A DNA stretch of 64,000 nt from Betaproteobacteria bacterium (GTDB lineage: Bacteria; Pseudomonadota; Gammaproteobacteria; Burkholderiales; Ferrovaceae), in the NCBI GenBank assembly GCA_018971415.1, contig JAGXAW010000004.1, positions 1-64,000 on the forward strand. Direction: 5' to 3'. The notes under the pieces are model-generated. The model was not told the origin of the DNA. It saw only the letters and a list, made by a program, of their open reading frames with translations, and did no database searches. Both the position numbers and the translations under genes were made by a program. This document shows, piece by piece, positions 1 to 64,000 of this stretch (positions are counted from its first letter, which is position 1; each line of letters starts with the position of its first letter).

Positions 1-266
1 AATCAAGGATTTAGTTTAGACTAAATTGATTAAAGTGCCCCCTTATTTGGTGTAGAGCCGCATTTTCGATTTTGTATTGAACATTCAGTAACATTTTTAA
101 TTTTGAAAAGATTCATATTCTAATAATAGGCTTTAAGGAGGATTGATAGGCTTTAGAGAAATTAAATCTATATGAGCCTAATTATTATTACTAAATGTAA
201 AAATATCTTGCAAAAAAAGAAGAAATAATGTGAAATATGGGAAAAATTCACATTTAAAGAGTTGTT

Positions 267-587
267 ATGAAGCGCTTGTTTATCCATTCTTTAGTAGTTA
301 TATTGCTGTCCTCATCGCTGGCTTATGCTGATGGCGGGCAATCTGTGGCTTCTAGTGAAACATCCAGTTCTGGAGGTGGGGGTGGAAGTGGAGCAGGGCT
401 GGCTATAGCAGGTGTTGTTCTAGCGGGATTACTTGTTTATTTTTTGACAGGTGAGCATGATGTCAAACCAAGTCCCGCTGTCGATGATCAAAGCCCCAAA
501 AACATTAATCAACAGGAAATACAAAACATCAATCAGCCCAATAAAACCAACTCTTCAGTAGGTACTGATCAGGGATTGGAGTATTGA
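267..587 (+). CDS. Small exported/membrane Gly-Ser-rich hypothetical protein
   Basis: ORF with N-terminal signal-like hydrophobic segment, GGGGGSGAG linker and second hydrophobic helix; 4 bp upstream of the next gene. Confidence 0.6.
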   Translation: MKRLFIHSLVVILLSSSLAYADGGQSVASSETSSSGGGGGSGAGLAIAGVVLAGLLVYFLTGEHDVKPSPAVDDQSPKNINQQEIQNINQPNKTNSSVGTDQGLEY

Positions 588-591
588 TGTT

Positions 592-2313
592 ATGAATAAC
601 ATAATTTTTAAAAATTTCATTGCAGTAATAGTCCTTGTATTCATGAGCACTCAAGCATGGTCTGGATACTACGAATCAAAACAGGCTTTTGATCAACATA
701 ATTATCCAGAGGCTTATCAACAATGTCTTGATTCGGCCACCCAGGGAAATCGTGATTGTCAAAATGCTATTGGTTTTTTATATCGAGAGGGATTGGGCGT
801 TAAAAAAAATCTTCAACAAGCACAACAGTGGTTTTTGTTAGCGGCCAATCAAGGTCTTGGTAATGCGCAATATAATCTTGCTATTCTTTTAGGATCTGGA
901 GAGTTAGGTTATAGGAGTGAACAAGAGCAAGCTAAATGGATGAGTAAAGCTGCGTTAAATGGTATTGCTAAGGCACAAAATAATTTAGGTACATTCTTTA
1001 GTTTAGGTATTGGTGTAATTCAAAATGATCAACAGGCAGTACTCTGGTGGAAAAAGGCAGCAGAGCAACACAATGCCATGGCGGAGAACAACTTAGGTTG
1101 GGCTTATGCCACTGGAATAGGTATTGAATTAAATCCCCTTGAGGCACAAAGATGGTTACAGCAGGCCGTGAATCAACAACAAAATTTAACAGCCAAGCAT
1201 TTGGCTCAGGACAATTTACTCAAATTAGGATTAATCCCAAGCGCAATTCCTCCAAAAAATAACACATTACCTTTAAAAGTAGATATTGGACAAGTTGATT
1301 CATTGGGTAATGTTTCTCTTACTCTTGTGAATCAAAATCAAATACCTATACATTCACTCGTTATTAACGGAGAGCGTATTGAAACACATAATGAAAATAC
1401 TGTTCATGTATCTCATTATATTCCTGTGGGTGACAGTTATGTGGATGTGTATGCTAAAGACGATGGGCAAAACGAGTTTAATCAACAATATTTAGTACAT
1501 CGAGTAATTGATTCATCCAATAAGCAATTACCTGCACTTCATCCTCAGCAAATTAATTTAACAAAAAGAGAAGATGCTGTAGCGATTATTATTGGAGCTC
1601 AGTATTACCATCAATTACCACAATCTGAATTCTCAGATAACGATGCAAAAAGTTTTTACGATTATGCGGTTAGAGCATTGGGTGTGGATCCCAACAAAGT
1701 GAAACTGTTAACCGGGTCAGAGGCTAATAGGAATACCATTTTGTACACGTTAAAAAATTGGCTTGGCGCGGAAGTTAACAGTGGAAAAACCAAAGTTTAT
1801 TTGTATTATTCAGGCCATGGTCTTGCCTCTATCGATGGAAAAAAACGCTATCTTTTACCCACTGATACCAATATCACACTCCTCGATGACACGGCAATTT
1901 CTCAAGAGAATTTGATTAATGTGGTTGAATCCTATCAACCTGCCTCACTGACTATGTTTATAGATAGCTGTTATTCAGGTCGAGCTAAGTCAGGTACCCC
2001 ACTTTTAACGGCAATGAGACCAATTGTATTGCACTCTGATTTTGAGATACCGGCCAAAGGGGTAACGATTTTTAGCTCCTCTCAAGGCGACCAGTTATCG
2101 GCAGTATCAGATAGAGCTCAACATGGCATTTTTTCTTATTACCTGATGCGTGGGATGGAGGGGGAAGCAGATCTTAACCATGACCACCAGATCACGGCAG
2201 ATGAATTATTCCATTATCTTGAGGAGCGTGTCGCCAAAGAATCATTACGTCAAGGTCTACAACAAACACCTGTGTTAATGGGCGATGTGAACGAGGTATT
2301 AATCCATGAATAG
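592..2313 (+). CDS. Exported Sel1-repeat / caspase-like (peptidase C14) protein
   Basis: Signal-like N-terminus; Sel1-type repeats (AQWFLLAANQGLGNAQYNLA, AVLWWKKAAEQHNAMAENNLGWAYATG); caspase dyad motifs YYSGHG and DSCYSG. Confidence 0.85.
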   Translation: MNNIIFKNFIAVIVLVFMSTQAWSGYYESKQAFDQHNYPEAYQQCLDSATQGNRDCQNAIGFLYREGLGVKKNLQQAQQWFLLAANQGLGNAQYNLAILLGSGELGYRSEQEQAKWMSKAALNGIAKAQNNLGTFFSLGIGVIQNDQQAVLWWKKAAEQHNAMAENNLGWAYATGIGIELNPLEAQRWLQQAVNQQQNLTAKHLAQDNLLKLGLIPSAIPPKNNTLPLKVDIGQVDSLGNVSLTLVNQNQIPIHSLVINGERIETHNENTVHVSHYIPVGDSYVDVYAKDDGQNEFNQQYLVHRVIDSSNKQLPALHPQQINLTKREDAVAIIIGAQYYHQLPQSEFSDNDAKSFYDYAVRALGVDPNKVKLLTGSEANRNTILYTLKNWLGAEVNSGKTKVYLYYSGHGLASIDGKKRYLLPTDTNITLLDDTAISQENLINVVESYQPASLTMFIDSCYSGRAKSGTPLLTAMRPIVLHSDFEIPAKGVTIFSSSQGDQLSAVSDRAQHGIFSYYLMRGMEGEADLNHDHQITADELFHYLEERVAKESLRQGLQQTPVLMGDVNEVLIHE

Positions 2314-3139
2314 TAGAGTGTTCATTAACTGTTGCACAATGATTCTGTTGTTACTCAGTATTAATAGTGCCTCAGCAACGGACGAGGAGGGCAATGGCGT
2401 ATATTACTTTGGTCCAGAAACCTCTGAGAGTAAAGCCTGTCAAGCAGCCCTTGAAGCAGCCAAGCTGGATGCTCTAAGAAAAGTGGGAGGGGAGAGATTT
2501 AGTCAAGATGAAACCATGATGTGCAGTGAAAACGATAAAACAGCAGATGCCGCTTCGCAATGTTTGGTTAATAAACTGACTTGGTCTCAAGTGGGTGGTG
2601 ACATTCAGTCTATGAGTATTGTTCAGCAAGCGGTCACAGATGAGCTGGGAAAAAGGCGCTGTGAAGTGAGTATTCATGCAAAAGTAATGGTTTTACCTGG
2701 CAGCAATAATCCAGCCTTAGACTCAGACGTTTCTTTGAACCAATCCGTATACCGTCCAGGAGAAGACCTCACTGTTCAAGTTAAACCGCAACAAAGTGTT
2801 TATTTGACAGTGTTTAATTGGATTCCCTATGAAAAAAATACGCAGCAAGTCAATAAGCTTTTTCCTAATAATGGGGAAACCAATAATCATATTAGTCATA
2901 AATTAATTTTACCTTATCGATCCTTTGATCATTGGCAAGTGGCTCTGCCAGAGTCTGTACCAATGAATAGAAAAGTACTCGATGAGTATGTCATGGTAGT
3001 CGTCTCTACCATGCCTATGGTTTGGCAAGAGCATTACTCGTTTGATGAATTTAGAAACAAACTAGCAGAACTGCCAGTAGATCAGGTACGTTTATTTAAA
3101 AGAGGTTTTGAGATTGTGGTACCCCAACAAACGCATTAA
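2306..3139 (+). CDS. Exported DUF4384-domain protein
   Basis: Signal peptide; segment SVYRPGEDLTVQVKPQQSVYLTVFNWIP...LFPN resembles DUF4384; overlaps the upstream caspase gene by 8 bp. Confidence 0.7.
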   Translation: MNSRVFINCCTMILLLLSINSASATDEEGNGVYYFGPETSESKACQAALEAAKLDALRKVGGERFSQDETMMCSENDKTADAASQCLVNKLTWSQVGGDIQSMSIVQQAVTDELGKRRCEVSIHAKVMVLPGSNNPALDSDVSLNQSVYRPGEDLTVQVKPQQSVYLTVFNWIPYEKNTQQVNKLFPNNGETNNHISHKLILPYRSFDHWQVALPESVPMNRKVLDEYVMVVVSTMPMVWQEHYSFDEFRNKLAELPVDQVRLFKRGFEIVVPQQTH

Positions 3140-3151
3140 GGGAGAGAGAAA

Positions 3152-3991
3152 ATGAAATATACGACGACATCACTATGGTTACTTATTGGCGGCTCATTCC
3201 TATTATCAGCCTGTTCTCCTAAATATGGCACAGCAGAATACGCTCAAGAACAAGCTCAACATACCTATAAGGAGCAGGTCAAAGCTGCCTCTGAAATGTT
3301 AGATAGTGCCCCCAGCTGGTATTTGAAACCTCCAGTAGCAAGTGATGCGCTCTATGGAGTGGCGAGCTCTTTCTCAAAGGACTTACAGTTTTCTATCGAA
3401 AAAGCCTGTGTTGATGCAAAAGGAGATATCGCAACTCAACTGAGTGACAAAGTCACCATGAAGTTTAAGTCGTTCGCGCGCGAAACAGGAACAGCCAGTG
3501 ATCCTGTCTTAGTGCGTGAAGTTGAAAAAGTCGCCTCTGAATTGGTTAATGATGCTGATATAGCAGGTTATGTGATTGAGAAAAAAGAAGTACAACAACA
3601 AGCAAATGGTTACCGTACCTTTGTCTTGATTCGTTACCCTCTGGGAGAGGCTAACCGGGTTGTAGTAGAAAAGGCCAAACATGATGCTCTTCTTGAATCA
3701 AAAGTTAGAGAGTCAAAAGCTTTTCAGGAACTCGAATCCGAGGTTAAAACCTTGAAACAATCTCCGCAACAAGCTAACTCACCTAAATTAGATCATCAGC
3801 AAAATACTGTTATGCCGCCACCCGCTGATAAAACTGCGCAGATTCCTGATGCTCCATCCTCTGATATCAATATTGGAACAGTTACGCCAGTTAAACCCAA
3901 TACAATCAGCCAACCTGAATTGATGCCTTCTAATCCGTCGCCACCCAGTGTTCCAAGTAAAAGTGTAAATATTAATCAAACGTCCTTATAG
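3152..3991 (+). CDS. LPP20-family-like lipoprotein
   Basis: Lipobox LLSACS; APSWYLKPP...LYGVASSFSKDLQFSIEKACVDAKGDIATQL pattern of LPP20-type lipoproteins; Pro-rich C-terminus. Confidence 0.7.
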   Translation: MKYTTTSLWLLIGGSFLLSACSPKYGTAEYAQEQAQHTYKEQVKAASEMLDSAPSWYLKPPVASDALYGVASSFSKDLQFSIEKACVDAKGDIATQLSDKVTMKFKSFARETGTASDPVLVREVEKVASELVNDADIAGYVIEKKEVQQQANGYRTFVLIRYPLGEANRVVVEKAKHDALLESKVRESKAFQELESEVKTLKQSPQQANSPKLDHQQNTVMPPPADKTAQIPDAPSSDINIGTVTPVKPNTISQPELMPSNPSPPSVPSKSVNINQTSL

Positions 3992-4237
3992 ATTTTGGTT
4001 GATCTTGAGCAAAAAAAATTGCTAAAACTTAAGGAAAGATTGAATAAGCCATATAAATTTTTTACTGGATGGTTTTAACATATCAAGCTACGCTTTTTTT
4101 CGTGCGTGTTAAACAAGGTGTAACTTAGGTTATTTTTTATACTTATATACTTGAAATAATCCTTTATTATCCTAATCTAGTAAATTGTGGCATGATTATT
4201 CATATTGTCGTGCTTATCCTTTATTGAGGTGAGATCT

Positions 4238-5059
4238 ATGAAAAGCATTAACCATTTTTTTCTGACTTTGATTATGTTGGGTTTTGCAGTTACGAGTTTT
4301 GCTGAACCCACCATTGATCAAGTTTATAATGCAACCAAAACTGGCCATTTAGCCGAAGCCAGAAGCATGATGGCTGAGGTGTTACAGGCTCATCCTAATA
4401 GTGCAAAAGCTCACTTTATTAATGCCGAGGTGCTTGCCCGTTCTGGAGATATAAGTTCAGCTAGGGCAGAGTTAATTGTTGCAGAGAAACTAGATCCTGC
4501 ACAAAGTTTTGCAAGTGCGCGTGCTATCAGTGAATTGAAACAAGCTTTAGCTGTTTCAAATAGAGCTGGAATCGAGTCCTCAGGCTCCTCAGGGACTTCA
4601 TGGGGAACAATATTGGTGGTAGGGTTAATTGCATTGTTTTTTATTATCTGGATGGTACGTCGTATGACGCAACAAAATCCTGTTGTGATGACGCAAGTGC
4701 CACCAGGGCCAGGTTACTATCCTAATGGTATGCCAATGGGTGGGGGGCAGCCACCTATGTATCCGGGGGGCGGAGTTGGAATGGGATCAGGTTTGATGGG
4801 GTCTCTTGCTACGGGTGCCGCGCTGGGTGCGGGATTGGTTGCCGGTGAAGCACTAGCGCACAGGCTGGTTGATGGCCCATCAGGGAATGTAAGTGGAATA
4901 AATGATGGGATGGTAGGTTCTCAAAACGTTAATAGCGATATGGGTGGGCAGGATTTTGGTGTGTCGGGGACAGGGTCTTGGGATGATTCTTCTGGCTCTT
5001 CGTGGGACAGCGGGGATGCTGGGGGCTTTGATCCTGGTGGAGGACCTAATTGGTCTTAA
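4238..5059 (+). CDS. TPR-containing membrane protein with Gly-rich C-terminus
   Basis: Signal peptide, TPR-like region, TM helix, Gly/Ser/Asp-rich tail; start moved to ATG at 4238, preceded by GAGGTGAG. Confidence 0.55.
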   Translation: MKSINHFFLTLIMLGFAVTSFAEPTIDQVYNATKTGHLAEARSMMAEVLQAHPNSAKAHFINAEVLARSGDISSARAELIVAEKLDPAQSFASARAISELKQALAVSNRAGIESSGSSGTSWGTILVVGLIALFFIIWMVRRMTQQNPVVMTQVPPGPGYYPNGMPMGGGQPPMYPGGGVGMGSGLMGSLATGAALGAGLVAGEALAHRLVDGPSGNVSGINDGMVGSQNVNSDMGGQDFGVSGTGSWDDSSGSSWDSGDAGGFDPGGGPNWS

Positions 5060-5092
5060 GAGGCTGTTTCATTTGAAATAGGAGGTGTTGTT

Positions 5093-5578
5093 ATGGCTAA
5101 GGTTAATTCTATTCAAATTGGTATTTCAGAAAAACAGCGTCAAGAGATTGCTAACGGTCTTAGTCAGCTATTAGCGGATACCTACACGCTCTACCTCACA
5201 ACCCATAATTTTCATTGGAATGTGACTGGCCCGCAGTTTAATACCTTGCATACCATGTTTATGGCCCAGTACACTGAGCTTTGGAATGCGGTGGATCCTA
5301 TTGCCGAAAGAATCCGATCCTTAGGTTTTTTTGCGCCTGGGTCCTATGCTCAGTTTGCTAAGTTAACAAGCTTACCTGATGTTCCAGCAAAGCCACCTAG
5401 GGCTACGGCTATGGTAGAAACCTTGGTTAAGGGTCACGAAAAGGTAGCCGCTACGGCAAGACGAATTTTTGCGTTAGCTGATAAAGCCAACGATCAACCC
5501 ACTGCGGATTTACTTACCCAAAGAATGGATATCCATGAGAAAACAGCCTGGATGTTGAGATCTCTTCTTGAGTCATGA
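5093..5578 (+). CDS. dps: Dps-family DNA-binding ferritin-like protein
   Basis: [46 protein letters not shown] is typical of Dps. Confidence 0.92.
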
Positions 5579-5922
5579 TTTCAGGGTTAGTTCAAATATT
5601 GCTTTGGCAAGGATTGGGAGAGTTAATCTCTCATGAGTGGTTGAAGACCATTCCTGGTCCAGTAATAGGATTGGTTTTATTGTTAGGTTTTTTGATTTGG
5701 CGCGATCGTGTTCCTGATGCGATGGGTTTGGTGGCCGATGGCCTAAGTCAACACTTAGGCCTTTTGTTTGTTCCGGCTGCCACCGGAGTGATTTTGTTTT
5801 TGCCCCAATTAAGGGAGCATGCTCTGGCTGTTTTTACCGCGCTAGTTGTCAGCGTGATTGCAACGGTTGCTGTCACTGTCATGGTGTTACGTATTTTAAG
5901 TGGGAACAATCCTCATGAATAA
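5575..5922 (+). CDS. CidA/LrgA-family membrane protein
   Basis: Hydrophobic protein, [12 protein letters not shown] and [13 protein letters not shown] motifs; precedes an LrgB-like gene. Confidence 0.88.
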
Positions 5923-6643
5923 ACATCTTCAAATTCATGAGATTTGGGTGTATCTCTCAGGAAGCCCTCTATTAGCGCTTATCTTAACTTTGTCAGCTTA
6001 TCAAATCGGCTTTGTTGTCTACCAAAAGACCAATCGATTACCTATTGCAAACCCGGTTGCCATTGCGGTGATTTTGGTGGCCAGTGCTCTTGAGATAATT
6101 GGTATGCCCTACGACAAATATTTTCAGGGAGCGCAATTTGTACATTTTTTGCTGGGAACAGCCACCGTTGCGCTAGCGATTCCAATTTACCGAGGTTTTA
6201 GAGGTTTACGGGGTAGGATGATTCCCTTGGTGATTGCTCTTGTTTGCGGTGCGGCCACCTCTATTATTTCAGCGGTAACAGTGGCGCGCTACATGGGGGC
6301 GAGTGATGATATTGTCGGTGCGTTAATTGCTAAATCTGTTACGGCTCCGATTGCTATGGGTGTAGCTGAACGTATTCATACTTCACCCACGCTCACTGCT
6401 GTGTTTGCTGTGATTACTGGCATTATGGGCGCCGTTGTTGCACGCTACGTTTTTGATGTCTTAGGTATGAGAGTATGGTGGCAAAGAGGTTTTGCAATTG
6501 GCTTAGCTGCCCACGGTATTGGGACTTCTCGTGCTTTTAGTGTGCACCCAGAAGCTGGCACTTATGCAAGTCTTGCTATGGGATTACATGGTATTTTAGG
6601 TGCTGTAGTGATTCCTTTAATAGCCTCATACATACTTAATTAA
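5915..6643 (+). CDS. LrgB-family membrane protein
   Basis: SVTAPIAMGVAERI and GLAAHGIGTSRA motifs of LrgB; start adjusted to ATG 5915. Confidence 0.9.
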   Translation: MNKHLQIHEIWVYLSGSPLLALILTLSAYQIGFVVYQKTNRLPIANPVAIAVILVASALEIIGMPYDKYFQGAQFVHFLLGTATVALAIPIYRGFRGLRGRMIPLVIALVCGAATSIISAVTVARYMGASDDIVGALIAKSVTAPIAMGVAERIHTSPTLTAVFAVITGIMGAVVARYVFDVLGMRVWWQRGFAIGLAAHGIGTSRAFSVHPEAGTYASLAMGLHGILGAVVIPLIASYILN

Positions 6644-6645
6644 TC

Positions 6646-7092
6646 ATGAATGCTATTGATCCTCCTTTATTAAGTCAGGGTATTCAGCTTGCCTTGGCTC
6701 CTGTTTTTCTATTAACGGCGGTGGCAACTTTAGTATCTGCCTTAACCTCACGTCTATCACGGGTTGTGGACCGTTCACGTCATTTACAAGGTGTATTAAA
6801 GGATGCGACTCATCCTCACCATGATAAAGCGGACTATCGAAAAGAGTTAGGCCATCTTGCCACTCGTGGCAGATTAATTAATACCTCCATGGCCTTGGTC
6901 GTTTTTTGTGGTTTATCAATTGGGCTTACTGTGCTGGGTCTTTTTTTTACTGAAACGGTGTCAGGGCGTATCCAGCTTTCACGCTTGGTAATGGATACGT
7001 TTGTGGTGGGTATAGCCTCTTTTTCCTTATCTTTACTGTTTTTGTTGGTTGAGGTTTTTGTTGCATCCTACTCCATTCGTTATAAAGAGTAA
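6646..7092 (+). CDS. DUF2721-family membrane protein
   Basis: LAPVFLLTAVATLVSALTSRLSRVVDRSR pattern. Confidence 0.75.
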   Translation: MNAIDPPLLSQGIQLALAPVFLLTAVATLVSALTSRLSRVVDRSRHLQGVLKDATHPHHDKADYRKELGHLATRGRLINTSMALVVFCGLSIGLTVLGLFFTETVSGRIQLSRLVMDTFVVGIASFSLSLLFLLVEVFVASYSIRYKE

Positions 7093-7185
7093 CCATTTAC
7101 TTTTATTAACATTTTTCCCAATGATAATAAGAACTTAGAGGTTAAACTTTAGTCATAAAAATATATGTATATTGGGATAAAAAGC

Positions 7186-7707
7186 ATGAAAAAAACCATT
7201 ATTTACAGTTTTTTTAATTCAGTGACATTGCTTTTTCTGCTGTTAACATCAGTTTATGCTTCAGCTTTTGGTGGCGGTCACCCAGGTGGTGGACACCCAA
7301 GCGGCGCATTTCAGGGGAGAGGTGGTTATTCTGGTCATGAGGGTTACTATGGTCATGAAAGATTTGAAAGAAATTATGTGGGTTTTGGATTTGGTTACGG
7401 GTTTGGTCCACCATTTTGGGGTGACCCTTTCTGGGCGCCTTTTCCTTATTACGCTCCCTTATATTACCCTCCAGCACCAACGGTAGTGGTGACGCAGCCG
7501 CCATCACCACCAGTGACGCCTCAGGGAACAACTTATATCGCACCTAGTGGTAATTTTAGTTCTCCCCCGCCACCATCACAGAGTCTTGGCATTTCAAATG
7601 ATGGATATTTTTACTGTCCTGATAACAAAGGGGTTTATCCGCAGGTTAAGTCTTGTCCAGGCGCTTGGCAGCGCTTACCCTTGGTCCCCCCAGGACCCAT
7701 GCAATAG
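7186..7707 (+). CDS. Exported Gly/aromatic/Pro-rich hypothetical protein
   Basis: Signal peptide and low-complexity GGGHPGGGHP / FGFGYGFGPPFWGDPFW composition; start adjusted to 7186. Confidence 0.6.
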   Translation: MKKTIIYSFFNSVTLLFLLLTSVYASAFGGGHPGGGHPSGAFQGRGGYSGHEGYYGHERFERNYVGFGFGYGFGPPFWGDPFWAPFPYYAPLYYPPAPTVVVTQPPSPPVTPQGTTYIAPSGNFSSPPPPSQSLGISNDGYFYCPDNKGVYPQVKSCPGAWQRLPLVPPGPMQ

Positions 7708-7708
7708 C

Positions 7709-8137
7709 TTAGCGATAGACGAGCACTGGGATTTCTGAATGAGTGAGTACCTTTTGTGTTTCACTGCCTAAAAGAAATCCTGTTAAGCCGCGGCGACCAT
7801 GTGAAGCCATTAATATAAGATCGCATTTTTCTGCTTTTGCTGTATTGATAATACCTTGATAGGGGGAAAATTCTGTACTTTTGACAACATTACAAATAAC
7901 ACCTGCTGCCTCTGCTTCCTTTTGGGCTTTCTGTAGGTGTTTATTGGTCTCTTTTTCTAATTCTTCCATGACGCTTTGTGGTGTTTCAACGGCAAATTCT
8001 GTCATTGGGAGAAACTCGACAACGGCCGAGTAAATGGTAATTTTGGCTTTTAGCTCTTTGGCCATGGCAATGCCCCCACTTAAGGCTTTATGGGACAGTG
8101 CGGAACCATCAATAGGGATAAGAATATGTTGAAACAT
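7709..8137 (-). CDS. Universal stress protein (UspA family)
   Basis: ILIPIDGSALSHKAL and LILMASHGRRGLTGFLLGSETQKVLTHSEIPVLV motifs. Confidence 0.93.
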   Translation of the reverse strand: MFQHILIPIDGSALSHKALSGGIAMAKELKAKITIYSAVVEFLPMTEFAVETPQSVMEELEKETNKHLQKAQKEAEAAGVICNVVKSTEFSPYQGIINTAKAEKCDLILMASHGRRGLTGFLLGSETQKVLTHSEIPVLVYR

Positions 8138-8237
8138 GGTAATCTCCCGGAACTGAAATGATAGATATTAATCAATTATAGCGTGAGCGCTCATCTCAAG
8201 GTAAACTGTAATTTGATTTTAGAAAGGTTATAAAAGA

Positions 8238-10163
8238 ATGATTCCTGAACTTGGTCACTTCGCACTAATTATTGCTTTGTGTTTGTCTTTGTTTTTGTCG
8301 TTTTTTTCTCTAGCAGGCGCTCAGCGTGGATCAACGCTTTGGATTACGTTGTCTCGCCCCTTGGCAATCTTGCTCTTTTTATCGGTGGGATTGTCCTTCT
8401 TATGTCTCGCCTACGCCTTTTTAACTAGTGATTTTTCCGTGTTGTACGTTTCACAACACTCGAACTCTCAGTTGCCTATCCAGTATAAGTTTTCAGCGGT
8501 TTGGGGAGGGCATGAGGGCTCACTACTCTTATGGGTGCTGCTTTTAACATTGTGGACTGCGGCTGTGGCGGTTTTCTCTCAACGCCTACCAGATCCTGTG
8601 GTCTCTCGTGTTCTGGGAGTATTGGGTTTGGTGGTTTTAGGCTTCTTATTGTTTATCTTACTCACCTCCAATCCCTTTGACCGCTTGATTCCTGCGGCCA
8701 GTGAAGGGCGAGACTTAAATCCATTATTGCAAGATCCAGGCCTTGTTTATCATCCACCAATGCTATACATGGGCTATGTAGGGTTCTCTGTGGCTTTTGC
8801 CTTTGCTATTGCGGCACTGATTTCAGGCAAACTTGACGCAGCTTGGGCAAGATGGTCCCGTCCTTGGACGTTGGCTGCTTGGATCTTTTTAACCTTAGGC
8901 ATTGGTTTTGGTTCCCATTGGGCCTACTATGAATTAGGTTGGGGTGGCTGGTGGTTTTGGGATCCTGTAGAAAACGCTTCATTCATGCCTTGGTTAGTGG
9001 GTACAGCCTTGATTCATTCATTGGTGGTCACGGAAAAAAGAGGCGCCTTTAAACGCTGGACAGTGCTTCTTGCCATTAGCGCTTTTTCCTTATCCTTGTT
9101 AGGTACTTTTATTGTCCGCTCTGGGGTATTAACTTCTGTTCACGCCTTTGCCTCAGACCCTAAGCGCGGCATCTTTGTTTTAATCTTTTTAGCTTTGGTG
9201 ATTGGTGGTTCACTGACTCTTTTTGCCTGGCGCGCTCCTAAGGTCGGCGATGGCGGAAGTTTTAAACTCATTTCTCGCGAGACTTTCTTACTCGTTAATA
9301 ATGTTCTATTGGTGGTCGCAGCAGCTTCTGTGTTACTGGGTACCATTTATCCAATGGTGATTGATGCCATGAACATGGGGAAACTCTCTGTGGGGCCTCC
9401 TTATTTTGATTTGGTGTTTGTTCCATTAATGTTGCCTTTACTGTTGGTTCTGCCTGTTGGTAGTGTGACCAATTGGAAGCGCGATAAAATTTGGCAACTA
9501 TTAAAAGAGCTGCGCTGGGATTTTGTGATTGCTATCGTTGTTGGCGGCGCTGTCCCCCTGTTGATGGGTCAGTTTCATTTAATGTCTGCCGTTGGGATTG
9601 CCGTTGCTGCGTGGATTATTATTGCGGTCATTAAACAAGTGTGGGCATGGCGTAAAATGGTTACCATTCCTGCTTGGTTTTGGGGAATGCAATTTGCTCA
9701 CTTTGGTCTTGCTTTGTTCGTGATTGGTGTGACGATGGTTAAGAGTTACGAGCTGGAGCGTGATGTCAAAATGGCTCCAGGTGATACTTTAACCGTTGAC
9801 GGTACCACGTTCCGGCTAGTAGGGATTGAACAAGTTCCTGGCCCCAATTACAGCGCAGTCAGAGGAACGGTGACTTATGCCAATAATGGTCAATTAGATG
9901 GCCAATTATTTCCAGAAAAACGATCCTATTTCTCTTCCGCTATGCCCACTACGGAAGCGGCGATCCATTCCACTATCGCCCGCGATATTTATGTCTCTCT
10001 TGGTCAGCCTTTGGGTGATGGCTCCTGGAGTATGCGTGTTTATGTTAAACCTTTTGTCAGTTGGATTTGGGCTGGCTGTCTTTTTATGGCCTTGGGCGGA
10101 ATTGTTGCAGCCAGTGACAAACGCTATCGTATCCAAGCCAGAAAGGAGAAAAAAGCAGCATGA
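8238..10163 (+). CDS. ccmF: Heme lyase CcmF
   Basis: WGGHEGSLLLWVL, YELGWGGWWFWDPVENASFMPWL heme-handling motif. Confidence 0.96.
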   Translation: MIPELGHFALIIALCLSLFLSFFSLAGAQRGSTLWITLSRPLAILLFLSVGLSFLCLAYAFLTSDFSVLYVSQHSNSQLPIQYKFSAVWGGHEGSLLLWVLLLTLWTAAVAVFSQRLPDPVVSRVLGVLGLVVLGFLLFILLTSNPFDRLIPAASEGRDLNPLLQDPGLVYHPPMLYMGYVGFSVAFAFAIAALISGKLDAAWARWSRPWTLAAWIFLTLGIGFGSHWAYYELGWGGWWFWDPVENASFMPWLVGTALIHSLVVTEKRGAFKRWTVLLAISAFSLSLLGTFIVRSGVLTSVHAFASDPKRGIFVLIFLALVIGGSLTLFAWRAPKVGDGGSFKLISRETFLLVNNVLLVVAAASVLLGTIYPMVIDAMNMGKLSVGPPYFDLVFVPLMLPLLLVLPVGSVTNWKRDKIWQLLKELRWDFVIAIVVGGAVPLLMGQFHLMSAVGIAVAAWIIIAVIKQVWAWRKMVTIPAWFWGMQFAHFGLALFVIGVTMVKSYELERDVKMAPGDTLTVDGTTFRLVGIEQVPGPNYSAVRGTVTYANNGQLDGQLFPEKRSYFSSAMPTTEAAIHSTIARDIYVSLGQPLGDGSWSMRVYVKPFVSWIWAGCLFMALGGIVAASDKRYRIQARKEKKAA

Positions 10164-10696
10164 GAAAATCCATCAATCTGTGGTATGCCATTCCACTCTT
10201 GGTGTTTGTGGGCTTGGTGGCATTTATGGGGTTGGGACTGCGCCATGATCCCCATGAAGTTCCCTCACCCTTAATTAATCAATCTGCTCCTGACTTTACT
10301 TTGCCCCAATTGGGGAATAACCAGACTCTCTCACCACGAGATTTTCTGGGACAAGTTTGGTTACTCAATGTTTGGGCATCATGGTGCGTCTCTTGTCGTG
10401 ACGAGCATCCTATTTTGTTGAAGTTCGCCCGTGATTACAAGGTTCCTTTAATTGGCCTTGATTATAAAGACCGCCCACAAGATGGGGAGGGATGGGTAAC
10501 TAACTATGGCAATCCCTACACCAAAATTGCTGTTGATCTAGATGGCAGAGTAGGCATCAATTACGGGGTTTATGGGGTACCTGAAACCTATGTCATCGAT
10601 AAAAAAGGGGTTATACGCTACAAACAAATTGGCCCTATTACTGATGATGCCCTTAAAAATACGATACTGCCTCTAATCAAAGATCTCCAGCAATGA
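10160..10696 (+). CDS. ccmG: Thiol:disulfide interchange protein CcmG/DsbE
   Basis: Thioredoxin-like WASWCVSCRDEHP, YGVYGVPETYVID. Confidence 0.95.
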   Translation: MRKSINLWYAIPLLVFVGLVAFMGLGLRHDPHEVPSPLINQSAPDFTLPQLGNNQTLSPRDFLGQVWLLNVWASWCVSCRDEHPILLKFARDYKVPLIGLDYKDRPQDGEGWVTNYGNPYTKIAVDLDGRVGINYGVYGVPETYVIDKKGVIRYKQIGPITDDALKNTILPLIKDLQQ

Positions 10697-11145
10697 AAAT
10701 AATATTTACTTTACTTTGCGCTCTTTTGTTGTCTACCTCTGTTTTATCAAAAGAGGCGACGCCCGTTGCCCGTGATCCTGTGACTGAAGCGCGTCTCATT
10801 GATCTTGCCAAAGATATGCGATGCCTCGTTTGCCAAAATGAATCTTTGGCGGCGTCCGATGCTGATCTTGCTAAAGATTTACGCGAAGAAATACGCCAGT
10901 TAATCGCCCAGGGCAAAACGGATAAACAAATCACTGATTACATGGTTCAGCGCTACGGCAACTTTATTCGTTACAAGCCCCCTGTAGACGCCACCACCTA
11001 TGCCCTGTGGTTTGGTCCTTTTTTATTACTGTTGGTGGCGCTTGGTGTATTAATTGTTGTGGTTAAAAAACGCAATAAGCAAGAGGAAGAGGCTCCCTTG
11101 TCGGCTCAACAACAACAGCAAGCCAGTGAACTTTTAGGTGAGTAA
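10693..11145 (+). CDS. ccmH: CcmH cytochrome c maturation protein
   Basis: DMRCLVCQNESLAASDADLAKDLR (LRCxxCQ motif). Confidence 0.94.
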   Translation: MKIIFTLLCALLLSTSVLSKEATPVARDPVTEARLIDLAKDMRCLVCQNESLAASDADLAKDLREEIRQLIAQGKTDKQITDYMVQRYGNFIRYKPPVDATTYALWFGPFLLLLVALGVLIVVVKKRNKQEEEAPLSAQQQQQASELLGE

Positions 11146-11148
11146 CTT

Positions 11149-12393
11149 ATGATTTCTTTTATTATTACCGCAGCCGTTCTTCTCGTGATTATCATGGCTG
11201 TTCTTTTTTGGGTGACAAGACGCCAGAGTCGAGTTAACGACAACCAAAGGGCATTGAATATCGCCGTTTATCGTGACCAGTTGGCTGAGTTACAAGAGGA
11301 GCTTAAAGCAGGTTCCATGGCCCAGGAAGATTTTGAGCAAGCCAGTAGTGAAATTCAACGCCGCTTATTGGAAGATACTGCAGAACAGCATGCGCTTACA
11401 GAAAACAAAACTGATCGACGCTGGATTTGGGGAGCGATTGTCCTCATTCCAATACTGAGTGTTTCTTTTTACCTGTGGCGAGGCCATTTGGACGTATTCA
11501 AACCAGAGAATGCGGCCTTAAGTGAGGGGCAAATCACTGCGATGGTTGAAGGGCTCGCGGCAAAACTTGCTAAAAACCCCAATGATCCTAAGGGCTGGGC
11601 GATGCTCGGACACTCTTACATGACCCTTAACCGACCCATTGATGCGGTGAACGCCTTTGCACATATTGAGTCCACCATGAATGATGACCCAAGTCTGATG
11701 GCTGATTATGCTGAGGCATTGGTGGCAAGTGGTGAAGATAAAGGTTTTGTTCATTCTCAGGTTCTGGTGGCCAAGGTATTAAAGTTAGAACCAGGCAATC
11801 CAAAGGGATTGTATTTACATGGTGGTTTCTTGTTTGCTCAGAAGGATTATAAAGGGGCGGAAGAGAGCTGGAAAAAACTGGTTCCCTTGATGGATCCCTC
11901 ATCCTCAGATGCTAAGTTCGTGTTAGACAGTATCAACCAAGCGCGAATTAAGCAGCATTTATCGGCAATGACCATGAATGATTTTCAGGGACAAGAGGGT
12001 CCTGTGAGTGCCCCTGAAACACTCGCTTCAAGTAGTGCTGATGTGAAAGCCACTGCGGTGAGTGGAACAGTGTTCCTGGATGAGAAATTACGCTCAAAAG
12101 TAAGTGGTCAGGAGATTGTGTTTATTTTCGCTCGGGCGACCCAGGGTCCAAGAATGCCGCTAGCTGTCCTTAGAATTCCTGCCTCTCAATTACCCTATCA
12201 TTTTGAGTTAACTAAGAATATGGCCATGAGCCCTAACTTCAATATAAGTACGGTTAATGAAGTGACCATTGAAGCCAAAATTAGCCATTCAGGTTCAGCC
12301 ACACCCTCAAGTGGAGATTTAATCGGAAAAAGTAATCCTGTTAAGCCAGGTAGTCAAAATATTCAAGTGTTAATCAACCAAGTGACCCCTTGA
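11149..12393 (+). CDS. ccmI: CcmI TPR-containing cytochrome c maturation protein
   Basis: YRDQLAELQEEL...EIQRRLLED N-terminus plus TPR region; follows ccmH. Confidence 0.9.
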   Translation: MISFIITAAVLLVIIMAVLFWVTRRQSRVNDNQRALNIAVYRDQLAELQEELKAGSMAQEDFEQASSEIQRRLLEDTAEQHALTENKTDRRWIWGAIVLIPILSVSFYLWRGHLDVFKPENAALSEGQITAMVEGLAAKLAKNPNDPKGWAMLGHSYMTLNRPIDAVNAFAHIESTMNDDPSLMADYAEALVASGEDKGFVHSQVLVAKVLKLEPGNPKGLYLHGGFLFAQKDYKGAEESWKKLVPLMDPSSSDAKFVLDSINQARIKQHLSAMTMNDFQGQEGPVSAPETLASSSADVKATAVSGTVFLDEKLRSKVSGQEIVFIFARATQGPRMPLAVLRIPASQLPYHFELTKNMAMSPNFNISTVNEVTIEAKISHSGSATPSSGDLIGKSNPVKPGSQNIQVLINQVTP

Positions 12394-12415
12394 TTGAGGG
12401 TCGCTTGGCTTTATT
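12378..12415. terminator. Hairpin between convergent ccmFGHI and ccmABCDE operons
   Basis: CCAAGTGACCC (12378-12388) / GGGTCGCTTGG (12398-12408), 11-bp stem with one G-T pair, overlapping the ccmI stop codon. Confidence 0.55.
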
Positions 12416-12430
12416 CACCGTTATGTCTAA

Positions 12431-12883
12431 TTAATTCATCTTGAGGGTTTTAGAGGTTTCTTCCACCTGTTTTGCTTGATCTAAGGCAGCTTTGGCCTCA
12501 GGTGGCATATAGTTTGAATCATGTTTGGCCAGCACTTCAGAGGCTACAAATACGCCGCTGTTTTCAAGTTTTCCTTCAGCCACAACGCCGCGCCCCTCTT
12601 TAAAGAGGTCAGGCAAAATACCAGTGTAGCTCACTGGAAAATCTCTACGGGTGTCAGTAACAATAAAATAGGAAACGACTCCTTCATGTTTGAGAGTCCC
12701 TTGTTTGACTAATCCACCAATACGAAAGGCGCGATCATGAGGGGCTTCTCCATTGGCGATCTGGGTCGGTGTGTAAAAGAAAACCAAATTACTGCGGAAA
12801 GCTTTGACCACAAAACTGGCCGCAACGGCCAGTACCAACATACCACCTACAATAAATAACAAACGTTTTTGACGGGGCTTCAC
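12431..12883 (-). CDS. ccmE: Heme chaperone CcmE
   Basis: FRIGGLVKQGTLKHEG, VVAEGKLENSGVFVASEVLAKHDSNYMPPE. Confidence 0.95.
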   Translation of the reverse strand: MKPRQKRLLFIVGGMLVLAVAASFVVKAFRSNLVFFYTPTQIANGEAPHDRAFRIGGLVKQGTLKHEGVVSYFIVTDTRRDFPVSYTGILPDLFKEGRGVVAEGKLENSGVFVASEVLAKHDSNYMPPEAKAALDQAKQVEETSKTLKMN

Positions 12884-13047
12884 GGTTGTCCTCCTTGGCG
12901 TTTAACTTGACGTCTTATTTTTTGGTTACGTGATTGAAGTATTAGAGGTTCTATGATCATGGCCAGCGCACAAATACCAAAGCTACCCCATACATAAAGT
13001 CCATACCCACCCATATGAATAAAGTCTGAAAAGCTATTCCACTGCAT
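12880..13047 (-). CDS. ccmD: CcmD small membrane protein
   Basis: MGGYGLYVWGSFGICALAMIIEPL; located between ccmC and ccmE; start adjusted to 13047. Confidence 0.85.
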   Translation of the reverse strand: MQWNSFSDFIHMGGYGLYVWGSFGICALAMIIEPLILQSRNQKIRRQVKRQGGQP

Positions 13048-13762
13048 TTTTTTTAATCCATTCGCTAGACATTTCTCGTTCAAGAATAATACAACGCACC
13101 CGTTTAAGTCCCATCGCTATGGTGTAACCCCAAAAAGCAAGGGCCATAATCAACATACCCATTAGCATGGTATGGGCCATGGTCGGCGCTTTGGTCATTG
13201 ACACTGAGGCTCCTTGATGGAGGGTATTCCACCAAATCACTGAAAAATAAATAATCGGAACGTTGACGACGCCAACCAGTGAGAGGATCGCACCTGCCTT
13301 ATCACGACGACGGGAATCATCAATGGCAGAGGTCAGTGCTAGATAGCCTAAGTACAAGAAAAATAAAATCAATTGAGAAGTGAGCCTTGCATCCCAAACC
13401 CACCAGGTACCCCACATGGGTTTACCCCATAAGGAGCCTGTGACAAGAGAGAGAAAGGCAAATAAAGCCCCAGTGGGAGCAAGGGCTTGGGTCATCATGC
13501 CTGACAGGCGAGTATTAAAAATCAATCCTAAGGCTGACCAAAAGGCCATGACACAGTAAATAAACATCGACATCCAACTTGCGGGTACATGAACAAAAAT
13601 AATTCGGTAACCTTCGCCTTGCTGAAAATCGGTGGGAGCCACAAAAAAACTAATCCATAGCCCTATTGCCAACAACACAACAGTGATGGCAGCAAAATAA
13701 GGAATTAGTTTACCTGCTAAAGGATAAAAACTCGCGGGTGAGGCGTATTTAAACCAATTCAT
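13034..13762 (-). CDS. ccmC: Heme exporter CcmC
   Basis: IIFVHVPASWMSMFIY, GSLWGKPMWGTWWVWDARLTSQLILFFLY. Confidence 0.95.
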   Translation of the reverse strand: MNWFKYASPASFYPLAGKLIPYFAAITVVLLAIGLWISFFVAPTDFQQGEGYRIIFVHVPASWMSMFIYCVMAFWSALGLIFNTRLSGMMTQALAPTGALFAFLSLVTGSLWGKPMWGTWWVWDARLTSQLILFFLYLGYLALTSAIDDSRRRDKAGAILSLVGVVNVPIIYFSVIWWNTLHQGASVSMTKAPTMAHTMLMGMLIMALAFWGYTIAMGLKRVRCIILEREMSSEWIKKNAVE

Positions 13763-13774
13763 TCTTCTTGTTTC

Positions 13775-14449
13775 CTATTCTAAAGCGACCTTAAGGGCAA
13801 CGGCGCTGACCCAAGGAGCGAAAAATAAAGCCAATATATCAAGAGCTGCCAATAACCAAAAGTACCCAGACATATCAAGTCCTGAGCGATACGCTTCCGC
13901 AGCTCCCGCCCCAAAAATCAAGACAGGGATGTAAAGCGGTAAAATCAGTAATGATAACAGCACTCCTCCGCCCCGTACGCCTAAAGTTAAGGCGGCACCA
14001 ATTGAGCCAATTAAGGACAAAACTGGGGTCCCCAGAAGGAGGGTTGCCATCATGACAGCTATTATTGGACCAGATAAATTGAATTGAATTCCAAGAAATG
14101 GCGTAATCAACACCACAGGGAGTCCCGCCACCAACCAATGTGCCATGATTTTACCCAATACAATCAAGGTAAAAGAATGAGGCGATAAGGACAGTTGTTC
14201 TAGTGACCCATCTTGGTAATCATGAGCAAATAAGCGTGGAAGGCCAAGCAAGGTAGCAAGTAAAGCCCCAATCCAGAGTACGCCCGGCGCGATTTTACTC
14301 AACAACTTAGGATCAGGTCCCACGCCTAAGGGTAAGAGATTGACCACTATCACAAAGAAGAAGAGCGCCGTGAGTAATTCAGATTTATGGCGCAGCGCTA
14401 AGATGAGGTCGCGGCGAACCATAATAAATACTGTTGTGAAGAGATTCAT
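13775..14449 (-). CDS. ccmB: Heme exporter CcmB
   Basis: Membrane protein with LPRLFAHDYQDGSLEQLSLSP; between ccmA and ccmC. Confidence 0.92.
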   Translation of the reverse strand: MNLFTTVFIMVRRDLILALRHKSELLTALFFFVIVVNLLPLGVGPDPKLLSKIAPGVLWIGALLATLLGLPRLFAHDYQDGSLEQLSLSPHSFTLIVLGKIMAHWLVAGLPVVLITPFLGIQFNLSGPIIAVMMATLLLGTPVLSLIGSIGAALTLGVRGGGVLLSLLILPLYIPVLIFGAGAAEAYRSGLDMSGYFWLLAALDILALFFAPWVSAVALKVALE

Positions 14450-15054
14450 AGGTTAACACTCATTCCATCTGTCATCTCTATGGCCTGGTGACTAGTAATG
14501 AGTAACAGTCCACCTTGTTCAAGATGCTGATTAAATAATTCGTACAACGTCTGTATGGCTCGCCGATCGAGGGCGTTAAAGGGTTCATCTAAAATCCATA
14601 AGGGACAAGGCTTGAGCGTTAGACGTGACAAGAGGACGCGGCGGCGCTGCCCAGCTGATAAGACTCTGACGGGTAACTCTTCGCGGCCCAATAATCCCCA
14701 TCTATCGAGTACAGTTAAAATCGCCTCTTCAGTGGCGGGTGAACCATCTAATTGACTCATTAGTTGTAGGTTTTCAAGAGGAGAGAGCTCCTCTTTAAGG
14801 GCGTTAGCGTGTCCTAGATACAGGGTATCTTGGTGAAAGCGATCAGTATCCTCTTTTAAAGGAATACCTCCCCACTTAATTAATCCTGATAAGGGGTTAG
14901 TGAGCCCGGCGCACAGGCGCAGTAAACTGGTTTTACCGGCACCATTCTCACCTGTAACGTGACACCATTGATGAGGATTCAATTCAAAAGAAATGTTCTC
15001 AAACAATAAACGCTCACCGCGCTGGCAACTAAGATTAGAGACTGACAAATTCAT
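14446..15054 (-). CDS. ccmA: Heme ABC exporter ATP-binding protein CcmA
   Basis: Walker A GENGAGKTSLL; LSAGQRRRVLLSRL; WILDEPFNALD. Confidence 0.94.
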   Translation of the reverse strand: MNLSVSNLSCQRGERLLFENISFELNPHQWCHVTGENGAGKTSLLRLCAGLTNPLSGLIKWGGIPLKEDTDRFHQDTLYLGHANALKEELSPLENLQLMSQLDGSPATEEAILTVLDRWGLLGREELPVRVLSAGQRRRVLLSRLTLKPCPLWILDEPFNALDRRAIQTLYELFNQHLEQGGLLLITSHQAIEMTDGMSVNL

Positions 15055-15105
15055 GACACTATTCTACAATAAAACAATACTTTTCTAAGTAACACTTATT
15101 TCTCC

Positions 15106-17307
15106 ATGAAAAAACATCTTGCTGTCTCTGGTATGACCTGTGCTTCCTGTGTCGCGCATGTTGAGGCGGCTCTTGCTAAAGTCTCTGGTGTAAAACAAGC
15201 GACGGTCAATCTTGCCACTGAAAGCGCCGAGGTGGTCGTCGAGGAAGGCGTAGTCGAAGGCATCGATAGCCAATTGGTGCGCGCAGTCGTGGCTGCGGGC
15301 TATGGCGCAGAGCTTCGCCAGCAGGATGTGTTTCACCAAGAGGATGAGCGCATTCAAGCTGAAATAGATCGTGAGTATCGTTCACTATTGATCAGCGTTC
15401 TCTTGTCCGCACCATTGATTGTTTCAATGCTCACCTCTTTTATTCATCCTCAGTGGATGCTACCTAATTTACTGGCCTTTCTTCTCGCTACGCCAGTGCA
15501 ATTTTATATTGGGCGACGCTTTTTAGTTGGCGCATGGCGCCAGATCATTCACGCCTCCGCGAATATGGATGTCTTGGTGAGTCTTGGTACCCTGGCAGCT
15601 TATGGTTTGAGCCTTTATCAGTGGCTTGTTGTAGAGAGTCATGAAACTTACTTTGAAGCCAGTGCAGTGGTGATTACTCTGGTCTCTTTGGGCAAATATT
15701 TAGAGCATCGTGCTCGCCATGAAGCGAGCTCGGCCATTCGCTCTCTCCAGTCTTTGCGACCAGATATGTCGCGGTTAATTGATCCGGGTCGTCCGCCTCG
15801 GTTTAACCGCTTAATTGCTACGGAATACTTGATGCCCGGAGACCGTATTTTAGTGCCAGCGGGAGAGCGTATTGGTTGCGATGGTGTTGTTGAAGAGGGT
15901 GAGAGTGAGGTAGATGAGTCGCTGATTACCGGCGAGGGTACTCCTCTCATTAAACAAAAAGGTGATAAGGTTTTGGCCGGAACCTTAAATGGTATGGGCC
16001 GGTTAGTCGTGCAGGTCACCAGTGAGATTCATAACAGCACCTTAGCTAAAATTATTGAGCGAGTGGTTGAAGCGCAGAGTAATAAGCCACCTATTCAGCG
16101 TCTTGTGGACCGTGTAAGTCAGGTGTTTGTGCCAGTGGTGCTTCTAATCGCCTTAGTGACTTATTGTGTTGGATATTATTTAGGTTTGGGTATGGATATC
16201 GCGCTCATTCGTGCGGTCTCTGTTTTAGTAATTGCTTGTCCATGCGCCTTAGGTCTTGCTACTCCAGTGTCCATTATGGTGGGCACTGGCATGGCAGCGC
16301 AAAGGGGGATTTTAATTCGCGATGCCAGTGCCCTTGAAGAAACTCATCGAATTACGAGAGTGGTCTTTGATAAAACAGGCACTCTTACTCAAGGTGCACC
16401 ACAACTGACACAGATTCAGGTGGCAGAGTCTTTCTTAGTCGATCACGCCCTCGCAATTGCTGCCGCATTACAAACTGGGGTTACCCATCCCTTAGCGAGC
16501 GCTGTTCTTAACTATGCAGCAGCACATAACATCAACGCCTTCAACTGTCAGGAGTCCACAGTTTTGGTGGGCCAGGGGGTGGAGGGTAAAATAGCGATTA
16601 ATGATGTGATTGAGCGTTACCGCTTAGTCAGTCGTAGCAGTGTTGAACATCAAGAAGACAAAGCGTTGCAGGTGTTTTTCAAAGACAACTTTGATTATTC
16701 TGTTAATTACACACAATCGCTGTTAATCAGAATTAAAGACAGCGGTGAAGAGGAGGTGGTGGCCTCTTTGGGTTTTACCGATCCAGTTCGACTGGAAGCA
16801 CAAGAGGCTATTGAACAACTTCAAGCATTACATTTAACTGTGGCGATGCTCTCGGGAGACCATCAGCGTGCCGCCCAAGAGGTCGCGCAACAACTTGGTA
16901 TTAAGGAAGTGTTTGCTAATTTAACGCCTGAGAGAAAACTCGAAATACTGAAGGGTTGGCAACAACAGCATGAGGTGGTTGCCATGGTTGGGGATGGCAT
17001 CAACGACGCGCCCGCCCTAGCGCAGGCCAATGTCGGTATTGCCATGGGTTCTGGAACGGATGTGGCCAATTCTGCTGCTTTTATTACCTTATTACGGCCT
17101 GATTTACGTTTGGTAGCAGAGGCAATTCATTTATCAAAAGAGACTTGGAAAACCATTCAACAAAACCTCTTTTGGGCTTTTTTCTATAATGTCATTGGCA
17201 TTCCTCTAGCAGCGACGGGCTATTTAAGTCCGGTGCTGGCGGGTTTTGCTATGGCCTTCTCATCGGTGAGCGTGGTCACCAATGCACTCTTATTGCGCCG
17301 CAAATAG
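15106..17307 (+). CDS. copA: Heavy-metal (Cu+) translocating P-type ATPase
   Basis: N-terminal HMA GMTCASC, CPCALGLATP, DKTGTLT, GDGINDAPALA. Confidence 0.94.
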   Translation: MKKHLAVSGMTCASCVAHVEAALAKVSGVKQATVNLATESAEVVVEEGVVEGIDSQLVRAVVAAGYGAELRQQDVFHQEDERIQAEIDREYRSLLISVLLSAPLIVSMLTSFIHPQWMLPNLLAFLLATPVQFYIGRRFLVGAWRQIIHASANMDVLVSLGTLAAYGLSLYQWLVVESHETYFEASAVVITLVSLGKYLEHRARHEASSAIRSLQSLRPDMSRLIDPGRPPRFNRLIATEYLMPGDRILVPAGERIGCDGVVEEGESEVDESLITGEGTPLIKQKGDKVLAGTLNGMGRLVVQVTSEIHNSTLAKIIERVVEAQSNKPPIQRLVDRVSQVFVPVVLLIALVTYCVGYYLGLGMDIALIRAVSVLVIACPCALGLATPVSIMVGTGMAAQRGILIRDASALEETHRITRVVFDKTGTLTQGAPQLTQIQVAESFLVDHALAIAAALQTGVTHPLASAVLNYAAAHNINAFNCQESTVLVGQGVEGKIAINDVIERYRLVSRSSVEHQEDKALQVFFKDNFDYSVNYTQSLLIRIKDSGEEEVVASLGFTDPVRLEAQEAIEQLQALHLTVAMLSGDHQRAAQEVAQQLGIKEVFANLTPERKLEILKGWQQQHEVVAMVGDGINDAPALAQANVGIAMGSGTDVANSAAFITLLRPDLRLVAEAIHLSKETWKTIQQNLFWAFFYNVIGIPLAATGYLSPVLAGFAMAFSSVSVVTNALLLRRK

Positions 17308-17465
17308 ACAAAACCTCTTACAACGCACTATTCTGAATCAACCTCTTAAATAAAAGTCTGCTTTTGCACGCTTTAAGAGCGTCACGCTATCAATATTTTG
17401 TTCTGGCATGAGAGTTGCTTGGGTTAAATCAATTCTTCCATTTAATTAACAAGGGGAAATATTCC

Positions 17466-18731
17466 ATGAGCACAGTTGCTGGTTTAAAGTCGGAGTCACT
17501 ACCTGACATTTTTAAAGGTTCGACCCGTTGGATTCAATTGGTACTTGGTGTGGTCTGTATGATGGCCATTGCCAGCCCACAATATACCTGGACATTGTTT
17601 ACTAAGCCTTTGATGGCAAGTATTGGCGCTAAACTGCCAGAAATTCAAATTACCTTTTCTATATTAATTGTGATTCAAACTTTCTTCTCCCCGCTACAGG
17701 GATATTTTGTGGATCGATTTGGCCCACGTTTTTTAATTTCAATTGGTACGCTCTTAAGTGGTTTGAGCTGGGTCATGGCCTCTTATATCCATACCTTAAC
17801 AGGGTTATATCTCACCTATGGCCTCGTGGGTGGCGTGGGAACCGGAATTGTCTATATTGGTATTATCTCCCAGATGGTTAAATGGTTCCCTGATCGACGG
17901 GGTTTTGCAGTGGGCATGGTGGCTGCAGGGTATGGTTTTGGTGCCTTTTTAACCACCTTTCCAGTGTCTTACGGTATTGCCCATTACGGCTATCAATCTA
18001 CCCTATTTGTTTACGGCCTTATTTTTGCCTTGGTGGGCGTCGTTGCGGCGCAAGGGTTAAAACAGCCCACAACTCAAAAAGCAGCCCATTTGGGCGCTGA
18101 AAGTGTCTCTCTTCGCGGTGTAGCTGCGAACGTGATGCTCAAAACCCCGCTTTTTTGGCTCATGTTTATTATGATGACCATGCTCTCTACCTCAGGCTTA
18201 ATGGTGATCTCTCAAACAGCAGCGATTGCGCGTGACTTTGGTGTGGCCAATGTACTGGTGTTTGGTATGGCAGCACTGCCTCTTGCTCTGTCCGTTGACC
18301 GCATTACCAATGGCTTAACTCGTCCTTTCTTTGGCTGGGTTTCTGACCGTATTGGCCGTGAAAACACTATGTTTATCGCCTTTTTAATGGAAGGGCTTGC
18401 CATGTTGGCCTGGTTACAGTTTAGAGCGGATCCTTTACTGTTTGTCTTATTAACAGGTGTAGTTTTTTTTGGTTGGGGCGAGATTTTTTCTTTATTTCCA
18501 TCTACACTAACGGATTCATTTGGCGAGAAACACGCCAGTAGTAATTATGGATTGTTGTACATGGCGCAAGGGGTAGGTTCGATTTTAGGTGGACCTGTGG
18601 CCGCTCAGTTGCATGAGGCCACTCAAAGTTGGCTGCCAGTGTTTGCAGTTGTGATCACACTTGATATCGTGGCTGCGTTACTGGCTCTCTTTGTCTTAAA
18701 ACCCTTACGCCGTAAAGTACGTTATTGTTAA
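17466..18731 (+). CDS. MFS transporter, oxalate/formate antiporter (OFA)-like
   Basis: 12-TM MFS pattern (YFVDRFGPRFLISIGTLLSGLSW, GWVSDRIGRENTMF); start adjusted to ATG 17466 after AAGGGGAAAT. Confidence 0.8.
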   Translation: MSTVAGLKSESLPDIFKGSTRWIQLVLGVVCMMAIASPQYTWTLFTKPLMASIGAKLPEIQITFSILIVIQTFFSPLQGYFVDRFGPRFLISIGTLLSGLSWVMASYIHTLTGLYLTYGLVGGVGTGIVYIGIISQMVKWFPDRRGFAVGMVAAGYGFGAFLTTFPVSYGIAHYGYQSTLFVYGLIFALVGVVAAQGLKQPTTQKAAHLGAESVSLRGVAANVMLKTPLFWLMFIMMTMLSTSGLMVISQTAAIARDFGVANVLVFGMAALPLALSVDRITNGLTRPFFGWVSDRIGRENTMFIAFLMEGLAMLAWLQFRADPLLFVLLTGVVFFGWGEIFSLFPSTLTDSFGEKHASSNYGLLYMAQGVGSILGGPVAAQLHEATQSWLPVFAVVITLDIVAALLALFVLKPLRRKVRYC

Positions 18732-18740
18732 GGAAAAGGC

Positions 18741-20336
18741 ATGCTCAACACAGTTTATGGTACTCAAGGAATGGTGACCTCCCCCCATTCCCTCGCTTCA
18801 CAGGCAGGTTTATCGATTCTCAGGCAAGGAGGTAATGCCATTGAAGCAATGGTGGCCGCAGCGGCCACCATTGCTGTCGTATATCCTCATATGAACAGTA
18901 TTGGCGGTGATGGCTTTTGGGTCATTATCCCGCCGGATGGCGAGCCTGTTGCTATTCGTGCCTGTGGGGGTGCGGCTGGCAACGCCACCATTGAGGCCTA
19001 TACCAAACAGGGTATGAAGAGTATCCCTTTTCGGGGTCCCTGGGCAGCCAATACAGTGGCAGGAACGGTAGGTGGTTGGAAGACGGCTCTTGATATTAGT
19101 CAAGAACGAGGTGGTAAGCTCAATCTTGCAACTTTACTTAAAGATGCCATTCATTATGCCCAAGAGGGCATTCCAGTAACGCCCAGTCAATCGCTACTCA
19201 CAGCAAAGAAATTGCCAGAACTCATTAACCAGCCTGGTTTTGCAGAGACTTTTCTTGATCAGGGAAAGTCCTTTGCAATTGGGGCGAGATTTCGTCAACC
19301 AAAACTCGCTAACACTTTGCAACGACTCGTCAGCGAAGGGCTTGATAGCTTTTATCGTGGCGCTTTAGCGCAAGATATTGCCAAAGATTTAGCCGCCATA
19401 GGTTCGCCCTTAACCTTACACGATCTTGAGCGCTATGAAGCGCAACGCGTTAATCCGCTTTATTTACGTTCACAGTGGGGAACGGTTTATAACATGAGTT
19501 TACCCACCCAAGGCGCTGTTTCCCTTGCAATCCTTGGTATTGCCGAGCGCTTTGGTTGGCAAAATATTAAGGAAGAAAGTGCAGATTACGTTCATTTGTT
19601 GGTGGAATCCACTAAGCAAGCCTTTAAGTTGAGAGACCGTTTTGTCACCGATCCTGATGCGGCACCCATTCCTGCTCAAGATATTGTCAGTGATGAGCAT
19701 CTCTTGGCCGGTGCCCAAGGGATTACACTCGATAAAGCGTTACCTTGGGGGCAGGGCAAGGGTCCAGCTGACACAGTCTGGTTAGGGGCAATTGATAATA
19801 ATGGCCTTGCTGTTTCTTTTATTCAAAGTATTTATCATGAGTATGGCAGCGGTTGTGTACTGCCAACCACCGGCTTAAATTGGCAAAACAGAGGTGCTTC
19901 ATTTAGTTTAAATCCTGAGCATCTACTGGCTTTAGCGCCCTATAAGAAACCTTTTCATACACTAAATCCTGCGGCAGTTAAGCTTAAGGATGGACGAGTA
20001 ATGGTTTATGGCACCATGGGTGGTGATGGACAACCACAAACACAGGCGGCGGTTTTTACGCGCCATGTGATTTTTGGTCAACCGTTACAACAAGCTGTCA
20101 GTGCGCCTCGTTGGTTGCTGGGCCGCACTTGGGGGCAGACCTCAGATACGTTAAAGCTTGAGTCTCGCTTCCCTAAAGAGTTGGTGGATGAGCTAAAACG
20201 CCGTGGCCATGATGTTGAACTACTCAACGACTATGATGAGACAGTGGGTCATGCAGGAGCAGTTGTTCGTCATCCCAGTGGTATTTTTGAAGGAGCGAGT
20301 GATCCAAGATCTAATGGAGTGGTAGCCTCTTTTTAA
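18741..20336 (+). CDS. Gamma-glutamyltranspeptidase-family protein (possible oxamate amidohydrolase-like)
   Basis: MVTSPHSLASQAGLSILRQGGNAIEAMVAAAATIAVVYPHMNSIGGDGF; DTVWLGAIDNNG around the expected nucleophilic Thr. Confidence 0.82.
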   Translation: MLNTVYGTQGMVTSPHSLASQAGLSILRQGGNAIEAMVAAAATIAVVYPHMNSIGGDGFWVIIPPDGEPVAIRACGGAAGNATIEAYTKQGMKSIPFRGPWAANTVAGTVGGWKTALDISQERGGKLNLATLLKDAIHYAQEGIPVTPSQSLLTAKKLPELINQPGFAETFLDQGKSFAIGARFRQPKLANTLQRLVSEGLDSFYRGALAQDIAKDLAAIGSPLTLHDLERYEAQRVNPLYLRSQWGTVYNMSLPTQGAVSLAILGIAERFGWQNIKEESADYVHLLVESTKQAFKLRDRFVTDPDAAPIPAQDIVSDEHLLAGAQGITLDKALPWGQGKGPADTVWLGAIDNNGLAVSFIQSIYHEYGSGCVLPTTGLNWQNRGASFSLNPEHLLALAPYKKPFHTLNPAAVKLKDGRVMVYGTMGGDGQPQTQAAVFTRHVIFGQPLQQAVSAPRWLLGRTWGQTSDTLKLESRFPKELVDELKRRGHDVELLNDYDETVGHAGAVVRHPSGIFEGASDPRSNGVVASF

Positions 20337-20371
20337 TACGCTTTGTGTCATTATTTGCTAGTGCTTATTTC

Positions 20372-20420
20372 ACCGCGTAGCTGGCCCACTAATGGCTATC
20401 TACGCGGTTTTGTTTTTTTT
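20372..20420 (+). terminator. Rho-independent terminator downstream of the GGT-family gene
   Basis: ACCGCGTAG ... CTACGCGGT stem followed by TTTTGTTTTTTTT. Confidence 0.8.
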
Positions 20421-20433
20421 AGCTTGATCATAA

Positions 20434-21168
20434 CTAGTTAAAAAAATGAACGAGATCCGTGAGTGATGGGATAAGGATCATCATGATGATCGACGGTAAA
20501 AAACAACCTAGCATGGGCATCAGTAATTTTAAATTGAGTGTAGCGTGGGTTGATCGAATAGCTTGCAACTCATCTTGCTGATGTATTTTTATTTCATCTA
20601 ACAATCCTTGTTCTAATTCATGACCATAGCGATATTGGCTTTTTAACAGCAGGATGAGGCGCTCTAGGTTTCTCGTGGGGTTTCGTTGATACAGTGCATC
20701 CAATACGTGATTAAGATTCAATCCAGATTGTAATTGATGACAGGCCATTAGCCATTCTCGTTTTAATACGTTGTGTTTATCAAGAAACTGACTTAAGCGC
20801 TCAATACTCTGGGGAATGGAAAGGCCAGCTCCATTACAGAGCATCAATCCTTCAAGTACCGCAGCGAGCGCTTGATTAATGTTAATAAGTCTCATGCTTT
20901 CACGCTGCTTAAAAAAGCCAAGCATGAGTAATACATTGCACAGCGCAAGCGTAAGAAGTATATGAGCCACGGCACTTGCTTGATAGAACTCTAGGGATAT
21001 GCCAATTGTGAACAGAAGTTCAGTTAAGTAAAAGAACTGTTTACTGAAAAGCTGAATACGTTGCTGTTTAATATCCGTATCCCATCCCCTGTGATACAGC
21101 AGTAAAGAAAGATCAGGTGAAAGGGAGGATTGGGTGACTAGTTTTAAGGTAAATTGAATAAGAGTCAT
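20434..21168 (-). CDS. tadC: TadC-like Flp pilus inner-membrane protein (type II secretion F family)
   Basis: T2SSF-like GAGLSIPQSIERLSQFL...LERLILLLKSQYRYGHELEQGL; last of the tad cluster; start adjusted to MTLIQ. Confidence 0.78.
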   Translation of the reverse strand: MTLIQFTLKLVTQSSLSPDLSLLLYHRGWDTDIKQQRIQLFSKQFFYLTELLFTIGISLEFYQASAVAHILLTLALCNVLLMLGFFKQRESMRLININQALAAVLEGLMLCNGAGLSIPQSIERLSQFLDKHNVLKREWLMACHQLQSGLNLNHVLDALYQRNPTRNLERLILLLKSQYRYGHELEQGLLDEIKIHQQDELQAIRSTHATLNLKLLMPMLGCFLPSIIMMILIPSLTDLVHFFN

Positions 21169-21911
21169 TATTTTGAGCGTGTAATATGCGTGAGTTGATA
21201 AGTCCACAGGCAACCCACTAACCAGATAAGTAGCGTAATCAAAAGGAGTTGTATTCCTTGCTGAGAGTTTAGGGTAGAGCGCCAGAGTTGAGGATGAAAA
21301 TATCCAGTGATGAGTGCGATAGATGGGGTCAATAGTGAAAGAATGATGCCAGAGGCACGAGCTTCTTTGGTACTTTGCTTAACTTCTAACACCACCTGTT
21401 CAGCCTGGCGCAGTTGTGGAGTCCATTGCTGCAGTAAACGCACGATATCTCCCCCGGTGAGTTCATGTAGCTCAACAATAAAAATAAAGCGCTTTAATAA
21501 AGGATCTTGTAAGTTGTTGTGCCAGTGCTTAAGGGCATCAATGACTGATGCACCAAGTTCTAGTTGATGAAGTACTTGATCTATTCCGTGACTGAGCGGC
21601 GAGTTAACACGAGTTACCAACGAGCCCAGTGCTTGACGAAGTGTAAGGCTACTTTTTAGGGAGAAACACAATAGATCAAAAAAGCGACACCATTGTTCTG
21701 TGGAGACGTTTGGTTGGTGAAATGTAAATAATCGAGATAACAATAATGGTTTTTGTGAGGAGTCGTCGGTGACATCGTTAAGATGAAAAGGTAAAGACAA
21801 TGAAGGATGTGACACTCTCTTATGCTGTAAAAGAGTGATTTTTATCAGTATTAATCCGATCACCAGAGAGAGAATACTGGTGCAGAAAAAAAGAAGAGTT
21901 AACACTGTCAT
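21168..21911 (-). CDS. tadB: TadB-like Flp pilus inner-membrane protein (type II secretion F family)
   Basis: SSLTLRQALGSLV...ELTGGDIVRLLQQWTPQLRQAEQVVLEVKQSTKEARASGIIL. Confidence 0.82.
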   Translation of the reverse strand: MTVLTLLFFCTSILSLVIGLILIKITLLQHKRVSHPSLSLPFHLNDVTDDSSQKPLLLSRLFTFHQPNVSTEQWCRFFDLLCFSLKSSLTLRQALGSLVTRVNSPLSHGIDQVLHQLELGASVIDALKHWHNNLQDPLLKRFIFIVELHELTGGDIVRLLQQWTPQLRQAEQVVLEVKQSTKEARASGIILSLLTPSIALITGYFHPQLWRSTLNSQQGIQLLLITLLIWLVGCLWTYQLTHITRSK

Positions 21912-23101
21912 AAGAAAATCCGTGAAGTTAGGCTGTGGTATTTAGACTGTCTTGAAGTGCGGATAAAATCACTGCCATTAAAATAATATAAAGGGACAAG
22001 AGCGGATTGCTTTTTGGGGTGTAATTCGTTAATGGAGACCACCCGCCTTTGTCCTGATGATGTTCGCTCTAAATGAATTACCACATCCACCGTTTGTTTG
22101 AGTTGATCATTAAGCTTACTGGCGCTGTAATCATGGAAACTAACAATCAGTTGTTCAAGGCGAATCAGGGCATGCTGAGCGCTATTGGCGTGGATAGTCG
22201 TCATGGAGCCTGGATGACCGGTATTCATGGCTTGCATAAGATCCCAAGCTTCTCTACCACGCAGTTCACCAAATAAAATACGGTTAGGACGCATTCTCAA
22301 CGCATTTTTTAATAGTTGCTCGCCTGTGATTTCCTTTTCTCCTTCGGTGTTGGCGGGTTTTGTTTCAAGACTGACAATATGGGGATGACGTATTCGTAAC
22401 TCTGCGGCGTCCTCTATGGTGATAACTCTCTCATGCGTGGGAATCTGTGAGGCTAGGATATTTAAAAATGTGGTTTTACCTGATCCTGTTCCGCCACTGA
22501 CGAGAATATTGGCCCCTTGTTCGACATAGCTCGAGCACAAATCAGCCATGGCTTTAGTTAGGCTGTGGTGGTTAATCAGTTGTGTAAAGTGAATATTTTG
22601 TCCATGATTAAAACGGCGAATAGAGAGTATGGGACCATTGATAGCAAGGGGGGGCAATATGGCATTTAAACGCGAACCATCCTTAAGGCGTGCATCTACC
22701 ATTGGATGACTTTCATCTAAACGTCGTCCAAGCGGAGAAATGATTTTATCGATAGTGTATTTTACATGGTGTGCATCATCAAAAGTGGCGGTATGCAAAA
22801 TCAGTTGACCTTGTTTTTCCACATAAATTTGCTTTGGGCCGTTGACCAAAATGTCACTAATCGTAGGGTCTAACAGTAATGCCTCAAGTGGGCCTAGCCC
22901 CAGTATTTCGTTCTCTAAATCATGGCTTAGTTCTTCAGTTTGTTCCTTGGTTAAGGTAGATTGATGAGCAATAAGTGAGTCTTGTATCCAGCTTTTCAAT
23001 ACCCGTCTTTTATTGTCTTCAGGTAGTTTAACCAATTGCATCATTCTGGGATGATCAATAATTTGTTGATGTAATTGATGTCTCAGAAAAGTTAAATCCA
23101 T
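21908..23101 (-). CDS. tadA: CpaF/TadA secretion ATPase
   Basis: GPLEALLLDPTISDILVNGPKQIYVE; Walker A SGGTGSGKTTFLN; ITIEDAAELRI; MTTIHANSAQHAL. Confidence 0.96.
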   Translation of the reverse strand: MDLTFLRHQLHQQIIDHPRMMQLVKLPEDNKRRVLKSWIQDSLIAHQSTLTKEQTEELSHDLENEILGLGPLEALLLDPTISDILVNGPKQIYVEKQGQLILHTATFDDAHHVKYTIDKIISPLGRRLDESHPMVDARLKDGSRLNAILPPLAINGPILSIRRFNHGQNIHFTQLINHHSLTKAMADLCSSYVEQGANILVSGGTGSGKTTFLNILASQIPTHERVITIEDAAELRIRHPHIVSLETKPANTEGEKEITGEQLLKNALRMRPNRILFGELRGREAWDLMQAMNTGHPGSMTTIHANSAQHALIRLEQLIVSFHDYSASKLNDQLKQTVDVVIHLERTSSGQRRVVSINELHPKKQSALVPLYYFNGSDFIRTSRQSKYHSLTSRIFL

Positions 23102-23110
23102 GTGTACTCC

Positions 23111-23635
23111 CTAAAAAAAGCCTCCAGCCGCCTCAATAGGTCGGCTAATGGATAACATCGTTAATGGGACGGTGATATTAAAGTTGAAGCTTTGCCATTG
23201 CCAACTTAGAGGTTGACACGCTTGAGAGGCGTCTTGACAGAGCGTAAGTTCAATAGTTGTGTAGCAGGATACGAGAATATTGTTTTGGCAGTTGTATTGA
23301 TTGGTGCTAGCAGAGAAGTTACTCGGTGGTTGAACAAATTGCCCTAGTGCATTAATCAGAGAAATAGACAGAGTATGGGTATTTGTCATCGATTGCGCCA
23401 GTAATATGCTTTGTCCTTGGCTATTGGTGGTGAGAGTAGTGATTAATTGATCAGTAGGGAGAAGAACAGTACTTTCTAAACGACTGGCGCGCCAAAAGAA
23501 CCACAGGTTACTCATACTATCCCAGAGCCATAATGTACTTTGCCAATAAAAAAGAACCAGTGCTAAAAAAATAGGTATAACCAATGCAAACTCTAAGGCC
23601 ATGACTCCTTGTTGTGAACGCGTATTAGTTTGCAT
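23111..23635 (-). CDS. TadE-like minor pilin
   Basis: QQGVMALEFALVIPIFLALVLFYWQ prepilin-like N-terminus. Confidence 0.75.
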   Translation of the reverse strand: MQTNTRSQQGVMALEFALVIPIFLALVLFYWQSTLWLWDSMSNLWFFWRASRLESTVLLPTDQLITTLTTNSQGQSILLAQSMTNTHTLSISLINALGQFVQPPSNFSASTNQYNCQNNILVSCYTTIELTLCQDASQACQPLSWQWQSFNFNITVPLTMLSISRPIEAAGGFF

Positions 23636-24038
23636 AACGTAACCAATCAGAGAGTACGCTAATCGTCATTTGATTGGAAAAAGAGGCGATCAGTTTTACT
23701 TCAATGTAGGTGGGAGGAAGTGGATTGGTGATAGCACAGTTCCCAGTGGTAAAGAGCTGTCCTTGAGCGTTATAGCAATTCACGGAATATTGAATACTGC
23801 TTAAGATTATATGGTTGGATAGGAGGCTATTAAGAGGAACAGTTGAGAGAGCATCACTGGGCCATTGAGAAGCAGGTGTTAAAGACAAGTGGCGCGCAAG
23901 AGATTCTGCTTGAGCAATCAATTGAATACGGTAAGTTTGTAGGGTGACGCTCTTTAGTCCTATCCAAAGAGGAACAAACAATAGAGGAATCACTAAAATA
24001 AGTTCTAAACTGCTCAAGCCCTCCTCACGACAACTCAT
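23625..24038 (-). CDS. TadE-like minor pilin
   Basis: REEGLSSLELILVIPLLFVPLWIGL N-terminus. Confidence 0.7.
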   Translation of the reverse strand: MSCREEGLSSLELILVIPLLFVPLWIGLKSVTLQTYRIQLIAQAESLARHLSLTPASQWPSDALSTVPLNSLLSNHIILSSIQYSVNCYNAQGQLFTTGNCAITNPLPPTYIEVKLIASFSNQMTISVLSDWLRYAN

Positions 24039-24577
24039 TGACTTAATCTCGCCGAATAGGGAGTGATTCTTCCTGCAATAGCCAGAGAGTGGATTTGGCT
24101 TAGCTGTGAAGTGGGCAGAAGCGAAGATAAATAAAAGAGTAAGCTGCCTGTCATTTGCAAACCACTGTCAATGGCCACATAGATCAGGCCTTGAGATTGA
24201 TTCATGGCATTTTGTGTAGAAACAAAGTTACATACAGTTTGTGTTTGATTAACAATACCATCCAAGGGGCTTAACAGATGAGGACAGGGCCCAAAAGTAA
24301 TATTGATTTGCGATAAATCTATTGCAGGAGAGATCTGGCTATGTGACAACAACGAATTAATGAGCGTTTGAGCACGAAGAAAACCTTGCGGCGTTTGATC
24401 AAGCTCAAAGGCTGCAGCAAGAGCAGCATCATCTAAGGCCCGATCAAGATTAATACGCTGCTCTATCAATTGCCCCAAAATAATTACCATTAAAAATACA
24501 GTAATTGATAGAGGTAACAATAAAAGTGTGATGATACTGATACTCCCCTTTTCATAACTTGAATCAAGGCATGTCAT
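24035..24577 (-). CDS. TadG-like pilus assembly protein
   Basis: KGSISIITLLLLPLSITVFLMVIILGQLIEQRINLDRALDDAALAAAFEL. Confidence 0.7.
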   Translation of the reverse strand: MTCLDSSYEKGSISIITLLLLPLSITVFLMVIILGQLIEQRINLDRALDDAALAAAFELDQTPQGFLRAQTLINSLLSHSQISPAIDLSQINITFGPCPHLLSPLDGIVNQTQTVCNFVSTQNAMNQSQGLIYVAIDSGLQMTGSLLFYLSSLLPTSQLSQIHSLAIAGRITPYSARLSQ

Positions 24578-25251
24578 GGAATCACTCCCCGAATGATTTC
24601 AACAGGTTGTGCTTGATGGGTTTTTTGTAAGTGTTGCTGATCAGGGTGAAGTAATAGCGTTAGCTGCCAGTTATTGTTGATCTGAGGAAGCTCGCTTAAT
24701 TCTTGATTAGTGAGCTCAACGGTAACTTGTACCTCATGTTCAAGGGCCTTACGGTGAAGATGGGCTATTGCGACATTGTGAATAATAATCGTGCGCTGGG
24801 CATCGCGGTTCTCACGGTACCAAAGATCAATGAGTGACCTTTGGGTTAGTAATTCTGTATCAATATCACTGTCTTTGACTGTGAATGTCATTAATCTGTT
24901 TTGCTGCTTGGAGAGGTGAGGAAAGGTGGCGGATTTGATGTTATGACTAACTATAGGTAGGCCCTGATTAACCTCATTGGTAATTCTTTGGTTAATAAGT
25001 GGACTGCTATTTAAAAAATAACCATTTGGAAGACTCTCTACTGGCCAAGGCTTTGGGGTTAGATCATTTTGTGTTATCAAGTGACCAATTGAAAGATCTT
25101 TGTTAGCCACCAAAAGGGTGGTGGTGTTGGCGTGAGAGAAAAATAAGAATCGGCCTAATACCAAAGCGCTTAATAGAGAGATAAACCAGATCCACCACCA
25201 GCTTTTTTGCTGACTTAAAATTGAGATGATGTGTTTTTTTAGCGTAAGCAT
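24574..25251 (-). CDS. cpaB: CpaB/RcpC-like Flp pilus assembly protein (SAF domain)
   Basis: LLVANKDLSIGHLITQNDLTPKPWP SAF-like segment after a TM helix; position in tad cluster. Confidence 0.75.
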   Translation of the reverse strand: MLTLKKHIISILSQQKSWWWIWFISLLSALVLGRFLFFSHANTTTLLVANKDLSIGHLITQNDLTPKPWPVESLPNGYFLNSSPLINQRITNEVNQGLPIVSHNIKSATFPHLSKQQNRLMTFTVKDSDIDTELLTQRSLIDLWYRENRDAQRTIIIHNVAIAHLHRKALEHEVQVTVELTNQELSELPQINNNWQLTLLLHPDQQHLQKTHQAQPVEIIRGVIP

Positions 25252-25259
25252 AGACTCAA

Positions 25260-25286
25260 GGAGAAAATGAACCGTTCATTTTCTCC
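25260..25286 (-). promoter_or_regulatory. 13-bp perfect inverted repeat between flp and cpaB (intra-operon stem-loop)
   Basis: GGAGAAAATGAAC-c-GTTCATTTTCTCC read directly; no U-tract follows. Confidence 0.7.
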
Positions 25287-25297
25287 TCATGGGTGAG

Positions 25298-25489
25298 TTA
25301 TATGGCTGCTGCGATGGTTGTTGCGATGGTGGTGAACTTGGCATTTAAGTTCGTACCAAGTAGAGTGGTTCCGGCAATGATGGCAAGTCCGATTAAGGAG
25401 GCGATTAAGCCGTATTCAATAGCCGTGACACCGTCCTCTTGTTGCAGAAAAGATTTGAAATCGTCCAATAAAGATTGAAGGTAAATCAT
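25298..25489 (-). CDS. flp: Flp/Fap-type pilin
   Basis: LQQEDGVTAIEYGLIASLIGLAIIAGTTLLGTNLNAKF, canonical Flp pilin. Confidence 0.95.
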   Translation of the reverse strand: MIYLQSLLDDFKSFLQQEDGVTAIEYGLIASLIGLAIIAGTTLLGTNLNAKFTTIATTIAAAI

Positions 25490-25633
25490 TGTAGTTCTCC
25501 TAATTGATCCATCGCTATTCGATGTCTATTCAGCTTAGGCGCTTTCCTGTTGCTTCAACAGGGATAATCATCCTAATTTTATGAGGAGAGCTATCCTTTT
25601 ATTGTTATGACAAATGTCATCTCTTAAGGATCT

Positions 25634-26314
25634 TTAATTATATGGATGAATAAATAATTGATTTACGTGAGAGAAAGCAATTAAAGCAGCTTTTCCTTTA
25701 ATCTCCAGTTTTTTATAAATATCTGATAAATAATTTCTTACTGTAGAGGGGCTTAAATGCAAGTACCTGGCTAAACTGTCTGTGGTGGCGTCAGGATAGC
25801 GAAGGACATACACAATGATTTGTTTTTCACGATTACTGAGTTGCCCGATGTGTAACGCATCGTCTGAAATAGCCTCATCGCCATGACCATTAATAATACG
25901 ATTCATTAACCTCATTCCCAGCTCAGGAGAAAACCATATTTTTAATTGTGCCACTTGCTCTAAGGCGGAAATAAAAGTACCAGAAGTTTCGTTCCAAGTT
26001 AATACCGCTTTAGCGCCTGCTTTAAACAAGGACTCTTGCTGAGCAAGATCGCGATCAGGAATCATGATCAGTAAACCAATAGAGAGTTCTTGTAGTTTTT
26101 TTGGTAAGTTGAAATCTAACTGCAAGATACTGGGATCTGCCACTAACACATTGGGCTTTTTACGCTCTAAGGTTGATAGGATTGAATGGCTTGGTGGTTC
26201 ATGACCTAGCCAATGTATAGGGCGTTGGGTACTTTCTATAATTGTTTTAAGGCCCTGAAAAGCCATTTGATAATGACTTGTTGCGAACACACGAATCTGT
26301 GATGATTCTGCCAT
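25634..26314 (-). CDS. LuxR/NarL-type regulator with degenerate receiver-like domain
   Basis: C-terminal HTH LSNREKQIIVYVLRYPDATTDSLARYLHLSPSTVRNYLSDIYKKLEIKGKAAL; start adjusted to MAESS. Confidence 0.85.
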   Translation of the reverse strand: MAESSQIRVFATSHYQMAFQGLKTIIESTQRPIHWLGHEPPSHSILSTLERKKPNVLVADPSILQLDFNLPKKLQELSIGLLIMIPDRDLAQQESLFKAGAKAVLTWNETSGTFISALEQVAQLKIWFSPELGMRLMNRIINGHGDEAISDDALHIGQLSNREKQIIVYVLRYPDATTDSLARYLHLSPSTVRNYLSDIYKKLEIKGKAALIAFSHVNQLFIHPYN

Positions 26315-26474
26315 ACTGTTCTCTCCCCTGAGATTAAGAAAAGTGATTGGTACAGTTATCATTATTTTTTAGAAATATAGTAACGAGATTACTCACAAAA
26401 GTAATTAAAAGATTTGTAAAGATTGTAAAGATGAGAAGTGATTAAGCCATTTACCGTTTTAGTGATTGAGGGGA

Positions 26475-26504
26475 ATAAAAAAGGGGAAGTACACTTCCCC
26501 TTTT
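26475..26504 (-). terminator. Rho-independent terminator of the OYE-family gene
   Basis: AAAAGGGGAAGT-gt-ACTTCCCCTTTT then TTATT on the minus strand. Confidence 0.8.
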
Positions 26505-26526
26505 AAAAATGACGAGCTTGGCTTAA

Positions 26527-27591
26527 TTATCTAGCGCGTTGGTACTGCGGTGGCGCAAAGGGTTTATCACCCAGCTCTAAGGCAGCGCTCCATGGCCAAT
26601 GGGGGTTTTTCAGAGCTGCACGGGCAATTGCGATCATGTCCGCCTGTTCTGATTTTAAAATGGTTTCGGCTTGTAGGGCGTTGGTAATGAGCCCTACGGC
26701 CATGGTAGGAATAGATACGTTATTTTTAATGGCTTGAGCATGTTCCACTTGATAGCCTGGCCCCACAGGTATTTGTTGATGGGCCACAAGGCCACCTGTG
26801 GAGACGTGAATAAAGCCTGCGCCTAATTTTTCGCATTCCTGTGAAAAAGTAATGCTCTCTTCAATGGTTAACCCACCAGGAGCCCAATCTACCGCTGAGA
26901 TACGCATACCTACAACGATATCCTGTGACAGCGCTTGTTTTACAGCGGCCAGTATTTCAAGGGGGTAGCGCATTCTGTTTTCTAGCGAACCACCATATTC
27001 ATCTGTCCGGTTGTTAGACAATGGTGAGAGAAATTGATGGATCAAATAGCCATGGGCACCATGGAGCTCAATGGCCTTAAAACCTGCTCTCTCGGCGCGT
27101 TTAGCTGCCTGAACAAAATCTTGTTTAACTGTGGCAAGATCGTCCCGACTCATGGGATGAGGCATTAAACCCTCTTCGTAAAATTTAATGGCTGAAGGGG
27201 CCCAGGTTTGCCAGCCGCCTTCCTCAGGGAGATAGGGTTTGCCAGGATCCCAAGGGCGACGGGTAGATGCTTTCCGGCCAGCGTGCGCCAATTGAATGGC
27301 CATTTTTGCTTGACCAAATTGGTTGGCAAAATGAACGATGTGCTTTAAGGCAGCTTCTTGTTCATCATTGTATAACCCTAAACAAAATGGGGTGATACGT
27401 CCTTCGGGATTAACGCCAGTGGCTTCAACAATAACGAGTCCAGCTCCTGAAATGGCGAGTCTCCCTAAATGCATAAGATGCCAATCTTGGGCAATACCCT
27501 CAACCGCTGAATATTGGCACATAGGTGCAATAACTAGACGGTTAGGCAGTGATAAAGACCCTAGTTGATAGGGGGAGAAGAGTAAACTCAT
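26527..27591 (-). CDS. NADH:flavin oxidoreductase / Old Yellow Enzyme family (YqjM-like)
   Basis: LPNRLVIAPMCQYSA, IQLAHAGRKAS, ELHGAHGYLIHQFLSPLSNNRTDEYGGSLENR. Confidence 0.94.
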   Translation of the reverse strand: MSLLFSPYQLGSLSLPNRLVIAPMCQYSAVEGIAQDWHLMHLGRLAISGAGLVIVEATGVNPEGRITPFCLGLYNDEQEAALKHIVHFANQFGQAKMAIQLAHAGRKASTRRPWDPGKPYLPEEGGWQTWAPSAIKFYEEGLMPHPMSRDDLATVKQDFVQAAKRAERAGFKAIELHGAHGYLIHQFLSPLSNNRTDEYGGSLENRMRYPLEILAAVKQALSQDIVVGMRISAVDWAPGGLTIEESITFSQECEKLGAGFIHVSTGGLVAHQQIPVGPGYQVEHAQAIKNNVSIPTMAVGLITNALQAETILKSEQADMIAIARAALKNPHWPWSAALELGDKPFAPPQYQRAR

Positions 27592-27667
27592 GATTAACCT
27601 CGTCAATTAGTACGTATCCGAATTATTTTAATCGATTTTAGTTATCCGTAGGAGAAACTTGTTTGTA

Positions 27668-28573
27668 TTAACGGATTGTTTTTTTGATCCACATGGTTAT
27701 TAGTATGCCAGTCATGATTAAACCGATCCCTAATAGATGATAGAAATGAATACTTTCATGAAGAAAAATAAACGCTAAAACTGTGCCAAATACTGGCATT
27801 AAATGAATAAATAAACTCGCTTTACTGGGGCCAATCTCTGCGACGCCGCGGTTATAGAAGACGTAGCTTAAATAACCCGGAAAAATACCCATATACAAAA
27901 GTCCAAGATAATCGATTGGTTGTAAATAGAGTGGATGGTTTAAATGAGTCAACTCCCAGGCTACCGCAGGGATTAAAGTGATTATGCCAATGATTACCAT
28001 GGCTGAGAGTAACAGACTGGGGGACAGTGAGGAGGGTCGCCAGTGAAGAAGTACCGTGTATAGAGCCCAGTCTAACACTGCTATTAGTACCCAAAAGTCT
28101 CCCTTGTTAATATTAAGATGCAAAATGTCTTCAGCATTCCCTTTAGCAACGATAGTAAGAACGCCTAATAGAGAAATGAGGATGCCCAGGTTTTCTCCTG
28201 GACTTAAAGATTTTTTTAATAGCCCCCATGACAGCAACATAGTGGCAATAGGAATAAATGAGTTAAGCAGTGCCCCATTGGTTGCAGTGGTGGTTTGTAA
28301 ACCTAAGTAGGCAAAAGTGTTATAGCCGCCGATACCTAAAACCCCTAAGGCCAAAAGAATTTTCCGGTGCTTGAACAGATCTGCTCGTTGTTGATGGAGT
28401 AAAGTCAGTGTTTTTGGAACAATAAATAATGCGGCAATTAGCCAGCGTCCTAAAGCCATGGTAAAGGGAGGAATATCATGGCCCAAGGCACGCCCTAATA
28501 CCATGTTACTGGCCCAAAATAGAGCAGTAAGAGTCAATAAAAAATAAGCATTGTTAACAATAGATGGTTTCAT
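27668..28573 (-). CDS. EamA/DMT-family transporter
   Basis: Ten hydrophobic segments; ALFWASNMVLGRAL, LLYMGIFPGYLSYVFYNRGV. Confidence 0.9.
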   Translation of the reverse strand: MKPSIVNNAYFLLTLTALFWASNMVLGRALGHDIPPFTMALGRWLIAALFIVPKTLTLLHQQRADLFKHRKILLALGVLGIGGYNTFAYLGLQTTTATNGALLNSFIPIATMLLSWGLLKKSLSPGENLGILISLLGVLTIVAKGNAEDILHLNINKGDFWVLIAVLDWALYTVLLHWRPSSLSPSLLLSAMVIIGIITLIPAVAWELTHLNHPLYLQPIDYLGLLYMGIFPGYLSYVFYNRGVAEIGPSKASLFIHLMPVFGTVLAFIFLHESIHFYHLLGIGLIMTGILITMWIKKTIR

Positions 28574-28874
28574 AAGGGATGAACTATATTGAGTCTTGCT
28601 AATATCCTGCGAATATACTCATGTTTACAGTTTCAGGATAGTCTTTCATCTCTTTTGTTGAATTTCTCTGTTGATTATATGGTTTATGGGTTTTTTTAAT
28701 CATTAACGCTCTTTATAGAAGCATTTAAATTGAAGAGCTTTAACGAATACCTGTTCTCAGTTAGAGAGAGCCGAAAACAACCGATTGAAAGTACTTATGT
28801 GCTACAACTGGAAAGGGATATTTGATAAGGTTTAACGGATACTCATTTCCCGTTATTTAAGTAGAGTCATACTT

Positions 28875-28961
28875 TGGTGCCCGGGGCCGGACTCGAACCG
28901 GCACACTGTTGCCAGCGTCAGATTTTGAGTCTGATGCGTCTACCAATTTCGCCACCCGGGC
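28875..28961 (-). tRNA. tRNA-Leu (anticodon CAA)
   Basis: Minus strand GCCCGGGTGGCGAAATTGGTAGACGCATCAGACTCAAAATCTGACGCTGGCAACAGTGTGCCGGTTCGAGTCCGGCCCCGGGCACCA; 7-bp acceptor, TCAGA/TCTGA anticodon stem, encoded CCA. Confidence 0.96.
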
Positions 28962-28972
28962 TGTAATCAGCT

Positions 28973-28978
28973 ATTATA
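28973..28978 (-). promoter_or_regulatory. Consensus -10 (TATAAT) for tRNA-Leu
   Basis: TATAAT on the minus strand 11 nt upstream of the mature tRNA 5' end; -35 weak. Confidence 0.45.
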
Positions 28979-28986
28979 TTACGATT

Positions 28987-31145
<2,159 letters not shown>

Positions 31146-31187
31146 TATTTTTTTGCTATGTAACTAACTACATTAAGGGGATACGCT

Positions 31188-31466
31188 GTGGCACCAGATC
31201 TTGGCATGAATATGGTTTTTATTTTTGTAATGTTTGCTGTTCTCTATTTTATGATGATTCGTCCTCAGATGAAACGTCAAAAAGAACTCAAAGCCATGTT
31301 AAGCGCTTTAGGTAAAGGTGATGAGGTGATGGTCTCAGGTTTAGTGGGTAAAATCACCGATCTTGATGATAACTATGTTCGACTGGAAATCGCTAAAGGT
31401 GTTGTTGTGCAAGTACAACGTGCCGCCGTATCTATTCTTCTACCCAAGGGTACTTTTAAGAGTTAA
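31188..31466 (+). CDS. yajC: Preprotein translocase subunit YajC
   Basis: YFMMIRPQMKRQKELKAML...GDEVMVSGLVGKI; precedes secD. Confidence 0.95.
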   Translation: MAPDLGMNMVFIFVMFAVLYFMMIRPQMKRQKELKAMLSALGKGDEVMVSGLVGKITDLDDNYVRLEIAKGVVVQVQRAAVSILLPKGTFKS

Positions 31467-31478
31467 AACAATTTCATC

Positions 31479-33356
31479 ATGAATAAGTTCCCACTTTGGA
31501 AAAACCTTCTCATAGTGGCAGTGTTGTTATTGGGTCTTTTTTACACACTGCCAAACTTCTATGGACAGTCTCCCGCAGTTCAGATTTCAGGACAGGGCCT
31601 TGGCATAAAAATTGACTCTCAATTCATGTCTCAGGTTGAGAATATTCTTAAAGCTAATCATTTGCAGGCTACCCGTATTAGTTTAGAGAATGATGGTCTC
31701 AAAGTTCGTTTCTCTGATGCCGATAGCCAATTAAAAGCAAGAGACATCCTTGATCAGACCCTTAATCCGGATAGCCGAAATACTAACTTTACAGTGGCTC
31801 TGAATTTAGTGGCCAATGCGCCAAAGTGGATGAGAGACTTGGGTGCTTTGCCCATGTATTTAGGTCTCGACTTATCAGGTGGCGTCCATTTTCTTCTTCA
31901 GGTAGATATGAAAGTGGCAGTGGATAAACGCCTTGATGGCATCTTATCTGAAATACGAACAGAACTTCGTGATCAACGAATCTATTATGACGCCATCAAA
32001 AGGGAAGGGCAGCGTTTAGTGCTGGTTTTTCATGATGATGCCAGCCGCCGACAGGCACATAAAGTCATTGACAATTTACTGCAAGACTTTGTGGTAAATG
32101 ATCAAGGCTCCACTGGTGACAATGAAATTGTTGCAGTGATCAAACAAGAGTCCTTAAGTAAAGTTCAGGAACAGGCGATAAAACAAAACATTCTGGCTTT
32201 AAAAAACCGTGTTAATGAATTAGGAGCAAAGGAGCCTATCATTCAACAGCAGGGTTTAGACCGAATTATTGTTGAGTTGCCCGGTGTTCAAGATACAGCT
32301 AAAGCCAAAGAGATTATCGGTCGAACAGCCTCCTTAGAGATTCGTTTGGTGGACGAGGAACATGCCAATCCGACCAGTCTTCAAGATATTCCTCCCTATG
32401 GGGATGAGTTAGTGGTTGAGCGAGATGGAACCCCAGTGTTCGTGAGAAAGGGTGTAGTGCTTACAGGTGATGTCATTACAGATGCAGCTGCTGGTTTTGA
32501 TTCACAAACCAATCGTCCTTCAGTTAATATCAGTATGGATGGTAAGGGTGCAAGAATTATCCGCCAAGTATCACGCGATAATTTAAAAAAACGCATGGCG
32601 ATATTGTTAATTGAAAAAAATAAAACAGAAGCCATTAGTGTTGCCACTATTCAAGACGAGCTAGGTGCCCGTTTTCAGATCACAGGTTCGCGTTCTCCGA
32701 AAGAAGCCAATGACTTGGCATTACTGCTTCGCTCAGGAGCCTTGGCAGCTCCGATGGATTTTATTGAAGAGCGGACAGTAGGTCCTAGCCTTGGTGCAGA
32801 AAATATTGCCCGTGGCTTTCACTCAACATGGATTGGTTTTACAGCCATTGCCGTATTTATGATGGCCTATTATCTGCTATTTGGTTTTATTTCCATTTTT
32901 GCACTGGCCTGCAATGTGCTTTTGTTAATTGCCATATTGTCTTTACTGCAAGCAACCTTAACGCTGCCAGGTATGGCAGGTATCGCCTTAACGGTAGGGA
33001 TGGCTATTGATGCAAACGTGCTTATTAACGAGCGTATTCGAGAAGAGATACGAAATGGTAATTCTCCGGGAGCGGCGATTGCTGCAGGTTATGAGAGGGC
33101 GTTTGCGACGATTCTTGATTCTAATGTGACCACGGGCATTGCTGGGATAGCCCTGTTTGCTTTTGGCTCTGGTCCTGTAAAAGGTTTTGCAGTGGTCTTG
33201 GTGCTTGGTATTCTCACTTCCATGTTCAGCAGTGTGTTGGTTTCAAGAGCGCTGGTTAATGTTATTTATGGTTCCCGTCGTAAAATTTCACATTTGTCTA
33301 TTGGGAATGTGAAATGGCATAGTCACGCCAATAACGAAAAGCCGAAAAAGGGATAA
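31479..33356 (+). CDS. secD: Protein translocase subunit SecD
   Basis: YLGLDLSGGVHFLLQVD, GMAIDANVLINERIREE. Confidence 0.97.
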   Translation: MNKFPLWKNLLIVAVLLLGLFYTLPNFYGQSPAVQISGQGLGIKIDSQFMSQVENILKANHLQATRISLENDGLKVRFSDADSQLKARDILDQTLNPDSRNTNFTVALNLVANAPKWMRDLGALPMYLGLDLSGGVHFLLQVDMKVAVDKRLDGILSEIRTELRDQRIYYDAIKREGQRLVLVFHDDASRRQAHKVIDNLLQDFVVNDQGSTGDNEIVAVIKQESLSKVQEQAIKQNILALKNRVNELGAKEPIIQQQGLDRIIVELPGVQDTAKAKEIIGRTASLEIRLVDEEHANPTSLQDIPPYGDELVVERDGTPVFVRKGVVLTGDVITDAAAGFDSQTNRPSVNISMDGKGARIIRQVSRDNLKKRMAILLIEKNKTEAISVATIQDELGARFQITGSRSPKEANDLALLLRSGALAAPMDFIEERTVGPSLGAENIARGFHSTWIGFTAIAVFMMAYYLLFGFISIFALACNVLLLIAILSLLQATLTLPGMAGIALTVGMAIDANVLINERIREEIRNGNSPGAAIAAGYERAFATILDSNVTTGIAGIALFAFGSGPVKGFAVVLVLGILTSMFSSVLVSRALVNVIYGSRRKISHLSIGNVKWHSHANNEKPKKG

Positions 33357-33361
33357 TTTGT

Positions 33362-34297
33362 ATGGAATTTTTTAGAATAAAAAAAGATATCCCCTTTATG
33401 AGTTGGGGAAAGATCACCACTACCATTTCTTTATTAACCTTTCTGGTGAGTGTTTTCTTCTTAGTCACAAGAGGTCTAAATTTCTCAGTTGATTTTACTG
33501 GTGGTACGGTGATGGAGCTTGCTACCACCCATGTGGCGGACGTGAACCGCTACCGTTCAGCTTTGGAATCCCTGGGTTTTAGGGACGCCAATGTGGAGAA
33601 TTTTGGTACCTCAAGTGAAGTGTTAATTCGCTTGCCTCTCAAGAAAGGACTCACTAGCGCTAAACTCTCAGACCAAGTTTTACAAGCCTTAAAAGTGGTT
33701 GATCCTGAGGTGAGCATGAGGCGTGTTGAATTTGTCGGACCTCAAGTGGGCGACGAGTTAGTAAAAGACGGGGCCTCTGCGTTGTTATTCGTGGTTTTAG
33801 GTATTGTTATTTACCTGTCGATTCGTTTTAAGTGGCGTCCAGCTGTGGCCACCATTGTGGCCAACTTACATGACGTGGTCATTATTCTTGGATTTTTCTC
33901 GTTTTTCCAATGGGAGTTTTCCTTACCAGTGTTAGCTGCTGTTTTGGCGATTCTGGGTTATTCTGTCAATGAGTCTGTGGTGGTCTTTGATCGTGTGCGT
34001 GAGAACTTCCGCAAAATGCGCGGAGTGAGTGTCTCTTCTATTATTGATAATGCTATTACACGCACCATGAGTAGAACAATTATCACTCACGGTTGTACTC
34101 AATTAATGGTGACATCCATGCTGTTTTTTGGTGGTGAAGCCCTACACTATTTTGCGCTGGCTTTAACCATTGGTATTATTTTCGGGATTTACTCTTCCGT
34201 TCTGGTGGCCAGTCCGATTGCTATGTGGCTTGGTATGAATCGTGATGACTTTGTTCAAACCGCCAAGAAAGCTGATCGTGAAGTGACTGAAGCATAA
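33362..34297 (+). CDS. secF: Protein translocase subunit SecF
   Basis: GLNFSVDFTGGTVME, LGYSVNESVVVFDRVREN. Confidence 0.97.
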   Translation: MEFFRIKKDIPFMSWGKITTTISLLTFLVSVFFLVTRGLNFSVDFTGGTVMELATTHVADVNRYRSALESLGFRDANVENFGTSSEVLIRLPLKKGLTSAKLSDQVLQALKVVDPEVSMRRVEFVGPQVGDELVKDGASALLFVVLGIVIYLSIRFKWRPAVATIVANLHDVVIILGFFSFFQWEFSLPVLAAVLAILGYSVNESVVVFDRVRENFRKMRGVSVSSIIDNAITRTMSRTIITHGCTQLMVTSMLFFGGEALHYFALALTIGIIFGIYSSVLVASPIAMWLGMNRDDFVQTAKKADREVTEA

Positions 34298-34307
34298 TGG
34301 TTGCTGA

Positions 34308-34967
34308 GTGATTACGGAATTATTTTCTTATATTGCACACCTTGATAGTCATCTGATTGATGCCAGTGTGACCTATGGTGGCGCCGTCTACGGCATTTTA
34401 TTTTTAATTATTTTTTGTGAAACAGGGTTGGTGGTATTTCCCTTCTTGCCTGGCGATTCATTACTTTTTGTGGCGGGAGCGGTGGCTGCCATGGGTGAGA
34501 CGCACGCCCATGGTTTGACTCTGCCTAATTTGTTACTCGCCCTTTCTCTTGCAGCCTTTTTGGGTAATGCAGTGAATTTTCAAATTGGCCGATTCATTGG
34601 TCCTAAAGTTTTTCATTGGGAAAAATCCCGCTGGTTTAACCCTCATCATCTGGCTACGGCCCATGCTTTTTATGAAAAACATGGCGGTAAAACCGTCGTG
34701 ATCTCTCGCTTTATTCCGTTGCTAAGAACTTTTGCACCTTTTGTGGCTGGTGTGGGAGACATGACCCACAGTCGCTTTTATCTTTTTAATGCCTTAGGCG
34801 CCATACTATGGGTAAGTTCCTTACTCGTAGCGGGCTATTATTTTGGTAATGTTCCTTTTATTAAAGGACATTTAACCTTGGTTATACTAGCAATTGTAGC
34901 GGTGACTTTAGTGCCTATTTTTCTGGCAGGATTAAAGGCACGGTTACATATGAATAATAACCGTTAA
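34308..34967 (+). CDS. DedA-family membrane protein
   Basis: FCETGLVVFPFLPGDSLLFVAGA, FEKHGGKTVVISRFIPLLRTFAPFVAG-like motif; GTG start. Confidence 0.92.
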   Translation: MITELFSYIAHLDSHLIDASVTYGGAVYGILFLIIFCETGLVVFPFLPGDSLLFVAGAVAAMGETHAHGLTLPNLLLALSLAAFLGNAVNFQIGRFIGPKVFHWEKSRWFNPHHLATAHAFYEKHGGKTVVISRFIPLLRTFAPFVAGVGDMTHSRFYLFNALGAILWVSSLLVAGYYFGNVPFIKGHLTLVILAIVAVTLVPIFLAGLKARLHMNNNR

Positions 34968-35006
34968 AATGGGTTGGTTATTTTAAGTACTATTTTTCAG
35001 GTATAA

Positions 35007-36377
<1,371 letters not shown>

Positions 36378-36408
36378 GTTTTACTCAGCATTGAAAAAAG
36401 GAATAGCT

Positions 36409-37020
36409 ATGAAATTATATGGTTCAATTACGAGTCCTTACGTACGTAAAGTCCGTATTACTTTGATAGAAAAGAAAATAGACTTTACTTTGGAGCAGGG
36501 ATATTTAAACGGTACCCCTCCTATGATTGATGGTGTCAATCCTTTAGGCAAAGTCCCTGCCTTAGAGTTGGACGATGGTACACTGATTTATGATTCTGCT
36601 GTGATTGTTGATTACCTTGAAGGTTTAAATCCAGTTGGGCATTTAATTCCTGATGACCGTCATCAACGTATGCTGGTTAAACGCTGGGAGTCTTTGGCAG
36701 ATGGTATGCTTGATGCTGCTATTTTGGTTCTTTTGGAAACACGTCGTGAAAAACCAGAGGAGCGTTCACAAGCGTGGATTGATAAACATCAGGGTAAAGT
36801 CGATCGCACAATGGCTTTTCTGTCTCATCAGTTAGCAGAGAGTAACTGGTGCCAAGGGGACAGCTTTACTTTGGCTGATATTGCTGTTGGTTCTGCTTTG
36901 TTGTGGATCGAGTTTCGTTTCCCTAACAATGATTGGCGCCAACGTTATCCAAACCTTGATCGATTAGTAACCAAGTTGATGCAAAGAAAATCTTTCCAAG
37001 AGACGCCGCCTCAAGGTTAG
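36409..37020 (+). CDS. Glutathione S-transferase family protein
   Basis: SPYVRKVRITLIEKKIDF...NPLGKVPALELDDGTLIYDSAVIVDYL; start adjusted to MKLYGS. Confidence 0.93.
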   Translation: MKLYGSITSPYVRKVRITLIEKKIDFTLEQGYLNGTPPMIDGVNPLGKVPALELDDGTLIYDSAVIVDYLEGLNPVGHLIPDDRHQRMLVKRWESLADGMLDAAILVLLETRREKPEERSQAWIDKHQGKVDRTMAFLSHQLAESNWCQGDSFTLADIAVGSALLWIEFRFPNNDWRQRYPNLDRLVTKLMQRKSFQETPPQG

Positions 37021-37032
37021 ATGTAAAAAAAC

Positions 37033-37061
37033 AAAAAGCCATTATTTATAATGGCTTTTTT
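37033..37061. terminator. Bidirectional terminator between GST and mnmA
   Basis: AAAAGCCATTA-ttta... TAATGGCTTTTTT hairpin between convergent genes. Confidence 0.85.
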
Positions 37062-37079
37062 GCTTGAATTGTCTATTAA

Positions 37080-38126
37080 TTAGTTAATAATCCCACCACC
37101 CAAGCAAACATCCTTATCGTATAACACTGCAGATTGTCCTGGGGTGATCGCCCATTGAGGTTCGTCAAATTGAAGGGTAAAACCTTTTTCAGTGGTGGTC
37201 AGAACACAGGCAGCATCCTGTTGCCGATAACGGGTTTTAGCGCTGATGTGGGTGGTCAGTGGACTTTGACCACTGACCCAAGACACCTCTTGAGCATTGA
37301 GTGTGGGTTTCAAAAGTAGGGGATGGTTATGGCCTTGAACCACAATTAATGTATTACTGGCCATGACTTTATCAGCAACAAACCAAGGCTCACCGGCACC
37401 CCCGATACCGAGTCCCTGGCGTTGACCTATGGTGTAGTACATTAAGCCTTGATGCTCTCCCACCTCCTTTCCTTCAGGTGTCATCATGGGTCCTGGCTCT
37501 TTTGGTAAATAGCGTTGTAAAAATTCACGAAAAGGTCGCTCGCCAATAAAGCAAATACCTGTGGAGTCTTTCTTACTTGCCGTGGGTAACCCAGCTTTTT
37601 TGGCGATGTCACGCACTTCAGTTTTATTAAGTTCACCCACGGGAAAAAGGGTATTTTTTAGTTGTGCTTGATTGAGCCGATATAAAAAATAACTTTGATC
37701 TTTAGCAGGATCCAGTCCTTTGAGTAGTTGGAACTGTCCATTCATTTCTCTGACTCTGGCATAGTGACCAGTGGCAATGTAATCAGCACCAAGAGAGTAG
37801 GCGTGATCTAAAAAGGCTTTGAATTTAATTTCTGAATTACACAGAATGTCAGGGTTTGGTGTTCGTCCAGCGCGATATTCAGTGAGAAAGTTCTGAAAAA
37901 CCCGTTCACGGTACTCCACAGAGAAGTTGACCGCTTCAATGTCTATGCCTAACAGGTCAGCCACCGAGGCCGCATCAACCAAGTCTTCGCGGGCATTACA
38001 TTGCTCATCATCTTCCCAGTTTTTCATGAAAAGACCGATGACTTCGAAGCCCTGCTCCTTTAAGAGCAAAGCGGTGACGGAGGAGTCTACGCCACCTGAC
38101 ATGCCCACTACGACGCGTTTTGCCAT
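37080..38126 (-). CDS. mnmA: tRNA 2-thiouridylase MnmA
   Basis: [61 protein letters not shown]. Confidence 0.98.
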
Positions 38127-38143
38127 AACTTTAACAGTACGAC

Positions 38144-38398
38144 TTAAGAGTTTTGCTTGGATTTTTTGTGGTGTTTTTTAGCTGACTTTTTCGCATGATG
38201 GCTTTTTTTACCCTTATGGTGCTTTTTGCTTGGTTTTTCAGGGGCGGCATCCGGAGTGCTATTTGCAGGTTGAGGTGCTGGCGCTGCCAAAGGCATTGGT
38301 TGAACGGGGGTATTGGATTCTATTGCAGTTGGATCTGCAGCAACTGCATTGAGTGATAATACACTGACAAGAATGGTGATAAGAGAAAGTAATCTCAT
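38144..38398 (-). CDS. Small exported Lys/His-rich protein
   Basis: Signal peptide, Pro/Ala linker, [25 protein letters not shown] tail. Confidence 0.65.
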
Positions 38399-38423
38399 GG
38401 GTTCTCCTTGTTGGATTGACTGA

Positions 38424-38451
38424 AAAAACTGGGGTGTTGTTTAGACACCCC
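38424..38451 (-). terminator. Rho-independent terminator of aceB
   Basis: GGGGTGT-ctaaaca-ACACCCC then AGTTTTTT on the minus strand. Confidence 0.8.
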
Positions 38452-38490
38452 ATACGGCATTATGCAAAAAGAATTGCTTGGTTAACTTAC

Positions 38491-40122
38491 TTAGTCGATA
38501 TAGTCGTAACCTGGTAAGGTTAAAAATTCGACAAAATTCTCTGAGGTGGTTAACTCATCAAACATTTTCGCAGCATCATCGTATTTGCCTTTAGCGTACT
38601 GTGCTTCCCCTAACTCTTCTTTGATTTTTTTGAGTTCAGAGGGCATTAACTCACGGAACAATTCGTTAGTGACTTTACGTCCATCAGCTAATACGCCATG
38701 AGGTGAACGAATCCACTGCCAAATTTGCGCCCGTGAAATCTCTGCTGTTGCAGCATCTTCCATGAGGTTATGAATCGGTACGCAACCCACCCCTGCTAAC
38801 CAAGCCCCCAAATACTGTAGGCCAATATTAATGTTCATGCGTAAGCCTTCTTCTGTAATCGGGCCACGGGGTGCAAAGTTTAAAAGATCTTGGGCTGTAC
38901 TGTTGACATCTTCGCGTTGGCGAGAGATCTGGTTTGGGGTACTCATGTGTTTATTGAAGACTTCCATGGCAATGGGCACCAACCCTGGATGAGCCACCCA
39001 TGTACCATCATAACCATCGGTTGCTTCACGAGTTTTGTCTTCACGTACCTTAGTTAAAGCAGCCTCATTGGCAGCTTCATTATTTTTAATTGGAATCTGC
39101 GCTGCCATACCCCCCATAGCAAAGGCACCGCGCTTATGACAGGTTTTAACCAATAATAGGGCGTAAGCACGCATGAAAGGAGAGGTCATGGTCACCAAGT
39201 TACGGTCAGCCAAGATAAAGTTAGGGTCTTTACGGAATTTTTTGATGCAACTGAAAATATAATCCCAGCGTCCAGAGTTTAATCCAGCACTGTGGTCTTT
39301 CAATTCGTAAAGAATTTCATCCATTTCAAAGGTGGCCAAAACAGTTTCAATCAGCACTGTTGCTTTGATGGTGCCAATGGGCAAACCAATGGCTTTTTGA
39401 GCTGCCACAAAAATATCGTTCCACAGACGGGCCTCAAGATGGCTTTCCATTTTTGGTAAATAGAAGTAAGGGCCGCTACCACGGGAGAGAAGATTTTTTG
39501 CGTTATGAAAGAAGTACAGGGCAAAGTCAAAAATACCGCCTGAAATAGGCTTTCCGTCGATCAAAACATGTTTTTCGTTTAAATGCCATCCTCTTGGACG
39601 CACAAATAACACGGCAGGTTTATCGTTTAGCTTGTATTGCTTTCCCTCAGGACTGGTAAATTCAATGGTGCGGTTGATGGCATCACGAATGTTAATCTGA
39701 CCACGGACTGAATTGTCCCAGGTAGGAGTGGTGGAATCCTCAAAGTCCGCCATAAACACTTTGGCGCCTGAATTAAGGGCATTAATGACCATTTTTCTGT
39801 CGGTAGGCCCGGTGATTTCCACACGGCGGTCTTGAATGTCTGCAGGGCAGGGAGCCACTTTCCAGTCGCCTGAACGAATATGGGCGGTATCAGGGTTAAA
39901 GTCCGGACGGACGCCGCGGTCAAATTCCTGTTGACGCTTTTCTCTCTGTGCCAACAGCTCTTGGCGGCGAGATTCAAACTGACGGCTTAAGCTTGCTAGG
40001 AAAGCCAAGGCCTCTGGGGTTAGTACTGACTCATAGTCAGGGTGGATTGGTGCAGTAATAGTTAGGCCTTGTGGCCAAAGGGATGCGTTCATAATAGCCT
40101 CATTCAAAAACGATAAGATCAA
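38491..40122 (-). CDS. aceB: Malate synthase A
   Basis: [51 protein letters not shown]; true start may be MNASLWPQ a few codons in. Confidence 0.96.
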
Positions 40123-40163
40123 GTAACATGTAAGTATAAGGTAAACTGATAAGACAGGAAAGG

Positions 40164-40203
40164 AGCAAAAAAAATCCTACCCTAGGATCACCAAGGTAGG
40201 ATT
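40164..40203 (-). terminator. Rho-independent terminator of aceA
   Basis: AATCCTACC ... GGTAGGATT stem followed by a T run on the minus strand. Confidence 0.75.
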
Positions 40204-40234
40204 CTTACCTACACCATCTACTCAACGCATTGAA

Positions 40235-41512
40235 TTAATGAAATTGCTCTTCTTCGGTAGAACCGGTTAGCGCTGTAGTAGATGACTCCCCCCCCTGAAT
40301 GACTTGAGTGACTTCGTCAAAATAACCTGTACCTACTTCACGTTGGTGACGTGTTGCAGTGTAGCCAATTTTCTCAGCGGCAAACTCAGCTTCCTGAAGT
40401 TTAACGTAAGAAGTCATGCCGTCACGGGCATAACCATGAGCTAATTCGTACATTCCATAATTTAAGGAATGGAAACCCGCCAGAGTAATAAATTGGAACT
40501 TATACCCCATAGCACCCAATTCACGCTGGAATTTGGCGATGGTGGCATCATCAAGGTGTTTTTTCCAGTTAAATGAGGGTGAGCAGTTATAAGCCAACAT
40601 TTTGTTAGGATAAACTTTACGAATGGCCTCAGCAAACTGGCGAGCGAATTCTAAGTCAGGTTTACCTGTTTCGCACCATACCATGTCAGCCACTTCTGCG
40701 TAAGCCAAGCCACGAGCAATGGAGGCCTCTAGGCCATTACGTACGCGGTAGAAGCCCTCAGCAGTTCTCTCCCCGGTACAAAAGGGTTTATCTCTTGGGT
40801 CCACATCAGAGGTGAGTAAGTTAGCGGCTTCCGCATCGGTTCTGGCTAGTAAGACGGTGGGAACTCCCATAATGTCTGCGGCAAGACGTGCGGCCACCAG
40901 TTTTTGGACAGCCTCTTGAGTGGGCACAAGCACTTTTCCACCTAAGTGACCACATTTTTTGGCGGCGGCCAATTGGTCTTCAAAGTGAACGCCAGCAGCT
41001 CCTGCTTCGATCATGGCTTTCATTAACTCATGGGCATTTAATACCCCACCAAAACCTGCTTCTGCATCAGCCACAATGGGGACATACCAGTCGATGTTAT
41101 TGTTGCCTTCAGCAAAATGTAATTGGTCGGCACGGCGTAAAGTATTGTTAATTCTTTTGACCACAGTTGGGACAGAGCTGACTGCGTACAAGCTTTGATC
41201 AGGGTACATTTGTAGTGAATCATTGGCATCGCCTGCCACTTGCCATCCTGATAAGTAAATGGCTTTTAAGCCTGCTTTAACCTGTTGCATTGCCTGATTA
41301 CCTGTTAAGGCACCCAATGAGTTAACGTAGGGTTCAGTGGTGCACATTTGCCAAAGCTTTTCTGCTCCGCGACGGGCTAGGGTATGTTCAATAACAAGGC
41401 TTCCCCTTAAGCGGACAACATCCTCTGCGCTGTAAGGACGCTTAACGCCTTGCCAACGTGGATTTTCTGCCCAGTCTTTTTTCAATTTTTGAATTTCTGC
41501 TTCAACGCTCAT
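40235..41512 (-). CDS. aceA: Isocitrate lyase
   Basis: [39 protein letters not shown] (KKCGH), [14 protein letters not shown]. Confidence 0.98.
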
Positions 41513-41543
41513 GGTATTTCTCCCTTGGTATTAAGATTGACGG

Positions 41544-42023
41544 TTATTCAAGGGGAGAACAGGTACACACTACAATGCCATCTTCATCGGCGACCACCCA
41601 GTTTCCTGGGATAAATGTCACGCCGGCAAAAGTGACGCTAATAGCTGCGGTCCCTTCTCCCTTTTTTACGGATTTGCGTGGGTGCGTCCCTAGCGCTTGT
41701 AATCCGATGGGCATATTGGCAATGGTCTCAGAATCCCGAATACAACCATACACAATAATGCCTGCCCAGCCTTGGGTAATCGCCAGCTCTGCCAGTTGAT
41801 CACCAATCAAGGCGCAACGAAGGGATCCGCCTCCGTCAACCACTAATACACGGCCATGTCCTGGGGTTTCCAAGGTGGCGCGTACGAGGGTATTGTCTTC
41901 GAACACTTTCACTGTCGCAATTTGACCGTGAAATGATGTTGATCCGCCATAATTGTAGAAGATAGGTTCAGCGACAAAGGCGCGATCACCTAATTCATCA
42001 CACAAATCTGCGGTATTGATCAT
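41544..42023 (-). CDS. rraA: RraA-family protein (RNase E inhibitor-like / HMG aldolase-like)
   Basis: [49 protein letters not shown]; start adjusted to MINTADL. Confidence 0.92.
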
Positions 42024-42150
42024 CTCACTATCCTTGTACAATAGTGGGTTGGAAAAAATGTTCAACTTTTCCTTCCCGAAGTGGTAGGTAAGATATATCA
42101 TATATAAGACATAGGACACAAGCTTTTTTTATTTTGGAGGATTATCTGTC

Positions 42151-43389
42151 ATGTACCAGCATATTAAAATTCCAAGCGTTGGTGAAAAAATCACTGTAAA
42201 TACAAATGGTTCCCTCAATGTACCTGATCAGCCCATTATTCCCTACTTGGAGGGTGATGGCACTGGGGTAGACATTACTCCTGTCATGAAAACGGTGGTT
42301 GATGCGGCGGTGGCCAAAAGTTATGGCGGTAAAAGACAGATTTCTTGGATGGAAGTGTACGCGGGGGAGAAGTCAGTTCGCGTTTATGGCGATAACGTAT
42401 GGCTTCCAGAAGAAACCTTGGATGCGGTGAGAGATTATGTGGTTTCCATTAAAGGTCCGTTAACGACCCCAGTGGGTGGTGGCATACGCTCTATTAATGT
42501 GGCTTTAAGGCAGCAGTTAGACTTGTATGTATGCTTGCGTCCCGTGCGCTGGTTCACAGGAGTGCCAAGTCCAGTGAAAGAGCCCCATAAAACAGATATG
42601 GTGATTTTCAGAGAAAACTCTGAGGACATCTATGCCGGTATTGAGTGGGAAGCCAATTCACCAGAAGCCATCAAAGTTATCGAGTTTTTACAAAAAGAAA
42701 TGAAAGTCACAGCCATTCGTTTCCCAGGAAGCTCAGGGATTGGCATTAAACCCATCTCTCAAGAGGGAACCGAGCGGATTATGCGTAAAGCCGTACAGTA
42801 CGCCATAGACAATAAACGTCGTTCAGTGACCATTGTCCATAAGGGCAACATTATGAAATACACTGAAGGCGCTTTTAAAAACTGGGCTTATGCTTTGTGT
42901 AAAAAGGAATTTGGTGCAGAGCTATTGGATGGCGGCCCTTGGATGAAACTACCCAATGGTATTGTGATTAAGGATGTTATTGCTGATGCTTTCCTACAGC
43001 AAATTCTGCTGCGTCCTGATGAGTATGATGTGATCACCACAATGAATTTAAATGGGGATTACATTTCCGATGCCCTGGCAGCTCAGGTAGGCGGTATTGG
43101 CATAGCGCCAGGCGCCAATTTATCTGATACTGTGGCCATGTTTGAGGCAACTCACGGTACTGCACCCAAATACGCTGGGAAAGATTATGTCAATCCAGGA
43201 TCCTTAATTCTTTCTGCTGAAATGATGTTGCGTCATATGGGTTGGATTGAAGCCGCTGATTTAATCATTCATGCCATGGAAAAAACCATTGCTGCGAAAA
43301 CCGTGACTTACGATTTTGCTCGTTTAATGGAAGGGGCTACTCAGCTTTCATGCTCAGGCTTTGGTCAGGCTATGATTTCTCATATGTAA
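42151..43389 (+). CDS. icd: Isocitrate dehydrogenase (NADP type)
   Basis: [68 protein letters not shown]. Confidence 0.97.
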
Positions 43390-43411
43390 GGTAGTGGAAT
43401 GGGGAATAAAA

Positions 43412-43436
43412 AAAGCGGCGTTAAACGCCGCTTTTT
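43412..43436. terminator. Bidirectional terminator between icd and csp
   Basis: AAAGCGGCGT-taa-ACGCCGCTTTTT palindrome between convergent genes. Confidence 0.88.
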
Positions 43437-43467
43437 CTTTGCAAACTTAATTTAAATTCAGCTGTAA

Positions 43468-43671
43468 TTAGGCAGCTTGAATGTTAGAAGCCTGTTTTCC
43501 TTTTGGGCCTTGGGTGACTTCGAAAGACACTTTTTGACCTTCTTTTAAGGTTTTGAATCCGCCCATTTGAATTGCGGAGAAATGCGCGAAAAGATCTTCG
43601 CTACCATCATCAGGAGTAATAAAACCATAACCTTTTGAATCGTTGAACCACTTCACTGTACCTGTTGCCAT
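43468..43671 (-). CDS. Cold-shock protein (CspA family)
   Basis: [32 protein letters not shown] (RNP1/RNP2). Confidence 0.97.
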
Positions 43672-43807
43672 TTTTACTTTCCTTCAAAAAACGCTCTCAA
43701 GAGCCTTGAACATAGTTTGATTATCAAGGCCAGCAAACGGCGATACCGGTGATGCAGACAACTTGTTACCAAACTTCCACGTTTCTTTTTACGCGTTTTG
43801 GTGAAAA

Positions 43808-43813
43808 TGTCAA
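43808..43813 (-). promoter_or_regulatory. Candidate -35 (TTGACA) for the csp gene
   Basis: TTGACA on the minus strand; only a poor A-rich -10 about 17 nt downstream. Confidence 0.3.
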
Positions 43814-43954
43814 GAGTTTGGGGGTTTTTTTTGCTAAAAATCCTTTACGTCCCCTTGAAATGATGCGTCTTAGCCACAATTATTCAGAATGGAAAAAATA
43901 GTTTAGACTAACTTAATGGATTTCAAAATAAGCTAATGTGGCAGACTCAGAACT

Positions 43955-44269
43955 ATGGTGACTAAATATCAAGATCAACTGTTGGTTGATAAGCAAAAAA
44001 ATAAAGCGAAACCACCCTCATTATTTAATGTCATATTGTTAAATGACGATTTCACCCCAATGGAATTTGTTATACAAGTGTTACAAAAATTTTTTTCATT
44101 AGATATGGAAACAGCTACCCGAATCATGTTAAAAGTGCATACAGAGGGGAGAGGTGTGTGTGGAACCTACCCAAGGGATTTAGCCGCCACTAAAGTGAAA
44201 AAAGTGCTTGATTATGCCAAGCAGCATCAACACCCTTTGCAATGTGTCATGGAGGAAATTGGATCATGA
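43955..44269 (+). CDS. clpS: ClpS adaptor protein
   Basis: [48 protein letters not shown]. Confidence 0.97.
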
Positions 44270-46524
44270 TTGCTCAAGAGTTAGAAGTTAGCCTACATAT
44301 GGCCTTTGTGGATGCGAGACAAAAGCGCCACGAATTTATTACTGTTGAGCATTTACTGCTGGCTTTAATGGATAACCCATCGGCGATGGAAGTATTAAGA
44401 GCCTGTGGAGCGGATATTGAAGTTCTAAGAAAAGAGCTTGATGGTTTTGTTCACGAACATACTCCTGTTGTTCCAGGTGATGATGAAGTGGATACCCAAC
44501 CTACCTTAGGTTTTCAACGTGTTATTCAGCGAGCTATATTGCACGTACAGTCCTCGGGTAAAAAAGAGGTCACCGGCGCCAACGTATTGGTTGCTATATT
44601 TGGTGAGAAGGACTCCCATGCTGTGTATTATCTGCAACAACAGGGAATCACCCGACTTGATGCAGTGAATTATGTGGCTCATGGTATTGCTAAGGTTCAA
44701 GGTGCTGCACAGAAAGAAGAAGCTGCTGCTGAGCAAGAAACAGAGGGTCAAAGCTCTGGGGCGTTAAGTAATTTTGCATTGAATCTCAACGCCCAAGTGA
44801 GTGCCGGTAAAATTGATCCGTTAATTGGCCGTGACAAAGAGGTTGAGCGCGTCATTCAAGTCCTCTGTCGTCGTCGAAAAAATAACCCCTTGTTGGTGGG
44901 TGAGGCAGGAGTCGGTAAAACGGCTATCGCTGAAGGATTGGCCTCCCGTATTGTCTCAGGAGATATCCCCCAAATTCTGGCAGAGGCGACGGTTTATTCC
45001 CTTGATATGGGTGCTTTGTTAGCAGGAACCAAATACCGTGGTGATTTTGAACAGCGCTTAAAAGCGGTACTCAAACAATTGCAAGATGACCCTAACAGCA
45101 TTTTGTTTATTGATGAAATCCATACATTAATTGGTGCCGGAGCCGCTTCTGGAGGCACTTTGGATGCATCAAACCTTCTTAAGCCTGCACTCTCTAAAGG
45201 CAGTTTAAGATGTATCGGTGCCACCACTTACACTGAATATCGAGGTATTTTTGAGAAGGATCATGCTCTTTCTCGACGTTTCCAGAAAATTGATGTGGTT
45301 GAACCCTCTATTGAAGAAACCGTTCAGATACTCAAAGGACTCAAATCTCGTTTTGAGCAGCATCATGGGGTACGTTACTCAGAAACAGCGTTGTCCTCAG
45401 CCGCTGAGCTCTCAGCCAGGTTTATTAATGATCGCCATTTACCCGATAAGGCTATTGATGTGATTGATGAGGCAGGCGCAGCTCAACGTATTCTGCCCAA
45501 ATCCAAACAACGAAAAGTGATTGGAAAATCTGAAATTGAGGATATTGTCGCTAAAATTGCACGTATTCCTCCACGCAATATTTCCAATGACGACCGAAGT
45601 GCTTTAAAAACCTTAGACCGAGATCTTAAGTCAGTGGTTTTTGGTCAAGACAAAGCCATTGAAGCACTCTCAGCTGCCATTAAAATGGCAAGAAGCGGTC
45701 TTGGCAATCCTCAAAAACCTATTGGTTCTTTCTTGTTTTCTGGACCCACCGGAGTGGGTAAAACAGAAGTAGCAAGACAGCTTGCTTACACCTTAGGCGT
45801 TGAACTCATTCGCTTTGACATGTCCGAATATATGGAGCCGCATGCTGTGTCAAGACTAATTGGCGCGCCACCTGGCTATGTGGGCTTTGATCAAGGCGGT
45901 CAGTTAACCGAAGCCATTACCAAACACCCTTACTCCGTCTTGTTATTGGACGAGATAGAAAAAGCCCATCCGGACATTTACAACATATTGTTGCAAGTGA
46001 TGGATCATGGCACTTTAACTGACAATAATGGTAGACGGGCCGATTTCAGAAATACCGTAATCATAATGACGACCAATGCGGGTGCGCAGGTTTTAACAAA
46101 AAATACCTTAGGTTTTGTGGAAAGTAAGAGCCAAGGTGATGAAATGGCTGATATTAAACGCCTCTTTACCCCTGAGTTTAGAAACCGTATCGATGCCATT
46201 ATTTCCTTTGCTCCTTTAGATAAGAATGTTATTTTGCGCGTTGTCGATAAGTTCTTATTGCAATTGGAAAACCAGCTACAAGAGAAACGAGTGGAAGTTA
46301 ATTTCACCGATAACTTGCGTGATTTCTTGGCCGACAAAGGCTTTGATCCCTTGATGGGGGCAAGACCGATGGCAAGACTGATTCAAGATACCATTCGTCG
46401 AGCGCTGGCAGATGAGTTACTCTTTGGTCGACTCTCCGGTGGTGGGAAAGTGACCATTGATGTGGATCAAGAGGGGCAGGTTCAACTTCGTTTTGATGAA
46501 ACTGAAGAAGTCAGTATCAATTAA
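44266..46524 (+). CDS. clpA: ATP-dependent Clp protease ATP-binding subunit ClpA
   Basis: Two AAA+ modules: [15 protein letters not shown] and [15 protein letters not shown]; start at 44266 overlaps clpS stop (ATGA). Confidence 0.98.
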
Positions 46525-46540
46525 CTCGAGAATAAGCCTT

Positions 46541-47335
46541 TTACACTGCCACTGCCATCGCAATATGCGGATGGCACTGGTAGTTGTGAATAACGAAATC
46601 CTCAAATCGGTAATCAAATAGGCTCTGAGGGCGGCGTGTAATCTCTAAAGTGGGCAGTGGATAAGGCTCACGAGTGAGCTGCTCTTTAATCGCATCCACA
46701 TGATTGGTATAAATATGGCAATCCCCTCCAGTCCAAACAAACTCCCCAACCTCTAAATCACATTGTTGCGCCATCATATGGGTGAGTAGTGCGTAGGAGG
46801 CGATATTAAATGGCACTCCTAATCCCGCATCAGCAGAGCGCTGATAGAGCTGACAGGAGAGTTTTCCTTCAGCCACATAAAATTGAAATAGCAAATGACA
46901 AGGCGGCAGAGCCATATTGCTCACTTCGCCCACATTCCAGGCGGAGACAATGAGTCGTCTTGAATCGGGATTGGTTTTAATTTGTTTAACGACTTGAGAT
47001 ATTTGATCAATCACTGTACCGTCTGCGGCTTGCCACTCACGCCATTGTTTACCGTACACTGGACCAAGATTGCCATTTTCGTCGGCCCACTCATCCCAAA
47101 TACTGACACCATTTTCTTTAAGATAGCGAATGTTTGTGTCACCCGATAAAAACCAAATTAATTCGTGAATAATGGAGCGTAAATGAAGTTTTTTGGTGGT
47201 TACTAAGGGAAAGCCTGCCCCCAAATCAAAACGCATTTGGTAACCGAAAGTACTGATGGTGCCCGTTCCGGTACGATCTGTTTTGGTCGTCCCGTGCGTC
47301 ATAATATGTTGTAAAAAATCTAGATACTGTCGCAT
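46541..47335 (-). CDS. thyA: Thymidylate synthase
   Basis: [51 protein letters not shown]. Confidence 0.98.
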
Positions 47336-47358
47336 GGCATCATGATAACATCATCTTT

Positions 47359-48819
47359 ATGAAAAATGATCACTTTACATTGCCCCAATGGCATTGGTTG
47401 CAAGGCCAACATAAAGCTTGTCCTTTAATTGTTTATATTGTCGCTGATTTACCAAAGCTGACCCAAATCCCTCAGGCCGATCTTCTTAAAAATGTTATTC
47501 GCCAGAGAAAAATGGAGCTTAATGCCGCCTTAAAAGAGGGCATATTGGCTACCGATTCCATGGGTACGACTTTTTATTGGGTCAGCATTGAAACGCAGCA
47601 AGAGGCTTTTCAAGTGCATTCTGCCTTGGCAAAAGTGGTAAAACAGTTGCATTCCTTATCCTTAGAAGAGGTGGTTTTAGAAATAGTGGGGGAGAATGCC
47701 AAACGTATTGCAGCCACTGTGTTGTATGTTGCCTTGGTCAACAATGCCCAACTGGTGGAACGAAAAGCCGGTAGTAAAAAAGTATGGCGGCAGATTTATT
47801 TGAAGGCACCCCAAAGTACCCAGGATCTTTGCCAAAAGGCGGCTCTATTAGCGAATGCCAATACACTGACCCGTTACCTAACGGTTAAAGCGCCTAATGA
47901 GCTTAATCCTGTGGCTTACCGAAAATACCTTAAAGAGTTTTCCAGAAGCCACAAATTAGACTATGAGGAATGGGATGAAGCGCGCTTACAAAAAATCGGG
48001 GCTGGCGCCTTTCTGTCAGTTTCACAGGGCAGTAACAACCGTGGAGCAGCCATTGTCAAAATCAGTTATCGGCCTAAGCGGGCTAAAAACACAATCGCTT
48101 TAGTGGGAAAAGGTATTTGTTTTGATACGGGGGGACACAATTTAAAGCCAGCCCGATATATGCATAATATGCATGAGGACATGAATGGTTCTGCTGTGGT
48201 GTTGGGTATTCTCAAGGCCGCCCTCGACTTGTCTCTAGATGTGGCCATTGACGCTTGGTTTGCTATTGCAGAAAACCACTTAAGTCCCAATGCCTACAAA
48301 CAAAATGATGTGGTTACCGCTTTAAACGGGGTAAGTATTGAAATTGTTCACACTGACGCTGAGGGGCGCATGGTGTTGGCAGATACACTGACCTTAGCGG
48401 AAAGAGAAAAACCTAACCTGATTATTGATTTTGCGACTTTAACGGGCAGTATGCACGTTGCACTGGGTGCTCGCATGAGCGGTATATTTGTTAATCGCCC
48501 TGAAATGGCGAATCTGGCTGTAGAAGTTGGCCAGTTAATGGGGGAGAGAGTGGTATGTTTCCCGGCCCCCAGTGATTATGACGAAGCCCTAAGTAGCCAG
48601 GTGGCTGATGTAAAACAATGCACCTTAACGGGTGAAGCGGACCATATTTTGGCAGTGCGTTTTTTGTCTAAGTTTATTAATCATACTCCATGGATCCATA
48701 TGGATTTATCGGCATCGCGCAATGAGGGGGGGTTAGGAGCCCTCTTGTCTGATGTCACTGGCTTTGGTGTGCTGTGGGGTGCACAATTTATAGACAGTTG
48801 GGGTAAAAAAGAGCTATAA
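47359..48819 (+). CDS. Leucyl aminopeptidase family protein (M17)
   Basis: LVGKGICFDTGGHNLKP, HTDAEGRMVLADTLTLAE. Confidence 0.94.
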   Translation: MKNDHFTLPQWHWLQGQHKACPLIVYIVADLPKLTQIPQADLLKNVIRQRKMELNAALKEGILATDSMGTTFYWVSIETQQEAFQVHSALAKVVKQLHSLSLEEVVLEIVGENAKRIAATVLYVALVNNAQLVERKAGSKKVWRQIYLKAPQSTQDLCQKAALLANANTLTRYLTVKAPNELNPVAYRKYLKEFSRSHKLDYEEWDEARLQKIGAGAFLSVSQGSNNRGAAIVKISYRPKRAKNTIALVGKGICFDTGGHNLKPARYMHNMHEDMNGSAVVLGILKAALDLSLDVAIDAWFAIAENHLSPNAYKQNDVVTALNGVSIEIVHTDAEGRMVLADTLTLAEREKPNLIIDFATLTGSMHVALGARMSGIFVNRPEMANLAVEVGQLMGERVVCFPAPSDYDEALSSQVADVKQCTLTGEADHILAVRFLSKFINHTPWIHMDLSASRNEGGLGALLSDVTGFGVLWGAQFIDSWGKKEL

Positions 48820-48851
48820 TCAAAATCTTAGATAAGTAAGTGCAATAAAAG

Positions 48852-48872
48852 TGGGCCTCGAGCCCATTTTTT
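48852..48872 (+). terminator. Terminator-like hairpin in the rimP leader
   Basis: TGGGC-ctcga-GCCCA followed by TTTTTTATT, between the M17 gene and rimP. Confidence 0.65.
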
Positions 48873-48905
48873 ATTGGTGGTTTAGTCGCCAACGAGGAAA
48901 ACACA

Positions 48906-49346
48906 GTGCAACTCTCCGCAGTGGACAGTTTAATTGAGAAAATTGTTACCGGTATGTCCTTTGAGTGCGTGGATATTGAGCGCTCGGGAAGAGGTTTGCT
49001 GCGTGTATTCATCGACTCGCCTAACGGTATTACGGTGGATGATTGTGCGCTTGTTAGCAATCAGTTAACGCGTGCCTTTGCCGTTGAAGGGGTGGATTTT
49101 GATCGATTGGAGATATCCTCTCCAGGGTTAGATCGACCGTTGAAGAAGCCGGCTGATTTTGAGCGCTTCCTGATGAGTGAAGTGAAGTTAAAAACCCGTG
49201 TGCCGCGGAATGGGCAACGCAATTTTGTTGGGCAATTGGTCAGTGCTGATAGTGATGCTATCGGTCTGTTGGTTGAGGGTTCTCAGGAGCCTTTGTTAAT
49301 TGAGTACGCTGATATTGAACGTGCTCATTTGGTACCGGAATTTTAG
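48906..49346 (+). CDS. rimP: Ribosome maturation factor RimP
   Basis: [55 protein letters not shown] start. Confidence 0.95.
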
Positions 49347-49356
49347 TGAGGAAAAT

Positions 49357-50832
49357 ATGAGCAAAGATGTACTGTTATTAGTTGATGCTCTGGCTCGAGA
49401 AAAAAACGTAGAGCCTGATATTGTTTTTACTGCCCTTGAGCTGGCTTTGGCTTCTGCGACCAGAAAAAAATTTGGTGAGGAAGACTTCGATGTTCGAGTG
49501 AGTATCGACCGACAAACGGGTGATTTTTCCTCTTACCGTGTGTGGCGCGTGGTTAACGACTCAGACTGGTTGTCTGAATTTCAAGAGATGCCTCTCTCGC
49601 AAGCAAAGTTACAGTATCCCGATATCGAAGCGGGAGACGTTATTGAGGAGCCTTTAGAGTCTATCGATTTTGGGCGAATTGGAGCGCAAGCTGCAAAACA
49701 AGTGATTTTCCAGAAAATTCGTGACGCAGAGCGTGAACAAATTCTCAATGATTTTCTTGAGCGCAAAGACTTTTTAGTAACGGGTACCGTCAAGCGTATG
49801 GACCGTGGTAGTGCTATTGTTGAATCAGGCCGCATTGAAGCAATTCTTCCGCGTGATCAAATGATTCAAAAAGAAAACCTTAGAGTGGGCGATCGTGTGC
49901 GTGGATATCTTCTTCGTGTGGATCGTGGTGGACGTGGGCCGCAATTGGTTTTATCAAGAGTGGCTCCAGAATTTATTGTTAAATTGTTTGAACTCGAAGT
50001 ACCTGAGATCGAAGAAGGGCTTCTCGAAATTAAATCAGCCGCCCGCGATCCTGGTATTCGCGCCAAAATTGCGGTCAAGTCAAATGACCGTCGCTTAGAT
50101 CCAATTGGTACCTGTGTAGGGATGAGAGGCTCTCGTGTTCAAGCGGTCACCGGAGAGTTAGGTGGTGAGCGTGTTGATATCGTTCTATGGTCTGAAGACC
50201 CAGCTCAGTTTGTTATCAATGCCTTAGCTCCGGCTGAAGTTAATTCTATCCGTGTTGATGAGGACAAACACAGTATGGATGTGGTGGTAGACGAAGAGCA
50301 GTTGGCTCTCGCCATTGGTCGCAGTGGTCAAAATGTGCGTCTTGCCTCTGAGCTCACTGGTTGGGAGCTCAACATCATGACTGAGGCTCAGGCAAGAGAA
50401 AAAGATGATGTGGAATCTTCTCATTTAAGAGATTTGTTTGTCTCACGACTTGATGTTGATGAGGAAGTTGCTGATATCTTAATTCAAGAGGGGTTTAGTT
50501 CTCTTGAAGAGGTAGCGTATGTACCGCTCAATGAAATGCTCGAGATTGAAGCTTTTGACGAAGATACTGTTAACGAACTGCGGGCCCGTGCTCGTAATGC
50601 GCTTTTAACAGAGGCAATTGCGTCAGAAGAAAAAGTTGAGCATGCGGCTGAAGATTTGCAAAACATGAAGGGTATGGACAGTGAAACAGCCCACCTTCTT
50701 GCAAATAACGGGATCACCACGATTCAAGAGTTGGCAGATCTTGCTACTGATGAATTATCTGAATTAACTGGACTGAATGAAGAGCGTGCGCGTGAATTAA
50801 TCATGACAGCACGTGCTCCTTTATTCGAGTAA
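49357..50832 (+). CDS. nusA: Transcription termination/antitermination protein NusA
   Basis: [30 protein letters not shown]-type KH motif ([15 protein letters not shown]), C-terminal acidic repeats; start adjusted to MSKDVLLL. Confidence 0.97.
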
Positions 50833-50849
50833 GGCCATGGAGACCTTAA

Positions 50850-53660
50850 ATGGCAAAAACAAACGTTCTGGATTTTGCAAATGAACTCAAAGTCACACCT
50901 GAGACACTGATCGAACAGTTAAGTGCGGCGGGGGTTAAAAAGGCCTCTGCTGAGGACACTTTGACTGAAAAAGACAAAACTCAATTGTTGGAGTATCTGC
51001 GTGAGCAACATGGACGCAGTGAGCCTAAAACTAGAATTACGCTGACGCGCAAACAAACCACTGAAATTAAAAAAGCAGATGCGGCCACAGGTAAAGCAAG
51101 AACCATTCAAGTTGAGGTCAGAAAGAAGCGTGTTTTAGTCAAACGAGATGCCATGGATGTGAAGGCGGAAGATGAGTTACTAAGCCAACCATCGCCAGTT
51201 GTTGAGGCACCCGTTGAGACCGTACCTGAATCCCCTGTTGCAGAATCTTCCACCGAAGAAGCATTACCTGTTATTGAGACCGTTGAGGAACCCGTTGTTG
51301 CAGTAGAAGTTGTCAACACTGCGGCAGATGAGGGTAAGGATAGTACTGTTGAAGCCTCTCAAGAAAAAGTTGAAGAGCCCCAAAGCCCAGTGGATGAAGC
51401 CGTGCCTGCTAAGGGTAAGGTTATTAAGAAACCTTTTTCAGCGATCGATGATGACCAATTAGCCATTCGAGAGGCTGAAGCTAAGCGTCAGGCTGAGTTA
51501 CGTGCACTCCAAACAGCAGATTTACAAGCCAAGCAAGAGCGTATAAAAGCAAAGCGTGAGGCTGAAGAGAAAGCTCAAGCTGAGGCTCAAGCGGCATTGC
51601 TTGCTGCGGCGGAAAAAAATAAAGCGAAAACACTCAAACCTGAGAAAGCCAAAGAGGATAAAACTGGGACATTGCACCGTCCTGTCATTAGTGAGGCAGA
51701 GAAACCTCACGCCAAAAGAGGTAAAAAAGGTGTATCGGAGAAGCCAACGCAATGGGTTGATGAGGGTGTTAAGAAAAGAACCATCAAAACTCGCGGTGAC
51801 GTTCTTTCAGGAACTTCTGGTTGGCGTGATCCTAAGGCGCGTCACGCTAAAAAACATCAAGACAACAATCAACACGCCTTTTCTGCTCCGACCGAACCCA
51901 TCGTTCATGAGGTATTGATCCCTGAGACCATTACCGTTGCCGTATTGGCTCAAAAAATGGCGATTAAGGCAGCTGAAGTGATCAAAGCATTAATGAAAAT
52001 GGGCATGATGGTGACCATTAATCAAGTGTTAGACCAAGAGACGGCAATGATTGTGGTTGAGGATTTGGGGCATGTGGCAAAACCTGCGAAATTAGATGAT
52101 CCTGAGGCGCTGCTTGCAGAAACAGGGGCACAATTAGAGAATGCCGTGTTGGAGCCTAGAGCACCGGTTGTCACTGTTATGGGTCACGTTGATCATGGAA
52201 AAACCTCCTTACTGGATTACATAAGACGAACCAGAGTGGCGAGCGGCGAAGCTGGGGGGATAACCCAGCATATTGGGGCTTATCACGTTAATACCAGTAA
52301 AGGGATTGTGACTTTCTTAGACACACCCGGCCATGAGGCATTCACAGCAATGCGTGCTCGCGGTGCTCAAGTGACGGATATTGTTATTCTTGTGGTCGCA
52401 GCAGATGATGGTGTTATGCCGCAAACTATTGAAGCTATTCACCATATAAAAGCAGCCAAGGTGCCTGTGGTGGTGGCGGTAAACAAGATTGATAAACCGG
52501 AAGCTAACTACGAAAAAATTAAGTCTGAGCTTGTGGCTCATGAAATATTGCCGGAAGAATACGGTGGTGATGCCCAGTTTGTACCAGTATCGGCCAAAAC
52601 AGGGCAAGGAATTGATGATTTGTTGGACTCCATCTTGCTTCAAGCTGAAGTTCTTGAATTGAAAGCGCCGCGCAATACGCCTGCTAAAGGGATTGTGATT
52701 GAAGCTGAGCTTGATAAGGGTCGAGGCCCTGTGGCAACGGTATTAATTCAGTCAGGTACGCTCACTCGTGGCGACATGGTGCTGGCGGGTTCTTCCTTTG
52801 GTCGTGTACGTGCTATGTTAGATGAAACAGGTCACCCTATTGAAAAGGCAGGTCCCTCTATTCCTGTGGAGATTCAAGGCCTCACTGAGGTCCCTGTGGC
52901 AGGTGAAGAGCTGATTGTATTAAATGATGAGAGAAAAGCCCGTGAAATCGCTCTTTTCAGGCAAGGCAAGTTCCGTGATGTTAAACTTGCTAAGCAACAG
53001 GCTGCTAAGCTTGAGAACATGTTTGAACAGATGGGTGAGGCGGGGACTAAAGTCCTGTCCATTATCATTAAGGCAGATGTTCAAGGTTCCTACGAAGCGT
53101 TGTCGCAATCCTTACAAAAACTCTCAACTGAAGAGGTGCGCGTAAATGTGGTTCACGCCGCTGTAGGTGGAATTACTGAATCTGATGTGAATCTGGCTTT
53201 GGCCTCCAAAGCGGTGATTATTGGTTTTAACACCCGAGCTGACGCCACTGCCAGAAAGCTTATAGCAAGTAGTGGTGTGGACGTTCGCTACTATGACATC
53301 ATTTATGCTGCGGTAGATGATGTGAAACTGGCTCTCTCTGGGATGCTCTCACCGGACCGTAAAGAAAACATTATTGGTCTTGTTGAAATTCGAGAGGTTT
53401 TCCGAATCTCTAAAGTTGGATCAGTGGCGGGATGTTATGTGCTAGAGGGCATGGTGAAACGGGGTTCAGGAGTACGATTGCTGCGTGACAACGTAGTTAT
53501 CCATTCTGGTGAATTGGATTCATTAAAGCGCTTTAAAGATGATGTGCGTGAAGTGAAATCAGGCTTTGAGTGCGGGCTGTCCTTGAAAAACTACAATGAC
53601 ATTCATGTGGGTGATAGGCTAGAAGTTTTTGAAGTGGTGGAAGTGGCTCGTTCACTTTAA
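50850..53660 (+). CDS. infB: Translation initiation factor IF-2
   Basis: [50 protein letters not shown]. Confidence 0.98.
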
Positions 53661-53665
53661 TCCTC

Positions 53666-54034
53666 ATGGCAAATTTTCCGCGTTCAAGACGAATTGGTGA
53701 TCAAATTCAAAGAGATCTCTCTGAGATACTCAGACGGGATTTTCGTGATCCTCGTCTTGGCATGGTGACCATAACCGAAGTGGATGTATCACGGGATTTT
53801 TCTCATGCAACCATTTACATCAGCTCCTTACAAGGTGAAGAGATATTGAAGGATTCAATTATCGCTTTAACTGAGGGAGCGGGTTATTTGCGCTCTTTGT
53901 TAGGAAAAAGACTCTCTTTACGTGTCTTGCCTCAATTGCATTTTGTTCCTGACACGACTCTTGATCGTGCGATTAGTTTAAGCACATTGATTGATCAAGC
54001 CATCGCTGATGACAGCAAACATCCCAAAGATTAA
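53666..54034 (+). CDS. rbfA: Ribosome-binding factor A
   Basis: RRIGDQIQRDLSEILRRDFRDPRLGMVTITEVDVSRDFSHATIYIS. Confidence 0.96.
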   Translation: MANFPRSRRIGDQIQRDLSEILRRDFRDPRLGMVTITEVDVSRDFSHATIYISSLQGEEILKDSIIALTEGAGYLRSLLGKRLSLRVLPQLHFVPDTTLDRAISLSTLIDQAIADDSKHPKD

Positions 54035-54944
54035 GTCAACTCAGCAAGTTAAAATGCCTCTTGAGGATGTTTCTGGGGTCCTCTTATTTAATAAACCCTT
54101 TGGTTTGAGCTCAAACACAGCGCTACAAAGAGTAAGACATTTGTTGCGTGCCAAAAAAGCTGGACACACAGGAACGCTGGACCCTCATGCCACTGGGTTA
54201 TTGCCAATTTGTTTTGGTGAGTCAACCAAGTTCTCCCAATGGATTTTGGATGCCCCTAAGGGCTATATTGCAACGCTAAAGCTTGGGTTTGTCAGTGATA
54301 CGCTAGATGGTGAAGGTGAAATTACTCAGCAGGGGAAGGCCCCTAGCGATTTGCCTTTCATTGAGCAGGTCTTAAGCAGTTTTCTTGGAAGTTCAGAACA
54401 AATTCCCCCTATGCATGCTGCGATTAAGCATCAAGGTAAGCCTTTATACAGTTATGCTCGATCTGGGCAAACTGTTGAGCGAACCGCAAGAAGGATAGAG
54501 ATTACCAGCTGTCGCTTACTTTCTGTTGATGAGGATGTTTTACGGATTGAATGCCTGGTCAGTAAAGGAACTTATATTCGTGTTTTGGCCTCTGAGATAG
54601 GAGAAAAACTAGGCTGTGGGGCTTATTTGATGGCCCTAGAACGAGTTAGCACGGGTCCTTATCACCTTGACGAGGCCGTGGATTTAGAGTCTCTTATTGG
54701 CCTTACTGAACAGCAAAGACGAGAGCGACTATTGCCCGTTGATACTTTATTATCAGGAGTCCCCAGTTTAATTGTGGACGAGCATACAGCTCAAAACATA
54801 CTTTGTGGGCGAGTGACGACCAATAACTCGCTGTCCTCAAACCCTGGTATTTATAGAGTTTACTCGAATCAAAATCGGTTTTTGGGTTTATGTGAAATAA
54901 GTTTAGAACATAAACTTCGTGCTATTCGATTAATGGCAACTTAA
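53991..54944 (+). CDS. truB: tRNA pseudouridine(55) synthase TruB
   Basis: GVLLFNKPFGLSSNTALQRVR, GHTGTLDPHATGLLPICFGESTKF; start uncertain (53991, 54009 or 54054). Confidence 0.95.
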   Translation: MIKPSLMTANIPKIKSTQQVKMPLEDVSGVLLFNKPFGLSSNTALQRVRHLLRAKKAGHTGTLDPHATGLLPICFGESTKFSQWILDAPKGYIATLKLGFVSDTLDGEGEITQQGKAPSDLPFIEQVLSSFLGSSEQIPPMHAAIKHQGKPLYSYARSGQTVERTARRIEITSCRLLSVDEDVLRIECLVSKGTYIRVLASEIGEKLGCGAYLMALERVSTGPYHLDEAVDLESLIGLTEQQRRERLLPVDTLLSGVPSLIVDEHTAQNILCGRVTTNNSLSSNPGIYRVYSNQNRFLGLCEISLEHKLRAIRLMAT

Positions 54945-54965
54945 TCTTAAAAGTGAGTTAATACT

Positions 54966-56777
54966 ATGCGACACCATGCCCATGGCGCTACCCATCCATC
55001 ACCCAATTTATTTAATGGTAATGATTTAAAAGCCATTAAATCATTAATGCCCTATTTAATGGCTTTTAAAGGCCGAGTCTTTGTTGCTTTACTTTGTTTG
55101 ATTATTGCTAAAGTGACGAACGTTGGTGTTCCATTGGCGTTAAAGTCCATCATTGATGCACTCGACCCTAAACACCAAATCCTGATGTTACCGATTACTT
55201 GGATCGTGGCTTACGGTGTGCTGCGTTTTTCAACAACTTTATTTAATGAGTTAAGAGATGGTGTTTTTGCAAAAGTCACACAAAGTGCAATTCGTCAAAT
55301 TGCCCTGACAGTGTTTAAACATTTACATGCCCTTAACTTACGCTTTCATTTAGAGCGACAGACAGGGGGGATGTCTCGAGATATTGAGCGAGGCACGCGA
55401 GGGATTGAGTCCTTGATGCGTTTTACCCTTTTTAGCATTATGCCAACGCTGATTGAAATCGTCCTGGTTGCCAGTATTCTTGCTTGGAAATACGATGTTT
55501 GGTTTGCTTTAATTACGCTGATTACGCTGATTGTTTACATCGCTATCACTGTAGTTATTACGGAATGGCGTACCCATTTTAGACGTCGCATGAATGAGCT
55601 AGATTCTAAGGCGAATACAAGAGCCATTGACAGTTTAATCAATTATGAGACGGTTAAATATTTCGGTAATGAGGCTTGGGAGGCTAAGCGTTATGACGAG
55701 AATTTGGAGAAGTGGGAAAGTGCTTCGGTTAAAAGTCAAACGTCTCTGACCCTGTTAAACGCATCACAGAGTTTAATTATTGGTCTTGGTGCCACCCTAC
55801 TGATGTATCGCGCGGCTCAAGGGGTGTATCAAGGACATTTATCAATTGGGGATTTGGTATTAATTAATTCCCTGCTTCTTCAGCTCTATATTCCTTTAAA
55901 TTTTCTGGGTGTTATTTATCGCGAAATTAAACAGTCTCTTGCTGATATGGACCGTATGTTTCGCTTGTTGTCAGTCAATGCAGAGGTAAAAGACAAAGCA
56001 GGAGCGAAGGCGTTGACGCTGAGTGAGGCCCCACAGGTGAGTTTTCATGAGGTGGCTTTTCACTATGATGAAAGACGCACTATATTGCATCAGGTTAGTT
56101 TTACCATCAATCCAGGAAAAACACTGGCAGTGGTAGGACATAGTGGTGCGGGGAAATCCACGTTATCAAGACTGTTATTTCGATTTTATGATATTCAAGG
56201 TGGTGCTATCACTATTGATGGTCAGGACATTCGTGATGTCACACAACAGAGTTTACGCTCCGCTATCGGCATCGTTCCGCAAGATACGGTCTTATTTAAT
56301 GACACGATTTTTTATAATATTGCTTATGGTCGACCTGAGGCAAGCCATGAAGAGGTGATTGCAGCAGCAAAAGCAGCGCACATCGATGGATTTATTGCGA
56401 GCTTGCCAGAGGGCTATGACACAATTGTGGGCGAGCGTGGTTTAAAGCTCTCCGGTGGCGAGAAACAGCGCGTAGCGATTGCTCGGACATTACTTAAGCG
56501 CCCTCATATTCTTATTTTTGATGAGGCCACGTCAGCACTGGATTCGCATTCTGAAAAAGAAATTCAGCAAGAAATCACAGCACTGGCTAAATCTCATACC
56601 ACGCTGATTATTGCCCATCGTTTATCCACAGTAGTCCATGCTGATGAGATTATCGTGATGGATCAGGGACGCATCATTGAGCGCGGTCGTCATGAGGCGC
56701 TACTGGCTGAACAAGGTGCTTACAGACGGATGTGGTTATTACAACAAAAAGAGCAGACAAAACAAGCCGAACAATAA
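54966..56777 (+). CDS. ATM1/HMT1-type ABC transporter (fused TM + ATPase)
   Basis: ABC TM region then VVGHSGAGKSTLSRLLFRFYD, LSGGEKQRVAIARTLLKRPHILIFDEATSALD; ATM1-like N-terminus. Confidence 0.92.
   Translation: MRHHAHGATHPSPNLFNGNDLKAIKSLMPYLMAFKGRVFVALLCLIIAKVTNVGVPLALKSIIDALDPKHQILMLPITWIVAYGVLRFSTTLFNELRDGVFAKVTQSAIRQIALTVFKHLHALNLRFHLERQTGGMSRDIERGTRGIESLMRFTLFSIMPTLIEIVLVASILAWKYDVWFALITLITLIVYIAITVVITEWRTHFRRRMNELDSKANTRAIDSLINYETVKYFGNEAWEAKRYDENLEKWESASVKSQTSLTLLNASQSLIIGLGATLLMYRAAQGVYQGHLSIGDLVLINSLLLQLYIPLNFLGVIYREIKQSLADMDRMFRLLSVNAEVKDKAGAKALTLSEAPQVSFHEVAFHYDERRTILHQVSFTINPGKTLAVVGHSGAGKSTLSRLLFRFYDIQGGAITIDGQDIRDVTQQSLRSAIGIVPQDTVLFNDTIFYNIAYGRPEASHEEVIAAAKAAHIDGFIASLPEGYDTIVGERGLKLSGGEKQRVAIARTLLKRPHILIFDEATSALDSHSEKEIQQEITALAKSHTTLIIAHRLSTVVHADEIIVMDQGRIIERGRHEALLAEQGAYRRMWLLQQKEQTKQAEQ
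55019..55070 (+). promoter_or_regulatory. Overlapping alternative hairpins in the 5' coding region of the ABC transporter
   Basis: 17-bp perfect inverted repeat (55025-55041/55054-55070) plus exclusive 11-bp perfect repeat (55019-55029/55036-55046). Confidence 0.55.
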
Positions 56778-56866
56778 TATCAATCGAGTTGAAAAAAACG
56801 CTCTAAGCGATTGATCGATTTGAAGAATAATGCTAGATTTTACTTGCGTTACAGGCTATTTTTTTG

Positions 56867-56887
56867 TATTGTAAGGGCATTACAATA
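56867..56887. repeat. 8-bp perfect inverted repeat upstream of the PBP7-like gene (possible operator)
   Basis: TATTGTAA-gggca-TTACAATA 15 bp before the start codon. Confidence 0.4.
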
Positions 56888-56901
56888 AAAGAGTCTTAAA
56901 C

Positions 56902-57825
56902 GTGCTGAAAAAAAGCCTTTTGAGCTGTGTTACAGCTGCAGTTTTTTTGATCATAGCAGGGGAATCATCAACAGCCTTGGCTGCTGATGCAAATCATTCT
57001 CATAAGCACAAACATCATCGTCAATTCAGACACGTCTCCTTTGACCCCTCTCGCATTAACCTGTTATCTCGCTCCGCCTTGGTAATTGATGAATCCGATC
57101 ATCGTGTTGTTTTTTCTAAAAATCCAGATCCCGTTCAGCCCATAGCGTCAATTACAAAGCTAATGACAGCGGTAGTGGTACTTGAATCAAAACAAAATTT
57201 AGATGAAATGTTGACGGTAACCAAAGAGGACGTAGATACCTTGCGCTTTAGCAGCTCTCATCTTCGTGTGGGAGCCCAAACTTCACGTTTAAATTTCTTA
57301 AGGATGGCCCTGATTGCCTCTGAAAATCGAGCTGCCAGCGCTCTTGGCAGAAACTATCCTGGTGGACTTAACGCTTTTGTTGCCAAGATGAATGAAGAGG
57401 CTAAAAAGTTGGGGATGGTTCATAGCCATTTTGCTGACTCCTCGGGCTTGAATGGTCAAAATGTGTCCTCAGCAGAGGACCTGGTTCGTTTGGTAGAAAA
57501 GGCACGTAACATTTCACTGATTCATCAAATAACTACCACTTCAGAAATTTCTTTGCCTGTGGGTTATCGTCACCAGATGGTGCGTTTTAAAAACACCAAT
57601 CCGTTAGTGGCCAAGCAAGACTGGGAGATTGGATTATCCAAAACAGGTTATATTAATGAATCGGGTCAGTGCTTAGTCATGGAAGCCATGATCACTGGTC
57701 ATCCTATGGTGATTGTATTACTTGATTCACACGGACATCAGGCACGTATTAACGATGCTAGACGAGTCAAACAGTGGTTAGAATATCGTTCTAGATCTGC
57801 TAATACTACTGTGGGACAGCTCTAA
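56902..57825 (+). CDS. pbpG: D-alanyl-D-alanine endopeptidase (PBP7-like, S11 family)
   Basis: IASITKLMTAVVVL (SxxK), SEN, LSKTGYINESG (KTG). Confidence 0.9.
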   Translation: MLKKSLLSCVTAAVFLIIAGESSTALAADANHSHKHKHHRQFRHVSFDPSRINLLSRSALVIDESDHRVVFSKNPDPVQPIASITKLMTAVVVLESKQNLDEMLTVTKEDVDTLRFSSSHLRVGAQTSRLNFLRMALIASENRAASALGRNYPGGLNAFVAKMNEEAKKLGMVHSHFADSSGLNGQNVSSAEDLVRLVEKARNISLIHQITTTSEISLPVGYRHQMVRFKNTNPLVAKQDWEIGLSKTGYINESGQCLVMEAMITGHPMVIVLLDSHGHQARINDARRVKQWLEYRSRSANTTVGQL

Positions 57826-57839
57826 TCCAGGATTAAACT

Positions 57840-58568
57840 ATGAAGGTCGGTCTATTTGTTACCTGTCTTGTGGACATGATGCGTCCATCAGTCGGTTTTT
57901 CAGCTATCGATTTACTTCGTCAAGCAGGCTGTGAGGTGGTGGTACCTGAAAACCAAACCTGTTGTGGACAACCTGGTTTCAATTCAGGTGATCGAGAATC
58001 TGGGCGAACCCTTGCTAAACGCTTTGTGGAACTCTTTGAAGAATGCGATTACGTCGTCGCCCCTAGTGGGTCCTGTACAGGCATGATCCGCATTCACTAT
58101 CAAGATTTGTTTCCGGAAAACCCCAGCTTACAGCAACGTATTAACCAACTTGCAGAGCGTACTTTTGAGTTGACTGATTTCTTGGTCAATGTCCTTCATA
58201 TTGATCAAGTCAACAGTGATTTTAAGGGGAATGTGACTTATCATGATTCATGCTCAGGACTTAGGGAATTACACATCAAGGAGCAACCCAGACAGCTTCT
58301 CAAGTCGATTACAGGTTTGACGCTCAAAGAGATGGAGCAAGCTGAATTATGCTGTGGTTTCGGAGGGACTTTTTCGGTCAAACTGGGTGACATTGCAACC
58401 CGTATGTCAGACAATAAATGTCGCTATGCCCAGCAAAGTGGTGCTGAGGTAATTGTGGGTGGAGATTTGGGTTGTTTACTAAATATCGAAGGGCGATTAA
58501 GACGCATGGGGGATAGCACAACCCAAGTTAAACATGTGGCTGAAATCTTAACTTACAAAGCAAAATAA
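57840..58568 (+). CDS. lutA: LutA/YkgE-like (Fe-S)-binding protein
   Basis: CCG motifs: PENQTCCGQPGFNSGD and AELCCGFGGTFSVK. Confidence 0.93.
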   Translation: MKVGLFVTCLVDMMRPSVGFSAIDLLRQAGCEVVVPENQTCCGQPGFNSGDRESGRTLAKRFVELFEECDYVVAPSGSCTGMIRIHYQDLFPENPSLQQRINQLAERTFELTDFLVNVLHIDQVNSDFKGNVTYHDSCSGLRELHIKEQPRQLLKSITGLTLKEMEQAELCCGFGGTFSVKLGDIATRMSDNKCRYAQQSGAEVIVGGDLGCLLNIEGRLRRMGDSTTQVKHVAEILTYKAK

Positions 58569-58570
58569 TT

Positions 58571-59980
58571 ATGGAACTCACTTCCTTTACTTTCAAAAAG
58601 AACGTCAAAAAAAAGCTCTCTGATGCCAGGCTACAAAACAATATGCGTCGCTTTGGTGGACGTTTTGTGGAGGCACGAGCAAAGGTTATGCAAGAGGTGG
58701 ATAACCTTGAGGACATTCGTGTTGCTGCTGCCGCTATTCGTGATCGATCCTTGGCCCATCTTGATACGTATTTAACTCTCTTTGAGGAACAGGCTCGTCA
58801 ACGGGGAACGATCGTTCATTTTGCTGAAACAGCCCACGATGTTAATCGCATAGTGATTGAGATTGCCAAAGCCAATCAAGTTAAAAAGATTGTGAAATCC
58901 AAATCCATGGTGAGTGAAGAATCTGGACTCAACGATGCGGTGATCAATGCCGGTATTGAAGCCATTGAGACAGATTTAGGTGAATATATTCTTCAGCTTG
59001 CAAAGGAGCCGCCCTCACACATTATCGCTCCTGCTATTCATAAAAGTGTGGAGGAGGTGGCGGAGCTTTTTGCAGAGCATCACCATACCCCTAAAAGCAC
59101 TGATATCCCCGCTTTATGTCGTGAGGCACGAGAACAGCTTCGTCCTCACTTTCTGTCAGCTGACATGGGGATTTCAGGTGGTAACTTCTTAATTGCGGAA
59201 ACTGGTTCAGTGGCGATTGTCACTAATGAAGGTAATGGAAGAATGGTTACCACCATGCCTAAAATTCACGTGGCTATCACCGGTATTGAGAAAGTACTTG
59301 GTACCGTTAACGACTTCTCAACCATTTTAAGATTACTGACCCGTTCAGCCACGGGTCAATCGATTACCAATTATGTTTCTGTCATGACTGGCGTAAAAGA
59401 CGCTGCCAATGCAGATGGTCCTGAACAGTCTCATGTGATCTTAGTTGACAGTGGACGATCGCGCTTATTGGGTAGCCGCTTGCAACAGGCACTTCGTTGC
59501 ATCCGCTGTGGTGCCTGTATGAACCATTGTCCTGTCTATCAAAATATCGGGGGCCATGCCTATGGTTGGGTTTATCCAGGTCCAATTGGTGCGGTATTAA
59601 CTCCCTCCTATGTGGGTTTAAAAGAGGCATTAGATCTACCACAGGCCTCCACCTTATGTGGAGCGTGTCAGGTGGTATGTCCAGTTAAAATTCCTCTCCC
59701 TGAATTGATGAGAGTGTTACGTGAGGACTCCTTCGCTGACGGACTTCGTCCATGGCACGAAAGGCTCTCAGTGCATCTGTGGCGTTTCACCGCTAACCAT
59801 CCTAAACTCTATGGTTTCTTAACCCGTTATGTGGTTAAGTTACTGAAACTGATGGGCGGCAAATCTGGCCAAATTCATTGGTTACCAGGCCTTGATGGTT
59901 GGACAGAAGGACGAGATATGCCAGCTCCTACGGGAAGTACTTTCCGTGACCAATATAAGGCACAACGTCATGAGCGCTAG
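58571..59980 (+). CDS. lutB: LutB/YkgF-like iron-sulfur protein
   Basis: ALRCIRCGACMNHCPVYQNIGGHAYGWVYPGPIGAVLTP, STLCGACQVVCPVKIPLPELM. Confidence 0.95.
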   Translation: MELTSFTFKKNVKKKLSDARLQNNMRRFGGRFVEARAKVMQEVDNLEDIRVAAAAIRDRSLAHLDTYLTLFEEQARQRGTIVHFAETAHDVNRIVIEIAKANQVKKIVKSKSMVSEESGLNDAVINAGIEAIETDLGEYILQLAKEPPSHIIAPAIHKSVEEVAELFAEHHHTPKSTDIPALCREAREQLRPHFLSADMGISGGNFLIAETGSVAIVTNEGNGRMVTTMPKIHVAITGIEKVLGTVNDFSTILRLLTRSATGQSITNYVSVMTGVKDAANADGPEQSHVILVDSGRSRLLGSRLQQALRCIRCGACMNHCPVYQNIGGHAYGWVYPGPIGAVLTPSYVGLKEALDLPQASTLCGACQVVCPVKIPLPELMRVLREDSFADGLRPWHERLSVHLWRFTANHPKLYGFLTRYVVKLLKLMGGKSGQIHWLPGLDGWTEGRDMPAPTGSTFRDQYKAQRHER

Positions 59981-60617
59981 AGACAATATCTTTGCCCGTA
60001 TTCGCCGCGGCTTGGGGTTACCTACACATCCAGAACCTGCTGAGCGTGAGCAGGCGCTCAAGGTATTACAAGAGAAACCCCGCGGACCACGTCCAAGCCA
60101 AGTCTGGCAAGACCCTGTGCAGCGTTTTATTGAGCGCTGTGCTCAGCTATCTACAACCACTGAAACTGTTTCAGATATACTTGCGATTCCTATGGCAGTG
60201 GCAAGTTATTTAAATCAACATCATTTAACTCGAGAGATGGTTATCTGGCCTGGTTTAGCCCATCTGAATTGGCAACAAGCTGGATTAAGTGTGCGTGTTG
60301 GAAGTGCTAAAAATGAGGATTTGGTGGGCGTTACTGGGGCATTTTGTGCCATTGCAGAAACAGCGACCCTAATGATGCCTTCCGGTTCTGAGACTCCTTC
60401 AACGGTGAGTTTACTGCCTGAAACACATATTGCTCTTCTCGATAAATCCAGAATTGTGAATTACATGGAAGACGCCTGGGATCTTTATTTGTCAGAACAC
60501 AAAACCTTACCCAGAGCGGTGAATTTTATATCGGGTCCCTCTCGTACAGCAGACATTGAGCAAACCATTATTATTGGTGCCCATGGTCCTTACCGAGTTC
60601 ACGTGATTATCTATTAA
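59970..60617 (+). CDS. lutC: LutC/YkgG-like protein
   Basis: AIAETATLMMPSGSETPSTVSLLPETHIALL, ISGPSRTADIEQTIIIGAHGPYRVHVI; start adjusted to 59970. Confidence 0.94.
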   Translation: MSARDNIFARIRRGLGLPTHPEPAEREQALKVLQEKPRGPRPSQVWQDPVQRFIERCAQLSTTTETVSDILAIPMAVASYLNQHHLTREMVIWPGLAHLNWQQAGLSVRVGSAKNEDLVGVTGAFCAIAETATLMMPSGSETPSTVSLLPETHIALLDKSRIVNYMEDAWDLYLSEHKTLPRAVNFISGPSRTADIEQTIIIGAHGPYRVHVIIY

Positions 60618-61953
60618 TACCTCGCTTGTCGTCTATTTGTTTAATTGGTTGATATTGAAACGCATCACTGTTAAAAACAGTCAGAGCGCGTTCAACGCCC
60701 AATGTTCTTGAACGAATAAAATCAGTGAGGTGTTGGCTTTGTTTTAATTGATATTGCCAAATATGTGTAAGCGTATGTTGAGCAAAAGTGTTATTTAAAT
60801 AAGCTTCATTAATTAGAAACTGTATCCATGAGGGTTTCTTGTTAATGGTTGTTTGTTGTATCGCTTTGAGTGTCGTGGGCGAATGATTGAGAGCGTTGAT
60901 CAGATATTGACGACCGCGACGAGATACCACAGAGCGATCAAATAATCTTTCAATAACCACTCCCTGTTGAGTTTTATTATAAGAATAAGTGTGTTTTTTT
61001 CTTAAGGATATACCATGGTTTAAAGAGGCATAATACTGTTGCCTTAATTGCCTGAGTTCAGCATCTTGTCGGTTCCACTGATGATGGTGAGGGTGTGAGT
61101 TAATCGTTTTTTCTGGGGTATAGAGTTGGCAGTAGGCTTGGTAACTTATTTTACTGTGAGTGGGTAAGCGAAGCGTATCAGTAAAAGGGCCCCATTGTTT
61201 AATGAGACAATTTGAACTTAAATTTTTATCAATCAATGAGGGCTTAATATAGATTGAGCGGCCATTCACTTGGGTTTCCCAGACAAAGGATTGGTGGCGG
61301 CCAATAATGCGCACACCGCAAAAATTTAGAACCTTGATCAGTGATGACCAATTACTGTCACTACGATGAGTAAGGGATAAAAGTTGATCTTTTAAATAGA
61401 CCTTCATCCACTGATAAAAAGATAAAGGTTTTATATTGAGTTGCTCAAGTTTAATCGTGTGGTTATTAAAATTTCTGATGTTTGAAGTCACTTGGTTATA
61501 GTGAGCCATATCTTTTTTAATTTGTCTTTTTACTAATAAGTCTTGATTAGAAGACAGTAACAAAAGATGAGCGTGTGGATGGGCGGTTTGCGTATGAATA
61601 AACCACATACTCAAGGGATGAATAGAGTGATAGTGACTGAACAAACGGTCTATTTCTTTTTTTATCGTGTAATAAGAGGTCTCTTTATTTTGCCAAGACA
61701 GGACCAAATGATCAAGCTGTGGTGATATGTCGCCACGGCTTTGATACTGATTCTTTAACAGGTAGGCAAGACTTAATACATCGCTTTTTTGGTAAATTAA
61801 GATATGTGCGTTATGCGTTCCCATTAAACCTTGACTGTTAGTCCAATGATCCTCCACAAAGTAATCACGGGTCATGTAAAGTAATAGATTTTTAAAAGAA
61901 AAGAGATGAGTAATTTTTCGTCTTACTAAGAAATGAAGGTTTACCCCTGACAT
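60607..61953 (-). CDS. Relaxase/mobilization nuclease-like protein (MOBP/TraI-like), divergent
   Basis: Candidate catalytic Tyr segment LLLYMTRD; LDHLVLSWQNKE; three-His signature IHTQTAHPHAHLLLL (cf. HxDTDHxHxH); SLIDKNLSSNCLIKQWGPF resembles the relaxase 'RLGPF' region. Confidence 0.62.
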   Translation of the reverse strand: MSGVNLHFLVRRKITHLFSFKNLLLYMTRDYFVEDHWTNSQGLMGTHNAHILIYQKSDVLSLAYLLKNQYQSRGDISPQLDHLVLSWQNKETSYYTIKKEIDRLFSHYHSIHPLSMWFIHTQTAHPHAHLLLLSSNQDLLVKRQIKKDMAHYNQVTSNIRNFNNHTIKLEQLNIKPLSFYQWMKVYLKDQLLSLTHRSDSNWSSLIKVLNFCGVRIIGRHQSFVWETQVNGRSIYIKPSLIDKNLSSNCLIKQWGPFTDTLRLPTHSKISYQAYCQLYTPEKTINSHPHHHQWNRQDAELRQLRQQYYASLNHGISLRKKHTYSYNKTQQGVVIERLFDRSVVSRRGRQYLINALNHSPTTLKAIQQTTINKKPSWIQFLINEAYLNNTFAQHTLTHIWQYQLKQSQHLTDFIRSRTLGVERALTVFNSDAFQYQPIKQIDDKRGINR

Positions 61954-62243
61954 TGATAAAACTCATGAATCTCATTTAACAAAGTATTTAACTTTCTGTA
62001 TAAATCATGACACGACAAAATCAAACTCACATTGTCGTGATGTTGATGCCAATAGGCCATACTTAACTTTATTTCATGTAACGCCGCCAAAAAATATTCC
62101 ACACTGACCGTCGAGTTATGCTCAGAAAGTAAAGTATGTTTAACCCACAATTCGGGTGTAAGAGCACTTGATAGGATAGCTCTTTCAATGGTTTTGGATT
62201 CCTGAACACTTAAAGGGGCATGGTGATAAATGATAGGGTGCAT
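61941..62243 (-). CDS. Small MobC/TraJ-like (ribbon-helix-helix-type) accessory protein candidate
   Basis: LSVQESKTIERAILSSALTPELWVKHTLLSE fits 'LTPEEkaxIexxAxxxGLSxSxWVRRALL'-like pattern; overlaps the relaxase-like gene; alternative start at 62255. Confidence 0.45.
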   Translation of the reverse strand: MHPIIYHHAPLSVQESKTIERAILSSALTPELWVKHTLLSEHNSTVSVEYFLAALHEIKLSMAYWHQHHDNVSLILSCHDLYRKLNTLLNEIHEFYQCQG

Positions 62244-62270
62244 ACCCCTAATCATCCTTAAGGGAAAAAT

Positions 62271-63611
62271 TTATTTTTTGAGAAAAGAGATGGCAACTTT
62301 AAAACCTTGTTGCTGAGGCAATTGTTCAAGTGTAATTCTGGCCTGATGAAGCTCTACTATTCTTTGAACGATAGATAACCCTAAACCACTACCTTGCTCT
62401 ATGGTCTCATCTAAACGATAAAATCGATTAAAAATTTTGTGTTGTTCCTCAGGCTCAATGCCTTTGCCTTGATCGATAACAGCAAGTTCTATCATATCTT
62501 TATACTGTTTAAGAGTGATGCGGATAATAGAGTACTGAGGGGAATAGCGTAGGGCGTTATCCAGCAGGTTACGTAGCATAATTTCCAATTGCCAAGGATT
62601 ACCAGTCACCCATAAATCGTCTTCAAGTTGACACTGTACTTCGATAGCTCGTTGTTTAGCATAGCCTAGTAGGCATCCGCTTACTTTTTGTATGACCTGT
62701 TTCAGATCCGTTTTAATCATTTCATTCTGGGCGTTATCCGGGTCCACCCGAGCCAATACCAGTAATTGCTCAATTAAGTGAGTGGAACGCTCAGTGCCTT
62801 GTATCACCTGTTGAAGTGCATGCATTCGATCATCCGTGTTGTCAGCTCTCATGGCTATTTGCGCTTGAATCTTAATGGCCGCAAGAGGTGTTCTGAGTTC
62901 GTGAGCCGCGTTACCTGTAAATTGTTTTTCACTGTCGAGAGAGCGTTTTAATCGGTTCAAGAGATCATTGATAGAGACTGCTAAAGGAAGAACTTCATCT
63001 GGCACTGCGGAAAGCTCAATGGGGTCTAGTCGTGATGCATTTCTCTCAACAATGGCTTGCCGTAATTTATTCAGCGGTGTTAGTCCCATGCGAACAGTAA
63101 ACCAAATTAAAAAGCCTAAAAACGGGAAAAATGCGAGCGTGGGAAGCAGTATTTGGTAGGTAATGTGTCTTGCTAATTTGGCACGTGTGGCAACTGGTTC
63201 TGCAATAAAAATATGATAAGTATGATTGTCATCCCATAAATTCAGTAAGCGCCACTGTTGATTTAAATAGCGAATTTCTTGAAAGCCTGCTTGATTATTA
63301 TTAATAAGTGGTAATTCAGGCGCGTAGAGTGAGCGCATGACAATGCCGTTACTGTCCCATACTTGATAGAGCATGGTTTGTGCGTAGGGCTGTCCATCAG
63401 GTGTGGGATAACCGCCGTGCTCAATGATCTCCTCTTTCTCGCGTCTTGCCATACCAATTAAGATATGGGCAGCTTGAGTGATTTCTGCATCAAAAATTGC
63501 ATCTATTTCGTCCCGTGTTTCGTAACGGGTTAACAGAGCGGTGATTAACCATGCGCAAGACAACAGTGCAATTAATAAAAAAATTAAACGACGTCGAATA
63601 GATGTCATCAT
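62271..63611 (-). CDS. Two-component sensor histidine kinase
   Basis: H-box FTGNAAHELRTPLAAIKIQAQIA; N-box NLLDNALRYSP; G-boxes DQGKGIEPEEQ, GSGLGLSIVQRI. Confidence 0.96.
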   Translation of the reverse strand: MMTSIRRRLIFLLIALLSCAWLITALLTRYETRDEIDAIFDAEITQAAHILIGMARREKEEIIEHGGYPTPDGQPYAQTMLYQVWDSNGIVMRSLYAPELPLINNNQAGFQEIRYLNQQWRLLNLWDDNHTYHIFIAEPVATRAKLARHITYQILLPTLAFFPFLGFLIWFTVRMGLTPLNKLRQAIVERNASRLDPIELSAVPDEVLPLAVSINDLLNRLKRSLDSEKQFTGNAAHELRTPLAAIKIQAQIAMRADNTDDRMHALQQVIQGTERSTHLIEQLLVLARVDPDNAQNEMIKTDLKQVIQKVSGCLLGYAKQRAIEVQCQLEDDLWVTGNPWQLEIMLRNLLDNALRYSPQYSIIRITLKQYKDMIELAVIDQGKGIEPEEQHKIFNRFYRLDETIEQGSGLGLSIVQRIVELHQARITLEQLPQQQGFKVAISFLKK

Positions 63612-64000
63612 TTATCGATTACATATCCTATGCCGCGTATGGTTCGAATGAGATCATTGCCTAATTTTTTTCGTAAATGGTGGATATGTACTTCAACAGA
63701 ATTACTCTCAATTTCATCATCCCAGCCATAGAGCTTTTCCTCCAATTGCTCTCTTGAAAACACCCGACCTTGATTCAGTAAGAGTTGTTCTAAGATATTA
63801 AACTCCTTGGCAGAAATGGCAACAGTCTGTTGATCCAGTGTCACGCTATGGGCTGCCGGATCGAGGGTTAGGTTACCTCGTTGAATAATGGGAGAACTCT
63901 GGCCACTGCTACGCCGAACTAAGGCGCGAATCCTCGCCAATAACTCATCAAGGTCAAAGGGCTTGATCAGATAGTCATCAGCGCCACTGTCCAGCCCCTT
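63608..64000 (-). CDS. OmpR-family response regulator (truncated by window edge)
   Basis: wHTH LTLDPAAHSVTLDQQTVAISAKEFNILEQLLLNQGRVFSREQLEEKLYGWDDEIESNSVEVHIHHLRKKLG; frame continues to 64000 as GLDSGADDYLIKPFDLDELLARIRA. Confidence 0.95.
   Translation of the reverse strand, partial: KGLDSGADDYLIKPFDLDELLARIRALVRRSSGQSSPIIQRGNLTLDPAAHSVTLDQQTVAISAKEFNILEQLLLNQGRVFSREQLEEKLYGWDDEIESNSVEVHIHHLRKKLGNDLIRTIRGIGYVIDK

Follow-up and report, generated by a model that had tools for sequence, protein, structure and literature searches.

A TraI-type relaxase fixed in the chromosome of Ferrovum group 2 as a likely component of a fragmented IncP-like conjugation system

The window analyzed here, a stretch of 64,000 nucleotides from a 1.52-Mb, 69-contig assembly (G000), belongs to Ferrovum group 2, a lineage of acid-mine iron oxidisers with genomes of 1.5-2.0 Mb. 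Near its end, the minus strand of positions 60607..61953 carries an open reading frame of 448 codons, with an ATG at 61953 and a stop codon ending at 60607; the plus strand of this interval is closed by many stops. A sequence-only reading of this DNA had reported a 448-aa relaxase-like protein with three peptides, all of which are present and encoded on the minus strand: LLLYMTRD (residues 23-30), IHTQTAHPHAHL (residues 119-130), which holds a histidine cluster, and SLIDKNLS...LIKQWGPF (residues 239-257). The ORF is real and more than a chance frame, as every other genome sampled from the genus has an intact orthologue in the corresponding place, and its profile matches identify it as a divergent member of the TraI/MobA(P) relaxase family. 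Its G+C content is 36.7%, compared to 43.7% for the window, and is close to that of a distant cluster of transfer genes, locus A (39.2%).

Directly upstream of the relaxase gene, on the same strand, is a gene for a 104-aa protein (61941..62255; 101-104 aa across the genus), which overlaps the relaxase ORF by 13 nt. It takes the position of the TraJ or ribbon-helix-helix (RHH) accessory genes of MOBP relaxases; no clear homology to these families was detected, as hhalign gave a probability of 3.3% (E 0.013), in register only, and there was no Pfam match. Further upstream, a QseBC-like two-component operon (62271..64000, minus strand) encodes a histidine kinase (62271-63611) and a response regulator, which extends from 63608 past the window end. 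Because only 15 nt separate the kinase stop from the start of the 104-aa ORF, the genes for the response regulator, the kinase, the 104-aa protein and the relaxase are probably co-transcribed as one operon. On the other side, lutABC-like genes on the plus strand (57840..60617) converge on the relaxase gene, with an 11-nt overlap of the 3' ends, and beyond them lie genes for an ABC exporter and a D,D-carboxypeptidase-like protein. The order abc-pbp-lutABC-relaxase-104aa-qseC-qseB is identical in the four genomes sampled from the genus (i.e., G000, JA12 [G001], G002 and G003, the last of which is a MAG), and the flanking genes are 77-93% identical within the genus. At the lut loci examined in other genera of the family, the block is kept up to lutC, with neither the relaxase gene nor the kinase gene after it.

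No replication, partition or integrase genes and no terminal repeats were recognized among the ORFs at this locus (locus C) or at loci A and B of G000, described below. The housekeeping surroundings noted in the earlier reading are borne out by the conserved genes on both sides of the relaxase in four species, and these same flanks speak against its suggestion that the gene marks the edge of a cryptic mobilizable element. Its statement that no T4SS, coupling protein, integrase or repeat was present holds for the last 10 kb of the window but not genome-wide, as a coupling protein and a T4SS are encoded on other contigs. The relaxase is also not "stranded", since these chromosomes hold the remaining conjugation system at other sites, in intact form and with conserved gene order. 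"Domesticated" is largely apt, given one fixed locus in the genus, purifying selection and the absence of mobile-element genes beside the relaxase.

When plasmids were searched by tblastn with single sequences, matches to TraI were found only below significance, and profiles were used in place of these searches for that reason. The NCBIfam model NF041893 (TraI_MobP_relax) matched the window relaxase with an E of 7e-14 and 51.6 bits, against an equivalog cut-off of 250, and the Pfam matches were TraI_middle (6.8e-5; residues 178-259) and Relaxase (0.029). These three models matched all four orthologues (best Relaxase E, 1.8e-5), two of which exceeded the Pfam Relaxase cut-off. Comparison with three plasmid TraI proteins by hhalign gave a probability of 95.7% (E 9e-9) for an alignment that spans residues 78-260 and places His120, His127 and His129 on the histidines of the TraI triad; with a wider set, the probability was 94.1%. 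Identity to plasmid TraI in the profile alignments is 15-20%. A phmmer search of the PDB gave no match, and two AlphaFold models, each built from a sequence pair, were weak (59.8 and, for the relaxase model built from only 2 sequences, a mean pLDDT of 39.5). These comparisons indicate that the window protein is almost certainly a relaxase homologue, which agrees with the earlier reading.

Tyr26, His120, His127 and His129 are invariant in the four species, although the orthologues share only 36-43% identity. In an L-INS-i (local-pair) alignment of the N-terminal halves, Tyr26 falls on the catalytic Tyr22 of TraI; a profile of the motif I segment around Tyr26 scored no better than shuffles, and the assignment of Tyr26 as putative catalytic residue is therefore positional. 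The acidic residue of the HxD motif is a possible defining feature of MOBP relaxases. At this position, the window relaxase has Q (Q122), the JA12 protein D and the other two orthologues N, so that the acidic residue is variable rather than lost. The earlier description of all histidines as kept thus applies throughout the genus, whereas its description of the acidic positions as Q/A fits the window (Q122) only.

The relaxase orthologue is found at the same locus in 4 of 4 sampled genomes of the genus, with 436-448 codons and no frameshift or stop in any copy. It was not found in any of the 28 other genomes of the family, and a search of 399 genomes of the order gave, outside the genus, only weak matches that are probably to other relaxases. 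A single-sequence scan of the genome contigs for further copies found nothing, and the only match in an alignment-based contig scan was a copy in MAG SKS1.bin125, apparently G003 contig 34. In G000, G002 and G003, the relaxase is the only protein that matches the MOBP or Pfam Relaxase models, which means that no other relaxase detected with these models serves their T4SS. JA12 also carries a second, ICE-type T4SS (contig 2:378-418 kb), which has a separate TraF and a relaxase of DUF3363 type and seems to be the ICE reported in PMC4886054. A third JA12 locus (contig 1:561-569 kb) combines a TrbJ-like gene with an open frame of 959 aa, which, judging by its match to TraI_MobP_relax, is a separate MOBP relaxase.

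All four genomes contain one syntenic IncP-like T4SS set, located away from the relaxase and divided between two complementary loci. Locus A (contig 34 in G000) has the order traC(ArdC-like)-traG-traF-trbB-C-D-E-J and is flanked by serA/serC on one side and a short-chain dehydrogenase gene on the other, with genes for an RNA pseudouridylate synthase and rmuC farther out. Locus B, found through TrbL and TrbI matches, comprises trbL, an efflux cluster, trbF-G-I and traK/L/M/B-like genes; in each of the four species, the cluster, of HlyD and ABC-2 type, separates trbL from trbF (L044:2095-7081). Comparisons by tblastn with R751 and with a plasmid of Diaphorobacter recovered the full Trb/Tra set. 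Homologues of the coupling protein (TraG), VirB4 (TrbE), VirB11 (TrbB) and VirB2/3/5/6/8/9/10 (TrbC/D/J/L/F/G/I) are present and syntenic, with one orthologue each of TrbL and TrbI in all four genomes. The last gene of locus B is TraB-like (E 7e-51 against plasmid proteins), a ParA-like gene has TraL proteins as its best matches (2.5e-4), and for two other genes TraK and TraM proteins rank first without reaching significance; the gene for the TraL-like ATPase belongs to the transfer genes and is not part of a partition pair. No TrbN/VirB1-like transglycosylase was seen at the loci examined, and VirB1 and VirB7 are described as missing in Ferrovum in PMC4725956 and PMC4886054. On contig 2 of JA12, the region at 194-219 kb contains loci A and B, with housekeeping genes between them; the relaxase gene, at 59-60 kb, is about 135 kb from there.

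PF02534, the family of coupling proteins, is matched exactly once in each of G000, G002 and G003, and the second match in JA12 is inside its known ICE. Each genome has one orthologous TraG (72-75% identity), and a full-length TraG orthologue was not found elsewhere in the family. Because the orthologous TraG is confined to the genus, as is the relaxase, the two have a matching phyletic range. Other TraG-like proteins, with 60-66% identity, occur in genus g2 (G011 contigs 6 and 93, G031 contig 54), and the F. myxofaciens genomes are described as having no gene for D4 in PMC4886054. Overall, these comparisons suggest that the relaxase and loci A and B very probably belong to a single system.

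Such a set of genes could also have been turned to secretion of protein or free ssDNA or, in biofilm streamers, to contact between cells; the relaxase would then act as a piloting substrate or as a nuclease with another role. The vertical fixation and dispersal of the T4SS genes fit a domesticated system of this kind, and the location of the relaxase downstream of a two-component operon suggests host regulation. There is also a precedent in the T4SS of the gonococcal genetic island, which secretes ssDNA into the medium (PMC4207684). However, no effector-like gene was recognized at the loci, and the genes that are kept include a conjugation-specific set (i.e., the coupling protein, an ArdC/TraC-like protein, TraF, TraK/L/M-like proteins and a relaxase with its His triad); a repurposed T4SS is thus considered quite unlikely.

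In the G002/G003 pair, the T4SS genes have a dS near 1 and a dN/dS of 0.05-0.24, and the relaxase has a dN of 0.013, a dS of 0.074 and a dN/dS of 0.18; this last ratio comes from G002/G003 only, the other pairs being saturated at synonymous sites with the ORF intact in each. By these estimates, both the relaxase and the T4SS genes are under purifying selection. The relaxase shares 43% identity with its JA12 orthologue, compared to 75% for TraG and 75-93% for the neighboring genes and coupling protein taken together, and this much faster evolution could reflect relaxed constraint; TraF and the TraB-like and TraM-like proteins are also fast-evolving. A relaxase that has lost its function and is slowly eroding, left behind when an ancestral conjugative element was broken by rearrangement, would be expected to differ between species as this one does (36-43% identity versus 77-93% for flanking genes), and the variable Asp of the HxD motif, the weak N-terminal motif and the failure to find an oriT at loci A and B are in line with such a relic. 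On the other hand, an ORF of 436-448 codons is intact in four species, even though dS is close to 1 or higher for most other genes, the Tyr and the three His are invariant with a relaxase dN/dS of about 0.18, and the T4SS genes are equally intact and constrained, which together make a relic unlikely.

The low relaxase dS in G002/G003 belongs to a sharply bounded 42.7-kb tract with 97-99% identity, which begins near the lutC start and takes in the relaxase gene (G003 contig 34:35000-77727 versus G002 contig 4:102744-143800) and includes a 1.77-kb stretch present only in G003; the two genomes are otherwise about 80-87% identical. In a sample that took in other contigs, 57 of the 174 kb aligned were above 95% identity, this tract included. 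Further >95% tracts were observed on G003 contigs 7 and 22. An explanation of the 42.7-kb tract by Hfr-type transfer that proceeds in one direction from an origin next to the relaxase was considered and rejected, given the additional >95% tracts elsewhere; the tract thus shows mosaic genomes and is not evidence for the relaxase gene. The high-identity tracts may represent recent interspecies exchange or MAG mixing, as G003 is a MAG and could combine strains.

This apparent recent exchange of a tract with the relaxase between two species, together with the fact that the relaxase adjoins no T4SS gene, would also fit a small mobilizable cassette, acquired independently and sharing the genome with the T4SS by chance. 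This origin is highly improbable though, as the relaxase has the same position in four species, other pairs have diverged far beyond recent transfer, neither terminal repeats nor an integrase were seen, and the phyletic pattern of the relaxase is exactly that of the T4SS.

A search for an IncP-type nic sequence at loci A and B gave scattered matches, none of which was conserved in position, and the intergenic gaps at locus C are too short to hold an oriT. The intergenic region between serC and traC, which spans 3345-3605 of contig 34 in G000, contains a conserved ATCTTAC-NN-AAGA, a fixed spacing and then ATTATAAG in all four genomes, followed in most genomes by a palindrome around TATAAGTT. 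This element upstream of traC (L025:3382-3480 on G000 contig 34; same place in G001-G003) could be an operator or an oriT. Its first part occurs in exactly one copy in each of the four genomes; since the pattern was derived from these same sequences, only this uniqueness within each genome is informative.

Compared to TraI of the IncP plasmids RP4 and R751 (MOBP), the Ferrovum relaxase shares a relaxase domain with a His triad, a TraI middle domain, a small gene immediately upstream and partners (TraG, TraF and Trb) of IncP type. In contrast, it has 448 aa, versus 621-889 aa for most of the plasmid proteins used, and is chromosomal and fixed rather than located beside traG, oriT or traK. The top-scoring plasmid relaxase found was TraI of a Sedimenticola thiotaurini plasmid (NZ_CP011413; hmmsearch E 5e-9), where a small gene similarly overlaps traI and is followed by traG-traF-traB-like genes; this module is one cluster on a 33 kb plasmid, while the Ferrovum genes are found at three chromosomal loci. 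The gonococcal genetic island carries a T4SS of class MPF_F and a relaxase of family MOBH, both different from those of Ferrovum. It resembles the Ferrovum system in being a chromosomal T4SS, which in that case exports chromosomal ssDNA, but is a single island found only in a sub-population (PMC4207684). Helicobacter pylori also has a chromosome-encoded relaxase, rlx1/hp0996, which is reported to work together with a coupling protein that the chromosome also encodes (PMC3447787). The tfs3/tfs4-linked relaxases of H. pylori are of VirD2 type and located beside variably present T4SS islands (PMC3447787), whereas the Ferrovum relaxase is of TraI type, far from the T4SS and fixed in all sampled genus members.

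The Ferrovum T4SS loci themselves have been published. In the available parts of PMC4725956 and PMC4886054, VirB/D4 T4SS genes are treated as mobile-element signatures and taken as signs of conjugation, with three T4SS loci in JA12; the "nearly complete" JA12 locus (PMC4725956) and the PN-J185 set (PMC4886054) are probably the T4SS genes described here. The papers do not mention a relaxase, and these parts do not describe vertical fixation or a distant relaxase. In the literature searched, no report of a Ferrovum relaxase or of the split arrangement was found.

The fixation of the relaxase at one spot, with an intact mating machine elsewhere in the chromosome, suggests that the machine is owned by the cell and not by a plasmid. 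We consider it likely that the window encodes the relaxase of an IncP-like (MOBP/MPF_T) conjugation system that is fixed in the chromosome of Ferrovum group 2, fragmented and without an element. The ancestral system would have been a plasmid or an ICE, which in the ancestor of the genus would have lost its replication, maintenance and integration genes, with the transfer genes split over locus A, locus B and locus C, the last with the relaxase and its 104-aa partner. Tyr26, together with a metal held by His120/127/129, would nick a chromosomal oriT (a site not found at loci A and B), and the relaxase would remain bound to the 5' end of the nicked strand. TraG would then dock the relaxase and the Trb channel would export the strand, resulting in Hfr-like transfer of chromosomal DNA into neighboring cells. 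We see about even chances that the system still transfers DNA, and its cargo is perhaps chromosomal DNA. As a more tentative extension, conjugation could be a cellular trait of Ferrovum group 2, in which a non-mobile, dispersed and host-regulated machine derived from IncP, with the relaxase as initiator, carries chromosomal DNA from one species to another within the acidic biofilm; the >95% tracts, including the 42.7-kb tract, would then be its products.

When T4SSs have been domesticated, they are usually described as secretion systems for proteins that no longer have their relaxase. In Ferrovum group 2, a lineage with small genomes, the relaxase is kept, is under selection and is physically apart from the machine. 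Scans that demand a relaxase beside T4SS genes would label such systems as protein exporters or mobilizable fragments. If the system still works, "conjugation without an element" would become testable, and the system could account for the mosaic of segments recently exchanged among Ferrovum species.
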